This document shows positions 1 through 64,000 of a stretch of DNA of 64,000 nt, in pieces. The stretch covers positions 1 to 64,000 of the forward strand of contig CATKZW010000010.1 in assembly GCA_949841465.1 (NCBI GenBank), read 5' to 3'. A model generated the notes under the pieces. That model ran no database searches. It had not been told where the DNA came from and worked only from the letters and a program-made list of their open reading frames with translations. Each line of letters opens with the position of its first letter. The stretch's first letter is position 1. Source of the stretch: an uncultured Oscillospiraceae bacterium (lineage in GTDB: Bacteria > Bacillota > Clostridia > Oscillospirales > Oscillospiraceae). Made by a program: the position numbers and the translations under genes.

Positions 1-1259
<1,259 letters not shown>

Positions 1260-1548
1260 AGAAAGTTCCTCCTCATAAATATATAGTGTATTAATGGCAG
1301 CGCCCGGGTCCGAAAACGGAGGCGGACGCGAGCTGATGGTACTGGTGGAAAACCATCTCCCACCAGCTACACAGTATAGCATAACTTCCCCTTTAAATCC
1401 ATGATATTTTGGGTGTGCATGTTAAAGTTTCCACAAAATCAGCGTTTTGCCCAACCAAAAATGGGAGGGTGTGGGCGAAATGGGAGCACTTTGACGAACA
1501 GGGGAGCGGCGGAAAAATCTGTCTGTGTGGAATCTGGGAAAAAGCGTC

Positions 1549-1588
1549 AAAAAGGAAAGCCCCCGGCCTCTGATAAAGAGGCCGGGGG
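1549..1588 (-). terminator. Intrinsic terminator of the ferredoxin gene
   Basis: An 11-bp perfect GC-rich stem (1560-1570 with 1578-1588) and 7-nt loop is followed on the reverse strand by a T-rich stretch (1549-1559). It lies 16 bases past the ferredoxin stop codon. Confidence 0.85.
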
Positions 1589-1603
1589 CCAGGCTTTGCC
1601 GGA

Positions 1604-1774
1604 TTATTCGGCGGAGATGGCGCCCGTGGGGCAGGTGCCCTCGCAAGCGCCGCAGTCGATGCAGGCGCCGGCGTCGATCTCCATATGATCGCTGCCCATG
1701 GAAATAGCGCCCACGGGGCAGGAGCTCTCACAAGCGCCGCAGGATACGCAGGCGTCACCGATTTTACGTGCCAT
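1604..1774 (-). CDS. 2x[4Fe-4S] ferredoxin, clostridial type
   Basis: Small electron carrier of 56 residues, cytosolic. It has two classical cysteine clusters: CVSCGACESSCP in the first half and CIDCGACEGTCP in the second, each giving CxxCxxCxxxC and followed by P. This pattern binds two low-potential [4Fe-4S] centres, and the length matches clostridial ferredoxin (about 55 residues). The ATG at 1774 follows a good GGAGGTG Shine-Dalgarno. A reverse-strand promoter (TTGCAT, 16 bp, TACAAT) lies in 1815-1842, and a strong terminator follows, so it is probably monocistronic. The partner enzymes (pyruvate:ferredoxin oxidoreductase, hydrogenase, Rnf) are not in the window. Confidence 0.96.
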   Translation of the reverse strand: MARKIGDACVSCGACESSCPVGAISMGSDHMEIDAGACIDCGACEGTCPTGAISAE

Positions 1775-1814
1775 GTGTATTACACCTCCAAAGTAATGTT
1801 TTGAACCGCTTCCT

Positions 1815-1842
1815 ATTGTACCACATCCTGCGGAAAATGCAA
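1815..1842 (-). promoter_or_regulatory. Sigma-A type promoter of the ferredoxin gene
   Basis: On the reverse strand the -35 TTGCAT (1837-1842) is separated by 16 bp from the -10 TACAAT (1815-1820), about 40 bases upstream of the ferredoxin ATG. Confidence 0.6.
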
Positions 1843-1942
1843 GTTAAAATTTTGACCGGGGGAAATGTATAATTTCAGCTAAAATTTCCCATCCTTGCCA
1901 AGTGACGATATCATTGCCTTCGGCGGCGGTGGGAGTGATGAC

Positions 1943-4036
1943 GTGGAACGGCTGAGTATATTTCAAAGATTGCGGGGTTTTTTTATGATGGATCGGAACA
2001 AGGGGGAGCAGACGCCCCAGAACACGGCGGGCCGTCCGGGGGGCGACCCCCAGGCGCTGTACCGGGAGGAGCGCCCCCGAGCCCGGGAGGGGGCGGACAC
2101 CCGCCTCACCGACCGGTTTTCCCGGGACCTGACCAGGATGGCGGCCATGGGGGCGCTGGACCCCCTGGTGGGCCGGGAGCAGGAGGTGGGTCGGGTGATC
2201 CAGATCCTGGCCCGGCGGACCAAGAACAACCCCGCCCTCATCGGCGAGCCCGGCGTGGGCAAGACGGCGGTGGCGGAGGGCCTGGCGCTGCGCATGGCGT
2301 CCGGGGCGGTGCCCGAGCCCCTGCGGGGCAAGCGGCTGCTGAGCCTGGACCTGGTGTCCATGGTGGCGGGCACCAAATACCGGGGCGAATTTGAGGAGCG
2401 GGTGAACCAGGTGCTGGCCGAGGTGCGCCGGGCGGGGAACGTGATCCTGTTTCTGGATGAGCTCCACAATATTGTGGGAGCGGGGTCCGCCGAGGGGGCC
2501 ATCGACGCGGCCAACATCCTCAAACCCGCCCTGAGCCGGGGTGAAATTCAGGTCGTCGGCGCCACCACCCTGGAGGAGTACCGAAAGTATATCGAAAAGG
2601 ACGCGGCGCTGGAGCGCCGGTTCCAGCCCGTGCGGGTGGAGGAGCCCACCCCGGACCAGGCCAAGGCCATCCTGCGTGGCCTGCGCCGCCGGTATGAGGA
2701 GCACCACGGCCTGACCATCTCCGACGGGGCCATCGACGCGGCGGTGGAATTGAGCCAGCGATACCTTCCCGACCGGTTCCTGCCCGACAAGGCCATCGAC
2801 CTCATCGACGAGGGGGCGGCCCGGATGCGGGTGGAGGAGGAGGTGCCCATCAGCCTTCGGGCGCTGTCCGACCGGGCGGAGCGGGCGGCCCGGGAGAAGG
2901 CCCAGGCCATCGCCATGCAGGACTTTGAGCGGGCGGCCATCCTCCGGGACGCGGAGGCCGACTTCCGCCGGGAGCTGGACCGCAAGCAGAGCCGTCAGAA
3001 GGGCGGCACCGCCCGGGAGCTGGGCCGGGAGGAGATCGCGGCGGTGCTTTCCCAGTGGACGGGCATCCCGCTGGAGTCCATCACCAAGGGCGAGGCCAAG
3101 CGGCTGCTGGAGCTGGAAGGGGAGCTCCACCGCCGGGTGGTGGGGCAGGAGAAGGCGGTGTCCGCCGTGGCGGCGGCCATCCGGCGCAGCCGGGTGGGCC
3201 TGAAGGAGCCCAACCGCCCCATCGGGGTGTTCCTGTTCATGGGGCCCACCGGGGTGGGCAAGACGGAGCTGTGCCGGGCCCTGGCGGCGGCGCTGTTCGG
3301 CAGCGAGGAGGCGCTGATCCGCTTCGACATGTCCGAGTATATGGAGAAGCACGCCGCCTCCCGGCTGGTGGGGTCCCCTCCCGGCTACGTGGGCCACGAG
3401 GAGGGCGGACAGCTCACCGAGCAGGTCCGCCGCCGCCCCTGGTCGGTGGTGCTGTTCGACGAGCTGGAAAAGGCCCATGACGATTTGCAGAACATCCTCC
3501 TCCAGGTGATGGAGGACGGCCAGCTCACCGACGGTCAGGGCCGCAGGGCGGACTTTCGCAACACGGTGGTGGTGATGACCTCCAACATCGGGGCGCAGAA
3601 GCTGGTGAGCAAGTCGCCCCCCCTGGGCTTTGCCGGGGGAAACTCCGACGACAAGCGCCGGGAGGCGGTGATGGCGGAGCTGAAGGGCCGCTTCAAGCCG
3701 GAGTTTCTCAACCGCCTGGACGAGGTGATCCTGTTCGACCGCCTGGAGCGCCGGGACCTGGAGCGCATCGCACTGCGGATGCTGGGAAACGTGCGGGGCC
3801 GCCTGTCCGAGCTGGGGGTGGACCTGGACGCCAAGTGGGAGGCGGTGTCCCTGCTGGCCGACCCCGGCGGGGAGCGGGAGCAGGGGGCCCGTCCCATCCG
3901 CCGGGCGGTGCGCCGCAGGGTGGAGGAGCCCGCCGCCGACCTGCTGCTGTCCGAGCAGCTGGGGGCGGGGGACACCCTGTGCCTGGCCGTGGAGCGGGAG
4001 GACATCGTCCTGCGGACGGAAAAGCGGGAGGTCTGA
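1943..4036 (+). CDS. ClpC-type AAA+ unfoldase lacking the N-terminal Clp-N domain
   Basis: Two-ring Hsp100 ATPase that unfolds proteins, probably for ClpP. Two AAA modules are clear: Walker A GEPGVGKT near residue 103 with Walker B LFLDEL, and Walker A GPTGVGKT near residue 435. Between them lies a short UVR-like middle domain (around residues 315-350, with [11 protein letters not shown]), as in ClpC and not the long ClpB coiled coil. A ClpP-docking tripeptide LGF occurs in the second module (SPPLGFAGG). At about 697 residues it is some 110 shorter than B. subtilis ClpC, because the paired Clp-N repeats are replaced by about 70 charged residues. I chose GTG at 1943 because GGGAG lies 7 nt upstream; ATG 1985/1988 or TTG 1895 are alternatives. 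No mcsA/mcsB/ctsR is adjacent. Confidence 0.9.
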
Positions 4037-4042
4037 CAAAAG

Positions 4043-4076
4043 GCGGAGGGAGGCGGGGGCTTCCCTCCGCTTTTTT
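4043..4076 (+). terminator. Intrinsic terminator after the Clp ATPase gene
   Basis: A 9-bp stem (4043-4051 with 4062-4070) is followed directly by six T residues, 6 bases after the stop codon. Confidence 0.88.
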
Positions 4077-4148
4077 GCCGGGGCAGGCTTTACAAAGCCG
4101 GGGCGTTCCGATAAAATGAACAAAATAAATGCTTTGGAGGTTTGACCA

Positions 4149-4679
4149 ATGATTGAATATCGAGCTGTTTCCGCCGGCGAGCTGGACCGGGAGCTGTTCC
4201 GGCCCTTTATCCGGCATCAGGTGGTGGTCAAGTGCTGGCGGAGGGATGGGGGCGAATGGGTGATCCGGGACGACCCGTTTATTGACGACTGGTCGGAGGA
4301 GGACTACGGGTTCCTGGTGTCCTGCCTGAAAAACACGGTGAGCACCGGCGGCCTGGTGCTGGGCGCGTTCCTTGACGGGGAGCTGAAGGGCTTTGCCTCA
4401 GTGGAGCCGGAGCTGTTCGGCGGGGAGCATTGTTATCTGGATTTATCCAGCATCCACGTGTCCGAGGACATGCGGGGACAGGGGATCGGCGCGGCGCTGT
4501 TTGCCGCGGCCAAGGACTGGGCCCGCGCCCACGGGGGGAGGAAGCTGTACATATCCGCCCACTCGGCGGTGGAGAGCCAGGCGTTTTACCGGAGGATGGG
4601 ATGTGTGGAGGCCCAGGAGTACAACCGGAAGCATGTGGAGGCGGAGCCCTTTGACTGCCAGCTGGAGTGCGTGCTGTGA
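4149..4679 (+). CDS. GNAT-family N-acetyltransferase
   Basis: Acetyl-CoA-dependent acetyltransferase of 176 residues; the substrate cannot be read from sequence. The acetyl-CoA pyrophosphate-binding motif A is visible as RGQGIGAALF (near residue 113), preceded by a hydrophobic strand and followed by the helix of motif B and a late FYRRMG segment typical of GNAT enzymes. The first 70 residues are less conserved and probably carry substrate specificity. The ATG at 4149 has TTGGAGG about 8 nt upstream. It is flanked by terminators at 4043-4076 and 4698-4728 and is likely a single-gene unit. The fold call is secure and the specific role unknown. Confidence 0.88.
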   Translation: MIEYRAVSAGELDRELFRPFIRHQVVVKCWRRDGGEWVIRDDPFIDDWSEEDYGFLVSCLKNTVSTGGLVLGAFLDGELKGFASVEPELFGGEHCYLDLSSIHVSEDMRGQGIGAALFAAAKDWARAHGGRKLYISAHSAVESQAFYRRMGCVEAQEYNRKHVEAEPFDCQLECVL

Positions 4680-4697
4680 CGGCAAAAACAGAGTGCG

Positions 4698-4728
4698 GCG
4701 GCGGGGGAGACTCCGCCGCTGTTTTTTT
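4698..4728 (+). terminator. Intrinsic terminator after the GNAT gene
   Basis: A 7-bp GC stem (4698-4704 with 4713-4719) with an 8-nt loop, followed by a run of seven T residues. Confidence 0.8.
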
Positions 4729-4739
4729 GAGAGAGAGGC

Positions 4740-4788
4740 TTGACATTGGTCCGAAATCATACTATAATCCGTTGGTATGATTTCGGAC
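4740..4788 (+). promoter_or_regulatory. Consensus sigma-A promoter with a 14-bp perfect palindromic operator (marR autoregulatory site)
   Basis: The -35 TTGACA (4740-4745) and -10 TATAAT (4763-4768) are both perfect consensus with a 17-bp spacer. A perfect 14-bp inverted repeat (GTCCGAAATCATAC at 4749-4762, its complement at 4775-4788) frames the -10 box: one arm fills most of the spacer and the other covers the expected transcription start. The next gene, 15 bp downstream, encodes a MarR protein, so this is most simply its own operator. Binding would block RNA polymerase. Confidence 0.88.
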
Positions 4789-4802
4789 TTGGGAGGCGCG
4801 CC

Positions 4803-5240
4803 ATGGACATTTCCATTTCAAAAGAGATGCGCAGAATGAACCACCTGCTGGGGGAGATCAATGGGACGTATCACGAGGCGGCGGTGAGGCTGGGGCTGTC
4901 GGACAGCGCCATGACGGTGCTGTACACGCTGTGCGGCGAGGGGGGAGCGTGCCCTCTTCAGAAGATTGTCCGGCAGTCCGGGGCCAGCAAGCAGACCATC
5001 AACTCCGCCATCCGCAGGCTGGAGGGGGAGGGGACCGTCCGCCTGGAGCCGGGGGAGGGCCGGGGGAAGAACGTCCGCCTCACCGAGCAGGGCTGGGCGC
5101 TGGCCCGGCGCACGGCGGTTCCGCTGATAGAGCTGGAGGACGAGATCTACGCCTCCTGGACCAAGGAGGAGCTGTGGATGTATCTGGAGCTCACCGAGCG
5201 GTTTCACACCGCCCTGAAAGAAAAAACGAAAGGACTATGA
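4803..5240 (+). CDS. MarR-family transcriptional regulator
   Basis: Dimeric winged-helix repressor of 145 residues. Features visible are a first helix (KEMRRMNHLLGEIN), a core HTH with recognition helix region SGASKQTINSAIRRLE (about residues 58-73), and a wing rich in basic residues (GEGRGKNVRLTEQG, about 83-96), as in MarR proteins. The ATG at 4803 is preferred because GGGAGG lies 7 nt upstream and the promoter -10 is at 4763-4768; an in-frame start at 4740 would lie inside the promoter. The MATE transporter gene starts 50 bp downstream with no terminator in between, so the regulator probably controls itself and the pump in one operon. The inducing ligand is unknown. Confidence 0.94.
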   Translation: MDISISKEMRRMNHLLGEINGTYHEAAVRLGLSDSAMTVLYTLCGEGGACPLQKIVRQSGASKQTINSAIRRLEGEGTVRLEPGEGRGKNVRLTEQGWALARRTAVPLIELEDEIYASWTKEELWMYLELTERFHTALKEKTKGL

Positions 5241-5289
5241 GTAAATCAGAGGACCGGCGGGCGTTCCACGCCGGCCTGGGAGGAACCAA

Positions 5290-6618
5290 ATGAAAATTCA
5301 ACTGTCAGATCATTTTAATTATTCCAAATTACTGCGCTACACCCTGCCCTCCATCGTGATGCTGGTGTTCACCTCCATCTACGGCGTGGTGGACGGCTTT
5401 TTTGTCTCCAACTTTGTGGGCAAGACCTCGTTTACCGCCGTGAATTTCATCTTCCCCGTGCTGATGATTCTGGGGAGCGCGGGCTTCATGCTGGGCACCG
5501 GCGGCGGGGCCCTCATCGCCAAGACCATGGGCGAGGGAAAGGTGGAAAAGGCCAACAGCCTGTTTTCCCTGGTAATCTACGCCGGCATCGCCTGCGGCGC
5601 GGCGCTGGCGGCTATAGGACTGCTCCTCATCAGCCCTATAGCCGCCGCCCTGGGGGCCCAGGGCCAGATGCTGGAGGACAGCGTGACCTATGCCCGGATT
5701 ATCCTGCTGGCCATACCGGCTTTTGTGCTCCAGTATGAGTTCCAGTGCCTGTTTGCCGCGGCGGAGAAGCCCGCGCTGGGCCTGTATGTGACGGTGGCGG
5801 CAGGGGTGACGAATATGGCGCTGGACGGGCTGTTTGTGGCGGTGCTGCGCTGGGGGCTGGAGGGCGCGGCGGCGGCCACCGCCCTGAGCCAGTGCGTGGG
5901 CGGGGTTATTCCGCTGGTCTATTTTGCCCGGCCAAACAGCAGCCTGCTCCGCTTGGGCAAAACACGCTTCGACGGCAGGGCGCTGCGGAAGGCCTGCACC
6001 AACGGCGCGTCGGAGCTGATGAGCAGCATCTCCGGCTCGGTGGTGAGCATGCTCTACAACGCCCAGCTGCTGCGCTACGCCGGGGAGGACGGCGTGGCGG
6101 CCTATGGTGTGCTGATGTACGTCAGCCTGGTGTTCCAGGCGGTGTTCATCGGCTACTCGGTAGGCGCCGCCCCGGTGATCGGCTACCACTACGGGGCGCA
6201 GAACCATGAGGAGCTGCAAAACCTGCGCCGGCGGAGCTTAGCGGTCATCGCCGTGTTCGCGGCGGCCATGTTTGCCGCCGCCCGGCTGCTGGGCAGGCCG
6301 CTGTCCCTGCTGTTCGTGGGGTACGACGCCGAGCTGCTGGCCCTCACCGCCCGGGCGTTCACCATTTTCGCCTTCTCCTTCCTGTTCTCCGGGTTTGCCA
6401 TCTTCGGCTCGTCCTTCTTTACGGCGCTGAACAACGGCCTGGTGTCCGCCGTCATCTCCTTCCTGCGCACGCTGGTGTTCCAGGTGTCGGCGGTGATTGT
6501 CTTCCCGCTTTTCTGGAAGGTGGACGGCATCTGGCTGTCGATTGTAGCGGCAGAGGCGATGGCCGTGGCGGTGACAGCGGCGCTTTTGTGGGCCCTGCGG
6601 AAAAAATATCAATACTGA
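5290..6618 (+). CDS. MATE-family multidrug/cation antiporter
   Basis: Membrane exporter of 442 residues driven by Na+ or H+, expected to expel cationic drugs or metabolites. The protein has the twelve-helix layout of MATE carriers as two homologous halves of about 220 residues, beginning with a TLPSIVMLVFTSIYGVVDGFFVSN segment (shown only in part here as the MATE signature TLPSIVMLVF...YGVVDGFF) and with GxGGGALIAK in the first half. ATG 5290 has GGGAGGAA 6-8 nt upstream. It follows the MarR gene in the same direction, so induction by a pump substrate is likely (inference). A terminator follows at 6628-6659. Confidence 0.93.
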   Translation: MKIQLSDHFNYSKLLRYTLPSIVMLVFTSIYGVVDGFFVSNFVGKTSFTAVNFIFPVLMILGSAGFMLGTGGGALIAKTMGEGKVEKANSLFSLVIYAGIACGAALAAIGLLLISPIAAALGAQGQMLEDSVTYARIILLAIPAFVLQYEFQCLFAAAEKPALGLYVTVAAGVTNMALDGLFVAVLRWGLEGAAAATALSQCVGGVIPLVYFARPNSSLLRLGKTRFDGRALRKACTNGASELMSSISGSVVSMLYNAQLLRYAGEDGVAAYGVLMYVSLVFQAVFIGYSVGAAPVIGYHYGAQNHEELQNLRRRSLAVIAVFAAAMFAAARLLGRPLSLLFVGYDAELLALTARAFTIFAFSFLFSGFAIFGSSFFTALNNGLVSAVISFLRTLVFQVSAVIVFPLFWKVDGIWLSIVAAEAMAVAVTAALLWALRKKYQY

Positions 6619-6627
6619 ACGAGTTGT

Positions 6628-6659
6628 GGCGGCGCTTTTCCAGCGCCGCCGCAATTTTT
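6628..6659 (+). terminator. Intrinsic terminator after the MATE gene
   Basis: A perfect 9-bp stem (6628-6636 with 6642-6650), 5-nt loop, then a T-run at 6655-6659. Confidence 0.85.
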
Positions 6660-6758
6660 GTAGAAAATTTTCTCGTTCACAAAAAATCCATATGCACAGG
6701 GCAAAAATTATGATATAATGCTTTACTAACTGTGACTGTTTGCGAGGAGGGGAGAGCG

Positions 6759-8126
6759 ATGAAACGGCGTTTCCTGTCTGCCGCTCTGGGCGCGGCCCTG
6801 GGGCTGTGCCTCAGCGGCTGCATTTTTGAGCCGGTGGACAACCTGTACGCGCCCCCCGCCCTGCCCCAGGAATACCGGGACCTCCAGAACACCATCGACG
6901 CCACCATGAGCGAGCTGGGGGCGGAGTACGCCACCATCAGCTACGGCAGCAACACCTCCACCATCCAGCTGCTGGACCTGAACGGCGACGGCGAACAGGA
7001 GACGGCGGCGGTGTTTCTCCGGGTGGCCTCCGCCGAGGAGAAGCCCATGCGGGTGTGCCTGTTCCGCCAGGGGGAGGATCAGACCTACCGCCAGTCCGCT
7101 ATGCTGGAGGGCGACGGCACCTCCATCAACTCCGTGGCCTATGAGGACCTGACCGGGGACGGCAGCCGTGAGATCATCGTCAGCTGGCAGCTCAGCGCCG
7201 GCGTTCACACCCTGGCCGCCTACAACGTCAACGGCAGCGGGGCCAACCAGCTGATGAGCACCACATACAACGAGGCCTACACCACTGTGGACCTGGATCA
7301 GGACGGCAGTCAGGAGCTGCTGGTCTTTCAGCAGGACACCACCGGCGAGGGCTATAACCTGGCGGAGTACCACGACTATCAGAACGGGGTGCTGACCCTG
7401 GCCTCCACCGCCCCGCTGTCCGACGGGATGAAGGACGTAATCCGCTCCGAGTCCGGCCGGCTGTCCGACGGGACGCTGGGGGTGTACGTCACCCTGGAGA
7501 CGGAGAACGGCTGGCTCACCGACATCCTTGTCCTGGACCGGGCGGGGCTGAAAAACGTCACCCGGGACGAGGAGAGCGGCGTGAGTCTGCTCACCTCCTG
7601 GACCAACACCGAGGCGGTCACCAACGACATCAACAACGACGGCGTGCTGGAGATCCCCCGGCCCCAGCTGCTCACCCCGCCTGACCCGGACAGCGCCGCC
7701 GCCTCTCAATACCTCATCTACTGGCAGCAGATTGACTCCAAAGGGAAAAGCGCCACCAGCGGCATCACCTATCACTCCTTCACCGACCGGTGGTATCTCA
7801 TCCTGCCCACCGGCTGGGACATCAACAACATCACCGTGGCCCGGGACGACAGCCTCAGCGGGCGGGGCGAGCGGTCGGTGGTGTTCTACTACTGGCCCGA
7901 CCGGGAGGAGGGGGAGCCCAGGCGGTTCCTGACCATTTACCGCCTCACCGGCAGCAACCGCACCGCCCGGTCCACCATGTCCGGGCGGACGGTGCTGTAC
8001 AGCGACAGCGATACCATTTATTCCGTCGTGCTGGATGCCAAGGTGTGGGACTGCGGCCTGGACGAGGCCGGGCTGAGCCAGCGCTTCCGGCCCATCACGG
8101 CGGCGTGGTCCGCCAACAACCGGTGA
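6759..8126 (+). CDS. Lipoprotein with repeated D-x-[DN]-x-D-G acidic loops, linked to a two-component system
   Basis: Predicted membrane-anchored extracytoplasmic lipoprotein of 455 residues. The signal peptide is MKRRFLSAALGAALGLC with lipobox LSGC (modified Cys21). At least four motifs resemble FG-GAP/VCBS or EF-hand-like loops: LDLNGDGEQE, EDLTGDGSRE, VDLDQDGSQE and NDINNDGVLE, so a calcium-binding beta-propeller-like surface domain is plausible. I do not recognise a named family. The ATG at 6759 follows GAGGAGGGGA; a -10 TATAAT sits at 6714-6719 with a poor -35. It ends 42 bp before a response-regulator gene with no terminator, which suggests a lipoprotein-regulator-kinase operon in which the lipoprotein might act as an accessory sensor (inference). 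Confidence 0.8.
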   Translation: MKRRFLSAALGAALGLCLSGCIFEPVDNLYAPPALPQEYRDLQNTIDATMSELGAEYATISYGSNTSTIQLLDLNGDGEQETAAVFLRVASAEEKPMRVCLFRQGEDQTYRQSAMLEGDGTSINSVAYEDLTGDGSREIIVSWQLSAGVHTLAAYNVNGSGANQLMSTTYNEAYTTVDLDQDGSQELLVFQQDTTGEGYNLAEYHDYQNGVLTLASTAPLSDGMKDVIRSESGRLSDGTLGVYVTLETENGWLTDILVLDRAGLKNVTRDEESGVSLLTSWTNTEAVTNDINNDGVLEIPRPQLLTPPDPDSAAASQYLIYWQQIDSKGKSATSGITYHSFTDRWYLILPTGWDINNITVARDDSLSGRGERSVVFYYWPDREEGEPRRFLTIYRLTGSNRTARSTMSGRTVLYSDSDTIYSVVLDAKVWDCGLDEAGLSQRFRPITAAWSANNR

Positions 8127-8168
8127 CGGTGTTGGCAGCGAATTTGAGAAAGTGGGGAACGTATCAAA

Positions 8169-8858
8169 ATGCGCAAGGTACTGGTTTTGGAGGACGAGAC
8201 CAACATCCGCAGCTTTGTGGTCATCAACCTGAAGCGGGCGGGCTATGATACCATTGAGGCCGGCACCGGCGAGGAGGCGCTGGCCCTGATCCAGAAGAAT
8301 CCCGACGTCCAGGTGGCCCTGCTGGACATCATGCTCCCCGGGGAGATGGACGGCTTTGAGGTGTGCCGCCGCATCCGGGCGGGCAATGCCCAGATGGGCA
8401 TCATCATGCTCACCGCCCGCACCCAGGAGATGGACAAGGTCAGCGGCCTGATGACCGGGGCGGACGACTATGTGACCAAGCCCTTCTCCCCGGCGGAGCT
8501 CACCGCCCGGGTGGACGCGCTGTTCCGCCGCACCGGCGGCATGCCCGTGCACGACGTGGACGAGATCTCCCAGCCGCCCTTCCTGCTGAACACCCGCAAC
8601 CGCACCCTGGAGAAGAACGGCAAGCGGGTGAAGCTGACCCAGGTGGAATATTCCATCGTGAAGCTGTTCATGGAGAATCCGGGAAAGGCCCTGGCCCGGG
8701 AGGAGATTCTGGAGGCGGTGTGGGGCAAGGAGTATCTGGGCGAACTGAAAATCGTGGATGTGAACATCCGCCGCCTGCGCATCAAGCTGGAGGACGACCC
8801 CCAGAACCCGGCCCACATCAGCACGGTGTGGGGCTATGGGTATGAATGGGAGACTTGA
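8169..8858 (+). CDS. OmpR/PhoB-family response regulator
   Basis: DNA-binding response regulator of 229 residues. The N-terminal receiver domain has the acidic pair (LEDE, residues 7-10), the phospho-acceptor Asp in LLDIMLPGEMDG (near residue 56), the conserved Thr in MLTAR (near 84) and Lys in TKPFSP (near 107). The C-terminal winged helix contains the typical LTQVEYSIVKLF and VDVNIRRLRIKLEDD segments and ends WGYGYEWET. It is followed 270 bp later by a histidine kinase gene, its likely partner. The last 57 bp of the gene region recur at 9027-9083, see the repeat entry. Confidence 0.95.
   Translation: MRKVLVLEDETNIRSFVVINLKRAGYDTIEAGTGEEALALIQKNPDVQVALLDIMLPGEMDGFEVCRRIRAGNAQMGIIMLTARTQEMDKVSGLMTGADDYVTKPFSPAELTARVDALFRRTGGMPVHDVDEISQPPFLLNTRNRTLEKNGKRVKLTQVEYSIVKLFMENPGKALAREEILEAVWGKEYLGELKIVDVNIRRLRIKLEDDPQNPAHISTVWGYGYEWET
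8795..8851 (+). repeat. Direct repeat, copy 1: functional 3' end of the response-regulator gene
   Basis: 57 bp within the response-regulator gene that match 9027-9083 at 55 of 57 positions. Both mismatches are silent third-position changes (ACG/ACA, GGG/GGA). The frame ends here with a TGA just past the repeat. Confidence 0.92.
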
Positions 8859-9026
8859 CGCGATAGTGGGTCGTCCTCGCGCCGCGTAAGCGGCGTCGGC
8901 GCAGGTGCGCCGCACAAGTGTTTTCGCGGAGCGAAAACCTTGAAATCGGCGGAATTCATTTTCGCCGATTTGAATGAAATTGAGGGGCCCCCGCAAAAGC
9001 CGCCCTTTGGCTTTTGTGGGGAGCGG
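8859..9026 (+). other. Hairpin-rich noncoding insert between the two copies of the response-regulator 3' end
   Basis: 168 bp without an open frame, made almost entirely of inverted repeats: 8920-8927 with 8931-8938, 8943-8951 with 8963-8971, and 8994-9001 with 9009-9016. It separates the regulator stop codon from the duplicated 3' end. Its size, structure and flanking repeats suggest a small non-autonomous mobile or recombinogenic element; no match to a named family is claimed. Confidence 0.6.
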
Positions 9027-9083
9027 CGACCCCCAGAACCCGGCCCACATCAGCACAGTGTGGGGCTATGGATATGAATGGGA
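9027..9083 (+). pseudogene. Direct repeat, copy 2: orphan duplicate of the response-regulator C-terminus
   Basis: This 57-bp copy keeps the reading frame of the regulator C-terminus (GDPQNPAHISTVWGYGYEWE followed by Val and a TGA stop). It has no start codon, no ribosome binding site and no upstream coding sequence. The only differences from copy 1 are silent, so the two ends look like orthologous or recently diverged coding sequence and not random decay. Confidence 0.85.
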
Positions 9084-9127
9084 AGTGTGAGCCGACACGG
9101 TAAATCAGCGGGGAGGAGGTGCTGAGC

Positions 9128-10639
9128 ATGGACCAGGAAAACCGCCGGAAACGGAAGAAAAATCTGCCGATCCAGCCCAAGCGGGAGGCGGACCCCGCGG
9201 AGGAGCTCCAGGCGGAGCCCCCTGTCAAGATCCAGCGCCGGGGACGGCTGCGCCGCCGCTGGCTGCTGAACACCCTGACCGTCACCCTGGTGGTGGTGGC
9301 CATCGCGGTGAGCGCCTTCTCCCTGGCCATGTACAGCTACTACACCTCCACCATCCTGGCCACCCTGGAGAGCAAGGCCCAGACCGCCGCCGGCATGTTC
9401 CGCAACTACACCGAGACCACCTATCTGTCCACCGCCCGGCAGTTCGTCAACCAGTTTGAGGACAAGACTAAGATCGAGGTGCAGATCCTCAACGCCAACG
9501 GCCGGGTGCTCATGTCCTCCATAATGGACATATCCGGCGCCAGCGCCTACAGCCCGGACGTGGCTGCCGCCATCAGCGAGAAGCGGGTGCGGACCAGCAT
9601 CGGCGTGGACCCGGACACCGAGGACAACGTGGTGTCCGCCTCCGCCCCGGTGGTCTATAACGGCGTGGTGGTGGGCGTGGTGCGCATGGTCACCTCCCTC
9701 CAGAAGGTGCAGGCCCAGATGCTGCGCATCGTGATGGTCACCTCCGCCATCGGCCTGGCCATCCTGATTGTTATGGGGGTCCTGGCCTCCTATTTCATCA
9801 AGTCGGTGCTGGACCCGGTGATCCGGGTGACGGAAACCGCCAAGCGCATCGCCGCGGGCAGCTACGGCGTGCAGATGGAGAAAAAGTCCGACGACGAGAT
9901 GGGCGAGCTGGTGGACAGCATCAACGACATGTCCATGAAGATCGACCAGGCAGAGCGCACCCAGTCGGAGTTCATCTCCTCCGTGTCCCACGAGCTGCGC
10001 ACGCCGCTCACCGCCATCAACGGCTGGGCGGAGACGCTGTACAACGGCGAGGTGCGGGACGCCTCCGACGTGAAGAAGGGCATGAGCATCATCGTGTCCG
10101 AGGCCCAGCGGCTCACCCGCATGGTGGAGGAGCTGCTGGAGTTTTCCCGGATGGAGACGGGGCGGTTCAACCTGTCGGTGGAGCCCATCGACATCCTGGC
10201 GGAGCTGGAGGACGCGGTGTACACCTACCGGGAGTTTTTCCGCCGCAAGGGGCTGGAGCTGAACTACAGCGAGTGCGGGGAGGAGCTGCCCATCATCAGC
10301 GGCGACCCGGAGCGGCTGCGCCAGGTGTTCTGCAACCTGCTGGACAACGCGGACAAGCACGGCGGCTCCGGCGGGAAGGTGGAGGTCTCCGTAAGCCGGG
10401 AGGGGGAGGAAGTGGCCATCCGCATCCGGGACTACGGCCCCGGCGTGCCCGAGGAGGAGCTGCCCTTCATCAAGTATAAGTTTTATAAGGGCTCGTCCAA
10501 GGCCCGGGGGTCCGGCATCGGTCTGGCGGTGTGCGACGAGATCGTCAACAGCCACGGCGGCTCCCTGGACATCGCCAACGCCCCCGGCGGCGGCTGCGTG
10601 GTAACCGTCCGTCTGCCCATGAAGGTGGAAGGGGCCTGA
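9128..10639 (+). CDS. Membrane sensor histidine kinase (HAMP-HisKA-HATPase_c)
   Basis: Sensor kinase of 503 residues, the likely partner of the upstream regulator. A basic cytoplasmic N-tail of about 44 residues precedes TM1 (about 45-70). An extracytoplasmic sensing region of about 130 residues and TM2 (about 200-222) follow, then HAMP, the dimerisation/phospho-acceptor site SVSHELRTP (His288), the N box NLLDNADKHG, and G boxes DYGPGVP and GSGIGLAV. The ATG at 9128 is chosen because GGGAGGAGG ends 8 nt upstream; GTG 9119 overlaps that site. An LPFIKYKFYKG F-box is also present. The regulated genes cannot be deduced. Confidence 0.95.
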   Translation: MDQENRRKRKKNLPIQPKREADPAEELQAEPPVKIQRRGRLRRRWLLNTLTVTLVVVAIAVSAFSLAMYSYYTSTILATLESKAQTAAGMFRNYTETTYLSTARQFVNQFEDKTKIEVQILNANGRVLMSSIMDISGASAYSPDVAAAISEKRVRTSIGVDPDTEDNVVSASAPVVYNGVVVGVVRMVTSLQKVQAQMLRIVMVTSAIGLAILIVMGVLASYFIKSVLDPVIRVTETAKRIAAGSYGVQMEKKSDDEMGELVDSINDMSMKIDQAERTQSEFISSVSHELRTPLTAINGWAETLYNGEVRDASDVKKGMSIIVSEAQRLTRMVEELLEFSRMETGRFNLSVEPIDILAELEDAVYTYREFFRRKGLELNYSECGEELPIISGDPERLRQVFCNLLDNADKHGGSGGKVEVSVSREGEEVAIRIRDYGPGVPEEELPFIKYKFYKGSSKARGSGIGLAVCDEIVNSHGGSLDIANAPGGGCVVTVRLPMKVEGA

Positions 10640-10655
10640 GCGGTCGGATGCATAT

Positions 10656-10669
10656 CGAACGAGAGTTCT
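10656..10669 (+). promoter_or_regulatory. Possible LexA (SOS) box upstream of the DUF1385-prmC-recA gene run
   Basis: CGAACGAGAGTTCT matches the Firmicute LexA/DinR core GAAC-N4-GTTC. It lies 9 bp upstream of the -35 at 10679, not over the promoter core. An 8-fixed-base pattern is expected about once by chance in 64 kb, so support comes only from the position ahead of a run that reaches recA. Confidence 0.35.
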
Positions 10670-10678
10670 AAAAGCTGC

Positions 10679-10707
10679 TTGCATTTTCCGGCGGCTTCTG
10701 GTATACT
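10679..10707 (+). promoter_or_regulatory. Sigma-A promoter of the DUF1385 gene
   Basis: -35 TTGCAT (10679-10684), 17-bp spacer, -10 TATACT (10702-10707), 45 bp ahead of the ATG at 10752. Confidence 0.75.
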
Positions 10708-10751
10708 GTGCTTCACAGGCCGAAAGGCCCACACTCAAAGGAGAAAGATAC

Positions 10752-11723
10752 ATGGCAAAACAAGACGCGAATTACTGCCCCCCGTTCAAAACCACCTGCG
10801 GCGGGCAGGCTTTGATCGAGGGCATCATGATGCAGGGACCGGGCAAGCGGGCCGTGGTGGTGCGCAAGGCGGACGGGGAGCTGGACGTCACGGAGGAGGA
10901 GGTCAAGCCCAAGACCGGGCTGGCCAAGCTGCCCTTTATCCGGGGGCTGTTCGTCTTCGGCGGCTCCATGGTCCACGGGATGAAGGCGCTGATGCACTCC
11001 GCGGAGGTGTCCGACGACGGTTCCGTGGAGGAGGAAGAGCTGACGGGCCTGGACAAGTGGATCAGCGACCACTTTGAGCAGGAGAAGGCCATGAGCATCA
11101 TCATCACCCTGGCGGCGGTGATCGGCATTGCCTTTTCGGTGGGGCTGTTTATCCTGCTGCCCACCGCCCTGACGGGCCTGATCGGGCTGGTGTGGAAGAC
11201 CATGCCCCTGTGGGTTCGCTCGGTGGTGGAGGGGGTGCTGAAGGTGGTCATCTTTATGACCTACCTCTACCTGTGCTCTAAGATGAAGGAGATCCATCGG
11301 GTGTTCGAGTACCACGGCGCGGAGCACAAGACGATCTACTGCTATGAGAACGGCCTGGAGCTGACGGTGGAAAATGTGCGCAGGCAGCCCCGGCACCATC
11401 CCAGGTGCGGCACCAGCTTCCTGTTTGTGGTCATTACGGTGTCCATCTTTTTGTCCATCGTGGTGTTCACCCCCCTGGAGATCGAAAATACCTTCCTGCG
11501 CATGGCGCTGCACCTGCTGATGCTGCCCGTTATCGTGGGAGTGACTTACGAGTTCAACCGCTATGTGGGCGGTCACGACGGCCCGGTGAGCCGGGCCCTG
11601 CGGGCCCCCGGCATGTGGATGCAGAACTTCACCACCTTTGAGCCGGACGACTCCATGATCGAGGTGGGCATTGAAGCGCTGAAGCGGGTCCTGCCTGAGG
11701 AGAAGGGCGCGGATCAGTGGTGA
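10752..11723 (+). CDS. DUF1385 family (YqhQ-like) membrane protein
   Basis: Integral membrane protein of 323 residues of unknown function; the family is widespread in Firmicutes and commonly sits beside prmC. The family signature at the N-terminus is CGGQALIEGIMMQGP (about residues 16-30). Hydrophobic segments lie near 112-140, 155-175, 215-240 and 250-270. A conserved EYHGAEHKTIYCYE motif (about 181-194), followed by RQPRHHPRCGTSF, contains several histidines and cysteines that could bind metal. ATG 10752 follows AAAGGAGAAAG. The prmC gene begins 38 bp downstream. Confidence 0.9.
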   Translation: MAKQDANYCPPFKTTCGGQALIEGIMMQGPGKRAVVVRKADGELDVTEEEVKPKTGLAKLPFIRGLFVFGGSMVHGMKALMHSAEVSDDGSVEEEELTGLDKWISDHFEQEKAMSIIITLAAVIGIAFSVGLFILLPTALTGLIGLVWKTMPLWVRSVVEGVLKVVIFMTYLYLCSKMKEIHRVFEYHGAEHKTIYCYENGLELTVENVRRQPRHHPRCGTSFLFVVITVSIFLSIVVFTPLEIENTFLRMALHLLMLPVIVGVTYEFNRYVGGHDGPVSRALRAPGMWMQNFTTFEPDDSMIEVGIEALKRVLPEEKGADQW

Positions 11724-11761
11724 GATTGAGAGAAAGAGATGAAGCGGAGAGGTGAGAGCCC

Positions 11762-12646
11762 ATGCCCGTCACCTATAATGATCTATACCTGGACGCCCGG
11801 AAGGCCCTGAAAGGGGTGGGGGTGGAACAGGCCCAGCTGGAGGCCCGGGAGCTTTTATGCCTTGCCTCCGGCAAGAGCCGGGAGGAGTTTTTCCGGGACC
11901 TGACCCTCTACGCCTCCGACGGGGCGGAGGGGCGCTTCCGCACCCTGCTGGCCCGGCGTTTGAAGGGGGAGCCGGTGGCCTATCTCATCGGCGAGTGGGA
12001 GTTTTACGGCCTGACGCTGGACGTATGCCGGGACGTGCTCATCCCCCGGCCGGACACCGAGACGCTGGTGGACCGGGGCATTCTGCATGTGCGGGACATG
12101 CCCGACGGCACGCGGGTGCTGGACCTGTGCGCGGGCAGCGGCTGCGTGGGGCTGGCTATCGCGGAGAATTGCCCCAACACCTACGTGGTGCTGGCGGAGT
12201 GGTCGGAGGAGGCCCTGCGGGTATGCCGGCAGAACATCCGGCGGTGCGGGCTGACCCAGCAGGTGAGCCCGGTCCAGGCGGACGCCCTGGAGCCGCCGCC
12301 CCGGCTGCTGCGGGACTTCGATTTGATTTTGTGCAACCCTCCCTATATCCCCACCCTGGACGTCACTAGGCTGGAGCCGTCCGTCCGGGACTACGAGCCC
12401 CGGATGGCCCTGGACGGCGGGGAGGACGGGCTGAAGTTTTACCGGGCCATCACGAAAAAGTGGAAGTGCGCCCTGAAGCCTGGCGGCAAGCTGGCCTTTG
12501 AGGTGGGGTACGACCAAGCCCCGGCGGTGCAGGCCATTATGACGGAGCAGGGCTTTGTGGACATCAGGACCACCATGGACCCCGGCCTGCACTGGCGGGT
12601 GGTGGAAGGAAGCGTGGAGAAGCGCGGAGAAGCGGACAGCGAGTGA
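11762..12646 (+). CDS. prmC: Peptide chain release factor N5-glutamine methyltransferase
   Basis: SAM-dependent enzyme (also called HemK) that methylates the glutamine of the GGQ motif in release factors RF1 and RF2. It has 294 residues, close to the usual 280-290. The N-terminal helical domain (about 1-80) is followed by the Rossmann methyltransferase: IPRPDTETLV, SAM motif I LDLCAGSGCVGLAIA (near 119-133), and the catalytic NPPYIP motif (near 195). SD GGAGAGG precedes ATG 11762. The usual neighbour prfA is absent; instead recA follows 187 bp later. Confidence 0.96.
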   Translation: MPVTYNDLYLDARKALKGVGVEQAQLEARELLCLASGKSREEFFRDLTLYASDGAEGRFRTLLARRLKGEPVAYLIGEWEFYGLTLDVCRDVLIPRPDTETLVDRGILHVRDMPDGTRVLDLCAGSGCVGLAIAENCPNTYVVLAEWSEEALRVCRQNIRRCGLTQQVSPVQADALEPPPRLLRDFDLILCNPPYIPTLDVTRLEPSVRDYEPRMALDGGEDGLKFYRAITKKWKCALKPGGKLAFEVGYDQAPAVQAIMTEQGFVDIRTTMDPGLHWRVVEGSVEKRGEADSE

Positions 12647-12780
12647 GCTTGGAGCGCAGCGAGGCCGAGCGCAGGGCGGCGCAGCCGCCCCAGACCAGGC
12701 CGAGGCGGAGCGAAAGCGAGCGAGCGCCCTGGTCGCTGAAAGTCCGGTTTATGGGACACATAAAAGAGTATGATACGGGA
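12647..12780 (+). repeat. GC-rich imperfect inverted-repeat block between prmC and recA
   Basis: A gene-free tract dominated by GCG/GAG-rich palindromic words, for example a dyad GGGCGGC...GCCGCCC and a longer dyad with arms GACCAGG and CCTGGTC about 27 bp apart. It looks like a dispersed extragenic element, but no second copy was found in this window. A TATGAT at about 12769-12774 could be a weak recA -10 without a good -35. Confidence 0.4.
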
Positions 12781-12833
12781 CAGATAAGAGCCGGCGCATC
12801 TAACAACGCGCCGGCGGGAAAGGATGAACGCAC

Positions 12834-13934
12834 ATGGCTGACAAAAAGAAGCAGGTGGAGGCCGCCGCCCCCGCCGCAGATAAGAAGAAGGCGCTGGACA
12901 CCTGCATTGCGCAGATTGAAAAGGACTACGGCAAGGGTTCCATCATGCGCCTGGGCGAGAACTCCCACATCGTGGTGGAGGCCATTCCCACCGGCTCCCT
13001 GTCGCTGGACATCGCGCTGGGCATCGGCGGCGTGCCCAAGGGGCGTATCATCGAAATTTACGGTCCCGAATCCTCCGGTAAGACCACCCTGGCCTTACAT
13101 ATCGTGGCCGAGGCCCAGAAGCGGGGCGGCGAGGTGGCCTTCATCGACGCCGAGCACGCTCTGGACCCCACCTATGCCCGGGCCCTGGGTGTGGATATTG
13201 ATTCCATGCTCATCTCCCAACCGGACACCGGCGAACAGGGGCTGGAGATCTGCGAGGCCCTGGTGCGCTCCGGCGCCATCGACGTGGTGGTGGTGGACTC
13301 GGTGGCGGCGCTGACCCCCCGTGCGGAGATCGAGGGCGACATGGGCGACGCCCACGTGGGCCTGCTGGCCCGGCTGATGAGCCAGGCCCTGCGCAAGCTG
13401 GCGGGCTCCATTGCCAAGACCAACTGCATCGTGATTTTTATCAACCAGCTGCGTGAGAAGGTCGGCGTGGTGTACGGAAACCCTGAGGTGACCACCGGCG
13501 GCCGGGCGCTGAAGTTCTATGCCTCCGTGCGCATGGAGGTGCGCCGCGTCGAGGCCATCAAGAACGGCACGGAGGTGGTGGGCAACCGTACCCGGGCCAA
13601 GATCGTGAAGAATAAAGTAGCGCCCCCCTTCCGGGAGGCGGAGTTTGAGATTATGTACGGCGAGGGCATTTCCAAGCTGGGTGAGCTGGTGGATTTGGCC
13701 GTCAAGCTGGATATTGTGCAGAAGTCCGGCTCCTGGTTCTCCATGGGGGACACCCGGGTGGGGCAGGGCCGGGACGCGGTGAAGAAGTATTTCCAGGACA
13801 ACCCGGAGATTGCGGAGAAGGTGGAGACAGAGGTCCGGGCCAACGCCTACAAGCTCATGAGCCGCCAGTCTCAGATTGCCGCCAAGGCTGCCGGCCGCGC
13901 GGTGGACGTGTCGGCAGATGATTTTGAGGGGTAG
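12834..13934 (+). CDS. recA: Recombinase RecA
   Basis: DNA strand-exchange ATPase for homologous recombination and SOS co-protease, 366 residues. Walker [10 protein letters not shown] lies at residues 77-85, Walker [11 protein letters not shown] around 150, the L1/L2 loop regions [12 protein letters not shown] and [12 protein letters not shown] are intact, and the acidic C-terminal tail ends SADDFEG. ATG 12834 follows GGAAAGGATG with suitable spacing. recX follows after a repeat element, the usual recA-recX pairing. No LexA box was found in the intergenic DNA directly upstream; the only candidate is 2.1 kb upstream at 10656-10669. Confidence 0.99.
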
Positions 13935-13936
13935 TT

Positions 13937-14040
13937 GTTCCTTTTTCTTGAAAGAAAAAGGAACCGAAAAAGAACTTTTAGACCGCTGACGGGCCGGGTG
14001 CTGTGAATGACGTTTCTGCCCGGCAACGGGATGTAACGCA
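13937..14040 (+). repeat. MITE-like repeat, copy A (left end and partial body)
   Basis: It begins with a self-palindrome of 13-bp arms (13937-13949 with 13952-13964). The 43 bp at 13937-13979 are identical to the left end of copy C at 51287-51329. The shared body word CCGCTGACG follows (13983-13991), then a GCCCGGCAAC-type word seen in the other copies. No right end is present, so this copy is truncated. It begins 3 bp after the recA stop and may also act as a transcript 3' end. Confidence 0.8.
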
Positions 14041-14084
14041 GGGATAAATATAAAATGCCGGCGGCGGAATGGAACGGAGGGCTT

Positions 14085-14780
14085 ATGAAAATTGAAAAGC
14101 TGGAGCCCTCCAAGCACAAGGAGGGCCGCTGGCTGGTCTGGCTGGAGGACGCTTCCATTGTCCGCGTCGGCGAGGGGGACGTGGTGTCCCTGGGGCTGTA
14201 CACCGGGAAGGAGCTGACAGACGGCGAGGCCGACGCGCTCATCGCCGCCGGAGAGCGCTCCAAGCTCATGGAGCGGGCGGTGGGGATGCTGTCCCTGCGG
14301 CCCATGTCCCGGAAGGAGCTGCTGGACAAGCTGTGTGCCCCGCCCCGGCCCAAGAGGGGGAAGTACCCCTATGACAAGCTGGACGATGTGCCGGACCCGG
14401 AGGTGCTCCAGGCTCAGCGGGAGGCCCTTCGGGAACAGGGGGAGGCGGTGGCCGACCGCCTTACCGAGCTGGGGCTGCTGAACGATGGGGAGTTTGCCCG
14501 CACGGTGGTGCGGCACTACGCCGCCAAGGGGTACGGCCCCCGGAAGCTCCGGGACGAGCTGTACCGCCGGGGGGTGCCCCGGGAGTACTGGGAGGAGGCC
14601 ATGGAGGAGCGGGAGCCGGATGAGGGGCAGCTCGACAAATTGGTCCGGCAGAAGCTCCGGGACGGGGAGCCCAGCCGGGAGAATCTGAAAAAGGTGTCCG
14701 ATTACCTGGCCCGCCGGGGCTATGGCTGGGAGGAGATTTCCTCCGCCCTGGACCGCATCCGGGAGGAGGCGGGGGATTAG
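14085..14780 (+). CDS. recX: Regulatory protein RecX
   Basis: Modulator that binds RecA filaments and limits recombinase activity; 231 residues, in the range of Firmicute RecX proteins. Three-helix RecX repeats are visible: a first block MLSLRPMSRKELLDKL, a second with VADRLTELGLLNDGEFARTVVRHYAAKGYGPRKLRDEL (quoted by its key parts LGLLNDGEFAR and KGYGPRKLRDEL), and a C-terminal block KVSDYLARRGYGWEEI. ATG 14085 with GGAGG 4 nt upstream is preferred over an in-frame start at 14055. It follows recA, separated by a repeat element, and its last 4 bp overlap the end of the convergent small gene. Confidence 0.93.
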   Translation: MKIEKLEPSKHKEGRWLVWLEDASIVRVGEGDVVSLGLYTGKELTDGEADALIAAGERSKLMERAVGMLSLRPMSRKELLDKLCAPPRPKRGKYPYDKLDDVPDPEVLQAQREALREQGEAVADRLTELGLLNDGEFARTVVRHYAAKGYGPRKLRDELYRRGVPREYWEEAMEEREPDEGQLDKLVRQKLRDGEPSRENLKKVSDYLARRGYGWEEISSALDRIREEAGD

Positions 14781-15031
14781 TTCGCTTCGTTGTTTAGAAA
14801 TGTGAGCATGAGCTGTCCCCCCAGCTGGAAGCCCTCTTCAAACGCCCATTCCCGGCCTCCGTTCAGCTCTACGCGCAGGGCTGCTTCCAGCTCGTTGACG
14901 AAGGCTGCGCCCATCTCCTGGCGTATCCGTTCCAGATGGCGGCACAGGGGCGCGTCCCGGTTGTCCAGGGGGTTGGGGGCGGGAGCGTGGATAGGGTCGC
15001 CGTGGTAGAGGGCGGATATGTAGTCGAACAT
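14777..15031 (-). CDS. Small hypothetical protein (possibly DUF6809-like)
   Basis: 84-residue soluble protein. It starts MFDYISALYHGDPIHAP and continues with a helical region rich in Glu/Leu and a GFQLGGQLML segment near the end. The start and length resemble small Clostridia proteins of the DUF6809 type, but I cannot confirm that from sequence alone. AAAGGGG lies 8 nt upstream of the ATG at 15031. A good reverse-strand promoter (15089-15117) and a palindrome overlapping it lie between this gene and the divergent XRE regulator gene, so the regulator probably represses it. Its stop overlaps the recX stop tail to tail. Confidence 0.7.
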   Translation of the reverse strand: MFDYISALYHGDPIHAPAPNPLDNRDAPLCRHLERIRQEMGAAFVNELEAALRVELNGGREWAFEEGFQLGGQLMLTFLNNEAN

Positions 15032-15058
15032 AAGAAAACCCCTTTCTGTAGTGAATAA

Positions 15059-15117
15059 ATAATCGTCTACAGATTTAATCTATAGACGATTATATCAGAT
15101 TATTTCTCAAGCGTCAA
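15059..15117 (-). promoter_or_regulatory. Promoter of the small gene with an 11-bp inverted-repeat operator between divergent genes
   Basis: Reverse-strand promoter: -35 TTGACG (15112-15117), 17-bp spacer, -10 TATAAT (15089-15094). An 11-bp perfect inverted repeat (15059-15069 with 15083-15093, arm ATAATCGTCTA) overlaps the -10 and covers the expected start of transcription. The adjacent divergent gene encodes an XRE-type HTH protein, the natural candidate to bind here. Confidence 0.82.
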
Positions 15118-15129
15118 GAGGTGAGTGAC

Positions 15130-15363
15130 GTGCTGGATAAAAAAATAATGGGCGACCGTTTGCGCATAGCGCGGGAAGCCAGCAACATATCGCGCAAAGA
15201 ATTGGCAGAGGCTTTGAATGTGACCAGAACGCAAATCAGTGATATTGAAAATGGGAAGTCCGGCACAAATCTGGACCGATTTTTGCAGCTCTGTGAGCTG
15301 TACCGGGTGTCCGCTGACTATCTTTTGGGCATCACCGATGATCCCACCTGGCGGGGAGAATAG
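15130..15363 (+). CDS. XRE/Cro-C1 family HTH regulator
   Basis: Small DNA-binding protein of 77 residues consisting of one lambda-repressor-like HTH: RLRIAREASNISRKELAEAL, then recognition helix VTRTQISDIENGK, and a terminal LYRVSADYLLGITDD typical of this family. GTG 15130 is chosen because AAGAGGTG ends 7 nt upstream; GTG 15121 overlaps that site. Codon usage is visibly more AT-rich than in neighbouring genes, which suggests later acquisition. It is divergent from the small gene at 14777-15031 with a shared palindrome in between, and ends 11 bp before rimO. Confidence 0.9.
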   Translation: MLDKKIMGDRLRIAREASNISRKELAEALNVTRTQISDIENGKSGTNLDRFLQLCELYRVSADYLLGITDDPTWRGE

Positions 15364-15374
15364 GAGGGAGCGGC

Positions 15375-16703
15375 ATGAATTATTATAAGGTAGCGTTCGT
15401 CTCCCTGGGCTGCGCCAAAAACCTGGTGAACACCGAGCAGATGATGGCCCTGTGCCGGGACGCGGGCCACGCCGTCACCGGCGACCCCGACGGCGCGGAC
15501 GTGGCGGTGCTGAACACCTGCGGCTTTATCGAGTCGGCGAAGAGCGAGGCCATCGACAGCATCCTGGAGCTGGCGGAGCTGAAAAAGCAGGGGAAGCTGA
15601 AAAAGCTGCTGGTTACCGGCTGCCTGGCCCAACGCTACCCGGACGATATCCGCACTGAGCTGCCCGAGGTGGACGGCCTCCTGGGCACCGGCAGCTACAC
15701 CGACGTGGTGTCCGCCGTGGAGCAGCTCATGGTGGGGGAGCGGCCGGAGCGGTTCGGCGATATCCACCGCACCTATGAGGACGGGGACCGCTGGGTGACC
15801 ACGCCGCCCTATACGGCCTATTTGAAGATTGCGGAGGGCTGCTCCAACGGCTGTGCGTTCTGCGTGATCCCACGGCTGAGGGGTAAGTACCGCAGCCGGT
15901 CTATGAAGGCCCTTCTCGCCGAGGCGGAGACCCTGGCCCGCCGGGGGGTGAAGGAGCTCATCGTCATAGCCCAGGATATCACCCGCTACGGCCTGGACCT
16001 GGGGGACGGGACCACCCTGGCCAAGCTGCTGACCGAATTATGTAAACTGGATTTCCATTGGATTCGACTCCACTATCTCTATCCGGAGGCGGTGACGGAC
16101 GAGCTGATTGAGGTCATTGCCCGGGAAAAGAAGATCGTCCACTACCTGGATATCCCCATCCAGCACGCCAACGACGGCATTTTGAAGGCCATGCGCCGCC
16201 GGAGCACCCGGGCGGAGATCGAGACGCTGTTCGCCAAGCTCCGCGCCGCCATGCCGGACGTGGTGTTGCGCACGTCGCTGATCTGCGGCCTGCCGGGAGA
16301 GGGCGAGGCGGAGTTCGAGGAGCTGTGCGATTTTCTGCGGGAGCAGAAGCTCCAGCGGGCGGGGGTGTTCCAGTTCTCCCCGGAGGAGGGGACGCTGGCC
16401 GCCGCCATGGAAAACCAGGTGGATGCAGAGACGGCCGCCCGCCGGGTGGAGCTGGTGGTGGACCTGCAGTCCCGCATCATGGACGAGTACAACGAGGCCC
16501 GGCTGGGCACGTGCGTGGAGGTGCTCTGCGAGGGCTTCGACGGGGACGGCGGCTGCTACGTGGGCCGCACCTACGCCGACTCGGCGGACATCGACGGGCG
16601 GGTGTTGTTCACGGCGGCGGGACTGGTGCCCGCAGGTGAATTTGTCAATGTGCGCATTACCGGCGTGTCCGACGGGGACTTGACGGGGGAGATTGAGGAC
16701 TAA
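15375..16703 (+). CDS. rimO: Ribosomal protein S12 (Asp) methylthiotransferase
   Basis: Radical-SAM methylthiotransferase that adds a methylthio group to the conserved aspartate of ribosomal protein S12; 442 residues. The N-terminal UPF0004 domain has cysteines in SLGCAKN, NTCGF and TGCLAQRY for the auxiliary [4Fe-4S] cluster. The radical-SAM domain has CSNGCAFC (CxxxCxxC, near 155). A C-terminal TRAM-like domain completes it. The short SLGCAKNLVNTE start fits RimO better than MiaB/MtaB. ATG 15375 follows GGAGGGAGCGGC. Confidence 0.95.
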   Translation: MNYYKVAFVSLGCAKNLVNTEQMMALCRDAGHAVTGDPDGADVAVLNTCGFIESAKSEAIDSILELAELKKQGKLKKLLVTGCLAQRYPDDIRTELPEVDGLLGTGSYTDVVSAVEQLMVGERPERFGDIHRTYEDGDRWVTTPPYTAYLKIAEGCSNGCAFCVIPRLRGKYRSRSMKALLAEAETLARRGVKELIVIAQDITRYGLDLGDGTTLAKLLTELCKLDFHWIRLHYLYPEAVTDELIEVIAREKKIVHYLDIPIQHANDGILKAMRRRSTRAEIETLFAKLRAAMPDVVLRTSLICGLPGEGEAEFEELCDFLREQKLQRAGVFQFSPEEGTLAAAMENQVDAETAARRVELVVDLQSRIMDEYNEARLGTCVEVLCEGFDGDGGCYVGRTYADSADIDGRVLFTAAGLVPAGEFVNVRITGVSDGDLTGEIED

Positions 16704-16830
16704 AGATAGTATGCACTAAGTATAGTACAATATTAAGCGGCAAACCTCACAAAAGTTTACACTGGAGCTGGTGTGTTCTTAGTGGAATTTGTTGGTGAGC
16801 TGTGCTATACTTGCCAAGGGGTGGGAAATT

Positions 16831-17049
16831 GTGCCGATTGTTTACGGAAAGTTGTTTGCACTTTTGGCTGAAAAAGGCTTGACAAAATACAGCCTCAGGC
16901 GCGACAATGTGGTAGGTGTGGCAACGCTGGAAAAAATGCGCAAAAACGAGGGTTACATCGATACCCGCACCATTGAGCACCTCTGTGAATATCTGGACTG
17001 CCAACCCGGCGATATCATGGAGTACATCCCGGAACAAAAGGAGAAGTGA
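16831..17049 (+). CDS. Small Cro/C1-type HTH protein
   Basis: 72-residue putative regulator. It reads YGKLFALLAEKGLTKYSLRR, then a helix pair with TLEKMRKNE and TIEHLCEYLDCQPGDIMEYI, the pattern of the compact HTH_26 class. I chose GTG 16831 because AAGGGGTGGG precedes it and a TATACT sequence at 16806-16811 suggests transcription begins near 16818, so an upstream TTG at 16789 would fall before the start of the message. It ends 1 bp before pgsA and may be co-transcribed with it. The target is unknown. Confidence 0.82.
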   Translation: MPIVYGKLFALLAEKGLTKYSLRRDNVVGVATLEKMRKNEGYIDTRTIEHLCEYLDCQPGDIMEYIPEQKEK

Positions 17050-17050
17050 C

Positions 17051-17587
17051 ATGAACACACCCAACAAACTGACCATGCTGCGCGTTATCCTCATCCCCGT
17101 GTACCTGGTGCTGTGGCACCTGGACTTCCCCGGCAACAGCTACGCCGCCCTGGCGGTGTTTGTCGTGGCCAGCCTCACCGACCTGCTGGACGGCTACATT
17201 GCCCGGAAGTACAACCTGGTGACGGATTTCGGCAAGTTTATGGACCCGCTGGCGGATAAGATGCTGGTGCTCACCGCCATGACCTGCTTCTGCGCCATGG
17301 GCCGCTTCCCGGATTGGGCGCTGGTCATCGTCATGGCCCGGGAGTTCGCCGTGTCCGGCCTGCGGCTGGTGGCGGTGGATAACGGCCGCGTCATTGCCGC
17401 CGGGTGGTCGGGCAAGGTGAAAACCGCCTCCACCATGGTGTGCCTGTGCCTGATGCACCTGACCATTCTGCCCATCCCCATGTGGGTGCTGGACTGGGTG
17501 TGCGTCATCGTCATTGCCGCCACCACCCTGTACTCCGGCGTGGAGTACTTTGTGAAGAACAAGGACGTGCTCAACTGGAACAAGTGA
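17051..17587 (+). CDS. pgsA: CDP-diacylglycerol--glycerol-3-phosphate 3-phosphatidyltransferase
   Basis: Integral membrane enzyme making phosphatidylglycerophosphate, the first committed step to phosphatidylglycerol and cardiolipin. 178 residues with several membrane helices. The CDP-alcohol phosphotransferase motif is intact: DLLDGYIAR then TDFGKFMDPLADK, giving the D..DG..AR...G...D...D pattern around residues 40-65. ATG 17051 has AAGGAG 8 nt upstream. In B. subtilis pgsA also lies close to recA. A hairpin follows at 17594-17618. Confidence 0.95.
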   Translation: MNTPNKLTMLRVILIPVYLVLWHLDFPGNSYAALAVFVVASLTDLLDGYIARKYNLVTDFGKFMDPLADKMLVLTAMTCFCAMGRFPDWALVIVMAREFAVSGLRLVAVDNGRVIAAGWSGKVKTASTMVCLCLMHLTILPIPMWVLDWVCVIVIAATTLYSGVEYFVKNKDVLNWNK

Positions 17588-17593
17588 CAAGCA

Positions 17594-17621
17594 GGGGCGG
17601 AGCTGAGAGCTCCGCCCCTTT
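17594..17621 (+). terminator. Hairpin terminator after pgsA
   Basis: A perfect 11-bp GC stem (17594-17604 with 17608-17618) with a 3-nt loop and only a short TTT tail, so it may be a leaky terminator. Confidence 0.65.
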
Positions 17622-17650
17622 CAAATCCGCGAAAAATGGAGGAAAACGCC

Positions 17651-19267
17651 ATGGAATGGTGGAAGGACGCGATTATTTACCAGATCTACCCCCGCAGCTT
17701 TCAAGACTCCAACGGAGACGGCATCGGCGATATCCCCGGCATCATCAGCCGCCTGGACCACCTCCAGGAGCTGGGGGTGGGGGCCGTCTGGCTCAGCCCG
17801 GTGTACCCCTCCCCCAACGATGACAACGGCTATGACATCAGCGATTATAAGAGCATCAACCCGGAGTACGGCACCCTGGAGGACATGGACCGCCTGATTT
17901 TGGAGGCCAGGCGCCGTGGCATCCGCGTTTTGATGGACCTGGTCATCAACCACACATCCACGGCTCACGAGTGGTTCGAGAAGAGCCGCCGGCGCGTCGC
18001 GCCCTATACGGACTACTACTACTGGGCCCCGGCCAGGCCGGACGGGACCCTGCCCAACAACTGGACGGGCTTCTTCGGCGAGGACTGCTGGCAGTGGGAC
18101 GACGTGCGGGGGGAGTATTACCTCCACCTGTTCGCCCGCACCCAGGCGGATTTGAACTATCACTGTCCCCAGGTTCTGGACGAGGTGAAGGAGGTGCTCC
18201 GCTTCTGGCTGGACCGGGGTGTGGCGGGCTTCCGGTGCGACGTCATCAACCTGTTGTGGAAGGACAGCCTGGAGGACGGTGAGAAACGTGTCGCCCTGAC
18301 AGGCTTGGAGCACTACCTGTCCCTGCCCGAGACCCACGATATCCTGCGTCAGCTCAGAAAGGTGCTGGACGGATACAAGGCGTTCACGGTGGGGGAGGCG
18401 GTGTTCGTCACCCCGGATATGGCCCGGGACCTGTGCGGGTCGGAGCGGAACGAGCTGGACATGGTGTTCTCCTTCGAGCATATGGAGTGCGACCAGCATT
18501 TCATCAAGTGGCTGAAGCGGGATTTCCGGCCCAAGGCGTTTTTCGAGTGCCTCATCAAGTGGCAGAAGGAGCTGCCCTGGAATACCATCTATCTGGAAAA
18601 TCACGACCAGCCCCGTTCCATCCCCCGGTTTGGCAGCGACGGGTATTGGAGGGAGAGCGGCAAGCTGCTGGCGGCGCTGCTGCTCACCCTGCGGGGCACG
18701 CCGTTCATCTACCAGGGCCAGGAGATCGGCATGGTGGACTTTGATTTCGACGGCGTGGACCAGCTGGACGACGTGGAGAGCCGGAACGTGGACCATCTTC
18801 TGAGCGCCTATCACGTGCCGGAGCGGCTGCGCTGGAAGATCATCGCCCGCACCAGCCGGGACAACGCCCGCACGCCCATGCAGTGGGACGACGGCCCCAA
18901 CGCGGGCTTCACAACGGCGGACAGGGCGTGGCTGGGGGTGAACCGCAACTTCCATTTCATCAACCTGGCGGACCAGGAGAGCGACCCGGACTCCATCTGG
19001 AGTTGGTATAAGGACCTGTCCAGGCTGCGCCGGGAGCGGGAGGTGCTGCGCCGGGGGGACTTCCTCTGGCTGGAGTGTACCCACCGCGTGTTCGTCTACC
19101 GCCGCCGTCTTGGGGCGGAGAGCGTCACCGTGGCGCTGAATTTCAGCGACCGGCCCGCCCGGGTGGGCAGCCGGGGGACGCTGCTGCGGTCCAATTACCA
19201 GAGGGAAAGCTTTGATGGGCGGCTTCAGCCCTGGGAGGCGGTCATTTTGGAGGACGGCGTGAGATAA
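17651..19267 (+). CDS. GH13 alpha-glucosidase (oligo-1,6-glucosidase / trehalose-6-phosphate hydrolase-like)
   Basis: Cytosolic retaining glycosidase of 538 residues acting on short alpha-glucosides. The four GH13 conserved regions are present: DLVINHTS, GFRCDVIN with the nucleophile Asp, VGEAVF with the acid/base Glu, and ENHDQPR with the transition-state Asp. The QIYPRSFQDSNGDGIGD calcium/N-terminal signature marks the oligo-1,6-glucosidase subfamily (GH13_31 group). ATG 17651 is preferred because GGAGGA ends 7 nt upstream; ATG 17636 contains that site. There are no sugar transporters or PTS genes nearby, so the exact substrate (isomaltose, trehalose-6-P, sucrose isomers) is open. Confidence 0.93.
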   Translation: MEWWKDAIIYQIYPRSFQDSNGDGIGDIPGIISRLDHLQELGVGAVWLSPVYPSPNDDNGYDISDYKSINPEYGTLEDMDRLILEARRRGIRVLMDLVINHTSTAHEWFEKSRRRVAPYTDYYYWAPARPDGTLPNNWTGFFGEDCWQWDDVRGEYYLHLFARTQADLNYHCPQVLDEVKEVLRFWLDRGVAGFRCDVINLLWKDSLEDGEKRVALTGLEHYLSLPETHDILRQLRKVLDGYKAFTVGEAVFVTPDMARDLCGSERNELDMVFSFEHMECDQHFIKWLKRDFRPKAFFECLIKWQKELPWNTIYLENHDQPRSIPRFGSDGYWRESGKLLAALLLTLRGTPFIYQGQEIGMVDFDFDGVDQLDDVESRNVDHLLSAYHVPERLRWKIIARTSRDNARTPMQWDDGPNAGFTTADRAWLGVNRNFHFINLADQESDPDSIWSWYKDLSRLRREREVLRRGDFLWLECTHRVFVYRRRLGAESVTVALNFSDRPARVGSRGTLLRSNYQRESFDGRLQPWEAVILEDGVR

Positions 19268-19269
19268 AG

Positions 19270-19297
19270 AAAGAGGCCGGGCTATTCGGCCTCTTTT
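19270..19297 (+). terminator. Intrinsic terminator after the GH13 gene
   Basis: A 10-bp stem (19270-19279 with 19287-19296) whose right arm ends in a T-run, 3 bp beyond the stop codon. Confidence 0.83.
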
Positions 19298-19331
19298 GAA
19301 AACAGCTTTCTGCTAAGACTTTTTTATGCTC

Positions 19332-19366
19332 AAAAAAGATCCGGCCTGCACATGGTGCGGGCCGGA
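19332..19366 (-). terminator. Intrinsic terminator of the phosphate permease gene
   Basis: Reverse-strand hairpin with 7-bp arms (19340-19346 with 19360-19366) followed by TCTTTTTT, 5 bp after the permease stop codon. It faces the GH13 terminator at the convergent junction. Confidence 0.8.
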
Positions 19367-19370
19367 CGCT

Positions 19371-20318
19371 TTATCCCAGCATCACCCTTGTCAGCAGAAA
19401 CGCCATCGCCCCGCAGGCGGGGAAGGTCAGCGCCCACGCCCCCGCCATCTGGCCCATCACCCGCTGATTTACCCTCCGGCCCGCGCCGCAGACGGCGGCC
19501 ACCTTTGCGTGGGTGGTGGAGGCGGGCAGGCCCAGGGCGGAGCACGCCAGCAGCACCGCCCCCGCGCCCAGGTCCGCCGCCAGCCCGTCGGCGGGGGACA
19601 GGGAGGCCAGCTCCGAGCCCACCTTTTCCACGATGGGCTTTCCGCCCAGAGCGGTGCCCAGGGCCATCACCCCGGCGGTGAGCAGGGCCAGCGTCAGCCG
19701 GGATGGGCTTGCCCCTCCCTCCAGTCCGGCGGTGAGGAGGAGCAGGGCCAAAAACTTCTGCCCGTCCTGCACCCCGTGGAGCAGGGCGGTGAGGGCGGCG
19801 GCGCATTTCTGCCACGTCTCAGGACGGCGCACCCGCCCTGCCAGCACCTGCCGGAATGCCCTGCCGGCCAGCGCCCCGGCGGGCAGGGACAGCGCCAGCC
19901 CCGCCAGCACCCGCAGCCACGCCCCGGCGTCAAGCTGTGCCGCCCCGGCCCCCAGGGCCATGGCGCCCCCGGACAGCCCCGCCAGCAGGGCGTGGCTCTC
20001 GCTGGTGGGCAGGCCGAACCGCCACGCCGCCACCGCCCACAGCACGATGGACAGCAGCGCGGCGTTCAGCGCGGTGACCGCGCCCCTGGGCTCGGCGAAA
20101 GCCACCAGCTCCCCCATGGTGTCCGCCACGGCGGGGAAGCACAGGCAGGCCAGCGCCGCCCCGGCAAAGTTGCACGCCGCCGCCACAGCGACGCCCCGGC
20201 GGAAGGACAGCGCTCCGGAGCCCACGGCGGTGGCAATAGCATTGGGCGCATCTGTCCAGCCATTGGCAAAAATTACCGCCAGCACCAGCAGGCGGGCAAG
20301 ATGAACGGTCATGGTCAT
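19371..20318 (-). CDS. PiT-family inorganic phosphate transporter
   Basis: Low-affinity cation-coupled phosphate permease of 315 residues with about nine hydrophobic segments. The family signature appears at the start as NGWTDAPNAIATAVGSGAL (a GANDxxNAxx variant with T in place of the usual N) and again in the second half as a degenerate LGLPASTTHAKVAAV block, the expected inverted duplication of PiT proteins. GLPTSESHALLAGL is also typical. The ATG at 20318 follows GGGAGGGAG. The small PhoU-like/DUF47 partner often encoded beside pit is not in view. It is divergent from the dgt-like gene. Confidence 0.92.
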   Translation of the reverse strand: MTMTVHLARLLVLAVIFANGWTDAPNAIATAVGSGALSFRRGVAVAAACNFAGAALACLCFPAVADTMGELVAFAEPRGAVTALNAALLSIVLWAVAAWRFGLPTSESHALLAGLSGGAMALGAGAAQLDAGAWLRVLAGLALSLPAGALAGRAFRQVLAGRVRRPETWQKCAAALTALLHGVQDGQKFLALLLLTAGLEGGASPSRLTLALLTAGVMALGTALGGKPIVEKVGSELASLSPADGLAADLGAGAVLLACSALGLPASTTHAKVAAVCGAGRRVNQRVMGQMAGAWALTFPACGAMAFLLTRVMLG

Positions 20319-20462
20319 GGCACTCCCTCCCGGAGGGAGACTATTTCGGCGGCGAGAAAAATATGCAAAAATTTTTGAAAATAAAAAAGGATTTTGAGGA
20401 CGGATGAAGTATAAGTAATAGACAGCAACTTTGCCTTTGAACGAAAAGGGAGGGAATCGCCA

Positions 20463-21473
20463 ATGGAGCAGACCATCCGGGAACGCACGGAGGAGCTGGA
20501 GCGCAAAACCCTGTCCCCCCGGGCCTGCCTGTCGGCAGAGTCCAGGGGGAGGGCGGTGGAGATCGCCCCCTGTCCCATGCGCACCTGCTTCCAGCGGGAT
20601 GTGGACCGGGTGGTGCACTGCAAATCCTTCCGGCGGCTGAAGCACAAAACCCAGGTGTTCCTCCAGCCGGAGGGGGACCACTACCGCACCCGAATGACCC
20701 ACACCCTGGAGGTGTCCCGCATCGCCCGGACCATGGCCCGGGGCCTGGGGCTCAACGAGGACTTGACCGAGGCCGCCGCCCTGGCCCACGACCTGGGCCA
20801 CACCCCCTTCGGCCACGCCGGGGAGCGGGCGCTGTCCCGGATGGTGGAGGGGGGCTTCCGCCACTACGAGCAGTCCCTGCGGGTGGTGGATCGGTTGGAG
20901 AACGAGGGCGCGGGGCTGAACCTGTGCCATGAGGTGCGCTCCGGCATCCTGTGCCACACCAGGGGGCCGGTGGCGGACACCCTGGAGGGCCAGCTGGTGC
21001 GGTTTGCCGATAAGATCGCCTACATTAACCACGACATCGACGACGCCATGCGGGGGGGCATTATCTTCCCCACGGACATCCCCGTCCACATCTCCCAGGT
21101 GTTGGGCTACACCCACGGGGAGCGCATCGAAACACTGACCCTGGATATCATCCGCTCCAGTACCGAGGGGGATCTGATCCGGCAGTCTCCGGCTGTGGCC
21201 CAGGCCATGGCGGATTTGAGGGAGTTTATGTTCCAGTCCGTCTACTTCAACCCCCTGGCGAAGGGGGAGGAGGGCAAAGCGGAGGACATGATTTGCCTGC
21301 TGTATGAATACTATTACAAGCACACGGACAAGCTGGCCCCGGAATATCAGGATATTTTGGTGCGGGAGGGGCCCCAGCGGGCGGTGCTGGACTACATCGC
21401 GGGCATGACGGACACATACGCGGTGGAGCAGTTCAGCGACCTGTTCATCCCGAGGGGGTGGGTGGTCAAATGA
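20463..21473 (+). CDS. dGTPase-like deoxynucleotide triphosphohydrolase (HD domain)
   Basis: Metal-dependent enzyme predicted to hydrolyse dNTPs to nucleoside and tripolyphosphate, helping to balance dNTP pools; 336 residues. The HD motif is seen as RMTHTLEVSRIAR and ALAHDLGHTPFGHAGE (about residues 78-125), with a third conserved DKIAYINHDIDDA block near 180, all diagnostic of the dGTPase family. ATG 20463 follows AAAGGGAGGGA. It is the first gene of a dgt-yigZ-dnaG-rpoD run; its stop overlaps the next start (ATGA). Confidence 0.94.
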   Translation: MEQTIRERTEELERKTLSPRACLSAESRGRAVEIAPCPMRTCFQRDVDRVVHCKSFRRLKHKTQVFLQPEGDHYRTRMTHTLEVSRIARTMARGLGLNEDLTEAAALAHDLGHTPFGHAGERALSRMVEGGFRHYEQSLRVVDRLENEGAGLNLCHEVRSGILCHTRGPVADTLEGQLVRFADKIAYINHDIDDAMRGGIIFPTDIPVHISQVLGYTHGERIETLTLDIIRSSTEGDLIRQSPAVAQAMADLREFMFQSVYFNPLAKGEEGKAEDMICLLYEYYYKHTDKLAPEYQDILVREGPQRAVLDYIAGMTDTYAVEQFSDLFIPRGWVVK

Positions 21474-22099
21474 GGTCATACCTGGTGCCCACCCGGGCCG
21501 CAGAGACGGAGTTTACGGAGAAGCGCTCCACCTTCATCGGCCATGTGTGGCCGGTGGAGACGGAGGAGGAGGCCCGTGCCCGCATCGACGAGATGAAAAA
21601 GAAGTACCACGACGCCCGGCACAACTGCTGGTGCTACCTGCTGAAGGACGGCCCGGTGCGCTACTCCGACGACGGTGAGCCCCAGGGCACGGCGGGCCAG
21701 CCCATGCTGGGGGTGTTTCAGAAGGAAGGGGTCACCAACGTGTGCTGTGTGGTGACCCGGTACTTCGGCGGGGTGCTCCTGGGCGCGGGGGGGCTGGTGC
21801 GGGCCTACACCCAGAGCGCCAAGGACGCGCTGGACGCGGCGGGCATATCGGCGGTGCGCCGCTGGCTGGACATGGCGGTGGAGTGCCCCTACAGCTTCCT
21901 GGAGCGGGTGAAGCTGGCCTGCGCCGCCCAGGGGGGCATGGTGGGGGAGATCGAATACGCCGCCAATGTCACTATCCATGCCCTGCTGCCCGAGGGGAGC
22001 GCGGAGGGGTTCCGGACCCAGATGACCGAACTGTCCGCCGGGGATTTTTCCGCGGTGGAGCTGGGTGAGGTGTTCCGCGCCGCCCCATTGTCGGGATAA
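21470..22099 (+). CDS. YigZ/IMPACT family protein
   Basis: 209-residue cytosolic protein of the UPF0029/IMPACT family. The N-terminal domain contains the conserved segments KRSTFIGHVWPVETEEEA, ARHNCWCYLL, YSDDGEPQGTAGQPML and VVTRYFGGVLLGAGGLVRAY. The C-terminal domain resembles an RNA-binding EF-G domain IV/V-like fold. The eukaryotic relative regulates Gcn2, but the bacterial role is not established. ATG 21470 overlaps the dgt stop as ATGA, indicating translational coupling; this start is chosen over 21458 for that reason. Confidence 0.92.
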   Translation: MRSYLVPTRAAETEFTEKRSTFIGHVWPVETEEEARARIDEMKKKYHDARHNCWCYLLKDGPVRYSDDGEPQGTAGQPMLGVFQKEGVTNVCCVVTRYFGGVLLGAGGLVRAYTQSAKDALDAAGISAVRRWLDMAVECPYSFLERVKLACAAQGGMVGEIEYAANVTIHALLPEGSAEGFRTQMTELSAGDFSAVELGEVFRAAPLSG

Positions 22100-22169
22100 A
22101 CGGCGGCAAATTCGCAAAACTGTGATAAAAGTTCCCAAAATTGGCTAATATCAAGAGGTGAGGTGGATC

Positions 22170-23951
22170 ATGGCCATACCGGAGAGCTTTTTAGACGACC
22201 TCAATGGGCGGCTGAACATCGTGGACGTGGTCTCCGCCTACCTGCCCCTGACCAAAAAGGGGGGCAGCCACTGGGGGCTGTGCCCCTTCCACCACGAGAA
22301 GACGCCGTCGTTTTCGGTGAATGAGTCCAAGCAGATTTTTCATTGCTTCGGCTGCGGCAAGGGGGGCGGGGCCATCCGCTTTGTCATGGAGATGGACAGC
22401 CTGCCCTTTCCGGAGGCGGTGCGCAAGCTGGCCCAGCAGGAGGGGATGGAGGTTCCAGACGACAGCCCGGGGGACGGCAGGTGGCGGGAAAAGCGAAAGC
22501 GCGTCCTGGAGCTGAATAAAGAGGCCGCCCGGTTCTACCGCTCCATGCTGAACGACCCCCGGGGGGCGGCGGTGGCGTCCTACATTCGGGACAAGCGGCG
22601 CATCAGCCCCAGGTTTTCCGCCCGGTTTGGCCTGGGGGCCGCGCCGGACGGCTGGGACAGCCTCATCACCGCCATGCGGGACAAGGGCTATGACAAGGCC
22701 GAGCTCATCGAGGCGGGCCTGGCAGTGGCGGGTAAGGGCGGAGGGGTGTATGACAAGTACCGCAACCGCCTGATGCTGCCCGTCATCGACGTGCGGGGGG
22801 ATGTGATCGGCTTCACCAGCCGGGTGATGGACGATTCCACCCCCAAATATCTCAACACCCCGGAGACCGCCATCTTCAAAAAGCGGTCGATCCTGTACGG
22901 CCTGAACTATGCGAAAAACACGAAGCGGCCGAACTTCATCCTGGTGGAGGGCAACATTGACGTTATCACGCTGCACCAGGCGGGGTTTGACAACACGGTG
23001 GCCACCATGGGCACCGCCCTCACCGAGGAGCATGTGAAGATGCTGGGTAAGTACACCAAGGAGCTGGTGCTGTGCTACGACAACGACGCCGCCGGGGAGG
23101 ACGCCACCCAGCGAGCCATCGCCCTGCTGAAAAATTCGGAGGTTGGGGTGAAGGTGCTTCGTCTGCCCAAGCGGCAGATGCCGGACGGCACGCTGGGGAA
23201 GCAGGACGCGGACGACTATATCAAAAACGCGGGCGCCCAGGCCTTTGAGGACCTGATGAACCAGAGCGCCAACTCGGCGGAGTACCGCCTGAGCGTGGTG
23301 CGCGCGAACTTTGACCTGAGCCGCGACGACCAGCGGGCCCAATATCTCCAGGCGGCGGCGGAGGTGGTGGCGGGCCTGACCAGCCCGGTGGAGCGGGAGA
23401 TCTACGCCGGGCGGTGCGCCGAGGCGGCGGGGGTGTCCAAGGAAACGGTGCTCCAGGAGGTGGAGCAGCTCCGGCGGAAGGGCTTCCGAAAGGCCCGGAA
23501 GCAGGAGGAGCGGCAGAACCTGACGCCGATCCGCCAGGCCCAGCCCAGGGACCGGGGGCTGCGCTACGCCAACGTCCGCTCCGCGCTGGCGGAGGAGGGC
23601 ATTTTGCGGGTGGTGCTGCTGGACGGGGAATTTTTCCGGGAGCTGGATGAGCTGAGCCCGGACTGCTTTTCCTCGCCCCTGCTGGGGAAAGCCTCCGGCC
23701 TGCTGCGGGAGCGGTGGGCGGCGGGCAAGACCGTGACCCTGCCCGCGCTGGAGAGCCGCCTGACCCCGGAGGAGCTGGACCAGCTCACCGCCGCCGTCCA
23801 GCAGCCCCAGGCCCGGAACACTGCCCGGGAGGCGCTGGAGGACTGCAAGCAGATTATCCTTGCGGAGCACCGCAGGGTGGATATACATAGCGCGGAGGAC
23901 TTGAACAGTTTGAAGCAGGCGCTGAAACAGAAAAAGGCTAATGGAGGATGA
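22170..23951 (+). CDS. dnaG: DNA primase
   Basis: Synthesises RNA primers for the replication fork; 593 residues. The N-terminal CHC2 zinc finger is [11 protein letters not shown]...[10 protein letters not shown] (about residues 37-65). The TOPRIM catalytic core shows the Glu in LVEGNIDVI (near 255) and the DxD-type [10 protein letters not shown] (near 305). A C-terminal helicase-binding region of about 140 residues is present but divergent. ATG 22170 follows AGAGGTGAGG. The stop lies 7 bp before the rpoD start, the standard macromolecular-synthesis order without rpsU. Confidence 0.98.
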
Positions 23952-23958
23952 AACGACC

Positions 23959-25263
23959 ATGAGTGACAAGAAAAAAACAACCAAGAGAGCGGAGAACGCT
24001 CCCCACGCCCAGGCCAGCCCGGAGAAGCTGGAGGCGGCCAAGGCGGAGCTTGCCAAGATGATTGAGGGGGTCCAGAACGGTGAAAAGCTGCTGGAGCTCA
24101 TCGACATCGGCTATAAAAAGGGTAAACTGTCCTCCAACGAAATGATGGAGACGCTGGACTCCATCAGCCTGGAGAGCGAGCAGATGGACAAGGTGTACGA
24201 TGTGCTGGAGAACCTGGGCATCGACACCGCCGGGGAGGACTTCCCCCCGGAGATGGACGACGATATCCTGCCTCCCACCGAGGAATTGGAGGATATCCCC
24301 GAGGAGGAGATCGTAGACCCCAACACGCTGGTGGACTCCTTTGCCATTGACGACCCGGTGCGGATGTACCTGAAGGAGATCGGCAAGGTGGACCTGCTCA
24401 CGCCCGAGCGGGAGGTGGATTTGGCACAGCGGATGGGGGCCGGCGCGGCGGCCCAGGAGCAGATGGCCGAGCTGGAGAAGTCCGGCGAGCCCATCCCGGA
24501 GGAGACGCTCAAGGAGCTGAAAAAGGCCATCAAGAGCGGCGAGCGGGCCAAGCAGCAGCTGGCGGAGGCCAACCTGCGCCTGGTGGTGTCCATCGCCAAG
24601 CGGTACGTGGGCCGGGGGATGCTGTTCCTGGACCTGATCCAGGAGGGCAACCTGGGCCTCATCAAGGCGGTGGAGAAGTTTGACTATACCAAGGGCTACA
24701 AGTTCTCCACCTATGCTACCTGGTGGATCAGGCAGGCCATCACCAGGGCCATTGCCGACCAGGCCCGGACCATCCGCATCCCGGTGCACATGGTGGAGAC
24801 CATCAACAAGGTGATTCGGGTGAACCGGCAGCTTTTGCAGGAGCTGGGCCACGACCCCACCCCGGAGGAGACCGCCGAGGAGATGGGGATGCCGGTGGAG
24901 AAGGTGCGGGAGATTTTGAAAATCGCCCAGGAGCCGGTCTCGCTGGAGACCCCCATCGGCGAGGAGGAGGACAGCCATCTGGGCGACTTCCTGGAGGACG
25001 AGACCGCCTCCGAGCCCTCCGAGGCCGCGTCCTTCACCCTGCTGAAGGAGCAGCTGGTGGATGTGCTGTCCACTCTGACCCCCCGGGAGGAGAAGGTGCT
25101 GCGCCTGCGCTTTGGCATTGAGGACGGCCGCACCCGTACCCTGGAGGAAGTGGGCAAGGAGTTCAACGTCACCCGTGAGCGCATCCGGCAGATTGAGGCC
25201 AAGGCCCTGCGCAAGCTGCGCCATCCCAGCCGTTCCAAGAAATTGAAGGACTTTTTGAGCTGA
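23959..25263 (+). CDS. rpoD: RNA polymerase primary sigma factor (sigma-A/70)
   Basis: Housekeeping sigma factor of 434 residues. Region 1.1 is acidic and divergent (about 1-115). Region 1.2 begins [11 protein letters not shown]. Region 2 contains [16 protein letters not shown]...[38 protein letters not shown] (quoted as landmarks [13 protein letters not shown] and [13 protein letters not shown]), which recognises the -10. Region 4 has [13 protein letters not shown] and the -35 helix-turn-helix [17 protein letters not shown]. It directly follows dnaG. The near-perfect TTGACA/TATAAT promoters elsewhere in the window fit its expected specificity. Confidence 0.98.
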
Positions 25264-25280
25264 GCGTTTGAAGAAAGGAG

Positions 25281-25315
25281 ACCGCCCCCGGCCAAGTCGG
25301 CCGAGGGCGGTTTTT
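25281..25315 (+). terminator. Intrinsic terminator after rpoD
   Basis: Stem arms ACCGCCC (25281-25287) and GGGCGGT (25305-25311) with an inner GGCC stem, followed by a T-run. Confidence 0.85.
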
Positions 25316-25357
25316 GTGTCGATGTCCCGGACTTCCACCAAAAATAACGAAAATCGA

Positions 25358-25386
25358 TTGACACAGGCCGGTTGATATGGTATTTT
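25358..25386 (+). promoter_or_regulatory. Promoter of the EAL/PAS gene
   Basis: -35 TTGACA (25358-25363), 17-bp spacer, -10 TATTTT (25381-25386, 4 of 6), 75 bp upstream of the start codon. Confidence 0.65.
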
Positions 25387-25460
25387 CATACAAGAAGGCA
25401 GCTTGCATTGAAGACTGCTGGCCAAATTAGGAGTCTATGGAATGCATGGAGGAATAAACG

Positions 25461-28400
25461 ATGATAAGGGACACTGCTGCAAACTGCTCCGACCGGCGCC
25501 AAGGCAGTCCGATGAAAAATCCTCTCACCGAACTGTCCTATCCCAAAGACTTTATGGAGGATACGAGGCAATTCATCACGCAGGCTGCACCCGACTCCTA
25601 TTGTATGGTGGCCATTGATATCCTGCATTTCCGGCTGTTTAATAAGCTGTACGGCCGGAGTGCAGGCGACCAGCTTCTGCGCCAAATCGCGGGGCATCTG
25701 GAGACCGTCCGGAAGGAATTTCGCGGTGTGACCGGGTATTTTGAGGGCGATAATTTCTGCATTGTCATGCCCTGGCAGATGAAGCTGGTGGACCAGCTGT
25801 GGGACAGCATCCTTGCGAGCATTACGCAGGGTGGGGACGTCATCGGTGTCGTCCCCCTGTTTGGCATCGCTCCGCTCGATGATTTGGAGCTCCCGCCGGA
25901 GTTCTACTATGACTGCGCAACCCTGGCCCTGGCCCAAGCCACCGCCCGCCAACATACGGTCCGCTATGATCCCGGCATGGAGAGCGATCTGGAGGAGGAA
26001 ATCCGATTGCTGGCGGAGGTCTCCGACGCACTGAAGCGGGATGAGTTCGTCTTCTATGCCCAGCCCCAGTGCGATATCACCACCGGCAAGCTGGTGGGCG
26101 CGGAGTCTCTGGTGCGCTGGCAGCACAGCACAAAGGGCCTGATTCCCCCCGGCAAATTTATTCCTGTTCTGGAGCGCAACGGCTCAATTTACCTCCTGGA
26201 CAGGCAGATCTGGGAAAAGGTGTGCCAATGGCTGCGAAGCTGGCTCGACCGGGGCTACACGCCTGTGCCCATCTCCATCAACATCTCGCGCATCGACATC
26301 ATGTCCATGGACGTGCCCGAGTACCTGGAGCAGCTGCTGAAAAAATACAGCCTGCCTGCCAAGTACATCAAGGTGGAGATCACTGAGAGCGCCTACACCG
26401 AGGAGGACGATTCCATTAACGACACGGTGAACCGGCTGAGAAAAGCCGGCTTCCTGGTGATGATGGACGATTTTGGCAGCGGCTATTCCTCGCTGAATAT
26501 GCTCAAGAGTATCCCTGTGGATGTGCTGAAGATTGATATGCGCTTCCTGGATATCTCAGAGGGGGAGGAGCAAAAGGGGATCGGCATTCTGGAATCCATT
26601 GTCAACATGGCGCGGCTCATGGGCCTGCCCATCATCGTGGAGGGTGTAGAGACGCACCAGCAGGAAAACGTCCTGCGCAACATGGGCTGCCGGTACACCC
26701 AGGGGTATTACTATTACAAGCCCATGCCTGTGGACCAGCTGGAGGCAGCCCTGGCCGACGAGCGGCAGCTGGACTTCACCGGCCTGCACTGCAAGCAGGT
26801 GGAGGCATTCCACATCCGGGAATTTATGGACGGCAACCTGTTTACGGACACAACGGTCAATAATATTTTCGGGCCGTCCGCCATCTACGATGTTTTTGAG
26901 GGACAGATCGAAATCACCCGCGTCAACGAGCAGTATTACCGCATGGCCGGCATGGATCGGATGGACAATCAGGACATGGCCAGAAAGCTGTGGAGCAACG
27001 TCCGGGACGACGACCGGCCGGTGCTGCTGTCCCTCTTTGAGCGCTCCTATGAGCGTCGGCCCGCCGGCGCAGAGGGCACGATCCACTATTTGCGCGTGGA
27101 CGGCAAAGTGCTCTGGGTCCAGGTCAGAGTCTTTTTCCTCCGGGAAAAGGAGGGGCATCGGATCTATTTTGTCTCGCTGGCGGATATGACGTCCCTGCGG
27201 GAGCAGAGAAAGGCAAGATCCCGGGCAGAGCTGCCCGCGCTCCATGTGGACGACCTGGAGCATCAGCGGCTGGAGCAGTATTATGGGCATCTTCCCAGCG
27301 GGTTTGGGCTTGCCAGAATTGAGCTGGACGGGGAGGGGGAGCCCACCGACTACGATATTGTCTACATCAACCGGGAAATGGGGCGGATGTGCGGCGATGA
27401 TTTTGACCGCATCCGTCACCTTATCCTCAAGGCGTTTGGGGACAATTTCCGGAAGGTGCTGCGCAAGGCATACCAGGCGGCATTTTTAGGGGAGTCGGTG
27501 GACCACTACATATACAGCTCCATCTCCGGCCACTATCTTCAGCTGACCCTGTTCCAGTACGAGTACGGCTATGCAGGCTGCCTGCTGCGGGATGTAACCC
27601 ATATGCAGCTCTACGAAGGGGCTTTCAACAGCATGGTGCTGTCCTACCGGGAGGTTTATTATCTCCACCTTCAGGACAATTACTGCCGGATGATTTATCC
27701 CGAACAGGATCAGGTCTCGGAGCGAGGAAACTACGAGGCAATGGTGGAACGCCATTTCGGCACCGGGAGAATTTTGAAATACGATGAGGAAAATGTGCGC
27801 AGGTTCTTGTCGCTGTCCCATCTGCGCAGTGCGCTGGAGACGCAGAATTCGGTGGATTACCGTTACCGCCGGCGGGGCGAAGAGTGCGCGGACGAATGGT
27901 GCATGACCAGCGTGACCATCAGTAAGCGGGAAAACGGAAAGCCAAAGACCGCCGTGATTACCATTCAGAGCATCGATAAAATCATGAAGGAAGAGGAGGA
28001 GCGGCGGCAGGCGCGCATGGCCGAATCCCTGGCCAATATGTCGGATGGCTTTTTTATTTACCGCGCTTTGGAGGACGAGAACATTTTGTACGCCAATCCG
28101 GCGGTTATGGACATCTTTGGATGTACTTCCATGCGTGAGCTGCTGGATCATGTCCAATCCTCGTTCCGCGGCATGGTTCATCCGGAGGATCTGGCCCGGG
28201 TGGAGTGGGAAATTCAGCATCAGATTCGCAATTCCGATGGAAATATGGATTATGTTCAGTACCGGATCATCCGCCGGGATGGTCAGATCCGCTGGGTAGA
28301 TGATTGCGGGCATTTGGAAAACTCCAAGTGGGGCGAAGAACACCGCCTGTTCTATGTGTTTATCAAGGATATCACAGACACCATCACTTCTGTCCAAAAG

Positions 28401-28490
28401 GAAAAGCTGCTCAATTCCAACCGTTTTTATCAAGACGGCGGGGCTGGTATGCCTCAGCCCGAAGAGGAAGCGGCTGCGGGGCCGGCTTGA
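25461..28490 (+). CDS. Degenerate GGDEF - EAL - multi-PAS signalling protein (predicted c-di-GMP phosphodiesterase)
   Basis: Cytosolic protein of 1009 residues. A GGDEF-like domain (about 30-175) has EGDNF (95-99) in place of GGDEF, so cyclase activity is unlikely. The EAL domain (about 180-435) has ESL at 215-217 but keeps the metal and catalytic residues: Asn274, Glu306, Asp336-Asp337, Lys357, Glu394 and Gln414, so c-di-GMP hydrolysis is likely. Three PAS-like regions follow (about 455-575, 590-715 and 850-975, the last with a RDGQIRWVDD PAS_3 motif). No membrane segment is seen. The last residues after NSNRFYQ are a short Pro/Glu/Ala tail that may replace a lost domain. Codon usage is less GC-biased than its neighbours. 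Promoter at 25358-25386. Confidence 0.9.
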   Translation: MIRDTAANCSDRRQGSPMKNPLTELSYPKDFMEDTRQFITQAAPDSYCMVAIDILHFRLFNKLYGRSAGDQLLRQIAGHLETVRKEFRGVTGYFEGDNFCIVMPWQMKLVDQLWDSILASITQGGDVIGVVPLFGIAPLDDLELPPEFYYDCATLALAQATARQHTVRYDPGMESDLEEEIRLLAEVSDALKRDEFVFYAQPQCDITTGKLVGAESLVRWQHSTKGLIPPGKFIPVLERNGSIYLLDRQIWEKVCQWLRSWLDRGYTPVPISINISRIDIMSMDVPEYLEQLLKKYSLPAKYIKVEITESAYTEEDDSINDTVNRLRKAGFLVMMDDFGSGYSSLNMLKSIPVDVLKIDMRFLDISEGEEQKGIGILESIVNMARLMGLPIIVEGVETHQQENVLRNMGCRYTQGYYYYKPMPVDQLEAALADERQLDFTGLHCKQVEAFHIREFMDGNLFTDTTVNNIFGPSAIYDVFEGQIEITRVNEQYYRMAGMDRMDNQDMARKLWSNVRDDDRPVLLSLFERSYERRPAGAEGTIHYLRVDGKVLWVQVRVFFLREKEGHRIYFVSLADMTSLREQRKARSRAELPALHVDDLEHQRLEQYYGHLPSGFGLARIELDGEGEPTDYDIVYINREMGRMCGDDFDRIRHLILKAFGDNFRKVLRKAYQAAFLGESVDHYIYSSISGHYLQLTLFQYEYGYAGCLLRDVTHMQLYEGAFNSMVLSYREVYYLHLQDNYCRMIYPEQDQVSERGNYEAMVERHFGTGRILKYDEENVRRFLSLSHLRSALETQNSVDYRYRRRGEECADEWCMTSVTISKRENGKPKTAVITIQSIDKIMKEEEERRQARMAESLANMSDGFFIYRALEDENILYANPAVMDIFGCTSMRELLDHVQSSFRGMVHPEDLARVEWEIQHQIRNSDGNMDYVQYRIIRRDGQIRWVDDCGHLENSKWGEEHRLFYVFIKDITDTITSVQKEKLLNSNRFYQDGGAGMPQPEEEAAAGPA

Positions 28491-29039
28491 ATTGGCTTAG
28501 GCGTTGGAAGCCGTTCGGTTGTTAGCTGTCCTCGGCGGTTCAGCCGCGGCGGTCTGGCTTGTTCAAGCGGATGCTGCCACGGCAGGAAGCTTAGCCGATG
28601 CGTTCAAGAAGCAGCGATGGAGAAATGGTACTGCAAGTGGTTTGCGGAAGACGCTGAAGCAGGTCGTCAGGCAGCCGCATTCCGGGGGGAGGGGACGTCA
28701 AAACGGTGTCCAACATCTTGGGCCGCTGCAGCAAGGGAGCGCCGGAAGGAAAAACCGGCGCTCCCTAAAATTTTGCTGGTATGGGTCAAATCTGGGTCGG
28801 ACAACAGCTTTAGGAAATATAAATGTCAGAACCGAATCCGGCCGGATACATCTTGAGCAGCGGCTCTGGAAACGGGCCGCTCCTTTTTCCTTTACCTGCT
28901 CCGGCCGGCCGCTGCCGGCGGTTTGGCCTGACCGGACGGGAACGGAGCGGGCCGGTTAAACCGCAATGCTTTGTGGAATTTGGAAGGATATCGAGGGAAA
29001 GCGCATATGCAAATTTTCTCTGAATTCTCCCTGATTCAC
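28491..29039 (+). other. Gene-free tract between the EAL gene and cdaA
   Basis: About 550 bp with no supportable gene. It holds a strong terminator at 28735-28774 and, at about 28885-28965, a GC-rich block of overlapping inverted repeats (CCGCTCC pairs with GGAGCGG, and GCGGTTT with AAACCGC). Short open frames here have no ribosome binding site. The first 240 bp may be the remnant of a longer 3' end of the EAL gene. Confidence 0.6.
28735..28774 (+). terminator. Intrinsic terminator downstream of the EAL gene
   Basis: A perfect 11-bp stem (28735-28745 with 28755-28765) with a 9-nt loop, followed by TAAAATTTT. It lies 245 bp after the stop codon. Confidence 0.8.
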
Positions 29040-29068
29040 TTGCCAACCTCAGCCAGATAGGCTATAAT
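29040..29068 (+). promoter_or_regulatory. Promoter of the cdaA operon
   Basis: -35 TTGCCA (29040-29045), 17-bp spacer, -10 TATAAT (29063-29068), 69 bp ahead of the cdaA ATG. Confidence 0.75.
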
Positions 29069-29137
29069 ATTCAAAATGCCGCAGTGCGGCAATCTGCTGC
29101 CGCGCGTGTTTTTCGGTACGGGAAGGAGTGGGCGCGT

Positions 29138-30040
29138 ATGGAAGCGATCCTACGGACGATACAATTGGCGCCTGAATATCTGAAGCTGATTGAGCTGATC
29201 GGCCCTGCCGACATTCTGGACATAGCGATCATTGCCTTCGGGATCTACCACCTGTTCCGGTTTGTCCGGCGCAGCCGGTCGGGGCAGGTGGTGAAGGCCA
29301 TCTTCCTCATTGTGCTGGCCATGGCCCTGGCCAACGTGTTCCGCCTGCGGGTGATCCGCACGGTGCTGAACAACGCGGTGGAGCTGGGCGTCATCGCCCT
29401 GGTGGTCATCTTCCAGCCGGAGGTGCGCCGCTTCCTGGAGCAGATGGGCAGCGGCAGGCTCAAGGAGCTGTTCGTGGCGGAAAACTACAGCACCGACCTG
29501 GACACCGCCATCACCGAGACGGGGGAGGCGTATACCGCCCTGTCCCGGGACAAGGTGGGGGCGCTGATGGTGTTCGAACGGCGCACCCTGCTGGACGACG
29601 TGCTCAAGACGGGCACCGCCCTGGACTGCCAGGTGTCCGCCGAGCTGCTGAAGAACCTGTTCTGGAACAAAGCGCCCCTCCATGACGGGGCGGTGATCGT
29701 GCGCAACGGGCGCATTGTGGGGGCGGGCTGCATGCTCCCCCTGTCGGGCAACGTGAACCTGAGCCGGGATCTGGGCATGCGCCACCGGGCGGGCATCGGC
29801 ATCAGCGAGAACTCCGACGCGGTGGTGGCCATCGTCTCCGAGGAGACGGGCTCCATCTCGGTGGCCATCAACGGCATGCTCAAGCGGCACCTGTCGCCGG
29901 ACACCCTGGAGCAGGTGCTCCGCCGGGAGCTGATGCCCGGGGCGGACGAGGAGAACAGGCCCGTGGGCGCCGCCGCCCGGATCACCAGTGTATTCAGGGG
30001 CATCAAGGGAGATAATTCCAATGGGAAAGAAGATTCTTGA
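29138..30040 (+). CDS. cdaA: Diadenylate cyclase CdaA (c-di-AMP synthase)
   Basis: Membrane-anchored enzyme converting two ATP to c-di-AMP, the essential messenger of potassium and osmotic homeostasis in Firmicutes; 300 residues. Three N-terminal membrane helices lie at about 22-42, 52-70 and 75-95. The DAC domain carries the catalytic DGA at 183-185 and RHR at 215-217 in HDGAVIV and GMRHRAGIG. ATG 29138 with GGGAAGGAG upstream is preferred over an upstream in-frame GTG/ATG near 29084. The end overlaps cdaR by 20 bp. The common third operon member glmM is absent; glmS is at 59947. Confidence 0.97.
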   Translation: MEAILRTIQLAPEYLKLIELIGPADILDIAIIAFGIYHLFRFVRRSRSGQVVKAIFLIVLAMALANVFRLRVIRTVLNNAVELGVIALVVIFQPEVRRFLEQMGSGRLKELFVAENYSTDLDTAITETGEAYTALSRDKVGALMVFERRTLLDDVLKTGTALDCQVSAELLKNLFWNKAPLHDGAVIVRNGRIVGAGCMLPLSGNVNLSRDLGMRHRAGIGISENSDAVVAIVSEETGSISVAINGMLKRHLSPDTLEQVLRRELMPGADEENRPVGAAARITSVFRGIKGDNSNGKEDS

Positions 30041-31307
30041 CAGCAAAATCCTATATGTGGTGCTCTCCGTCCTCATCTCCCTGTCGCTGTGGATCTGGGT
30101 TACCTCCCTGGATGAGAACAAGGAGTCCCAGATATTCCGACTTCCCGTCACCTTCGACGGGGTGGACATCCTGGAGGACCGGGGGCTGATGATTGTCAAT
30201 GACAACATTACCACCAGCGTCACCATACAGGCCACCCCCATGATCCTGGCCACGCTGAGCAATAACCCGCCCCAGCTCATCGCCAACGTGTCCAACATCA
30301 GCTCGGAGGGCACCCACCCTGTGGTCTATACCTACCGCCTGCCCAGCGGCGTCAGCGATGTGCAGTTCATCAGCGGGGCCGGCGGCACCGCGGTGAACGT
30401 GGAGGTGGCCCGGTTCCTGCGCCGGGAGGGCGTGGAGATCCGGGGCGAGTTCAAGGGCACCGTGGCGGAGGGCTACCTGCCCGGTGACCGGGATGACTTC
30501 CTGTTCAGTCCCGGCACGCTGACCATCAGCGGCCGGGCGGACCTGGTGAACCAGGTGGCCTACGCCAGGGTCACCATCACCGAAGACGACCTGACGGAGA
30601 CGGTGAGCGGCAGCTTCCCCTTCCAGCTCATCGGCGCCAGCGACAACGTGCTGGAGGATTTTGACGTGACCTGCGATGTGGACACCATCTATGCCATCTA
30701 CCCCATCCGGGCCACGGCGGAGATCCCGTTGGATGTGAAGGTGGTGGACGGCGGCGGGCTGAAGAGCAGCGACGTGCGCGTGGAGCCGGATGTGAAAAGC
30801 ATCGTGGTGGCGGGCAGCCGGGAGGCGGTGGACACCCTGGTGGACCAGGGGGCCATCACTCTGACCACCATTGATTTGGCCACGCTGGACGACAACACGG
30901 TGGAAAACGGCGGTGAGATCACCGTCCCCATCCCCTTGGACGACCAGCTGGAGAACCTCAGCGGCATCAGCGAGGTAAATATCACCATCAAGGTGACCAA
31001 GCGGGGGGTGGAGACACGGGAGTTTGAGACCAGCCGCATCAGCGTGGTCAACGCCCCGGAGGGCTGGGAGCCCAGCGTCATCACTCAGGTGGTCCGGGTG
31101 AAGGTCCGGGGCACCGCGGCCCTGCTGGACGAGCTGAGCGAAGAAAACATCCTGGTATCGGCAGACCTGAAGAACATTGACGAGGCCGCAAGACAATACA
31201 CCGTGCCTGCCAGCATCATATTAAACAGCGTCGGCACCATGGCCGACGTGGGCGTGGTCAATCCCGGCAGCTATACGGTGGTGGTCTCGCTGGCCCAGGC
31301 GGACTGA
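30021..31307 (+). CDS. cdaR: CdaR (YbbR-domain) regulator of diadenylate cyclase
   Basis: Extracytoplasmic regulator that binds CdaA across the membrane; 428 residues. One N-terminal membrane anchor (ILYVVLSVLISLSLWIWV, about 9-26) is followed by tandem YbbR repeats of about 80-90 residues, four by repeat spacing, with recurrent PL(D)V and GxxxxV(D) patterns. ATG 30021 follows AAGGGAGATAATTCC. It overlaps the end of cdaA by 20 bp, so the two are translationally linked. The next gene starts 1 bp after its stop. Confidence 0.94.
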   Translation: MGKKILDSKILYVVLSVLISLSLWIWVTSLDENKESQIFRLPVTFDGVDILEDRGLMIVNDNITTSVTIQATPMILATLSNNPPQLIANVSNISSEGTHPVVYTYRLPSGVSDVQFISGAGGTAVNVEVARFLRREGVEIRGEFKGTVAEGYLPGDRDDFLFSPGTLTISGRADLVNQVAYARVTITEDDLTETVSGSFPFQLIGASDNVLEDFDVTCDVDTIYAIYPIRATAEIPLDVKVVDGGGLKSSDVRVEPDVKSIVVAGSREAVDTLVDQGAITLTTIDLATLDDNTVENGGEITVPIPLDDQLENLSGISEVNITIKVTKRGVETREFETSRISVVNAPEGWEPSVITQVVRVKVRGTAALLDELSEENILVSADLKNIDEAARQYTVPASIILNSVGTMADVGVVNPGSYTVVVSLAQAD

Positions 31308-31308
31308 T

Positions 31309-32214
31309 ATGTTCGGCTATGTCCGCCCCGCCCTGGACCGGCTGAGTCCGGAGCAGAAGGAGGCTTATCAAAGCGCCTACTGCGGGCTGTGCCACGCGCT
31401 GGGAAGGCGTCACGGCTGGCCGGCCCGGCTGACTTTGCAATATGACTTCACCTTTCTGGCCATCCTTCTGATGGCGGGGGCGGGGGAGGAGGAGCGGGTG
31501 TGCAGGCGCTGTCCCGTCCACCCACTGCAAAGGCCCCGGACCTGCGCGGCGGGGAGCCGGATGAACGCCGCCGCCGACCAGAGCGTCATCCTCACCTGGC
31601 ACAAGCTGTCCGACGACGTGGACGACCACGGCTTCCTCACCGGCCTGCCCTACCGGCTTGCGCGGCTGCTGTTCGGCAGGGCCTACCGCAGGGCGGCCCT
31701 GGCCCAGCCTCAGTTCGACGCCCAGGTGCGGGAGGGGCTGGCCTGTTTGCGTGAGCTGGAGGAGGCGCGCTCCCCCCAGCTGGACCGGGCGGCGGATGCG
31801 TTCGCCGGGATTCTGGCCTGCGCGGCCCGGGCCGTGCCCAGGGAGGGGACCCGGCGGGCGCTGGAGCAGCTGCTCTATCACGTGGGCCGCTGGGTGTACC
31901 TGATGGACGCCTGGGACGACCTGGACGACGACCGGAAAAAGGGGCGCTACAACCCCCTGGACGCCCGCTTTCAGAGACAGGCACGGGAGAACCGGGAGTA
32001 TCTGGAGACCACCGCCACCCACTCCCTGCGCCTGACCGGCTCGGCGGCGGAACTGCTGGAGCTGGGGGAGTGGACCCCGGTGGTGGAAAATATCCTCTAT
32101 ATCGGCCTGCCTGCGGTGCAGAGCGCCGTGCTGGACGGCCGCTGGAAAGAAATGAGAGATACAAGGAGAAGACCACATGAGAGATCCCTACGAAGTGCTG
32201 GGCGTCAGCCCTGA
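31309..32214 (+). CDS. DUF5685-like protein of unknown function
   Basis: 301-residue mostly helical protein. It starts MFGYVRP and has cysteine motifs CGLCHALG (about 25-32) and CRRCPVH (about 65-71), then a charged [18 protein letters not shown] motif near 203-220 that resembles an aspartate-rich metal site. I assign it tentatively to the DUF5685 group found in Clostridia; no reaction is known. It starts 1 bp after the cdaR stop and overlaps the next J-domain gene by 38 bp in another frame, indicating tight co-expression. Confidence 0.75.
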
Positions 32215-32797
32215 CGCCGGCGACGACGAGATCAAGAAGGCATACCGGGAGCTGGCGCGGAAGTACCATCCGGACAATTACGTAAACAACCCCCTGGCCG
32301 ATCTGGCTGAGGAGAAGATGAAGGAGATCAACGAGGCCTACGACGCCATCACCAAGAGCCGGTCGGGCGGCGGCTACAGCGGCAGCGCCGCTCAGAGCAA
32401 GAGCAGCGGGTACGGCTACGGCTACTCCTCCGGCTACCAGCAGCAGCGGCAGCAGAGCGCCGGCGGGGTGTTCGCCCAGGCGCGGCAGGCCATCAGCAGG
32501 GACGATCTGGAGGGGGCGGAGCGGCTGCTCCAGGGCGCGTCCAGGAGCGGGGAGTGGTACTTCCTCATGGGCTCCATCGCCTACCGACGGGGATGGCTGG
32601 ACGAGGCCCGGCAGAATTACCAGATCGCCGTCCAGATGGACCCAAACAATATGGAGTACCGTCAGGCGCTGGGCATGATGCAGCGGGGCGGCTACGGCTA
32701 CCAGCCCAGCAGTATGGGCGGCGGCTGCGACGCGGACTGCTGCACCACGTACCTGTGCTGCAGCATGTGCACGCCTTGGGGCGGCCCCTGCTGCTGA
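32177..32797 (+). CDS. J-domain protein with TPR-like region and Cys-rich tail
   Basis: 206-residue DnaJ-like co-chaperone. The J domain at residues 3-60 includes [12 protein letters not shown], the helix [15 protein letters not shown] with the HPD tripeptide that stimulates DnaK, and [10 protein letters not shown] Ser/Gly/Tyr/Gln-rich linker (about 63-95) and a helical TPR-like repeat (about 98-165) follow. The last 25 residues contain nine cysteines (CDADCC...CCSMC...CC), an unusual end that might bind metal. The start overlaps the previous gene; SD AAGGAGAAG precedes ATG 32177. Confidence 0.9.
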
Positions 32798-32838
32798 ATG
32801 GGCGCCCGCGAGTGCGGATTTGAAAGGAAGAGGTCCCT

Positions 32839-33726
32839 ATGGTAAAGAGCATGACCGGCTACGGCCGGGGAGAGCAGGCCTTTGAGGGGGGCGTTCAGCT
32901 CACGGTGGAGCTGCGCTCGGTGAACAACCGCTATCTGGACTGCACGGTGAAGATGCCCAGGGCCTATATCTTCGCGGAGGAGGCCATGAAGTCCAAAATT
33001 CAAAGCGCCGTGAGCCGGGGCAAGGTAGACGTGTTTGTCACCATCACCCGGTCCGGCGGGGATGCCATGACCGTCACGGTGAACGAGGAGCTGGCCAAGG
33101 GCTACATCGACGCGCTGTACCGGCTCTATGACCTGGGCGGCGGGAAGGTCCGGCGGGAGTATTCCCCCGCCGATCTGGCCCGGTTCCCCGACGTACTCAC
33201 GGTGGAGAAGCAGGAAGAGGATCTGGACAAGATGAAGGAGCGGCTGCTCACGGTGCTGGGTGCGGCCCTGGCGGACTTCAACACCATGCGGGAGCGGGAG
33301 GGTGAGCGGCTGTGCGCCGACATCCTGGGCCGGGCGGACGCCGTGGAGCGTTTGCTGGGCGAGGTGGAGGAGCGCTCCCCCCGGACGGTGAACGACTACC
33401 GGGCCCGGCTGGAGGCCAAGATGCGAGAGGTGCTGGAGAACACCCAGATCGACGAGGGGCGGCTGCTCACCGAGGCGGCCATATTCGCCGACAAGGTGGC
33501 GGTGGACGAGGAGACGGTGCGCCTGCACAGCCACCTGGGCCAGCTGCGGGAGCTGCTGGGGGCGGGCGGCCCGGTGGGGCGCAAGCTGGACTTCCTCATC
33601 CAGGAGTTCAACCGGGAGGCCAACACCATCGGCTCCAAGTGCAGCGACATCGAGATCAGCCGCCGGGTGGTGGACATGAAGGCGGAGATCGAGAAGATCC
33701 GCGAGCAGGTTCAGAACCTGGAGTGA
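32839..33726 (+). CDS. yicC: YicC/YloC family endoribonuclease
   Basis: 295-residue protein of the conserved YicC family, some members of which are endoribonucleases acting on small RNAs. Landmarks are the N-terminal SMTGYGRGE, the SVNNRYLD motif near 35-42, and the C-terminal DUF1732 block with KLDFLIQEFNREANTIGSK and DIEISRRVVDMKAEIEKIREQVQN (landmark ends quoted). SD GGAAGAGG precedes ATG 32839. It heads the yicC-remA-gmk-rpoZ-priA run, the same order as B. subtilis yloC-remA-gmk. Confidence 0.94.
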   Translation: MVKSMTGYGRGEQAFEGGVQLTVELRSVNNRYLDCTVKMPRAYIFAEEAMKSKIQSAVSRGKVDVFVTITRSGGDAMTVTVNEELAKGYIDALYRLYDLGGGKVRREYSPADLARFPDVLTVEKQEEDLDKMKERLLTVLGAALADFNTMREREGERLCADILGRADAVERLLGEVEERSPRTVNDYRARLEAKMREVLENTQIDEGRLLTEAAIFADKVAVDEETVRLHSHLGQLRELLGAGGPVGRKLDFLIQEFNREANTIGSKCSDIEISRRVVDMKAEIEKIREQVQNLE

Positions 33727-33730
33727 CGAT

Positions 33731-33991
33731 ATGAAACTGGTCAACATTGGATTTGGCAGCATGGTCTCCGCCCAGCGGGTGGTGGCTGTCGTCAGCCCGG
33801 ACTCCGCGCCGGTGAAGCGGCTGGGCCAGGAGGCCCGGGAGCGGGGCGTGCTGATTGACGCCAGCTTTGGCCGCAAGACCCGGTCGGTGCTGGTGATGGA
33901 CAGCGGCCATGTGATCTGGTCGTCCCTGCCAACGGAGCAGGTGTCGGCCCGGTTCGGCCCGGAAGCGGAGACAGAGGAGGAGACGCCATGA
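33731..33991 (+). CDS. remA: RemA family (DUF370) DNA-binding regulator
   Basis: 86-residue protein matching B. subtilis RemA, a DNA-binding activator of extracellular-matrix and osmoprotection genes that assembles as rings. Conserved landmarks are NIGFGSMVSAQRVV, VSPDSAPVKRL, the basic GRKTRSV loop and DSGHVIWSS. The acidic C-terminal tail (ETEEETP) is longer than in Bacillus. It sits between yicC and gmk as in B. subtilis and overlaps gmk by 4 bp (ATGA). Confidence 0.93.
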   Translation: MKLVNIGFGSMVSAQRVVAVVSPDSAPVKRLGQEARERGVLIDASFGRKTRSVLVMDSGHVIWSSLPTEQVSARFGPEAETEEETP

Positions 33992-34611
33992 GTGTCATGA
34001 AGAAAAACCGTGGGGAGCTGATCGTGCTGTCCGGTCCCTCCGGGGTGGGCAAGAGCACGGTAATTTCGGAGCTGCTGAGCAGCCGCCGGGATATCCATTT
34101 TTCCGTGTCCTTCACCACCCGCCAGCCCCGCACCGGGGAGGAGGACGGGGTCAACTACAACTTCGTCTCCCGGGAGGAATTTGAGCGGATGATCGCCGCG
34201 GACGAGCTGCTGGAGTACGCCGAGTACGTGGGCAACTACTACGGCACGTCGATGAAGGTGATCCAGGAACAGCTGGACCGGGGGGTGGACGTGCTGCTGG
34301 ATATCGAGGTCCAGGGCGCGGCCAAGGTAAAGGAGCGCTGCCCCGAGGCGGTGCTGATTTTCCTCATCCCCCCCTCCATTGAGGAGCTGTCCCGCCGCCT
34401 CCACCGGCGCAACACCGACGAGGAGGCGGTCATCCAGCGCCGCCTGGAGAAGGCCCGGCAGGAGTGCCGGGAGTGCGTGCACTACGACTATCTGGTGGTG
34501 AACGACACGGTGGTGTCCGCCGCGGGGGCCATCCAGGCCATCCTCCAGGCGGAGCAGTGCCGCAGCGGGAAGAGACTCCGACTGGTTCAGGATATCATCG
34601 GCCGGGATTGA
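33988..34611 (+). CDS. gmk: Guanylate kinase
   Basis: Phosphorylates GMP to GDP with ATP; 207 residues. P-loop SGPSGVGKST at about residues 15-24, GMP-binding residues in SFTTRQPRTGEEDGVNY (about 42-58) and the YAEYVGNYYGTS segment are all intact, and the lid region RLHRRNTDEEAVIQRRL is present. ATG 33988 overlaps the remA stop. rpoZ follows 30 bp later. Confidence 0.98.
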   Translation: MSVMKKNRGELIVLSGPSGVGKSTVISELLSSRRDIHFSVSFTTRQPRTGEEDGVNYNFVSREEFERMIAADELLEYAEYVGNYYGTSMKVIQEQLDRGVDVLLDIEVQGAAKVKERCPEAVLIFLIPPSIEELSRRLHRRNTDEEAVIQRRLEKARQECRECVHYDYLVVNDTVVSAAGAIQAILQAEQCRSGKRLRLVQDIIGRD

Positions 34612-34641
34612 CCGTCAACTCAGAAAGGAAGGTAGATTTTT

Positions 34642-34899
34642 ATGCTGCTTTATCCCCCTATCAAGGATCTGCTGGGCCAGGTGCCCAGCCGCTATATGCT
34701 GGTCAACCTGGTGGCCAGCCGGGCCCGGAAGCTGTCCAGCGAGGCGGAGGTGGCCGGCGAACCGCTGGAGGAGAAGGCGGTGTCCCTGGCCATCCAGGAG
34801 GTGGCTAACGGCACCCTGACCGTGGAGACGGCGGAGCAGGAGCTGGCCGCGGTTCAGTTGGAGGAGCCCGCCGGTTTTGAGGGCGAAGCGGAAGCGTAA
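34642..34899 (+). CDS. rpoZ: RNA polymerase omega subunit
   Basis: 85-residue omega subunit that helps beta-prime assembly. It has the characteristic start MLLYPPIKDLLGQVPSRYMLVNLVASRARKL (landmarks YPPIKDLL and SRYMLVNLVASRAR), the expected 80-90 residue size and the expected position after gmk. SD AAAGGAAGG precedes ATG 34642. A terminator follows at 34911-34939. Confidence 0.94.
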   Translation: MLLYPPIKDLLGQVPSRYMLVNLVASRARKLSSEAEVAGEPLEEKAVSLAIQEVANGTLTVETAEQELAAVQLEEPAGFEGEAEA

Positions 34900-34910
34900 A
34901 GACCCAGGAA

Positions 34911-34939
34911 AGGGCAAGCGGGGCGACTGCTTGCCCTTT
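34911..34939 (+). terminator. Intrinsic terminator/attenuator between rpoZ and priA
   Basis: A perfect 9-bp stem (34911-34919 with 34929-34937) and short T tail (34937-34939). The weak tail may allow read-through into priA. Confidence 0.65.
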
Positions 34940-34967
34940 GGACGTTAGATAGAAAGAGGTGGAGCGG

Positions 34968-37430
34968 GTGGCGCGGATTGCCAAGCTCGCCGTGTCGGCG
35001 GCCACCTACGCCATCGACCGGCCCTACGACTACCTGATCCCCCCGGCGCTGGAGGGGGCGCTGCGGCCCGGCATGCGGGCGGCGGTGCCCTTCGGCCGGG
35101 GGAACAAGGCCTGCGACGGCATCGTGCTGGCCCTGGGAGACCGGGAGGACATCAAAAGGCTGAAATATGTGCAGGCCCTGCTGGACGAGGAGCCGCTGCT
35201 GGACGGGAGCAGCCTCCAGCTGGCCCTGTGGATGCGGGAGCACTATTTCTGCACCGTGTACGACGCCATGCGCTCCATGCTCCCGGCGGGGCTGTGGTTC
35301 TCCCTAAAGGACTGCTGGCGTCTCGCTCCCGGCGTGGACCGGGAGGGGGCCTATGGGGCGGCGGGGGAGTCCAAACCGGCCCAGAAGCTGGTGGAGCTGC
35401 TGCTGGCCGGCGGGGGCCAGGCGGAGGTGGGGAAGCTCCGCACCGCCTTCGGCCTGTCCGATCCCGGCCCTGCCCTGCGGATGCTGGCGGAAAAAAACGT
35501 CATTGTCCGAGAGGCCAGCGCCCAGCGCGGGGTGAACGACAAGCAGGAGCTGATCGCCGCCCTGGCTGTGGACCCCGGCGACGCCATGGCCCTGCTGGAG
35601 CCAAAGCGGCGGCGGGCCCCGCTGCAGTACGCCGTCGGGGAGGCTCTCTGCGCGGTGGGGGAGACCTCCGCCAAGGAACTGTGCTATTTCACCGGCGCGT
35701 CTATGGCCACCCTGCGCGCCCTGGAGCGGATGGGAATACTGACCCTGTCCAAGAGGGAGGTGTACCGCCGTCCCCAGGCGCCCGTATACGAGCGGGCCGC
35801 CCCGGTGGAGCTGAACGGGGAGCAGGAGGCCGCCTATGAGGGGCTGCTGGACCTGGCCCGGCAGGGCGGCGCCGCTTTGCTGTACGGCGTCACCGGCAGC
35901 GGCAAGACCCAGGTCTACTTGAAGTTGATCCACACCCTGCTGGAGCAGGGCAGGACGGCCCTGGTGATGGTGCCGGAGATTGCCCTGACCCCCCAGCTCA
36001 TGCGCATTTTTACCTCCCACTTTGGCCGGGAGGTGGCCATACTCCACTCCTCCCTGTCCGCCGGGGAGCGATGCGATGAGTGGAAGCGGGCCAGGAGGGG
36101 GGAGGCCCGGGTGGTGGTGGGCACCCGCTCCGCCGTGTTCGCCCCCCTGCCCGACCTGGGCGTCATCATCCTGGACGAGGAGCAGGAGCCTTCCTACAAA
36201 TCCGAGCAGAACCCCCGGTACCATGCCCGGGAGGTGGCCCGCTACCGGTGCTATAAGGCGGGGGCGCTGCTACTGTTGGGGTCGGCCACCCCGTCGGTGG
36301 AGAGCATGTACCGGGCCAGAAATGGGGAGTACCGCCTGTTTGAGCTGAAAAACCGGTACAACGAGCGGGCCCTTCCCCAGGTGACCATTGTGGATTTGAA
36401 GGAGGAGCTGCGCCGGGGCAGCGGCGGCACCATCAGCGCCCCGCTGGCGAAGAAGCTGGAGGCGGTGATCGACCGGGGGGAGCAGGCCATTTTGTTCCTC
36501 AACCGCCGGGGAGCCAGCCGCATGGTGGTCTGCGGCGAGTGCGGCGGGATACCGGAGTGCCCGCGCTGCTCCGTCCACCTGACCTACCACTCCGCCAACC
36601 GGCGGCTGATGTGCCACTACTGCGGCTACTCGGAGCCTCTGCCCGAGCGGTGCCCCGTCTGCGGCGGGCTGCTGGACTTCGTTGGGGCGGGGACCCAGAA
36701 GGTGGAGGAGGAGCTGCGGCTGCTCTTTCCCGGCACCCGGGTCATGCGCATGGACGCGGACACCGTGTCCGCCGCCCACAGCCACGAGGCCCTGCTTGAA
36801 AGGTTCCGCCGGGAGCGCATCCCCATCCTTCTGGGCACCCAGATGGTGGCCAAGGGGCTGGATTTTGAGAACGTCACCCTGGTGGGGGCGGTGTCGGCGG
36901 ACCAGCTGCTGTACACCGGCGGCATCCACGCCGCCGAGCGGGCCTTCTCCCTGCTGACCCAGGTGGTGGGAAGGGCCGGACGGGGGGAGAAAAAGGGCGA
37001 GGCGGTGATCCAGACCTTCACCCCAGACAACGACGTGGTGCGCTTCGCCGCCGCCCAGGATTACGACAGCTTCTACGCCCAGGAGATCCGGAGCCGGGAG
37101 GTGCGGGAGCTGCCCCCCTGCGGGGATCTGTTCGTGCTGTGCGCCTCCGGGCTGGAGGAGACGGCGGTGCTCCGGGCGCTGCTGCGGCTGCGGGAAGCGC
37201 TGTCCGCCGCCCTAAGGCAGGAGCCCTACCGGGGCGCGGCCTACCGTCTGCTGGGGCCCGCCCCCGCGGCGGTGGCCAAGGTCAACGACCGCTACCGCTA
37301 CCGGCTGATTTTGAATACGACCAATACCAAGGCCATGCGGCTGCTGGCGGCGCATCTGCTCCGTCAGGCCCAGGCTGATAAACAGAACCGGGGGGTGGCC
37401 CTGTTTGCCGACCTGAACCCGCTGGACTGA
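34968..37430 (+). CDS. priA: Primosomal protein N' (replication restart helicase PriA)
   Basis: 3'-to-5' superfamily 2 helicase that reloads the replisome at stalled forks; 820 residues. The N-terminal 3'BD domain contains DRPYDYLIP. The helicase core has Walker A GVTGSGKTQVY, DEEQ box ILDEEQEPSYK, and later motifs ILFLNRRG and GTQMVAKGLDF. The zinc-binding insertion has paired cysteines CGECGGIPECPRC...CHYCGY...CPVCGG. GTG 34968 (AGAGGTGG 5 nt upstream) is chosen; GTG 34959 overlaps that site. The coaBC gene found here in B. subtilis is missing. Confidence 0.97.
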   Translation: MARIAKLAVSAATYAIDRPYDYLIPPALEGALRPGMRAAVPFGRGNKACDGIVLALGDREDIKRLKYVQALLDEEPLLDGSSLQLALWMREHYFCTVYDAMRSMLPAGLWFSLKDCWRLAPGVDREGAYGAAGESKPAQKLVELLLAGGGQAEVGKLRTAFGLSDPGPALRMLAEKNVIVREASAQRGVNDKQELIAALAVDPGDAMALLEPKRRRAPLQYAVGEALCAVGETSAKELCYFTGASMATLRALERMGILTLSKREVYRRPQAPVYERAAPVELNGEQEAAYEGLLDLARQGGAALLYGVTGSGKTQVYLKLIHTLLEQGRTALVMVPEIALTPQLMRIFTSHFGREVAILHSSLSAGERCDEWKRARRGEARVVVGTRSAVFAPLPDLGVIILDEEQEPSYKSEQNPRYHAREVARYRCYKAGALLLLGSATPSVESMYRARNGEYRLFELKNRYNERALPQVTIVDLKEELRRGSGGTISAPLAKKLEAVIDRGEQAILFLNRRGASRMVVCGECGGIPECPRCSVHLTYHSANRRLMCHYCGYSEPLPERCPVCGGLLDFVGAGTQKVEEELRLLFPGTRVMRMDADTVSAAHSHEALLERFRRERIPILLGTQMVAKGLDFENVTLVGAVSADQLLYTGGIHAAERAFSLLTQVVGRAGRGEKKGEAVIQTFTPDNDVVRFAAAQDYDSFYAQEIRSREVRELPPCGDLFVLCASGLEETAVLRALLRLREALSAALRQEPYRGAAYRLLGPAPAAVAKVNDRYRYRLILNTTNTKAMRLLAAHLLRQAQADKQNRGVALFADLNPLD

Positions 37431-37447
37431 TGAGGAGGAACCGAACA

Positions 37448-37945
37448 ATGGCGTTGAGGAAGATTGTGACCCAGGGGGACCCGGTGCTGGAGAAAAAATG
37501 CCGTCCGGTGGAGAAATTTGACCAGAAGCTCCACTGGCTGCTGGACGACATGAAGGAGACGCTGGCGGAGGCCGGCGGCGTGGGGCTGGCCGCCCCCCAG
37601 GTGGGCATACTGCGCCGCGTGGTGGTGGTGGAGGACGCCGAGGAGCAGCTGATTGAGCTGGTCAACCCGGTGATCGTGGAGCAGTCCGGGGAACAGGACG
37701 GCTGGGAGGGCTGCCTCAGCGTCCCCGGCAAGTGGGGGCAGGTGAAGCGGCCGAACTTCGTCACCGTCCGGGCCCAGAACCGGGACGGGGAGTTCTTTGA
37801 GGTCTCCGGGGAGGAGCTGGTGGCCCGCTGCTTCTGCCACGAGCTGGAGCACCTGGAGGGGCACCTCTTTGTGGAGCACGCCGACCAGCTGTACACCGCC
37901 GAGGAGGTGGACGCCATGTCGGAGGAAGAGGAGGGCGGCCGATGA
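37448..37945 (+). CDS. def: Peptide deformylase
   Basis: Fe2+/Zn2+ enzyme that removes the formyl group from nascent N-formylmethionine peptides; 165 residues. The three catalytic motifs are intact: GVGLAAPQVG (motif 1, about 44-53), EGCLSVP with the metal Cys (motif 2, near 89) and HELEHLEGHL with the HExxH metal histidines (motif 3, near 132). ATG 37448 has GAGGAGGAA upstream, preferred to an in-frame start at 37430. It overlaps fmt by 4 bp, the normal functional pairing. Confidence 0.98.
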   Translation: MALRKIVTQGDPVLEKKCRPVEKFDQKLHWLLDDMKETLAEAGGVGLAAPQVGILRRVVVVEDAEEQLIELVNPVIVEQSGEQDGWEGCLSVPGKWGQVKRPNFVTVRAQNRDGEFFEVSGEELVARCFCHELEHLEGHLFVEHADQLYTAEEVDAMSEEEEGGR

Positions 37946-38883
37946 GGATCGTCTTTATGGGCACCCCGGACTTCGCCGTGCCGTCGCTGAAGGCGCTGGT
38001 GGAGGCGGGGCACGAGGTCTGCGGCGTGTTCACCCAGCCGGACAAGCCGAAAAACCGGGGGATGAAGCTCCAGCCGCCGCCGGTGAAGGAGCTGGCACTG
38101 GAGCTGGGCCTGCCTGTGTACCAGCCCGCCAAAATGCGGGACGGGGAGGCGCTGAACATGCTCCGGGAGCTGAAGCCCGAGCTCATCGCCGTGGCTGCCT
38201 ACGGAAAGATTTTACCTGTGGACATTTTGGAGCTGCCCCAGCTGGGGTGCGTTAACGTCCACTCGTCTCTGCTGCCCAAGTACCGGGGGGCCGCGCCCAT
38301 CAACTGGGCCATCCTCAACGGGGAGGACGAGACGGGGGTCACCATCATGTCTATGGCGGAGGGGATGGACACCGGGGATATCCTGGCCCAGCGCGCCACC
38401 CCCATCGACATCAACGAGAACGCCGCCCAGCTCTTTGACCGGCTGGCGCAGATGGGCGGGGCGCTGCTGGTGGAGACGGTGCGGGGGCTGGAAGCGGGGA
38501 CGGTAAAGCCCGTTCCCCAGGACGACGCGCTGTCCAGCCACGCCCCCATGCTGAGCCGGGAGCAGTCCCCCATGGACTGGAGCAGAACCGCCCGGCAGCT
38601 CCACGACCAGGCGCGGGGGCTGTTCCCCTGGCCCGCCGCCACGGCGGCGCTGGACGGCGTCCGGTGCAAGATTCTGCGCACGGCGCTGCCGGGGGAAGTC
38701 ACTGACAAGGCCCCCGGCGCCGTTTTGCAGGCGGATAAGAAGGGTCTGCGGGTGGCCTGCGGGGACGGGGCCGTGCTGGACATTCTGGAGCTCCAGCCCG
38801 ATGGCAAGAAGGCTATGGCCGCCTGCGCGTTCCTGCTGGGCCATCCCGTCCCGGTAGGGACGGTATTGACGAAACAGGGGTGA
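37942..38883 (+). CDS. fmt: Methionyl-tRNA formyltransferase
   Basis: Formylates initiator Met-tRNA using 10-formyl-THF; 313 residues. It has the MRIVFMGTPDFAVPSL start, the folate/catalytic loop with NVHSSLLPKYRGAAPINWAI (Asn and His of the HxSLLPxxRG motif, near 108-120), the catalytic Asp in GMDTGDIL, and a C-terminal tRNA-binding domain. It overlaps def at its start (ATGA) and rsmB at its end (TGATG), so it is translationally coupled on both sides. Confidence 0.98.
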   Translation: MRIVFMGTPDFAVPSLKALVEAGHEVCGVFTQPDKPKNRGMKLQPPPVKELALELGLPVYQPAKMRDGEALNMLRELKPELIAVAAYGKILPVDILELPQLGCVNVHSSLLPKYRGAAPINWAILNGEDETGVTIMSMAEGMDTGDILAQRATPIDINENAAQLFDRLAQMGGALLVETVRGLEAGTVKPVPQDDALSSHAPMLSREQSPMDWSRTARQLHDQARGLFPWPAATAALDGVRCKILRTALPGEVTDKAPGAVLQADKKGLRVACGDGAVLDILELQPDGKKAMAACAFLLGHPVPVGTVLTKQG

Positions 38884-40208
38884 TGCCCGTGGGTTCCGCC
38901 AGAGAGACGGCGGTGCTGACCCTGGCCGCCTGTGAAAAGCAGGGGGCCTGGTCGGACGGCCATCTGAAGCACGCCATCCGGGCACAGGGGCTGGACCGCC
39001 GGGACGCGGCCTTGGCCACCCGGCTGTGCTACGGGGTGCTGCAAAACCGGCTGCTGCTGGACTGGCGGCTTGGCCGGGTGTGCTCCATGAAGCTGGACAA
39101 ATTGGATATCAAAGTGCTGTGCGATCTGCGGGTAGCGGCGTACCAGCTGCTGTTTTTGGACAAGATCCCCGCCAGCGCCGCAGTGAACGAGGCGGTGGAG
39201 CTGGCCAAACGCCACAGCCGCAGCCCCCGGGCGGCGGGGCTGGTGAACGGCGTGCTCCGGGCCCTCCTGCGGGAGGAGCCGCCGGAGGTCAGGGGCCGGG
39301 ACGAAATCGAAACCCTGTCCATCCGGTACAGCCATCCCCGCTGGCTGGTGGAGGAGTTTGCGGCCCTGCTGGGCCCGGAGGGGGCGGAGGCCCTGTTGGA
39401 GGCCGACAACCGGCAGCCCCCCACCGCCGCCCAGGTGAATACGTTGAAAACCACGCCGGAAAAGCTGGCGGAGGAGCTGCGCGCCGCGGAAGTGGATGCG
39501 CAGCCCCATCCCTGGCTTCCGGGCTGCCTCCTGCTCACCGGCACCGGGGATCTGGAGCGGCTGGACGCCTTCCGCCGGGGGGAGTTTTACGTCCAGGACG
39601 CCGCCTCCCGCCTGGCGGTGGCGGCCGCCGGGGTGGAGCCGGGCAGCCGGGTGCTGGACTGCTGCGCCGCGCCGGGGGGCAAGTCCTTTGCCGCCGCCAT
39701 CGCCATGGAAAACCGGGGGGAGCTGGTCTCCTGCGACATCCACCCACATAAAATCAAATTATTGGAGGCGGGCCGGGACAGGCTGGGGCTGTCTGTTATC
39801 AAGCCCACCCTCCAGAACGCCGCGCAGACCCAGGCGGACTGGGCGGAGGGCTTTGACACGGTGCTCACCGACGTGCCCTGCTCGGGTCTGGGCATCATCC
39901 GCAAGAAGCCGGACATCCGCTATAAGGACACTGAGCCGTTGAAGGGCCTGCCCAAGGTCCAGCGGGGCATTCTGGACAACTGCGCCCGATATGTCCGCCC
40001 CGGCGGGGTGCTGGCGTACTCCACCTGCACCCTGCTGCGGCGGGAGAACGACGAGATTGTGGACGGCTTCCTGACGGACCATCCCGACTTCTCACTGGAG
40101 CCCTTTGACCTGCCCCATCTGGGCGCACAGCCGGGCCGGGTGACCTTCTGGCCCCACATCCACGGCACAGACGGCTTTTTCGCGGCCAAGCTGCGCAGAA
40201 AGGGGTGA
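38883..40208 (+). CDS. rsmB: 16S rRNA (cytosine-967-C5)-methyltransferase
   Basis: SAM-dependent RNA methyltransferase of 441 residues. The N-terminal NusB-like domain (about 1-135) includes NEAVELAKRHS and AGLVNGVLRALLRE. The catalytic domain has SAM motif I VLDCCAAPGGKSF (near 256), motif IV DVPCSGLG with the product-release Cys, and the nucleophile Cys in YSTCTLL. Start ATG 38883 is part of TGATG overlapping the fmt stop, with AGGGG upstream. rlmN follows after 5 bp. Confidence 0.96.
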   Translation: MPVGSARETAVLTLAACEKQGAWSDGHLKHAIRAQGLDRRDAALATRLCYGVLQNRLLLDWRLGRVCSMKLDKLDIKVLCDLRVAAYQLLFLDKIPASAAVNEAVELAKRHSRSPRAAGLVNGVLRALLREEPPEVRGRDEIETLSIRYSHPRWLVEEFAALLGPEGAEALLEADNRQPPTAAQVNTLKTTPEKLAEELRAAEVDAQPHPWLPGCLLLTGTGDLERLDAFRRGEFYVQDAASRLAVAAAGVEPGSRVLDCCAAPGGKSFAAAIAMENRGELVSCDIHPHKIKLLEAGRDRLGLSVIKPTLQNAAQTQADWAEGFDTVLTDVPCSGLGIIRKKPDIRYKDTEPLKGLPKVQRGILDNCARYVRPGGVLAYSTCTLLRRENDEIVDGFLTDHPDFSLEPFDLPHLGAQPGRVTFWPHIHGTDGFFAAKLRRKG

Positions 40209-40213
40209 TTCCC

Positions 40214-41263
40214 ATGACCGACCTGAAATCCATGATCCCGGAGGAGCTGGAGGCGTATTTCAAAACGCTGGGCCAGCCCAAATTCCGGGCCATGCAGGTG
40301 TTCCGCTGGCTCCACCAGGGTGCGGAGTCCTTTGACGAGATGACCAACCTGCCCAAGGCGCTCCGGGAGAAGCTGAAGGCGGACTGCGTCCTCACCGTCC
40401 CCAAGGTGGAGCGCAAGCAGGTGTCCCGGCTGGACGGCACCATCAAATATTTGTGGCGGCTGGGGGACGGAAATTGCGTGGAAACGGTTTTGATGCGCTA
40501 CAAGCATGGGAATACTGTATGCGTGTCCAGCCAGGTGGGGTGCAATATGGGCTGTGTGTTCTGCGCCTCCACCCTGGGCGGAAAGGTCCGGGACCTGACC
40601 CCGGCGGAAATTCTGGACCAGGTAATATTTACCGAAAAGGACAGCGGGGAGGCCGTTTCCAACATCGTCATGATGGGAATCGGCGAGCCATTGGACAATT
40701 TTGACCATGTTTTGCGGTTTTTGACCCTGATAAATCACCCGGACGGGGTAAATATCGGCATGCGGCACATCTCCCTGTCCACCTGCGGGCTGGTAAAGCA
40801 AATTGACAAACTGGCCCAGCTTGGGTTACAATTGACGTTAAGCGTCTCCCTCCATGCGCCGGACGACGAGACCCGCTCCCGGCTGATGCCGGTGAACAAG
40901 GCGGTGGGGGTGGACACCCTGATGGAGACCTGCCGCCGGTATTTTGAGACCACCGGCCGGCGCATCTCCTACGAATATGCCATGGTGGACGGCGTGAACG
41001 ACGGCGACGAGCAGGCCGACCGGCTTGCCCGGCTGCTGAAGGGCCAGCCGGGGCACGTGAACCTGATCCCGCTCAACGAGGTGGCGGAGTCGCCGCTGAA
41101 GCCCAGCCGGCGGGTGCGGCAGTTCCAGCAGCGGCTGGAGGGGCACGGCGTCACCGCCACGGTGCGGCGGAAGCTGGGGGGCGACATCGACGCCTCCTGC
41201 GGCCAGCTGCGGCGGAGGAAGATCATGGAGGAGACCCATACCCCAGAGGAGGGATTAACTTGA
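40214..41263 (+). CDS. rlmN: Dual-specificity 23S rRNA/tRNA adenine-C2 methyltransferase
   Basis: Radical-SAM enzyme that methylates A2503 of 23S rRNA and A37 of some tRNAs; 349 residues. The [4Fe-4S] motif is CNMGCVFC (CxxxCxxC, near 109-116). The catalytic Cys near the C-terminus is seen in DASCGQL and a GEPLDNFD motif near 160 is typical. RlmN and not Cfr is favoured by the housekeeping setting. ATG 40214 follows AGGGGTGATT. It overlaps prpC by 4 bp (TTGA). Confidence 0.96.
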   Translation: MTDLKSMIPEELEAYFKTLGQPKFRAMQVFRWLHQGAESFDEMTNLPKALREKLKADCVLTVPKVERKQVSRLDGTIKYLWRLGDGNCVETVLMRYKHGNTVCVSSQVGCNMGCVFCASTLGGKVRDLTPAEILDQVIFTEKDSGEAVSNIVMMGIGEPLDNFDHVLRFLTLINHPDGVNIGMRHISLSTCGLVKQIDKLAQLGLQLTLSVSLHAPDDETRSRLMPVNKAVGVDTLMETCRRYFETTGRRISYEYAMVDGVNDGDEQADRLARLLKGQPGHVNLIPLNEVAESPLKPSRRVRQFQQRLEGHGVTATVRRKLGGDIDASCGQLRRRKIMEETHTPEEGLT

Positions 41264-41997
41264 ACGTATTCGGTGTGACGGACGTGGGCCGCGTCCGCCG
41301 GGACAACCAGGACAGCTTTGCCATCCGCCAGATCGGCGAGGAGGCGGTGCTGCTGGTGGTGTGCGACGGCATGGGCGGCGCCCGGGCCGGGAGCGTGGCC
41401 AGCTCTGTGGCGGTGGAGGCATTCATGCAGGCGGTGGAGGCGGCCCTGGCCGGCGGCCTGCCGGAGGACCTGGCCCTGCGGGAGCAGATGCTGTGCGAGG
41501 CCTGCCGCACTGCCAACGAGAACGTGCACCGGCTCAGCCTGGAGAACCGGGAGTACGATGGAATGGGCACCACCCTGGTGGCCGCCCTGGCGGCCCCCGG
41601 CTCGGTATGCTTCGTAAACGTAGGGGACAGCCGGGGCTATGTACTGTCAAATTCTTCCATACATCAGGTGACGGTGGACCACTCCCTGGTCCAGCTGCTG
41701 GTGGAGCGGGGTGAGATCACCCCCGCCCAGGCCAGAGTACATCCCCAGAAGAACTTGATTACTCGGGCGCTGGGGGTGGACAGCCAGGTGGAGTGCGACG
41801 TGATCTGGCTGGAGCCCGCCCCGGGCAGCCGTCTGCTGCTGTGCAGCGACGGGCTGAGCAACGTGCTGGACGACGAGACGCTGCTGAGCCTCTGCGCCGG
41901 GCACGGGACGCCGGAGGAGCTGTGCCGGACAATGCTGGAGCTGACGCTGGAACGGGGCGCGCCGGATAACGTGACCGTTGTGCTGGCGCAGCTGTGA
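41260..41997 (+). CDS. prpC: PP2C-type protein serine/threonine phosphatase
   Basis: Mn2+/Mg2+-dependent phosphatase that reverses phosphorylation by the neighbouring PASTA kinase; 245 residues. PP2C metal-binding motifs are VRRDNQDSF, VCDGMGG (near 32-38), FVNVGDSRGY and SDGLSN, and GAPDNVTVV at the end. It starts with TTG 41260, overlapping the rlmN stop, with GGAGGG 6-7 nt upstream. pknB begins 17 bp downstream, the usual phosphatase-kinase pair. Confidence 0.96.
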   Translation: MNVFGVTDVGRVRRDNQDSFAIRQIGEEAVLLVVCDGMGGARAGSVASSVAVEAFMQAVEAALAGGLPEDLALREQMLCEACRTANENVHRLSLENREYDGMGTTLVAALAAPGSVCFVNVGDSRGYVLSNSSIHQVTVDHSLVQLLVERGEITPAQARVHPQKNLITRALGVDSQVECDVIWLEPAPGSRLLLCSDGLSNVLDDETLLSLCAGHGTPEELCRTMLELTLERGAPDNVTVVLAQL

Positions 41998-42014
41998 CGA
42001 GGAGGACTTTTACC

Positions 42015-44090
42015 ATGGATCAATACATAGGTAAAATGCTCGACAATCGGTATGAGATCATAGAGTGCATTGGGACAGGCGGCATGGCCGTGGTGTACAA
42101 AGCGCGGGACCACCGGCTTAACCGGCTGGTGGCGGTGAAGATCCTCAAGCCGGAGCTGGCCAGCGACGCCGATTTCCGCCGCCGTTTCCACGATGAATCC
42201 CAGGCGGTGGCCATGCTGTCCAACGCCAATATCGTGTCGGTGTACGATGTGAGCCATTCCGACGGGCTGAACTATATCGTCATGGAGCTGATCGACGGCC
42301 TGACGCTCAAGCAGTATATGCAGCGCCGGGGCACCCCGCTGAACTGGCGGGAGGCGGTGCATTTCATCACCCAGATCATGCGGGCGCTGAGCCACGCCCA
42401 CTCCCGGGGCATCATCCACCGGGACATCAAGCCCCACAACATCATGGTCCTCCGGGACGGCAGCGTGAAGGTCACCGACTTCGGCATCGCCCAGCTGGCC
42501 AGCGCCGCCCAGACCACCATGACCCAGGAGGCCATCGGCTCGGTGCACTATATCTCCCCGGAGCAGGCCAAGGGCAGCCACGTGGACTGCCGCACGGACA
42601 TCTACTCCGCCGGGGTGGTGCTGTACGAGATGATTACCGGGCGCCTCCCCTTCGAGGGGGACACGCCGGTGGCGGTGGCCATCCAGCACATCAAGTCCAT
42701 CCCCATCCCGCCCAGGGACCTGAACCCGGACGTGCCCCGTGCGCTGGAGGCCATCACCCTGCGGGCCATGGCCCCGGAGCTGGGCCAGCGGTACGCCTCC
42801 GCCGACGAGATGCTGGAGGATTTGAAGGAATTCCGCAAGAATCCGGACTACGAGCCTGCCGTCCGGGTGGAGCCGGAGGCGGCTGCGGACGAACCCACCA
42901 TGGTGATGCCCAGCAAGGTGATTACCGCCTCGGTGCGGGTGCCGGCGGAGCGTATGGAGCGGGAGCCGGTCCGGCAGGAGCCGCCGCCGCGCCGCCGCCG
43001 TCAGGAGGAGGACGACTACTATTATGACGACGAGCCCCCCCGCCGGGGCAGCGCACTGCCTGCGGTGGCGGCGGTGCTGGTCATTCTGATTTTCATTGTC
43101 GGCATCGGCTGGTTCATCCTGAACGTGCTGCTCAAGGATATGTTTACCGCGGCCCCGGAGTACACCGTTCCCAGCCTGCTGGGCCATACTCTGGAGGAGC
43201 TGGAGCAGAATCCGGCGCTGCTGGACGGCTTCACCTTCCAGCAGGGCCCGGTCAAGAAGAGCAGCGAGTACCCGGAGGGCCAGATCTGTGAGCAGGACCC
43301 CGCCCCCAACAGCAAGGTCCGGGAGGGCGGCAGGACCATCACCGTCAGCGTCAGCGGCGGGGACGATAAGATGTATATGCCCAGCGTGGAGACCTGGGAG
43401 GCCCGGGTGGCGCTCAAGACCCTCCAGGACGAGATGGGGCTGAAGGTGAACCAGGAGCGGGAATTTGACGACAACATCACAGAGGGATATGTCATCTTCC
43501 AGAGCCTGCTGCCGGACACCCAGGTGGAGAAGGGGGACGAGGTGACCATCGTCATCAGCAAGGGCCCTGAGATCCCCAAGGTGACGGTGCCGCCCCTGGT
43601 GAACATGTCCATTGAGCAGGTGCGCACCCAGCTGGACGGCATGGGCTTGAAGGGGAAGGAGACGGAGCAGTTCAGCGACGAGTACCCCGAGGGCCGGGTG
43701 ATCTGGCAGAGCATTGAGGCGGGCACCCAGGTGGAGAAGGACACCGTCATCGACCTGTGGGTGAGCAAGGGCCCGGAGCCGGCGCCCTCTGTGGAGCCCA
43801 CGCCCTCCGACGAGCTGCCGGTCAGCGAACCGCCGGAGGAGAGCGGCCCCATAGCGGAACCCACCGAAGCCATCAATCCCACCAGCACACGGAACATCGA
43901 GGTGGACCTGAGTTCCTATGAGGGCACGGTGAACGTGCGCATTGTGGTGGGCGAGATGGAGGTGCATAACGGCGCGGTGGATGCCAACCAGGACATCATT
44001 TTCAGCAAGCCCGTCACCGCCTCCTGGCCGCAGATGGTGTATATCTATATCAATGAGTTGCTGGTGAACAGCTACTCCATGCAGCCCTGA
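42015..44090 (+). CDS. pknB: Serine/threonine protein kinase with PASTA domains (PknB/PrkC family)
   Basis: Membrane kinase that senses muropeptides/lipid II and controls growth, cell-wall synthesis and spore germination in Firmicutes; 691 residues. Kinase domain: Gly loop GTGGMAVVYKA, Lys42 (VAVKIL), catalytic HRDIKPHN (about 135-142), DFG at 155 and APE-like SPEQAKG. A basic/Tyr-acidic linker precedes one membrane segment (about 346-372). Three PASTA repeats (about 375-590) and a Pro/Ser/Glu-rich stalk plus a terminal beta-rich domain (about 610-691) lie outside. ATG 42015 follows GAGGAGGAC. Confidence 0.96.
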   Translation: MDQYIGKMLDNRYEIIECIGTGGMAVVYKARDHRLNRLVAVKILKPELASDADFRRRFHDESQAVAMLSNANIVSVYDVSHSDGLNYIVMELIDGLTLKQYMQRRGTPLNWREAVHFITQIMRALSHAHSRGIIHRDIKPHNIMVLRDGSVKVTDFGIAQLASAAQTTMTQEAIGSVHYISPEQAKGSHVDCRTDIYSAGVVLYEMITGRLPFEGDTPVAVAIQHIKSIPIPPRDLNPDVPRALEAITLRAMAPELGQRYASADEMLEDLKEFRKNPDYEPAVRVEPEAAADEPTMVMPSKVITASVRVPAERMEREPVRQEPPPRRRRQEEDDYYYDDEPPRRGSALPAVAAVLVILIFIVGIGWFILNVLLKDMFTAAPEYTVPSLLGHTLEELEQNPALLDGFTFQQGPVKKSSEYPEGQICEQDPAPNSKVREGGRTITVSVSGGDDKMYMPSVETWEARVALKTLQDEMGLKVNQEREFDDNITEGYVIFQSLLPDTQVEKGDEVTIVISKGPEIPKVTVPPLVNMSIEQVRTQLDGMGLKGKETEQFSDEYPEGRVIWQSIEAGTQVEKDTVIDLWVSKGPEPAPSVEPTPSDELPVSEPPEESGPIAEPTEAINPTSTRNIEVDLSSYEGTVNVRIVVGEMEVHNGAVDANQDIIFSKPVTASWPQMVYIYINELLVNSYSMQP

Positions 44091-44094
44091 GCCC

Positions 44095-44982
44095 ATGACG
44101 GGACGGATTGTCAAGGCCCTCAGCGGGTTTTACTACGTGGATGCCGGGACGGGGGAGCCCATCCCCTGCCGGGGCCGGGGAAAGCTGCGCCATCAGAGGG
44201 TCAGTCCCCTGGTGGGCGACCGGGTGGAGATCACCGTCACCGACAACGGCAGGGGGATGGTGGACGCCATCCTCCCCCGGAAGAACCAGTTCAGCCGCCC
44301 TGCGGTGGCCAACATCGACCAGATGGTGATCGTGGCCTCCGGGGCCGTCCCGGTGACGGACCCCTTCCTCATCGACCGCATGGCGGCCATGGCGGAGTGG
44401 AAGGGCTGTGAGCCCCTCATCGTGTTCAACAAGTGCGATCTGGAGCGGGCGGACGGGCTGGCGGAGCTGTACCGCGCCGCGGGCTTCGCCGTCCTCCAGG
44501 CCAGCGCGGAGACGGGGGAGGGGGTGGACGGCCTGTCCGCCGCCATCGCCGGCAAGGTGTCCGCCTTCACCGGCAACTCCGGCGTGGGCAAGTCCAGTAT
44601 CCTCAACGCCCTCCAGCCCGGGTTCGGGCTCCGGGTGGGCGAGGTCAGTGAAAAGCTGGGCCGGGGACGGCACACCACCCGCCATGTGGAGCTGTTCCCG
44701 GTGGCGGGGGGCCTGGTGGCGGACACGCCGGGCTTCTCCTCCTTCGACGTGGAGCAGATGGAGGCCATCCCCAAGGATGAGCTGGCCGGGGCGTTCCGGG
44801 AATTTGCCCCCTATGCGGGCTGCTGCCGGTTCCAGGGCTGCGCCCACATGAAGGAGCGGGGCTGTGCCGTGCGGGAGGCTCTGGCGGATGGAAGGATTGC
44901 CCCCAGCCGCCATAAAAGCTATGTGCGCCTGTATGAGCAGGCCAAGGAGATCCCCGAGTGGGAGCTGGCTAAGCGCAAATAA
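44095..44982 (+). CDS. rsgA: Ribosome small subunit-dependent GTPase RsgA
   Basis: Late 30S-assembly GTPase of 295 residues with circularly permuted motifs: an N-terminal OB domain (about 1-70), then G4 NKCD (near 108), G1 GNSGVGKSS (near 159), G3 DTPGFSS, and a C-terminal zinc domain with Cys and His in YAGCCRFQGCAHMKERGC. It follows pknB by 4 bp without a clear Shine-Dalgarno, so it may depend on coupling. This is the prpC-prkC-cpgA order of B. subtilis, but rpe and thiN do not follow. Confidence 0.97.
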   Translation: MTGRIVKALSGFYYVDAGTGEPIPCRGRGKLRHQRVSPLVGDRVEITVTDNGRGMVDAILPRKNQFSRPAVANIDQMVIVASGAVPVTDPFLIDRMAAMAEWKGCEPLIVFNKCDLERADGLAELYRAAGFAVLQASAETGEGVDGLSAAIAGKVSAFTGNSGVGKSSILNALQPGFGLRVGEVSEKLGRGRHTTRHVELFPVAGGLVADTPGFSSFDVEQMEAIPKDELAGAFREFAPYAGCCRFQGCAHMKERGCAVREALADGRIAPSRHKSYVRLYEQAKEIPEWELAKRK

Positions 44983-44986
44983 AATG

Positions 44987-45022
44987 AGGGCGCCCCTTCG
45001 AGGTTACTCGAAGGGGCGCCCT
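44987..45022. terminator. Perfect 15-bp hairpin after rsgA (probable bidirectional terminator)
   Basis: Arms 44987-45001 and 45008-45022 are perfectly complementary with a 6-nt loop. On the forward strand no T-run follows. On the reverse strand it is followed by CATTTTATTTG, so it may end transcription of the two reverse-strand peptide genes as well. Confidence 0.65.
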
Positions 45023-45105
45023 GGCGTTTGAGATACGCTGGAATCCTGTTATATGGGAAAATGGGCTGTGCCCATCTTTGTTCCGCGGTGTGGATGCGTA
45101 TCCCG

Positions 45106-45213
45106 TTAGGCGTTCAGGTAGGGATAGTACGCCACGTAGTAGAAGACGTTCATCTCGTGGGCGTCAGCGCCGTTGAGCTCCTGAATCGCCATGCGTTCGT
45201 TGGTCTCAAACAT
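45106..45213 (-). CDS. Small peptide gene 2 (35 residues, Tyr-rich C-terminus), function unknown
   Basis: Encodes a 35-residue peptide: MFETNERMAIQELNGADAHE followed by an aromatic tail MNVFYYVAYYPYLNA. It has AAAGGAG about 10 nt upstream of the ATG, and the stop is in frame with no longer alternative. No signal peptide or cysteine is present. It lies 65 bp downstream of a similar-sized peptide gene on the same strand, and the two could be a bicistronic unit. Such layouts occur for signalling peptides, RiPP precursors and short regulatory proteins, but I do not recognise a family and no modification enzyme is nearby. Confidence 0.6.
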   Translation of the reverse strand: MFETNERMAIQELNGADAHEMNVFYYVAYYPYLNA

Positions 45214-45278
45214 GATTTATCATCTCCTTTGCTGATTTGAATGAATCGGGAAGCGATATGCCTCCGGTAAATTTTTTC

Positions 45279-45383
45279 TCAGGGGAGGAGAAACTGAATC
45301 AGGGCCTTAACACCGCCGACGATTTTCCGTTCCTCAGTGCCCCAAAGCTGCTGCATCTCCCTCAGGTCGTTACAGTCGAGCAT
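45279..45383 (-). CDS. Small peptide gene 1 (34 residues, amphipathic C-terminus), function unknown
   Basis: Encodes a 34-residue peptide: an acidic/polar N-half MLDCNDLREMQQLWGTEER and a cationic-hydrophobic C-half KIVGGVKALIQFLLP. The Shine-Dalgarno AAGGAGGTGA is near perfect, 8 nt before the ATG, stronger than most genes in the window, which is good evidence that it is translated. An imperfect palindrome with a TAGTATACTA core (45403-45426) sits just upstream; read on the reverse strand it contains TATACT, a possible -10. The C-half could form an amphipathic helix. Function unknown. Confidence 0.65.
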   Translation of the reverse strand: MLDCNDLREMQQLWGTEERKIVGGVKALIQFLLP

Positions 45384-45402
45384 GGTGTTGGTCACCTCCT
45401 TT

Positions 45403-45426
45403 GCGTAAACTAGTATACTACTACGC
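45403..45426 (-). promoter_or_regulatory. Palindrome with embedded -10 ahead of the two peptide genes
   Basis: Core TAGTATACTA (45411-45420) with outer arms GCGTA (45403-45407) and TACGC (45422-45426). The core includes a reverse-strand TATACT. It may be a promoter with an overlapping operator; the -35 is weak. Confidence 0.45.
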
Positions 45427-45514
45427 AGGAAAAAATGGAAGAGGAGAGTTGTATAATATATCCAAAAAAGAACCTTGATTTTTGTGCAGAAAAACGGAAA
45501 ACTGCAAATTCGAC

Positions 45515-45544
45515 ACGTATTTCCTTCAAAATAAACCGTACAAT
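45515..45544 (+). promoter_or_regulatory. Possible sigma-E promoter of spoVM
   Basis: -35 ACGTATT (5 of 7 to KMATATT) at 45515-45521, 15-bp spacer, -10 CGTACAAT (7 of 8 to CATACAHT) at 45537-45544. Weaker than the two promoters downstream; it lies 92 bp ahead of the spoVM ATG. Confidence 0.45.
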
Positions 45545-45636
45545 ACCCACATTTCAGCCCGAAATTGCATGAACAAGACAACCTTCCTTCACATATGCTG
45601 GTATATATCCCGCCGTTGAGAAAGGGGGTCGTTTCC

Positions 45637-45708
45637 ATGCGGGTGGTCGTGGTGAAGTTTCCCAAGGCGCTGTGCGGCCTGATGCGCAAGATTTTCCATA
45701 TGGACTGA
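45637..45708 (+). CDS. spoVM: Stage V sporulation protein M (23-residue SpoVM)
   Basis: Tiny amphipathic peptide that recognises the positive curvature of the forespore outer membrane and recruits SpoIVA, the base of the spore coat. The product MRVVVVKFPKALCGLMRKIF... aligns without gaps to B. subtilis SpoVM (26 residues, from memory): Met1, Lys7, Pro9 (needed for curvature sensing), Lys10, Leu12, Gly14 and Arg17 all coincide, and positions 3-6, 8 and 15-16 are hydrophobic in both. GAAAGGGGG precedes the ATG at 45637. Position also supports the call: downstream of rsgA as in B. subtilis, and directly before sipL and spoIVA. Confidence 0.9.
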   Translation: MRVVVVKFPKALCGLMRKIFHMD

Positions 45709-45757
45709 GCCGTTCACCGGACCGATTATAAGCGCCCAGGGCGCTTTGGACGAACAG

Positions 45758-45786
45758 GCATATCCGGGCCGCTCCTTTCATATAGT
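45758..45786 (+). promoter_or_regulatory. Sigma-E promoter of sipL
   Basis: -35 GCATATC (6 of 7 to KMATATT) at 45758-45764, 14-bp spacer, -10 CATATAGT at 45779-45786 (CATA and final T conserved), 34 bp before the sipL ATG. This agrees with mother-cell transcription early in sporulation. Confidence 0.75.
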
Positions 45787-45820
45787 GGTCGCAGAATACG
45801 TGTAAGGGAGAGGAAGCCTT

Positions 45821-47350
45821 ATGGATATGGAATTGCAGCGTGTCACGCTGGAGGGGTACCGAGGCGCGGCGCAGGTGATGTTCACCCAGGAGGAGACGCT
45901 GGAGAGCATCGTCCCCGACGCCTGCCCGGACATTGCCCGGATCGTCTCGGCGTCGGGCAAGGTGTTCCTGAAAGAAAAGGAGCTGGGGGAGGGCACCCTC
46001 CGCATCAGCGGGAACGCCAGGGTCACCGTGCTGTACATACCTGAGGGGGAAGGGATGGGGGAGGAAAAAGATTTGCCGCGGTCGCTGGAGGTGTCCATCC
46101 CCTTCCAGTGTGTCCGGGACGACCCCAGGTTCCACGCCGGCTGCCCGGTGCTGGCGGACCTCCAGGCCCCGTCGGCGGACGCCCGGACCATCAATCCCCG
46201 GAAGATTCTGGCGCGGGTGTGCGTGTCGGTGTGGGCAGCGGCCTATGAACAGGAGCACAAGGAGCTCACCGCCGACCTGACGGTTGGCGAGGGGGAAGGG
46301 CTGCAAAAGCTGGCCGTACCCCGGAAGTGCTGCGTGATTCCCAGCGTGTCGGAGAAGGCGTTTACCTTTTCCGATGTGCTGCGCCCCCCCGCCTCCCGGC
46401 CTGAAATCGAGGAGCTGCTGTGCTGCCGGGCGGAGCTGGGGACGGCGGACGCCAAGTTCATCGGCAAGAAGCTGGTGCTCAAGGGGGACGTGCAGCTCTC
46501 GACGGTGTACCGCTCCGGCGAGGCGGTGAGCCAGGCCCGGTTTGAGCTGCCCTACTCCCAGATCCTGGACATCGGGGAGCTGCCCGACGAGGCGGAGCCC
46601 GAGGTGGCGGTGACGCTGAAAAGCGTGGACTGCCAAGCCCGGGAGGGGGAGCTGGAGGTGTCTCTGGAGGTGCTGGCCCAGGCGGCGGTGTGGGAGCGGC
46701 GTTCCGTCACCTTGGTCAGCGACGCCTACTGCGTGGGAAAGCCCATCGACGTGGAGCGCACGCCGGTGCAGCTGTGCACCATGGCGGAGCGGTCCGCCCG
46801 GCGGGAGATGGGGCGGAAGCTGTGCGAGTCGGGCATACCGGCCAAGCAGGTGCTGGACTGCGCCGCGGCAGTGTCCTCCCTGGCGGGGGCCCCGGCGGAG
46901 GGCGGCATGGAGTTCACCGCCCAGGTGAACGCCGCCGTGCTGTACCTCAGTGAGGACGACGCCCTGTGCGGCGTGGAGGCGGACATACCCGTGACCTGCC
47001 GGGTGGAGGTGCCCGAGGGGTGCCAGTGCGCCTGCCGCTGCCGCCCAGTGGGGGAGGCCACCGCGGTGCCCGTCACCGGCGGGCTGGAGGTGCGCTTTGA
47101 GGCGGAGTTTGCCTGGACCGTCACCAGGGAGGAGCAGGTGAGCGTGGTGTCCGGCGTCCGGCCCAGCGCGGTGGAGGACACCGGCCCCCGGCCGTCGGTG
47201 GTGATCCGCCGGGTGGAGCTGGGGGAGGCGCTGTGGGACATTGCCAAGTCCTGCGGTTCCACCGTAGCGGACATCTGCTCAGCCAACACTCTGCCCGGCG
47301 AGGAGGCGGCGGTGGGCACCCTGCTGCTCATCCCCGCAAGGAGGAACTGA
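45821..47350 (+). CDS. sipL: SPOCS/LysM spore-coat morphogenetic protein SipL
   Basis: Clostridial functional counterpart of SpoVID, which binds SpoIVA and drives encasement of the forespore by coat; 509 residues. It has repeated beta-rich SPOCS (DUF3794) units (about 20-160, 165-290 and 320-445), with landmarks such as VPDACPDIARIVSASGKV, and a C-terminal LysM domain (about 455-505) with VELGEALWDIAKSCGSTVADICSAN and a closing LLLIPARR (landmarks quoted in part). In C. difficile the LysM domain contacts SpoIVA. SD GGGAGAGG precedes ATG 45821. spoVM lies 112 bp upstream and spoIVA follows after a repeat element. Confidence 0.92.
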   Translation: MDMELQRVTLEGYRGAAQVMFTQEETLESIVPDACPDIARIVSASGKVFLKEKELGEGTLRISGNARVTVLYIPEGEGMGEEKDLPRSLEVSIPFQCVRDDPRFHAGCPVLADLQAPSADARTINPRKILARVCVSVWAAAYEQEHKELTADLTVGEGEGLQKLAVPRKCCVIPSVSEKAFTFSDVLRPPASRPEIEELLCCRAELGTADAKFIGKKLVLKGDVQLSTVYRSGEAVSQARFELPYSQILDIGELPDEAEPEVAVTLKSVDCQAREGELEVSLEVLAQAAVWERRSVTLVSDAYCVGKPIDVERTPVQLCTMAERSARREMGRKLCESGIPAKQVLDCAAAVSSLAGAPAEGGMEFTAQVNAAVLYLSEDDALCGVEADIPVTCRVEVPEGCQCACRCRPVGEATAVPVTGGLEVRFEAEFAWTVTREEQVSVVSGVRPSAVEDTGPRPSVVIRRVELGEALWDIAKSCGSTVADICSANTLPGEEAAVGTLLLIPARRN

Positions 47351-47613
47351 CCTGCTTTTTCTTTGAAAAGAAAAAGCAGGCAAAAAGAAACTTTTAGACC
47401 GCTGACGATAATGAGCAGGCACTGAGACGTATGCGCCCGGCCACGGACCTGTCAATAAGATGGGACGTGAAAAGAAAAATAAAAAAGTAATTTCGTGGCC
47501 GAGTGGGGACTCAAAGGTTTCCGCTCGGCCACGAAATTTATAGATACAAAATGGATAGCAGTTTAAAAGTTTCTTTTTTCGCTTCCTTTTTTCTTTTCAA
47601 AGAAAAAAGGAAG
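47351..47613 (+). repeat. MITE-like repeat, copy B (complete)
   Basis: 263-bp element filling the sipL-spoIVA gap. Left end: self-palindrome with 13-bp arms (47351-47363 with 47368-47380), then the shared word CCGCTGACG (47399-47407) and a GCCCGGCCAC-type word. Right end: self-palindrome with 14-bp arms (47582-47595 with 47600-47613). The 53 bp at 47561-47613 are identical to 51476-51528 of copy C. Read as reverse complement the right end resembles the left end, so the ends are terminal inverted repeats. A further hairpin with 15-bp arms (47489-47503 with 47524-47538) lies inside. No coding capacity. Confidence 0.85.
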
Positions 47614-47628
47614 TCGCCGAAGGCCAGG

Positions 47629-47657
47629 GCATATTTTCGGGCCGAGCCCCATACATA
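47629..47657 (+). promoter_or_regulatory. Sigma-E promoter of spoIVA
   Basis: -35 GCATATT (perfect KMATATT) at 47629-47635, 14-bp spacer, -10 CATACATA (7 of 8) at 47650-47657, 32 bp ahead of the start codon. It begins 15 bp past the repeat element. Confidence 0.8.
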
Positions 47658-47689
47658 TAAAATTGAGTATGCGTGAGGAGGGTTCAGCT

Positions 47690-49165
47690 TTGGAAAACAA
47701 ACTGTATGAGGATATCGCCCAGCGCACCCAGGGCGACATCTATATCGGCGTGGTGGGCCCCGTGCGCACGGGGAAATCCACCTTCATCAAGCGCTTCATG
47801 GAGACCCTGGTGCTGCCCAAGATCGAGAACAATTTCCTCCGGGACCGGGCCCGGGACGAGCTGCCCCAGAGCGGCTCCGGCCGTGTGGTGATGACCGCCG
47901 AGCCCAAGTTCGTCCCCGAGGAGGCGGTGGAGATGGCCATGGAGGACGGCGGCGTGTTCTCCGTCCGGCTCATCGACTGCGTGGGCTACATGGTGCCCAG
48001 CGCCCTGGGGCAGATGGACGGCGAACAGCCCCGCATGGTGACCACCCCCTGGTTCGACCACGAGATCCCCATGACCCAGGCGGCGGAGTACGGCACCCAG
48101 AAGGTCATCACCGACCACTCCACCATCGGCATCGTGGTCACCACCGACGGCTCCGTCACCGATATCCCCCGGGAGGACTACCTGGAGGCGGAGGAGCGGG
48201 TGATTGGAGAATTGAAGGGCCTGGGCAAGCCCTTCATGGTGCTGCTCAACTCCGCCCAGCCCTACGGGGAGCGGGCCCAAACCCTCCAGGCTGATATCGC
48301 CGAGCGGTACGACGTGACCTGCCTGGCCGCCAACTGCCTGACCCTGGACGAGGGGGCGGTGAGCGAGATCATCCGGGCGGTGCTCCACGAGTTTCCGCTG
48401 AAGCAGATGGACCTATTCCTGCCGCCCTGGGTGGATGTCCTGCCCTTTGACCACCCCATCAAAAGCGGGCTGTACGCCATGATCCGGGAGGAGACGGCAG
48501 GGCTCATGCGCCTGCGGGACGCGGAGGGCGCGGTGCTGGCCATGGGCGACCGGGAGGAGGTCAGCTCCGCGGTCCTCAACCGGATGGACATGGGCAGCGG
48601 AGTGGTCACCGCCACCCTGGAGCTGCCCCGGGGGCTGTTCTACTCCACTGTGTCCGAGCGGTGCGGGCTGGAGATCCGGGATGACGGCGATCTGATTGAC
48701 CAGCTCACCCAGATGGCGGCCATGAAGCGCAGCTATGAGAAGGTAGAGGGGGCGCTCCAACAGGTGGAGGCCACGGGGTACGGCATCGTCATGCCCGACC
48801 CGGAGGAGATGACCCTGGAGGAGCCGGAGATCGTCAAGCAGGGGGGACGCTACGGAGTGCGCCTCAAGGCGTCCGCGCCGTCCATCCACATGATGCGGGC
48901 GGATATCAAGACGGAGGTGTCCCCCATCATGGGCACGGAGAAGCAGTCGGAGGAGATGGTGGACTATCTGCTCCGGCAGTTCGAGGGGGACACGGGGAAG
49001 ATTTGGGACTCCAACATCTTCGGCCGCTCCTTCCACGAGCTGGTGGGGGAGGACCTGAACGGCAAGCTCAAGCGGATGCCTGAGGAGGCCCGGGAGAAGC
49101 TGCGGGAGACCCTCCAGCGGATCATCAACGAGGGGTCCGGCGGGCTCATCTGCATCATTTTATAA
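47690..49165 (+). CDS. spoIVA: Stage IV sporulation protein A (coat basement-layer ATPase)
   Basis: Mother-cell cytoskeletal ATPase that polymerises on the forespore surface, anchored by SpoVM, and forms the coat basement layer; 491 residues against 492 in B. subtilis. The Walker A GPVRTGKS (residues 23-30), the LIDCVGYMVPSA switch region, and the conserved C-terminus ending NEGSGGLICIIL are present; many blocks match the B. subtilis protein as I recall it. The start is TTG 47690 (MENKLYEDIA) because GAGGAGGG ends 7 nt upstream and the Bacillus protein begins at the same place. Alone behind its own sigma-E promoter; a bidirectional terminator follows. Confidence 0.98.
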   Translation: MENKLYEDIAQRTQGDIYIGVVGPVRTGKSTFIKRFMETLVLPKIENNFLRDRARDELPQSGSGRVVMTAEPKFVPEEAVEMAMEDGGVFSVRLIDCVGYMVPSALGQMDGEQPRMVTTPWFDHEIPMTQAAEYGTQKVITDHSTIGIVVTTDGSVTDIPREDYLEAEERVIGELKGLGKPFMVLLNSAQPYGERAQTLQADIAERYDVTCLAANCLTLDEGAVSEIIRAVLHEFPLKQMDLFLPPWVDVLPFDHPIKSGLYAMIREETAGLMRLRDAEGAVLAMGDREEVSSAVLNRMDMGSGVVTATLELPRGLFYSTVSERCGLEIRDDGDLIDQLTQMAAMKRSYEKVEGALQQVEATGYGIVMPDPEEMTLEEPEIVKQGGRYGVRLKASAPSIHMMRADIKTEVSPIMGTEKQSEEMVDYLLRQFEGDTGKIWDSNIFGRSFHELVGEDLNGKLKRMPEEAREKLRETLQRIINEGSGGLICIIL

Positions 49166-49203
49166 AAAGAAAGCGCCTGGCGCCTGTGCGCCAGGTGCTT
49201 TTA
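49162..49203. terminator. Bidirectional terminator between spoIVA and the Crp/Fnr gene
   Basis: A 12-bp stem with one G-U pair (49172-49183 with 49188-49199), T-run on the right for the forward strand and A-run on the left for the reverse strand. It serves both convergent genes. Confidence 0.85.
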
Positions 49204-49869
49204 TGCGTCAAAGGCCAGTTCCTTCAAGCCGTTCCAGTCAAGGACGGTCACCGAGCGATACCCCAGCTCCACCAGCCCCTGGGCTGCCAGCTCCCCCAGC
49301 ACCCGGCTCACCGTTACCCGGGACAGGCCCACCGCCTGTCCGATGCCCTCATGGGTGGCGCGGACAGCGCCGCTCTCCCCGGCGGCGCTCCCGCCGGCAG
49401 TGTTTCCACCGGCAGCGTTCCCGCCGGCAGCGTTCCCGCTGCCTGGCTGGCCCAGCAGCCACCGGACGATTCGCTGCTGTGCGGGCAGAGAGGCCGCCCC
49501 CACGTGGTCGGACAGCATCCGCACCGTCCGGGCCAGGTGCTGGAGCATGGGCAGGGCCAGCTCCGGGTGGCGCTGGAAGGCGGCGTTCAGCTGGGCCCGG
49601 TCGATGGACAAAATCCGGCAGTCCTCCACCGCCATGGCGGAGGTCACCCGGGGACAGCCGTCAAAAAAGGACGCCTCACCCATCAGGTCCCCCGCCCGGT
49701 GGACGGCCAGCACCCGTTCCTCCCCGGCGCTGGAGCTGAGAAAGCTGCGCACTGAGCCGGAGATCAGATAGTAAAAGTGGTCCGGACGGGTGCCCTGGAG
49801 ATAGACCAGCTGTCCGGCCCGGTATTTGCGGGGGCTGCGGCCCTCCGCGAGAAGGTCCCAAGCTGCCAT
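49201..49869 (-). CDS. Crp/Fnr-family transcriptional regulator
   Basis: 222-residue regulator. The N-terminal cyclic-nucleotide-binding beta-barrel fold (about 10-120) has YRAGQLVYLQG and GDLMGEASFFDG. No Fnr-type cysteine set and no clear cAMP phosphate-binding RxS motif is seen, so the effector is unknown. The C-terminal winged helix has recognition segment AVGLSRVTVSRVL (about 185-197). Between them lies an unusual Gly/Asn/Ala repeat linker (about 143-162) encoded by 15-bp tandem repeats. The ATG at 49869 has GGAGGCG upstream. It is divergent from leuC; they share a 148-bp gap. Confidence 0.92.
   Translation of the reverse strand: MAAWDLLAEGRSPRKYRAGQLVYLQGTRPDHFYYLISGSVRSFLSSSAGEERVLAVHRAGDLMGEASFFDGCPRVTSAMAVEDCRILSIDRAQLNAAFQRHPELALPMLQHLARTVRMLSDHVGAASLPAQQRIVRWLLGQPGSGNAAGGNAAGGNTAGGSAAGESGAVRATHEGIGQAVGLSRVTVSRVLGELAAQGLVELGYRSVTVLDWNGLKELAFDA
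49391..49435 (-). repeat. 15-bp coding minisatellite in the Crp/Fnr gene
   Basis: Three consecutive 15-bp units related to CCGCCGGCAGCGTTC (49391-49405, 49406-49420, 49421-49435) with degenerate flanking units. On the reverse strand they encode repeats of G-N-A-A-G. The unit length is a multiple of three, so copy-number change keeps the frame. Confidence 0.85.
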
Positions 49870-50017
49870 AGGCTGCGCCTCCTGTCAAGGGGTTTTTAAA
49901 ATTGTATCATAGTTTACATTGTTTCTCCAGAAGTTCTGGCATAATAAGTGCACATTATTTTTAGTACCCGCCCAAGCGGGTCGGGTGCGGAGAAAACTTT
50001 TTGAGGAGGAATGATTC

Positions 50018-51277
50018 ATGGGCATGACCATGACCCAGAAGATCCTGGCCCGCTCTGCCGGGCTTGACCGGGTGGAGCCCGGCCGGCTCATCGAGGGGAA
50101 GCTGGACCTGGTGCTAGGCAACGACATCACCACCCCCGTGGCCATCACGGAGTTCAACAAGGCGGGGCTGTCGTCGGTGTTCGACAAAGACAAGATCGCC
50201 ATCGTGCTGGACCACTCCACCCCCTGCAAGGACATCAAATCCGCCCAGCTGTGCGCCGCCTGCCGGGAGTTTGCCGGGGAGCACTCCATCACCCACTTCT
50301 ATGACGTGGGCCGGATGGGCATTGAGCACGCCCTGGTGCCGGAGAAGGGCCTGGCCGCTCCCGGCGAGGTCATCGTGGGCGCCGACTCCCACACCTGCAC
50401 CTACGGGGCCCTGGGGGCTTTCTCCACCGGCGTGGGCTCCACCGATATGGCCGCGGGCATGGCCACCGGCACGCTGTGGTTCAAGGTGCCCTCCGCCATC
50501 AAGGTGAATCTGGTGGGCAGACTGGGCAAATACGTCAGCGGCAAGGACGTGATCCTCCACCTCATCGGCATGATCGGGGTGGACGGCGCGCTGTACCACT
50601 CCCTGGAGTTTGTGGGGGAGGGCGTGGCCTCCCTGGAGATGGACGACCGCTTTACCATCTGCAACATGGCCATCGAGGCCGGCGGCAAGAACGGCATATT
50701 CCCCGTGGACGCGAAGACTATCGCCTACTTAAAGGGCCGCGTGGACCGGGAGTGGCAGTCGTTTGAGGCCGACCCGGACGCGGAGTACGCCCGGGAGATC
50801 ACCATCGACCTGTCCGCTCTGCGGCCCACGGTGGCCTTCCCCCACCTGCCCTCCAATACCAGGACGGTGGATGAGGCGGCGGGCAAACCCATCCAGCAGG
50901 TGGTCATTGGCTCCTGCACCAACGGGCGGCTGAAGGACCTGCGGGAGGCCGCCGCCATCCTCAAGGGCCGGAAGGTGGCCGACGGGGTGCGGTGCATCGT
51001 CATACCCGCCACCCAGCAGATCTATCTGGACGCCATGGCGGAGGGCCTGGTGGCCGACTTTATCAACGCGGGCGCGGTGGTGTCCACCCCCACCTGCGGG
51101 CCCTGCCTGGGCGGGCATATGGGCGTGCTCAGCGACAACGAGTGGGCCATTTCCACCACCAACCGCAACTTCGTGGGCCGCATGGGCCCCACCAGCTCCA
51201 TGATTATCCTGGCCAGCCCCGCGGTGGCGGCGGCAAGCGCCGTCACCGGCGTGGTCACGGACCCGGCCAGCCTCTGA
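50018..51277 (+). CDS. leuC: 3-isopropylmalate dehydratase large subunit
   Basis: Aconitase-family [4Fe-4S] enzyme of leucine synthesis that isomerises 2- to 3-isopropylmalate with LeuD; 419 residues, the shorter archaeal/clostridial type. The cluster cysteines are in SCTNGR (near 300) and [14 protein letters not shown] (two cysteines near 360). [24 protein letters not shown] shows the substrate-binding block (landmark [13 protein letters not shown]). ATG 50018 follows GAGGAGGAA. leuD begins 288 bp later, after a repeat element. Homoaconitase cannot be excluded by sequence alone, but adjacent leuB fits LeuC. Confidence 0.95.
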
Positions 51278-51286
51278 ACAGCGTTT

Positions 51287-51528
51287 GTTCCTTTTTCTTG
51301 AAAGAAAAAGGAACCGAAAAAGAACTTTTTGTCCGCTGACGAAACAGGCGGTTATCGAACAGTATGCGCCCGGCAACCGGACAGATGCTGATCACTTCAA
51401 GCAATATTATTTTAATATAGTTGAAACGGGCTTGCTTCACCCACGCCATGAAAACGCAGAAATGATTGGATAGAAGTTTAAAAGTTTCTTTTTTCGCTTC
51501 CTTTTTTCTTTTCAAAGAAAAAAGGAAG
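51287..51528 (+). repeat. MITE-like repeat, copy C (complete), between leuC and leuD
   Basis: 242-bp element filling the leuC-leuD gap. Left self-palindrome with 13-bp arms (51287-51299 with 51302-51314); right self-palindrome with 14-bp arms (51497-51510 with 51515-51528). The left 43 bp are identical to copy A, and the right 53 bp to copy B. The word CCGCTGACG (51332-51340) and GCGCCCGGCAACCGG are in the body. It separates two genes whose products form one enzyme. Confidence 0.85.
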
Positions 51529-51564
51529 GCCCTTTCCAGGCGTCAAAGTAAGGAGGACGAATTT

Positions 51565-52050
51565 GTGAAAATTTATAAATACGGCGACAACGTGGATACC
51601 GACGTCATCATCCCGGCCCGGTATCTCAACGCCCCGGATGAGAAGTCCCTGGCCTCCCACTGCATGGAGGACATCGACGCGGATTTCGCCTCCACCGTGG
51701 AGGCGGGGGACATTGTGGTGGGCGGCGGCAACTTCGGCTGCGGCTCCTCCCGGGAGCACGCACCCCTGGCCCTCAAGGCCTCCGGGGTGAGGTGCGTCAT
51801 CGCCAAGAGCTTCGCCCGCATCTTCTACCGCAACTCCATCAACATCGGCTTCCCCATCCTGGAGTGCCCCGAGGCGGTGGACGGCATCAGCGCGGGAGAT
51901 GCGGTGAGCGTGGATTTTTCCACCGGCGTGATTACCAATAAGACCACCGGAGCCGAGTTCCAGGCCGCGCCCTTCCCGGAGTTCATCAACGGCATCATTG
52001 AGAACGGCGGGCTGCTGAAGTCCCTGAAAGCGAGAGGGGTGGCAAAATGA
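51565..52050 (+). CDS. leuD: 3-isopropylmalate dehydratase small subunit
   Basis: Swivel-domain partner of LeuC; 161 residues. Landmarks are [16 protein letters not shown] near the start, [18 protein letters not shown] (the [12 protein letters not shown] active-site loop) near 52-69, and [19 protein letters not shown] 51565 is chosen because AAGGAGGACG lies 7-8 nt upstream; the open frame extends further left only into the repeat element. It overlaps leuB by 4 bp (ATGA). Confidence 0.96.
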
Positions 52051-53123
52051 ACTACAAAATCGCGCTGATCCGGGGCGACGGCATCGGCCCGGAGATCGTC
52101 AACGAGACGGTGAAGGTCATCGACAGGGTGGGAGAGAAGTTCGGGCACACCTTTGAATACGTGGATGTGCTCATGGGTGGCTGCGCCACCGACGCGGTGG
52201 GCGTGAGCTACCCGGAGGGGACGGCGGAGCTGTGCAGGAGCTGCGACGCGGTGCTGCTGGGCGCGGTAGGCGGCCCCAAGTGGGGCAGCGACAGGCCCGC
52301 CGGGCAGCGCCCCGAGACCGCCCTGCTGGCCATCCGCAAGGACCTGGGGCTGTACGCCAACCTGCGTCCCGCCGCCCTGCGCCCCGCCTTGGCGGAGGCC
52401 TGCCCGCTGAAAAAGGAGACGGCGGAAAAGGGCATCGACCTGCTCATGGTCCGGGAGCTCACTGGGGGCATCTACTTCGGCAAGCGGGACAGGTACCAGA
52501 CCGAGGACCGGGGTCTGGAGGCCACCGACCTGATGGCCTACTCCGAGAGGGAGATTGAGCGCATCGGCCGCCGGGCCTTTGAGATGGCGCGGCTGCGCCG
52601 GAAAAAGGTGACCAGCGTGGACAAGGCCAACGTGCTGGAGACCTCCCGGCTGTGGCGGTCCGTGATGCACAGACTGGCGGAGGAATACTCCGACGTGGCG
52701 TACGAGGACGTGCTGGTGGACAACTGCGCCATGCAGCTGGTGCGGGACCCGGGGCAGTTCGACGTGGTGGTCACGGAGAACATGTTCGGCGACATCCTGT
52801 CCGACGAGGCGTCTATGATTACCGGCTCCATCGGCCTGCTGCCCTCCGCCTCCATGGGGGACGGGGCCCCGGCGCTGTACGAGCCCATCCACGGCTCCGC
52901 GCCGGACATCGCGGGACAGGATAAGGCCAACCCCATCGCCACCATCCTGTCTGCGGCCATGATGTTCCGCTACTCCTTTAAGCTTGCCGCCGAGGCGGAC
53001 GCCATCGAGGCGGCGGTGGACAAGGCGCTGGCGGACGGCTGGCGCACCGCCGACATTGCCCGGGCAGGGGAGAGCGTTATTGGGACGCAGAAGATGGGCG
53101 AAATTATCTGCAATAACATTTAA
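52047..53123 (+). CDS. leuB: 3-isopropylmalate dehydrogenase
   Basis: NAD-dependent oxidative decarboxylase giving 2-oxoisocaproate in leucine synthesis; 358 residues. Landmarks: GDGIGPEIV at the start, the substrate-arginine region [19 protein letters not shown], the [13 protein letters not shown] block with the catalytic Lys, and the metal-binding/NAD motif [22 protein letters not shown] followed by [18 protein letters not shown] (key parts quoted). Coupled to leuD. leuA is not in the window. A terminator follows at 53131-53162. Confidence 0.98.
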
Positions 53124-53130
53124 ATAAAAA

Positions 53131-53162
53131 CGGAGCGGGAAATTTCCCGCTCCGCTTTCATT
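53131..53162 (+). terminator. Intrinsic terminator after leuB
   Basis: A perfect 10-bp stem (53131-53140 with 53145-53154) followed by CTTTCATTT. Confidence 0.78.
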
Positions 53163-53169
53163 TCCCGGG

Positions 53170-53198
53170 GTGACAGAACGGGCAAAACGGTATATAAT
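53170..53198 (+). promoter_or_regulatory. Promoter of coaX
   Basis: -35 GTGACA (53170-53175), 17-bp spacer, -10 TATAAT (53193-53198), 26 bp ahead of the coaX ATG. Confidence 0.75.
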
Positions 53199-53223
53199 AA
53201 GGGCCAGAGAGGAGAGAAATACC

Positions 53224-53997
53224 ATGATTCTGGCCATTGACATCGGCAATATCCGCACCACCATCGCCCTGTTCACGGAGGAGGGGACGCTGTCCTTCCA
53301 GTCGGAGCTGGAAACCGACGGCAAGATGACCGACGACCGCTGCGCCATTGACCTGATGGGGGTGTTCCGGCTCTACCGGGCGGAGCTGGGCGGGGTGACG
53401 GGCTCCATTTTGTCCAGCGTGGTGCCGCCAATCACCGGGACCTATGCCCGCACCCTGCGGCGGCTCACCGGGAAACCGCCCCTGGTGGTGGGGCCGGGGC
53501 TGAAAACGGGTCTCAACATCAAGTCGGAGATTCACAACCAGCTGGGCAGCGACATCGTGGCCTCCGCCGTGGCGGCCTCCGCCCTCTACCCGTCCCCCGC
53601 CATCGTCATCAACTCCCGTACCGCCGTCACCTTCTCCTATCTGAGCGAGCGGGCCTTCGAGGGCTGCGCCATCATGCCCGGCATCGATATCGCCCTGGAG
53701 GCCTTGTCCCGAAACGGGGCCCAGCTGCCCCAGATCTCCATGGCCCAGGTGGACACGCCACTGGGCCGGAACACGGTGGACTCCATGCGGGCGGGGGTGC
53801 TGTACGGCTACAGCGGAGCCTTTGACCGGGTGATCGAGTCCCTGGAGGAGGCGGCGGGGGCCCCGGCGGCCGCAGTGGTGGCCACAGGGGGCCGTGCGCC
53901 CGCCCTCTATCGGCTGTGCAGGCGGGAGATTAAATACGACCACGACCTGCTGGTGAAGGGTTTGTACCACCTTTATCGCAAAAATATCCGCCATTGA
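53224..53997 (+). CDS. coaX: Type III pantothenate kinase
   Basis: First enzyme of coenzyme A synthesis in many bacteria; acetate/sugar-kinase (ASKHA) fold, 257 residues, needs a monovalent cation and is not inhibited by CoA. Landmarks: the DIGNIRTTIALF phosphate-binding motif at the N-terminus, SDIVASAVAAS, the central NSRTAVTFSYL block (the usual DxGTAxT with Asn-Ser in the place of Asp-Ala/Gly) and MPGIDIALEAL. ATG 53224 is chosen because the promoter -10 ends at 53198, which rules out the upstream frame start at 53170. The altered central motif leaves slight doubt about activity. Confidence 0.9.
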   Translation: MILAIDIGNIRTTIALFTEEGTLSFQSELETDGKMTDDRCAIDLMGVFRLYRAELGGVTGSILSSVVPPITGTYARTLRRLTGKPPLVVGPGLKTGLNIKSEIHNQLGSDIVASAVAASALYPSPAIVINSRTAVTFSYLSERAFEGCAIMPGIDIALEALSRNGAQLPQISMAQVDTPLGRNTVDSMRAGVLYGYSGAFDRVIESLEEAAGAPAAAVVATGGRAPALYRLCRREIKYDHDLLVKGLYHLYRKNIRH

Positions 53998-54006
53998 GCA
54001 CGTTTT

Positions 54007-54039
54007 GCCCCCGTCGCTTCGGCAGACGGGGGCGATTTT
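54007..54039 (+). terminator. Intrinsic terminator after coaX
   Basis: A 9-bp stem (54007-54015 with 54025-54033) followed by GATTTT, 9 bp after the stop codon. Confidence 0.8.
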
Positions 54040-54102
54040 CGACATAAATGCAATGCGCTTTTGTTGGAATTGCAAAAACTTCGGATTTTCACCAAAATGT
54101 GC

Positions 54103-54131
54103 TTGCAATTCTGCAAGGTGAAGAATATAAT
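54103..54131 (+). promoter_or_regulatory. Promoter of the aminotransferase gene
   Basis: -35 TTGCAA (54103-54108), 17-bp spacer, -10 TATAAT (54126-54131), 31 bp before the TTG start. Confidence 0.78.
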
Positions 54132-54161
54132 GTGCAGGAAATAACAATTGGAGGGATCATC

Positions 54162-55352
<1,191 letters not shown>

Positions 55353-55358
55353 GGGATT

Positions 55359-55383
55359 GTTCCTTTTTCTTCAAAGAAAAAGG
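55359..55383 (+). repeat. MITE-like repeat, end fragment (copy D)
   Basis: A self-palindrome with 10-bp arms (55362-55371 with 55374-55383) of the same TTCCTTTTTCTT type as the other repeat ends, 6 bp after the aminotransferase stop, followed by GAGGCCGCCGGAGG like the flank of copy B. No second end is found. Confidence 0.6.
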
Positions 55384-55433
55384 GAGGCCGCCGGAGGCAA
55401 ACTAGAAAAAACACAAAATATTGCGGAAAATGT

Positions 55434-55462
55434 TTGACATTTCCGGCCAGATCTAGTATAAT
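55434..55462 (+). promoter_or_regulatory. Consensus sigma-A promoter of yceD-rpmF
   Basis: -35 TTGACA (55434-55439), 17-bp spacer, -10 TATAAT (55457-55462): a perfect consensus promoter, as expected for a ribosomal protein operon. Confidence 0.9.
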
Positions 55463-55491
55463 ACCAGTCGTGCCATTATGCGAGGTGTGCC

Positions 55492-56004
55492 ATGAAACTG
55501 GATTTGAAGCGCTTTGCCCAAGAGCCCGGCGCGGTCCTGCCCTTTGAGCTCCAGGTGGATTTGTCCGACGTGGAGTGGTATGAGGCCCGGCCGTTTACCC
55601 AGCCTGTTCATGTGGAAGGACAGGTGCGCAACCGGGCCGGAGCCATGGAGCTGAATGCCCGGTTGGACACAGTCCTGTCGCTGACCTGCGACCGGTGCGC
55701 CAAGCCCTTTCAGCAGGAGAAAACGGTGGAGTATGAAACCCTGCTGGCCTTTGAGCTGGCCAACGGGGAGAGCGACGATATCGTCGTGCTGAATCAGGAC
55801 GGCGAGCTGGAGCTGGACGAGCTGATGCGGGAGGTATTCCTCCTTGAGATGGACACGAAAAACCTCTGCTCTGAGGATTGCAAGGGCCTTTGTCCCGGCT
55901 GCGGCGCGGATCTGAATGTGGAGCCCTGCCGCTGCAAGAAGGAGATCGACCCCAGGTGGGCCAAGCTGGCCCAGCTGCTGGAGCAGGAGGAAACAGACCA
56001 GTAG
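55492..56004 (+). CDS. YceD/DUF177 family protein
   Basis: 170-residue protein of the DUF177 family, which is nearly always encoded next to rpmF and is linked to 23S rRNA processing or accumulation. The first cysteine pair CDRC lies near residue 64 and a C-terminal cysteine set CSEDCKGLCPGCGADLNVEPCRCKK (landmarks CKGLCPGCG and CRC) is near 123-145, consistent with zinc binding. ATG 55492 follows GCGAGGTG. rpmF starts 42 bp later without a terminator. Confidence 0.93.
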   Translation: MKLDLKRFAQEPGAVLPFELQVDLSDVEWYEARPFTQPVHVEGQVRNRAGAMELNARLDTVLSLTCDRCAKPFQQEKTVEYETLLAFELANGESDDIVVLNQDGELELDELMREVFLLEMDTKNLCSEDCKGLCPGCGADLNVEPCRCKKEIDPRWAKLAQLLEQEETDQ

Positions 56005-56046
56005 GATGTATGTCCCCGGACATTGACCAATAAGGAGGTGTCAAGA

Positions 56047-56229
56047 ATGGCCGTCCCTAAGAGTAAAGTATCCAAGCAGCGCCGCAACAAGCGCCGCAGT
56101 TCCGTGTGGAAGCTGGAGACTCCCGGTATCAACACCTGTCCCAAGTGCGGTACCGTCACCCTGCCCCACCGCGTATGCAAGAACTGCATGACCTACAATG
56201 GCCGTGAGGTCGCCCCCGCCGACAAGTGA
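56047..56229 (+). CDS. rpmF: 50S ribosomal protein L32
   Basis: 60-residue ribosomal protein. The start [18 protein letters not shown] is diagnostic, and the zinc ribbon is CPKCG...CKNC (CxxC pairs near 32 and 45), so this is the zinc-binding form. AAGGAGGTG lies upstream of the ATG at 56047; the longer in-frame start at 56023 precedes that site and is rejected. A terminator follows at 56241-56267. Confidence 0.99.
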
Positions 56230-56240
56230 GAAACAAAAAA

Positions 56241-56267
56241 AGCTGCCGCAGATACGGCGGCTTTTTT
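56241..56267 (+). terminator. Intrinsic terminator after rpmF
   Basis: An 8-bp stem with one G-U pair (56241-56248 with 56255-56262) followed by a run of six T residues. Confidence 0.85.
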
Positions 56268-56404
56268 GTTGCTTTCTCCCCGAAAAATTTCCCTTTTTCC
56301 CCTATCTTTTTTTTGGAGACTTTGGTATACTACATACACGTATATTGTATAATTGGCTGGGATGCGGCTCTTGACCAGGCCGCTTGACGATAGGAGGAAT
56401 CCCC

Positions 56405-57733
56405 ATGGCAAGACCCCTGGTGGCCATCGTGGGCCGCCCCAACGTGGGCAAGTCCATGCTGTTCAATAAACTGACGGGCAAGCGCCTGTCCATCGTGGAG
56501 GACACCCCGGGCGTCACCCGGGACCGGCTGTACGCCCAGGCGGAGTGGCGGGGCCGCACCTTTGACCTGGTGGACACCGGCGGCATCGAGCCGGGCACCG
56601 ACGACCAGATCCTGTCCTTCATGCGGGAGCAGGCGGAGATCGCCATCAACGCCGCCACGGTAATCGTCTTCGTGTGCGACATCCGCACCGGCATGACCGC
56701 CGCCGACCAGGAGGTGGCCGGGATGCTCCAGCGCTCCCGGAAGCCGGTGGTGCTGGCGGTGAACAAGATGGACTCCACCGGCCACACCGACCCGGACATG
56801 TACGAGTTCTACAACCTGGGGCTTGGGGACCCGTACCCGGTGTCCGCCGTCCACGGCCACGGCACCGGCGATTTGCTGGACGCCTGCTTCGAGTTCTTCC
56901 CCCCCGAGGACGAGGAGGAAGCGGAGGACGACGTGGTGAAGGTGGCCATTATCGGCAAGCCCAACGTGGGCAAGTCCTCCCTGGTGAACCGGGTCCTGGG
57001 CCAGGAGCGGGTCATTGTGTCCAACGTGGCAGGCACCACCCGGGACGCGGTGGACAGCTATCTGGAGAACCAGTGGGGAAAATTCCTCATCATCGACACG
57101 GCGGGCATGCGGAAGAAGTCCAAGGTGGACGACCGGGTGGAGAAATTCTCTGTGCTGCGGGCCACCATGGCCATTGAGCGCAGCGACGTGTGCGTCATCA
57201 TGATCGATGCCCAGGAGGGGGTCACGGAGCAGGACACCAAGGTGGCCGGGCTGGCCCACGAGGCGGGCAAGGCCTGCATTATCGTGGTGAACAAGTGGGA
57301 CGTCATTGAAAAGGACGGCAAGACCATGCAGCGCATGGAGGAGGACGTCCGCCGGGACCTGAGCTACATGACCTACGCCCCGGTGCTGTTCATCTCCGCC
57401 CTGACGGGCCAGCGGGTGGATAAGCTGTTCGGCCTCATCGACAACGTGGTCAACCAGGCCGCCATGCGCATCCCCACCGGCGTGCTCAACCAGGTGCTCA
57501 ACGACGCGCAGGCCCGGGTCCAGCCCCCCACCGACAAGGGCAAGCGGCTGAAAATCTACTATATGACCCAGATCGGGGTGAAGCCCCCCCACTTTGTCAT
57601 CTTCTGCAACGACGCCAAGCTGTTCCACTTTTCCTACCAGCGCTACCTGGAAAATCAGATTCGGGCCACCTTCGGCCTGACGGGCACTCCGGTGCGCATC
57701 ACCATCCGCCAAAAGGGCGATAAGGAGGATTGA
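56405..57733 (+). CDS. der: Ribosome-associated double GTPase Der (EngA)
   Basis: Essential 50S-assembly GTPase of 442 residues with two tandem G domains. The first has G1 GRPNVGKS (near 10), DTGGIEPG and NKMD; the second has G1 GKPNVGKS (near 186), DTAGMRKKSKV and NKWD. A C-terminal KH-like domain (about 355-440) follows. AGGAGG is upstream of the ATG at 56405. plsY follows after 2 bp. Confidence 0.98.
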   Translation: MARPLVAIVGRPNVGKSMLFNKLTGKRLSIVEDTPGVTRDRLYAQAEWRGRTFDLVDTGGIEPGTDDQILSFMREQAEIAINAATVIVFVCDIRTGMTAADQEVAGMLQRSRKPVVLAVNKMDSTGHTDPDMYEFYNLGLGDPYPVSAVHGHGTGDLLDACFEFFPPEDEEEAEDDVVKVAIIGKPNVGKSSLVNRVLGQERVIVSNVAGTTRDAVDSYLENQWGKFLIIDTAGMRKKSKVDDRVEKFSVLRATMAIERSDVCVIMIDAQEGVTEQDTKVAGLAHEAGKACIIVVNKWDVIEKDGKTMQRMEEDVRRDLSYMTYAPVLFISALTGQRVDKLFGLIDNVVNQAAMRIPTGVLNQVLNDAQARVQPPTDKGKRLKIYYMTQIGVKPPHFVIFCNDAKLFHFSYQRYLENQIRATFGLTGTPVRITIRQKGDKED

Positions 57734-57735
57734 CC

Positions 57736-58563
57736 ATGCTGCAATCTCGTATGCTTGAGGCTGCCGGTGTGAGCTATGGCTGGCTGACGGTTGCGGCCGT
57801 AGGCGTGGCCGTGGTAGCCTATTTCCTGGGCTGCTTCAACGGCGCGGTGGTGGTGTCCCGTTACATCCTGCGGGACGACATCCGGGAGCACGGCAGCGGC
57901 AACGCGGGCCTGACCAACTTCTACCGGGTGTTCGGCGGCCCGCTGACCCTTGTAGTGATTCTCGGCGACGCGGTCAAGGCGGTGCTGGCGGTGCTGTTCG
58001 CCTCCTTCATCGCGGAGCAGATCTCGCCGGAGTTGGTGGTGCTGGCCAAATATTGGGCGGGCGCTTTCTGCATGATCGGCCACATGTTCCCCTGCACGTT
58101 CCAGTTCCGGGGGGGCAAGGGGGTGCTGTCCGGCAGCGCCGTGGCCATCATGATCGGCATCGGCGGGGGCGGCGTGCTCCCCAGCTGGATCATCCCGGTG
58201 ACGGTGTGGGGCGGCTTCATCGTGCTGGTGGCGGCCACCCGGTATGTGTCCCTGGGCTCGTGCTGGGGCGGGGCGTCCTTTATCCTTGCGTCCTGGCTGG
58301 TGTTCCGGGATCCTCTGATCCTGCTGCTGGCCGCCGTCATGGGCGGGCTGCTGCTGTGGGGGCACCGGGGAAATATGGTGCGCCTGGTCAAGGGCACCGA
58401 GCGCAAATTCACCTTCCATAAGAAAGCGGAGTCTGCCGCTGAGCCCGCGCCGGAGGCTGATCCGCAGGAATCAGCGGCGGAGCCGGAGCCCGAGACAACT
58501 GAATCTGAGCCCAACGACGGGGAAGCGGCTGAGCAGCCGGCGGAGCCCGAGGAAAAGGCATAA
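57736..58563 (+). CDS. plsY: Acyl-phosphate:glycerol-3-phosphate acyltransferase with an acidic C-terminal tail
   Basis: Integral membrane enzyme that makes lysophosphatidic acid from acyl-phosphate, the first acylation of phospholipid synthesis; 275 residues. Family motifs: GSGNAGLTNFYRV (motif 1 of PlsY), the HMFPCTFQFRGGKGV motif near 118-132 and a third conserved GHRGN block near 210. About 45 residues of Ala/Glu/Pro-rich acidic sequence (about 231-275) extend beyond the usual end and are predicted disordered. ATG 57736 follows AAGGAGG. The gene follows der by 2 bp. Confidence 0.94.
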   Translation: MLQSRMLEAAGVSYGWLTVAAVGVAVVAYFLGCFNGAVVVSRYILRDDIREHGSGNAGLTNFYRVFGGPLTLVVILGDAVKAVLAVLFASFIAEQISPELVVLAKYWAGAFCMIGHMFPCTFQFRGGKGVLSGSAVAIMIGIGGGGVLPSWIIPVTVWGGFIVLVAATRYVSLGSCWGGASFILASWLVFRDPLILLLAAVMGGLLLWGHRGNMVRLVKGTERKFTFHKKAESAAEPAPEADPQESAAEPEPETTESEPNDGEAAEQPAEPEEKA

Positions 58564-58596
58564 AAAATCGGACCCCGCGCAATGCGCGGGGTCCGA
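58562..58596 (-). terminator. Terminator of rpmB (reverse strand)
   Basis: A perfect 12-bp stem (58569-58580 with 58584-58595) and 3-nt loop, followed on the reverse strand by ATTTTTTA. It may also stop the convergent plsY transcript, although no T-run follows on the forward strand. Confidence 0.85.
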
Positions 58597-58613
58597 CCTG
58601 CTTCCTTATGGAA

Positions 58614-58802
58614 TTACACAGCGCGGGTGACTTTGCCGGAGCGGAGGCAGCGGGTGCACACATAGACGTGCTTGGGAGCGCCGTCCACCACAGCCTTGAC
58701 GCGCTTGACGTTGGGCTTCCAGGGGCGGTTGGAGCGGCGGTGGGAGTGGGATACCTGGATGCCGAAGTTCACGCCTTTGCCGCAGAACTCGCATTTGGCC
58801 AT
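58614..58802 (-). CDS. rpmB: 50S ribosomal protein L28
   Basis: 62-residue ribosomal protein. It begins MAKCEFCGKG and ends VCTRCLRSGKVTRAV, with two CxxC pairs (residues 4-7 and near 51-54), so this is the zinc-binding form. The VSHSHRRSNRPWKPN segment is typical of L28. AAGGAGG lies upstream of the ATG at 58802. In B. subtilis rpmB lies next to spoVM; here it is 13 kb away and reversed. Confidence 0.98.
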   Translation of the reverse strand: MAKCEFCGKGVNFGIQVSHSHRRSNRPWKPNVKRVKAVVDGAPKHVYVCTRCLRSGKVTRAV

Positions 58803-58970
58803 ATTGACTAACCTCCTTGCTGGTTGGAATTCGTTCAAACGATAACTACATTATGCTACCATACGGAACCGGAAAAATCAAGTGTGAATTTGATGAATCC
58901 GCTATTTTTTTCGGGGCGGGTATGTGGTAGAATAGAAGCCGAATATGATTGATAAAGGAGCGTGACCGCA

Positions 58971-59924
58971 GTGGCGAGCAAGACAGGGATCAAGCTGGGC
59001 CTCATCATCGACACCTTCCATCTGGACGTGCTGTACGGCCCGGAGGGCTACCGGGAGCGGCTGATCACCATTGAGGACGTGAACCGGCCCGGCCTCCAGC
59101 TCACCGGCTTTTTCGACTACTTCGACAAGGAGCGCATGCAGCTGCTGGGGCTGGTGGAGATCTCCTACCTGGAGGGCATCTCCCCGGAGAAGCGCTCGGC
59201 GGTGTTCGACACGCTGTTCTCCTACCACACCCCGGCGGTGATCTTTGCCCGGGGGCTGAAGCCCTACCCGGAGTGCATGGAGATGGCGAAAAAGCACCAG
59301 CAGGTGATCCTCAGCACCCAGGAGAACACGGCGAATATCATGAGCACCATGATCGCCTACCTGCGCACGGCGCTGTCCCCCACCATCACCCGCCACGGCG
59401 TGCTGGTGGAGGTGTACGGCGAGGGGGTGCTGCTGGCCGGGGAGTCCGGCGTGGGCAAGAGCGAGACCGCCATCGAGCTGGTCAAGCGGGGCCACCGGCT
59501 CATCGCCGACGACGCGGTGGAGATCCGCCGCAACCCCAGCGGGGGGCTGGTGGGCACCGCGCCGGAGCTGATCCGCCACTACATTGAGCTGCGGGGCATC
59601 GGGGTGGTGGACGTGCGGCGGCTGTTCGGCATGTCCGCCGTCAAGTTTGACAGCGCCATCGACATGATGATCGAGCTGGAGACCTGGCAGGACGGCAAGC
59701 TGTACGACCGCCTGGGTGCGGACGAGCACTTCACCACCCTGCTGGACGTGCGCATCCCCTCCATCCTCATCCCGGTGAAGCCGGGGCGGAACCTGGCCGT
59801 CATCATTGAGGTGGCCGCCATGAATAATAGAAACAAAAAGATGGGCTATAACGCCGCCCTGGAGTTCTCCATGCAGGTGGACAGCCACATTGAGCAGAAA
59901 TATCTGGAGAACAATCCCCAGTAA
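58971..59924 (+). CDS. hprK: HPr kinase/phosphorylase
   Basis: Bifunctional enzyme that phosphorylates Ser46 of HPr and reverses it, the master switch of carbon catabolite repression in Firmicutes; 317 residues. The P-loop is GESGVGKSE (about 157-165), the HxY/RHG catalytic His is near 142, the signature block LIADDAVEIRR follows, and the C-terminal HprK/P motif is GIGVVDVRRLFG. GTG 58971 is chosen because AAAGGAG lies 9-10 nt upstream; GTG 58962 would touch that site. glmS follows 22 bp later. Confidence 0.97.
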   Translation: MASKTGIKLGLIIDTFHLDVLYGPEGYRERLITIEDVNRPGLQLTGFFDYFDKERMQLLGLVEISYLEGISPEKRSAVFDTLFSYHTPAVIFARGLKPYPECMEMAKKHQQVILSTQENTANIMSTMIAYLRTALSPTITRHGVLVEVYGEGVLLAGESGVGKSETAIELVKRGHRLIADDAVEIRRNPSGGLVGTAPELIRHYIELRGIGVVDVRRLFGMSAVKFDSAIDMMIELETWQDGKLYDRLGADEHFTTLLDVRIPSILIPVKPGRNLAVIIEVAAMNNRNKKMGYNAALEFSMQVDSHIEQKYLENNPQ

Positions 59925-59946
59925 GACTTTTTTAGGAGGAATCGTT

Positions 59947-61776
59947 ATGTGCGGCATTGTAGGATTTGTAGGGGGCGAGGAGGCCGCGCCCATCCTTTTG
60001 GACGGCCTGAGCCGGCTGGAGTACCGCGGGTACGACTCGGCAGGGGTGGCTGTCTTTGACGGCGAAAAGCTGGAGGTGGCCAAGGCCAAGGGCCGCCTGC
60101 GGGTGCTGGCTGACCTGACCCAGGAGGGCAGGGCCATCCACGGCACGCTGGGCATCGGCCACACCCGATGGGCCACCCACGGGGCTCCGTCGGACGTGAA
60201 CTCCCACCCCCAGGTCAGCCGCAGCGGGCGCATCGCCGTGGTGCACAACGGCATCATCGAGAATTACGCCCAGCTCAAGCAGTTCCTGGTGGACCAGGGG
60301 GTGCCCTTCGCCTCGGAGACGGACACCGAGGTGGTGGCCCAGCTCATTGAGTATTTCTACGAGGGGGATATCCTTGAGGCCGTAGGCCGGGTGCTCCACC
60401 GCATCGAGGGGGCCTATGCCCTGGGCATCATCTGCGCCGACGAGCCGGAGAAGCTCATTGCCGTGCGCAAGGACAGCCCGCTGATCCTGGGCCTGGGGGA
60501 AGGCTTCAACTTCCTGGCCTCCGACGTCACCGCCATCATCAAGCACACCCGGGAAGTCATCTACATGGAGGATGGGGAGCTGGCGGTGCTCACCCGGAAC
60601 GGGGTCAGCTGCTACAACCACCTGCTCCAGCCGGTGGAGAAGGAGCCCGCCCACGTGGACTGGGAGATCGACGCGGCGGAGAAGGGCGGCTATGAGCACT
60701 TCATGTTCAAGGAGATCATGGAGCAGCCCGAGGCCCTGCGCCGGGCGGTGTTCCCCCGGCTGAAGGACGGGGAGGTGGTGCTGCCCGATTTCTCCCTGAG
60801 CGACGAGTTCATCCGGAGCATTGACCGGCTGTATGTGGTGGCCTGCGGCTCGTCCTACCATGTGGGCATGGTGGGCAAGTATAATCTGGAGCGGCTGCTG
60901 CGCCTGCCGGTGGAGGTGACGCTGGCCTCCGAGTTTCGGTACATGGAGCCCATCGTCACCCAGCGGACGCTGGTGGTGGTGCTCAGCCAGTCCGGCGAGA
61001 CGCTGGACACCATGGCCGCCCTCCGGGAGGCCAAGAAGCTGGGCGGGAAGATTTTGTCCATCGTCAACGTGGTGGGCTCCTCCATCGCCCGGGAGTCCGA
61101 CGAGACGCTGTACACCTGGGCGGGGCCGGAGATCGCCGTGGCCACCACCAAGGCGTACTCCACCCAGCTGGCGGTGCTGGACCTGCTGGGGCTGTACCTG
61201 GCCCGGCGGCTGGGCACGGTGGAGGAGGAGCGCTACCACGCGGCGGTGCGGGAGCTGCTGCTGCTCCCCTCCAAGCTGGAGCAGGTGCTGGAAAAGCGGG
61301 AGGACATCCAGTATTACGCCTCCCAGTATTTCAACCACGAGTCCATTTTCTTCATCGGCCGCAACGTGGACTACGCCCTGGGGCTGGAGGGGTCGCTGAA
61401 GCTGAAGGAGATTTCCTACATCCACTCGGAGGCCTACGCCTCCGGCGAGCTGAAGCACGGCACCATCTCCCTGATTGAGGACGGCACCCTGGTGGTGGCG
61501 GTGGCCACCTACGCCAAGCTGTTCGAGAAGGCCATGAGCAACGTGGTGGAGGTAAAGAGCCGTGGGGCGGACGTGCTGGCCCTCACCACCCAGGACCATG
61601 TGGACGAGATGGGGAAGGTGGCCAGCGGCCTCATCGCCATCCCGGACACCGACGAGCTGCTGCTGCCCTCCCTTGGGGTGGCGCCGCTGCAGCTGCTGGC
61701 CTATTACATTGCCCTCATGCGGGGCTGCGACATCGACAAGCCCCGGAACCTGGCAAAATCGGTGACAGTGGAATGA
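59947..61776 (+). CDS. glmS: Glutamine--fructose-6-phosphate aminotransferase (isomerizing)
   Basis: Makes glucosamine-6-phosphate for peptidoglycan; 609 residues. The N-terminal glutaminase has Cys2 as nucleophile (MCGIVGFVG) and the RYRGYDSAG-type motif EYRGYDSAG. Two SIS sugar-isomerase domains follow, with CGSSYHVG and SQSGETLDT (first) and EGSLKLKEISYIHSEAY (second), and the C-terminus DKPRNLAKSVTVE is canonical. ATG 59947 follows AGGAGG. There is no room (22 bp) for the glmS ribozyme leader used by many Firmicutes. Confidence 0.99.
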   Translation: MCGIVGFVGGEEAAPILLDGLSRLEYRGYDSAGVAVFDGEKLEVAKAKGRLRVLADLTQEGRAIHGTLGIGHTRWATHGAPSDVNSHPQVSRSGRIAVVHNGIIENYAQLKQFLVDQGVPFASETDTEVVAQLIEYFYEGDILEAVGRVLHRIEGAYALGIICADEPEKLIAVRKDSPLILGLGEGFNFLASDVTAIIKHTREVIYMEDGELAVLTRNGVSCYNHLLQPVEKEPAHVDWEIDAAEKGGYEHFMFKEIMEQPEALRRAVFPRLKDGEVVLPDFSLSDEFIRSIDRLYVVACGSSYHVGMVGKYNLERLLRLPVEVTLASEFRYMEPIVTQRTLVVVLSQSGETLDTMAALREAKKLGGKILSIVNVVGSSIARESDETLYTWAGPEIAVATTKAYSTQLAVLDLLGLYLARRLGTVEEERYHAAVRELLLLPSKLEQVLEKREDIQYYASQYFNHESIFFIGRNVDYALGLEGSLKLKEISYIHSEAYASGELKHGTISLIEDGTLVVAVATYAKLFEKAMSNVVEVKSRGADVLALTTQDHVDEMGKVASGLIAIPDTDELLLPSLGVAPLQLLAYYIALMRGCDIDKPRNLAKSVTVE

Positions 61777-61790
61777 GAAGGGGAGAGAGG

Positions 61791-62270
61791 GTGAAATTGG
61801 GCCCGGTGCTGTACCGGGAATACCCCATCGGCGCCCTGGGCCTGATGGACGATGGACAGGGCCTGAGCCGGGTGTTTCTCCGGCGTGAGGGCTGTATGCC
61901 TGACGCCCGGCCGGGGGAGACCCCGCTGACCCTCCAGGCGGCGGCGGAGCTGGACGAGTATTTTGCAGGGGAGCGGCGGGCGTTTACCGTCCCCCTGTCC
62001 CCCCACGGGACGGCGTTTCAGCTGGCGGTGTGGGAGGCTTTGCGGGCTATCCCCTACGGCAGGACCCGGACCTATGGGGAGATTGCCGCCGCTGTGGGCC
62101 GCCCCAAAGCCGCCCGGGCGGTGGGCATGGCCAACCACGACAACCCGCTGCTCATCTTCACCCCCTGCCACCGGGCGGTGGGAAGGGGCGGGGCCCTCAC
62201 CGGCTTTGCCTGCGGCCTGGAAGTGAAGCGGCGGCTGCTGGAGCTGGAGGGCCGGGACCCGTCAATATGA
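61791..62270 (+). CDS. ogt: Methylated-DNA--protein-cysteine methyltransferase
   Basis: Suicide DNA-repair protein that removes the methyl group from O6-methylguanine; 159 residues. The active site is TPCHRAVG with the acceptor Cys (near 121), preceded by the DNA-binding helix with YGRTRTYGEIAAAVG and the conserved ARAVGMANHDNP. GTG 61791 is chosen because GGGAGAGAGG precedes it; an alternative ATG at 61773 overlaps the glmS stop. It belongs to the same transcription unit as glmS. Confidence 0.93.
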   Translation: MKLGPVLYREYPIGALGLMDDGQGLSRVFLRREGCMPDARPGETPLTLQAAAELDEYFAGERRAFTVPLSPHGTAFQLAVWEALRAIPYGRTRTYGEIAAAVGRPKAARAVGMANHDNPLLIFTPCHRAVGRGGALTGFACGLEVKRRLLELEGRDPSI

Positions 62271-62334
62271 GCTGCGTTTGGCCGGGAGAGAAAAATTACC
62301 CACCAGAACCTCTAAAATTTACCCTATCAAATCC

Positions 62335-62363
62335 TTGACGCTTGTCCCAGGAAAAGGTATGAT
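62335..62363 (+). promoter_or_regulatory. Promoter of the alcohol dehydrogenase gene
   Basis: -35 TTGACG (62335-62340), 17-bp spacer, -10 TATGAT (62358-62363), 46 bp ahead of the start codon. Confidence 0.75.
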
Positions 62364-62408
62364 TAGAGTAGTAGTCTCAAATCAGGAAATTTTAGGAGGT
62401 AGTTCATC

Positions 62409-63554
62409 ATGGCTGTCAATCGTTTCGTACTCAACGGCATTTCCTACCACGGCAAGGGTGCTATCCAGGAGATCCCGGGCATCGTTACCGCCAAGGGCGT
62501 GAAGAAGGCGTTCATCGCCTCCGATCCCGACCTGGTGAAGTTCGGCATCACCAAGAAGGTCACCGACCTGCTGGACGCCAACAATATGGCCTACGAGGTC
62601 TACTCCGACATCAAGCCCAACCCCACCATCGAGAACGTGAAGTCCGGCGTGGACGCCTACAAGGCCAGCGGCGCGGACTACATGATCGCCATCGGCGGCG
62701 GCTCCTCCATGGACACCGGCAAGGCCATCGGCATCATCATCAACAACCCCGAGTTCGCCGACGTGCGCTCCCTGGAGGGCGTGGCCCCCACCAAGAACCG
62801 CACCGTGTTCACCATCGCCGTCCCCACCACCGCCGGCACTGCCGCCGAGGCCACCATCAACTACGTCATCACCGACGTGGAGAAGAAGCGCAAGTTCGTC
62901 TGTGTGGACGTGAACGACATCCCCGATATTGCCATCGTGGACCCGGACATGATGTCCACCATGCCCAAGGGCCTCACCGCCGCCACCGGCATGGACGCCC
63001 TGACCCACGCCATCGAGGGCTATACCACCGCCGCCGCCTGGGAGCTGGCCGACTGCCTGAACCTGGAGGCCATCAAGCTCATCTCCGCCAATTTGCGCAA
63101 GGCGGTCAACAACGACCCCGAGGGCCGGGAGGCCATGGCTCTGGGCCAGTTCGTCACCGGCATGGCCTTCTCCAACGTGGGCCTGGGCATCGCCCACTCC
63201 ATGGCCCACACCCTGGGCGCGGTGTACGACACCCCCCACGGCGTGGCCTGCGCCATGATGCTCCCCATCGTCATGGAGTTCAACCAGGAGGCCACCGGCG
63301 ATAAGTTCAAGCACATCGCCGAGGCCATGGGCGTGGATACCGCCGGCATGGACCAGGCCGCCTACCGCAAGGCCGCCATCGACGCGGTGCGCCAGCTGTC
63401 CGTGGACGTGGGCATCCCCACCAAGCTGGAGGCCATGAAGGAGGAGGATCTGGAGTTCCTGGCCCAGTCCGCCGCCGCCGACGCCTGCGCTCCCGGCAAC
63501 CCCAAGGCCGCCACCGTGGAGGACTTCAAGGAGCTGTTCCGCAAGATTATGTAA
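62409..63554 (+). CDS. Iron-containing alcohol dehydrogenase (FucO / lactaldehyde reductase type)
   Basis: NAD(P)-linked group III alcohol dehydrogenase of 381 residues. The metal ligands fall at Asp196, His200, His263 and His277, the same numbers as E. coli FucO as I recall it. The nucleotide-binding GGGSSMDTGKA lies at 96-106 and the PTTAGTAAE block near 139-147. The reaction may be reduction of lactaldehyde to 1,2-propanediol or of another aldehyde in fermentation. The strong AGGAGG site, good promoter and very biased codons (nearly uniform C-ending) suggest high expression. A terminator follows. Confidence 0.93.
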   Translation: MAVNRFVLNGISYHGKGAIQEIPGIVTAKGVKKAFIASDPDLVKFGITKKVTDLLDANNMAYEVYSDIKPNPTIENVKSGVDAYKASGADYMIAIGGGSSMDTGKAIGIIINNPEFADVRSLEGVAPTKNRTVFTIAVPTTAGTAAEATINYVITDVEKKRKFVCVDVNDIPDIAIVDPDMMSTMPKGLTAATGMDALTHAIEGYTTAAAWELADCLNLEAIKLISANLRKAVNNDPEGREAMALGQFVTGMAFSNVGLGIAHSMAHTLGAVYDTPHGVACAMMLPIVMEFNQEATGDKFKHIAEAMGVDTAGMDQAAYRKAAIDAVRQLSVDVGIPTKLEAMKEEDLEFLAQSAAADACAPGNPKAATVEDFKELFRKIM

Positions 63555-63576
63555 TTCTCGAACTGAATACAAATTC

Positions 63577-63615
63577 AGCGCCGCCGAGGAATTTTTCCTT
63601 GGCGGCGCTCTTTTT
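63577..63615 (+). terminator. Intrinsic terminator after the alcohol dehydrogenase gene
   Basis: A 9-bp stem (63577-63585 with 63601-63609), extended by further A-T and G-U pairs in the inner part, followed by CTTTTT. Confidence 0.88.
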
Positions 63616-63626
63616 GCGCTCAGGAC

Positions 63627-63714
63627 TTGACAAACTCGATATTCGAGAATATACTGGAATTATAATACTCGATATTCGAGATTAAATTTTTGCCGGTCAA
63701 TCTCGATATTCGAG
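63627..63714 (+). promoter_or_regulatory. padR promoter with three evenly spaced palindromic operators
   Basis: -35 TTGACA (63627-63632), 17-bp spacer, -10 TATACT (63650-63655). Three identical 13-bp sites CTCGATATTCGAG lie at 63635-63647 (entirely within the -35/-10 spacer), 63668-63680 and 63702-63714, with 33 and 34 bp between starts, about three helical turns. The next gene encodes a PadR regulator, so this is most likely its autoregulatory site. Confidence 0.9.
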
Positions 63715-63730
63715 AAAGGAGGCGGAGCAT

Positions 63731-64000
63731 ATGCCAAGGGCGAAATTCCAGACCCTGACGGAGCAAATGTTTTACATTCTGCTTTGTCTGCGGGAGGAGT
63801 GCTGTGGGATGGACATCCTGGACCGGGTGCCCGTCATGACCCAGGGGCGGGTAAACGTGGGCTCGGGGACGCTGTATAACCTGCTGGAGCAGTTCTGCCA
63901 GGCGGGGATGATCCGGGAGACCAGGGCGGAGGGCCGGAAGCGCAGCTATCTTCTCACCGACTACGGCCGGGAGACGCTGGAGAAAGAGTACGAGCGCATC
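63731..64000 (+). CDS. PadR-family transcriptional regulator, partial (3' end outside window)
   Basis: Winged-helix repressor; the visible part is 90 residues. The N-terminal domain has LTEQMFYILLCLREECCGMDI, then VNVGSGTLYNLLEQFCQAGMI (recognition helix GTLYNLLEQF) and the wing EGRKRSYLLTDYGRETLEKE, all classic PadR. AAGGAGGCGG lies 6-8 nt upstream of the ATG at 63731. The visible portion stops before the C-terminal dimerisation helix, so subfamily cannot be set. PadR genes often precede a membrane or efflux gene they control, which would lie to the right of the window. Confidence 0.92.
   Translation, partial: MPRAKFQTLTEQMFYILLCLREECCGMDILDRVPVMTQGRVNVGSGTLYNLLEQFCQAGMIRETRAEGRKRSYLLTDYGRETLEKEYERI

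Follow-up and report, generated by a model that had tools for sequence, protein, structure and literature searches.

A probable 23-codon spoVM gene beside sipL in an uncultured Oscillospiraceae bacterium, and its patchy occurrence among relatives

Introduction

An open reading frame of 23 codons lies between rsgA and sipL in an uncultured member of the Oscillospiraceae. Is it a functional spoVM gene, and, if so, how does it come to stand beside sipL? Galperin et al. (2012; PMC3533761) report that spoVM is rarely recognised, with 70 copies omitted in annotation, and that it was not found in several clostridia. The consequences of its loss are unequal: a sporulation block in B. subtilis, and in C. 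difficile a few-fold drop (PMC5607322). An earlier note, made from the sequence alone, had singled out the frame as a spoVM gene that is easy to miss. Here it is examined within the 64,000 nt stretch of DNA that was analysed (contig CATKZW010000010.1, positions 1 to 64,000; “the window”) and across relatives of the organism.

Results

The frame runs on the forward strand from an ATG at 45637 to a stop codon at 45706–45708 (CDS 45637..45708) and yields the 23-residue product MRVVVVKFPKALCGLMRKIFHMD, so that coordinates, frame and product are as first proposed. The ribosome binding site claimed for it is a plausible Shine-Dalgarno-like sequence read from the DNA, AAAGGGGG (45621..45628, forward strand), which ends 8 nt 5′ of the ATG; a G-rich sequence of the same kind likewise precedes the spoVM copies printed for relatives.

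A search with a SpoVM profile had been suggested as a check, and it supports the assignment. The NCBIfam model NF033436 matches the frame at E 4.7e-6 with 26.5 bits, over profile positions 1–22 of 26. This is less than the model's naming cut-off of 31 bits, which is an annotation threshold and no trait of the family: since it is passed in merely 17 of the 82 family genomes with an NF033436 match, it does not define SpoVM membership in the family. A second, independent model, made from 66 relatives with the window's genus excluded, gave the frame 31.5 bits, against 5.1 for the runner-up of 1614 six-frame segments of the window and 9.9 for the top segment in 30 first-order-Markov random windows. 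The frame is the sole SpoVM match in its own genome. Its product has no match in Pfam, and the whole window has none in Rfam at gathering scores. Being both short and under the naming cut-off, the gene is indeed easily missed.

As printed, B. subtilis SpoVM (PDB 2mvh) aligns without gaps to the window protein over residues 1–20, with M1, K7, P9, K10, L12, G14 and R17 identical; the gapless alignment with conserved Lys7, Pro9, Lys10, Gly14 and Arg17 described in the earlier note is confirmed over this span. Where B. subtilis has Lys2, Ile6 and Ile15, the window has Arg2, Val6 and Leu15. According to PMC5607322, Ile6 of the B. subtilis protein binds SpoIVA and is needed for that binding, and Pro9 is the one fully conserved residue in the SpoVM alignments published. 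Within the family, P9 is invariant in all 69 sequences of our alignment A1 (window included), as is M1; residue 6 is Val in 46, Ile in 14, Trp in nine, Phe in six, Leu in three and Met in one of 80 sequences, one row being out of register. These 80 are the window and 79 relatives, with one further genome, G110, excluded. At 23 residues the window protein has the very small size of a SpoVM (under ~30) and is shorter than the 26 of B. subtilis, as had been pointed out, but this is nothing unusual: 38 of the 80 family sequences have just this length, more than have any other (24 residues in 16; range 21 to 38).

The calculated hydrophobic moment of the helix that follows Pro9 marks it as amphipathic: 0.60 versus 0.31 (SD 0.14) for shuffled sequences, 2.4% of which reach the window's value; family-wide, z exceeds 1.64 in 68 of 79 rows. 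Among solved structures in the PDB the window protein as a single sequence has no match, and the family profile finds B. subtilis SpoVM (2mvh) at E 0.001. A fish piscidin that appeared in the profile search at E 0.37 was taken as a chance hit.

The neighbours are as the earlier note had read them, all on the forward strand. Upstream are prpC (PP2C phosphatase; 41260..41997; NF033484, E 1.7e-75), pknB (PASTA Ser/Thr kinase; 41994..44090; NF033483, E 5.1e-174) and rsgA (44095..44982; TIGR00157, E 4.9e-67). Downstream, after a gap of 112 nt, comes sipL (45821..47350; PF12673, E 5e-25, with a LysM domain), and then spoIVA (47690..49165; TIGR02836, E 6.1e-204), two genes 3′ of spoVM. The listed spoIVA frame opens at a TTG at 47663, and a TTG at 47690, preceded by GAGGAGGG, is the likelier start; a predicted sigma-E-like site with likeness to the consensus, GCATATT-N14-CATACATA (47629..47657, forward strand), fits the latter. 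B. subtilis likewise has SpoVM and SpoIVA in the same genome and prpC-pknB-rsgA on the upstream side of spoVM, but there, according to PMC5607322, the 3′ neighbour is rpmB rather than sipL.

Upstream of spoVM itself is a candidate promoter-like block, GAACAAG-N14-CATATGCT (45571..45599, forward strand), that is conserved in close relatives: CATATGCT is found at −40 to −46 in 17 of 18 of these and also in two other genomes (G145 and G066). A family-wide sigma-E promoter of spoVM was considered and is unsupported by scans of the loci, in which the signal exceeded the 99th shuffle percentile in 3 of 78 and the 95th in 11 of 79. Before sipL there is a predicted sigma-E-like site, again by likeness to the consensus (GCATATC-N14-CATATAGT; 45758..45786, forward strand), and a site of this kind exceeds the 95th shuffle percentile in 68 of 79 loci with SpoVM and in 21 of 28 without. 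The two promoter scans used differing score matrices, both set from a sigma-E consensus.

Several smaller features were seen in the same region. An inverted repeat in the gap between spoVM and sipL, AGCGCCC-A-GGGCGCT followed by TTT (45731–45745), is by eye possibly a weak terminator. The gap between rsgA and spoVM holds two antisense genes for small peptides (45106–45213 and 45279–45383, reverse strand) with strong ribosome-binding sites and no match in Pfam or NCBIfam. Their N-terminal parts seem similar and their C-terminal parts unlike, as in precursor or signal peptides; the first is single-copy in the genome, and in the same gap of relatives it is found in L305, L308, L310 and L311, and the second in L309 and L310. 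Upstream of the antisense gene starting at 45383 is an AT-rich partial palindrome, ACTAGTATACTACTACG (~45409–45427), again by eye possibly an operator.

Is the frame maintained among relatives? Named genomes were scanned with the window SpoIVA, and 80 of 227 relatives were kept. These are mostly uncultured Oscillospiraceae, with SpoIVA identities of 95–99% in the nearest, 87–89% in Candidatus Enterenecus, and 82–83% in Pseudoflavonifractor An85, An386a and An44. In 60 of them SpoVM precedes SipL. The other 20 comprise 12 without a SipL match, two whose sipL runs into a contig end, five in which a complete sipL has no adjoining spoVM, and one that is broken. Whole-genome searches of 20 of the 80 relatives, the five unlinked ones included, found SpoVM in all 20, in G460 in part. 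Setting aside L312 and the interrupted G460 leaves 18 fully read copies. Frameshifts and loss of Pro9 or Lys7, which the earlier note would have counted against its claim, were sought in these, and the frame is intact in 18/18, as are P9, K10, G14 and R17; K7 is kept in 17/18, with Arg7 in the remaining one. In the five unlinked relatives (L295–L298 and L302) an intact spoVM stands behind rsgA and sipL is on another stretch, the downstream sequence having been read for at least 1.4 kb in four and ~0.2 kb in L302; upkeep of the frame is therefore independent of sipL.

The more distant G460 (Oscillibacter valericigenes An890) has a spoVM that breaks off after codon 13, with the two parts at separate contig ends (from base 1501 of L313, and at the start of L279), as would be expected from insertion of a mobile element or from a break in the assembly.

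Profile searches of a wider sample of 200 family genomes found SpoVM in 82 with NF033436 (E ≤ 0.1) and in 99 with a model from A1 (E ≤ 0.05; 95 of these at E ≤ 6e-5); SpoIVA was found in 170 and SipL in 160. In 79 of 80 relatives' loci with a SpoVM match, sipL starts no more than 300 nt downstream in the same orientation, and in 62 RsgA, also in that orientation, is found upstream; the stretch read around the match in G110 has neither. One genome rated 100% complete (G125, two contigs) has SpoVM and SipL matches and is not among the SpoIVA matches at E ≤ 1e-20. In 497 of 498 usable SpoVM pairs, from 942 pairs at least 60% identical, dN is below dS, and the window gene differs from two same-genus copies at first, second and third codon positions by 3/1/10 and 4/2/11. 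By these comparisons the frame is under purifying selection.

The linkage of spoVM to sipL looks derived within the window's order. A sample across the class includes 54 genomes with places for both SpoVM and SipL among the matches listed. In the two that belong to the window's order the genes adjoin; outside it, again among the matches listed, none of 52 has sipL beside spoVM (in 43 the two are on different contigs, in eight they are separated by at least 0.8 Mb, and in one by 2.6 kb, on opposite strands), and it is this that suggests a derived arrangement. At the loci inspected outside the order, the frames flanking spoVM were named by eye as thiN, rpmB and asp23. Of the presumably ancestral neighbourhood, with the rsgA side upstream and rpmB downstream, the window has the former, with sipL in the place of rpmB. 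The linkage is undescribed in those titles and abstract openings that literature searches of an open-access library listed, which leaves absence from print unproven.

Repeated loss of spoVM beside a kept sipL is also apparent from sequence. The stretch 5′ of sipL was read in 45 genomes of the family that have SipL among the matches listed, without a fetched SpoVM locus next to it. Eleven have a diverged SpoVM there, and six have neither SpoVM nor a small protein before sipL. The remaining 28 have a small protein of ~50 residues and then, after 35–153 nt (no more than 112 nt in 24 of them), sipL; no SpoVM was seen between the two in any of these (e.g., L158, L165, L169, L178). Where both the small protein and SpoVM are present, the small protein is 119–306 nt from sipL (n = 10). 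On a tree of 95 SpoIVA proteins (57 from genomes with SpoVM, the window included, and 38 from genomes in which it is undetectable despite SpoIVA), SpoVM changes state 12 times, at least six of them on well-supported branches. Some of these absences may be due to incomplete bins or to divergence beyond recognition.

Co-evolution of SpoVM loss with the docking end of SpoIVA was considered and rejected. The C-terminal SGG (residues 492–494 of the window SpoIVA in its 500-residue reading, residue 494 being equated with B. subtilis Gly486 from its distance to the C-terminus and not through an alignment) occurs unaltered in 46 of 57 genomes with SpoVM versus 10 of 38 without. Many SpoIVA columns differ more between the two groups, however (residue 393 at p 1e-12, against 7e-5 for residue 493), and over six independent pairs the trend is not significant (median p 0.25). 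The count left out six rows that were short or had unread letters, 39 loci without a SpoIVA match, and the ambiguous G174.

The small upstream protein is itself common. Under a permissive rule, 54 of the 80 family loci, but not the window, have a hydrophobic, membrane-like protein of ~50 residues directly 5′ of spoVM. A model of one subtype (A2, from 33 sequences) matches in 90 of 243 genomes of the class at E ≤ 0.01. In all 51 class genomes with both A2 and SpoVM matches, the A2 protein precedes spoVM on the same strand, with 20–83 nt between match ends; 39 have an A2 match without a SpoVM match. One genome without a SpoVM match, L377, has a SpoVM-like frame right behind its A2 protein, so that A2 can point to spoVM genes that have been missed. 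The A2 model has no match in the window's genome or in G066. Examples of the A2 type are found in L127, L137, L192 and L377, and five examples of the upstream protein had none above the curated cut-offs in Pfam and NCBIfam. As a class-wide family the protein is undescribed in the titles and abstract openings listed by the same searches, its absence from print again being unproven. In C. difficile, CD25622, a protein of 50 residues, is reported to be cotranscribed before spoVM (PMC5607322); likened by this description, it may be of the same kind. Insertions in CD25622, likely polar on spoVM, are reported there to have essentially the same phenotype as insertions in spoVM, which disfavours a strong separate role for CD25622 in C. 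difficile.

Discussion

The best reading of the frame is a functional orthologue of SpoVM, with a probability of roughly 0.93. The profile match, its being the sole match in the genome, the linkage to sipL, selection, and survival where sipL and spoIVA are elsewhere all support orthology at the level of sequence. What the protein does can be suggested from its homologues in B. subtilis and C. difficile, from which expression in sporulation, membrane insertion and SpoIVA binding are all inferred. By that analogy, SpoVM would most likely be made in the mother cell during sporulation; its amphipathic helix, kinked at Pro9, would insert into the convex outer forespore membrane and so tether the SpoIVA layer to it, and SipL, the product of the neighbouring gene, would bind SpoIVA from the side of the coat.

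Two readings would deny the frame this role. It is very short and under the SpoVM naming cut-off, as a chance open frame before sipL without any product might well be; yet 31.5 bits is far above both the window (5.1) and random (9.9) controls, selection acts at the amino-acid level, and the frame is whole in each of the 18 fully read relatives, which makes mere chance scarcely credible. A translated leader, an upstream frame that regulates sipL without a protein role of its own, would account for a position 112 nt ahead of sipL and for the recurrence of that linkage in 79 of 80 loci. Against it, the frame is intact in the five relatives with sipL elsewhere, SpoVM is not next to sipL in any of the 52 genomes outside the order among the matches listed, and sipL has a promoter-like site of its own; a leader is accordingly very improbable, if slightly less so than chance.

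The harder question is how much the SpoVM orthologue matters to this lineage. It could be a true SpoVM that is accessory here as in C. difficile, with SipL and SpoIVA able to encase the forespore mostly in its absence; such a reading modifies orthology and does not compete with it, and to our minds the odds on it are even. C. difficile spoVM mutants are reported to lose heat resistance only ~3-fold (PMC5607322), and SpoVM is undetectable in 38 of 95 genomes on the SpoIVA tree, with the 12 state changes, at least six well supported, noted above. In the other direction, the gene is kept under purifying selection in the window's close relatives, and some of the apparent absences may be those of incomplete bins or diverged copies. 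As described in PMC5607322, C. difficile resembles the window organism in having a clostridial SpoVM together with SipL and SpoIVA; its spoVM, however, is near rpmB behind CD25622 and largely dispensable, where that of the window is between rsgA and sipL.

A broader and more doubtful scenario would join the orthologue to the small upstream protein. In Clostridia, spoVM may often be half of a conserved two-gene module with the ~50-residue protein. This would have come to stand beside sipL in the window's order, forming a basement-coat cluster, and then been dismantled both ways: in the window's lineage the partner would have been lost and SpoVM kept, and in others the reverse. The functions of the two proteins may overlap, each helping to anchor SpoIVA-SipL at the forespore. 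We consider the scenario unlikely as a whole; if true, such overlap would go some way to explaining the dispensability of SpoVM in some clostridia.

As a gene, the spoVM described here is another member of an already known type, and an ordinary result; what adds interest is the apparently derived grouping with sipL and spoIVA, together with the patchy absence of spoVM and the undescribed neighbour family. Most SpoVM genes in a large gut family fall under the present naming cut-off (17 of 82 genomes with a match pass), and gene neighbours can recover them. This bears on the question, raised by Galperin et al. (2012; PMC3533761), of whether distant SpoVM versions are hidden in clostridia: where that survey has gaps for clostridia, neighbours here led to diverged copies that the NCBI model had missed. 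The spoVM-sipL-spoIVA cluster, with the apparent repeated loss of spoVM from it, offers natural experiments on the need for a membrane anchor of the spore coat.
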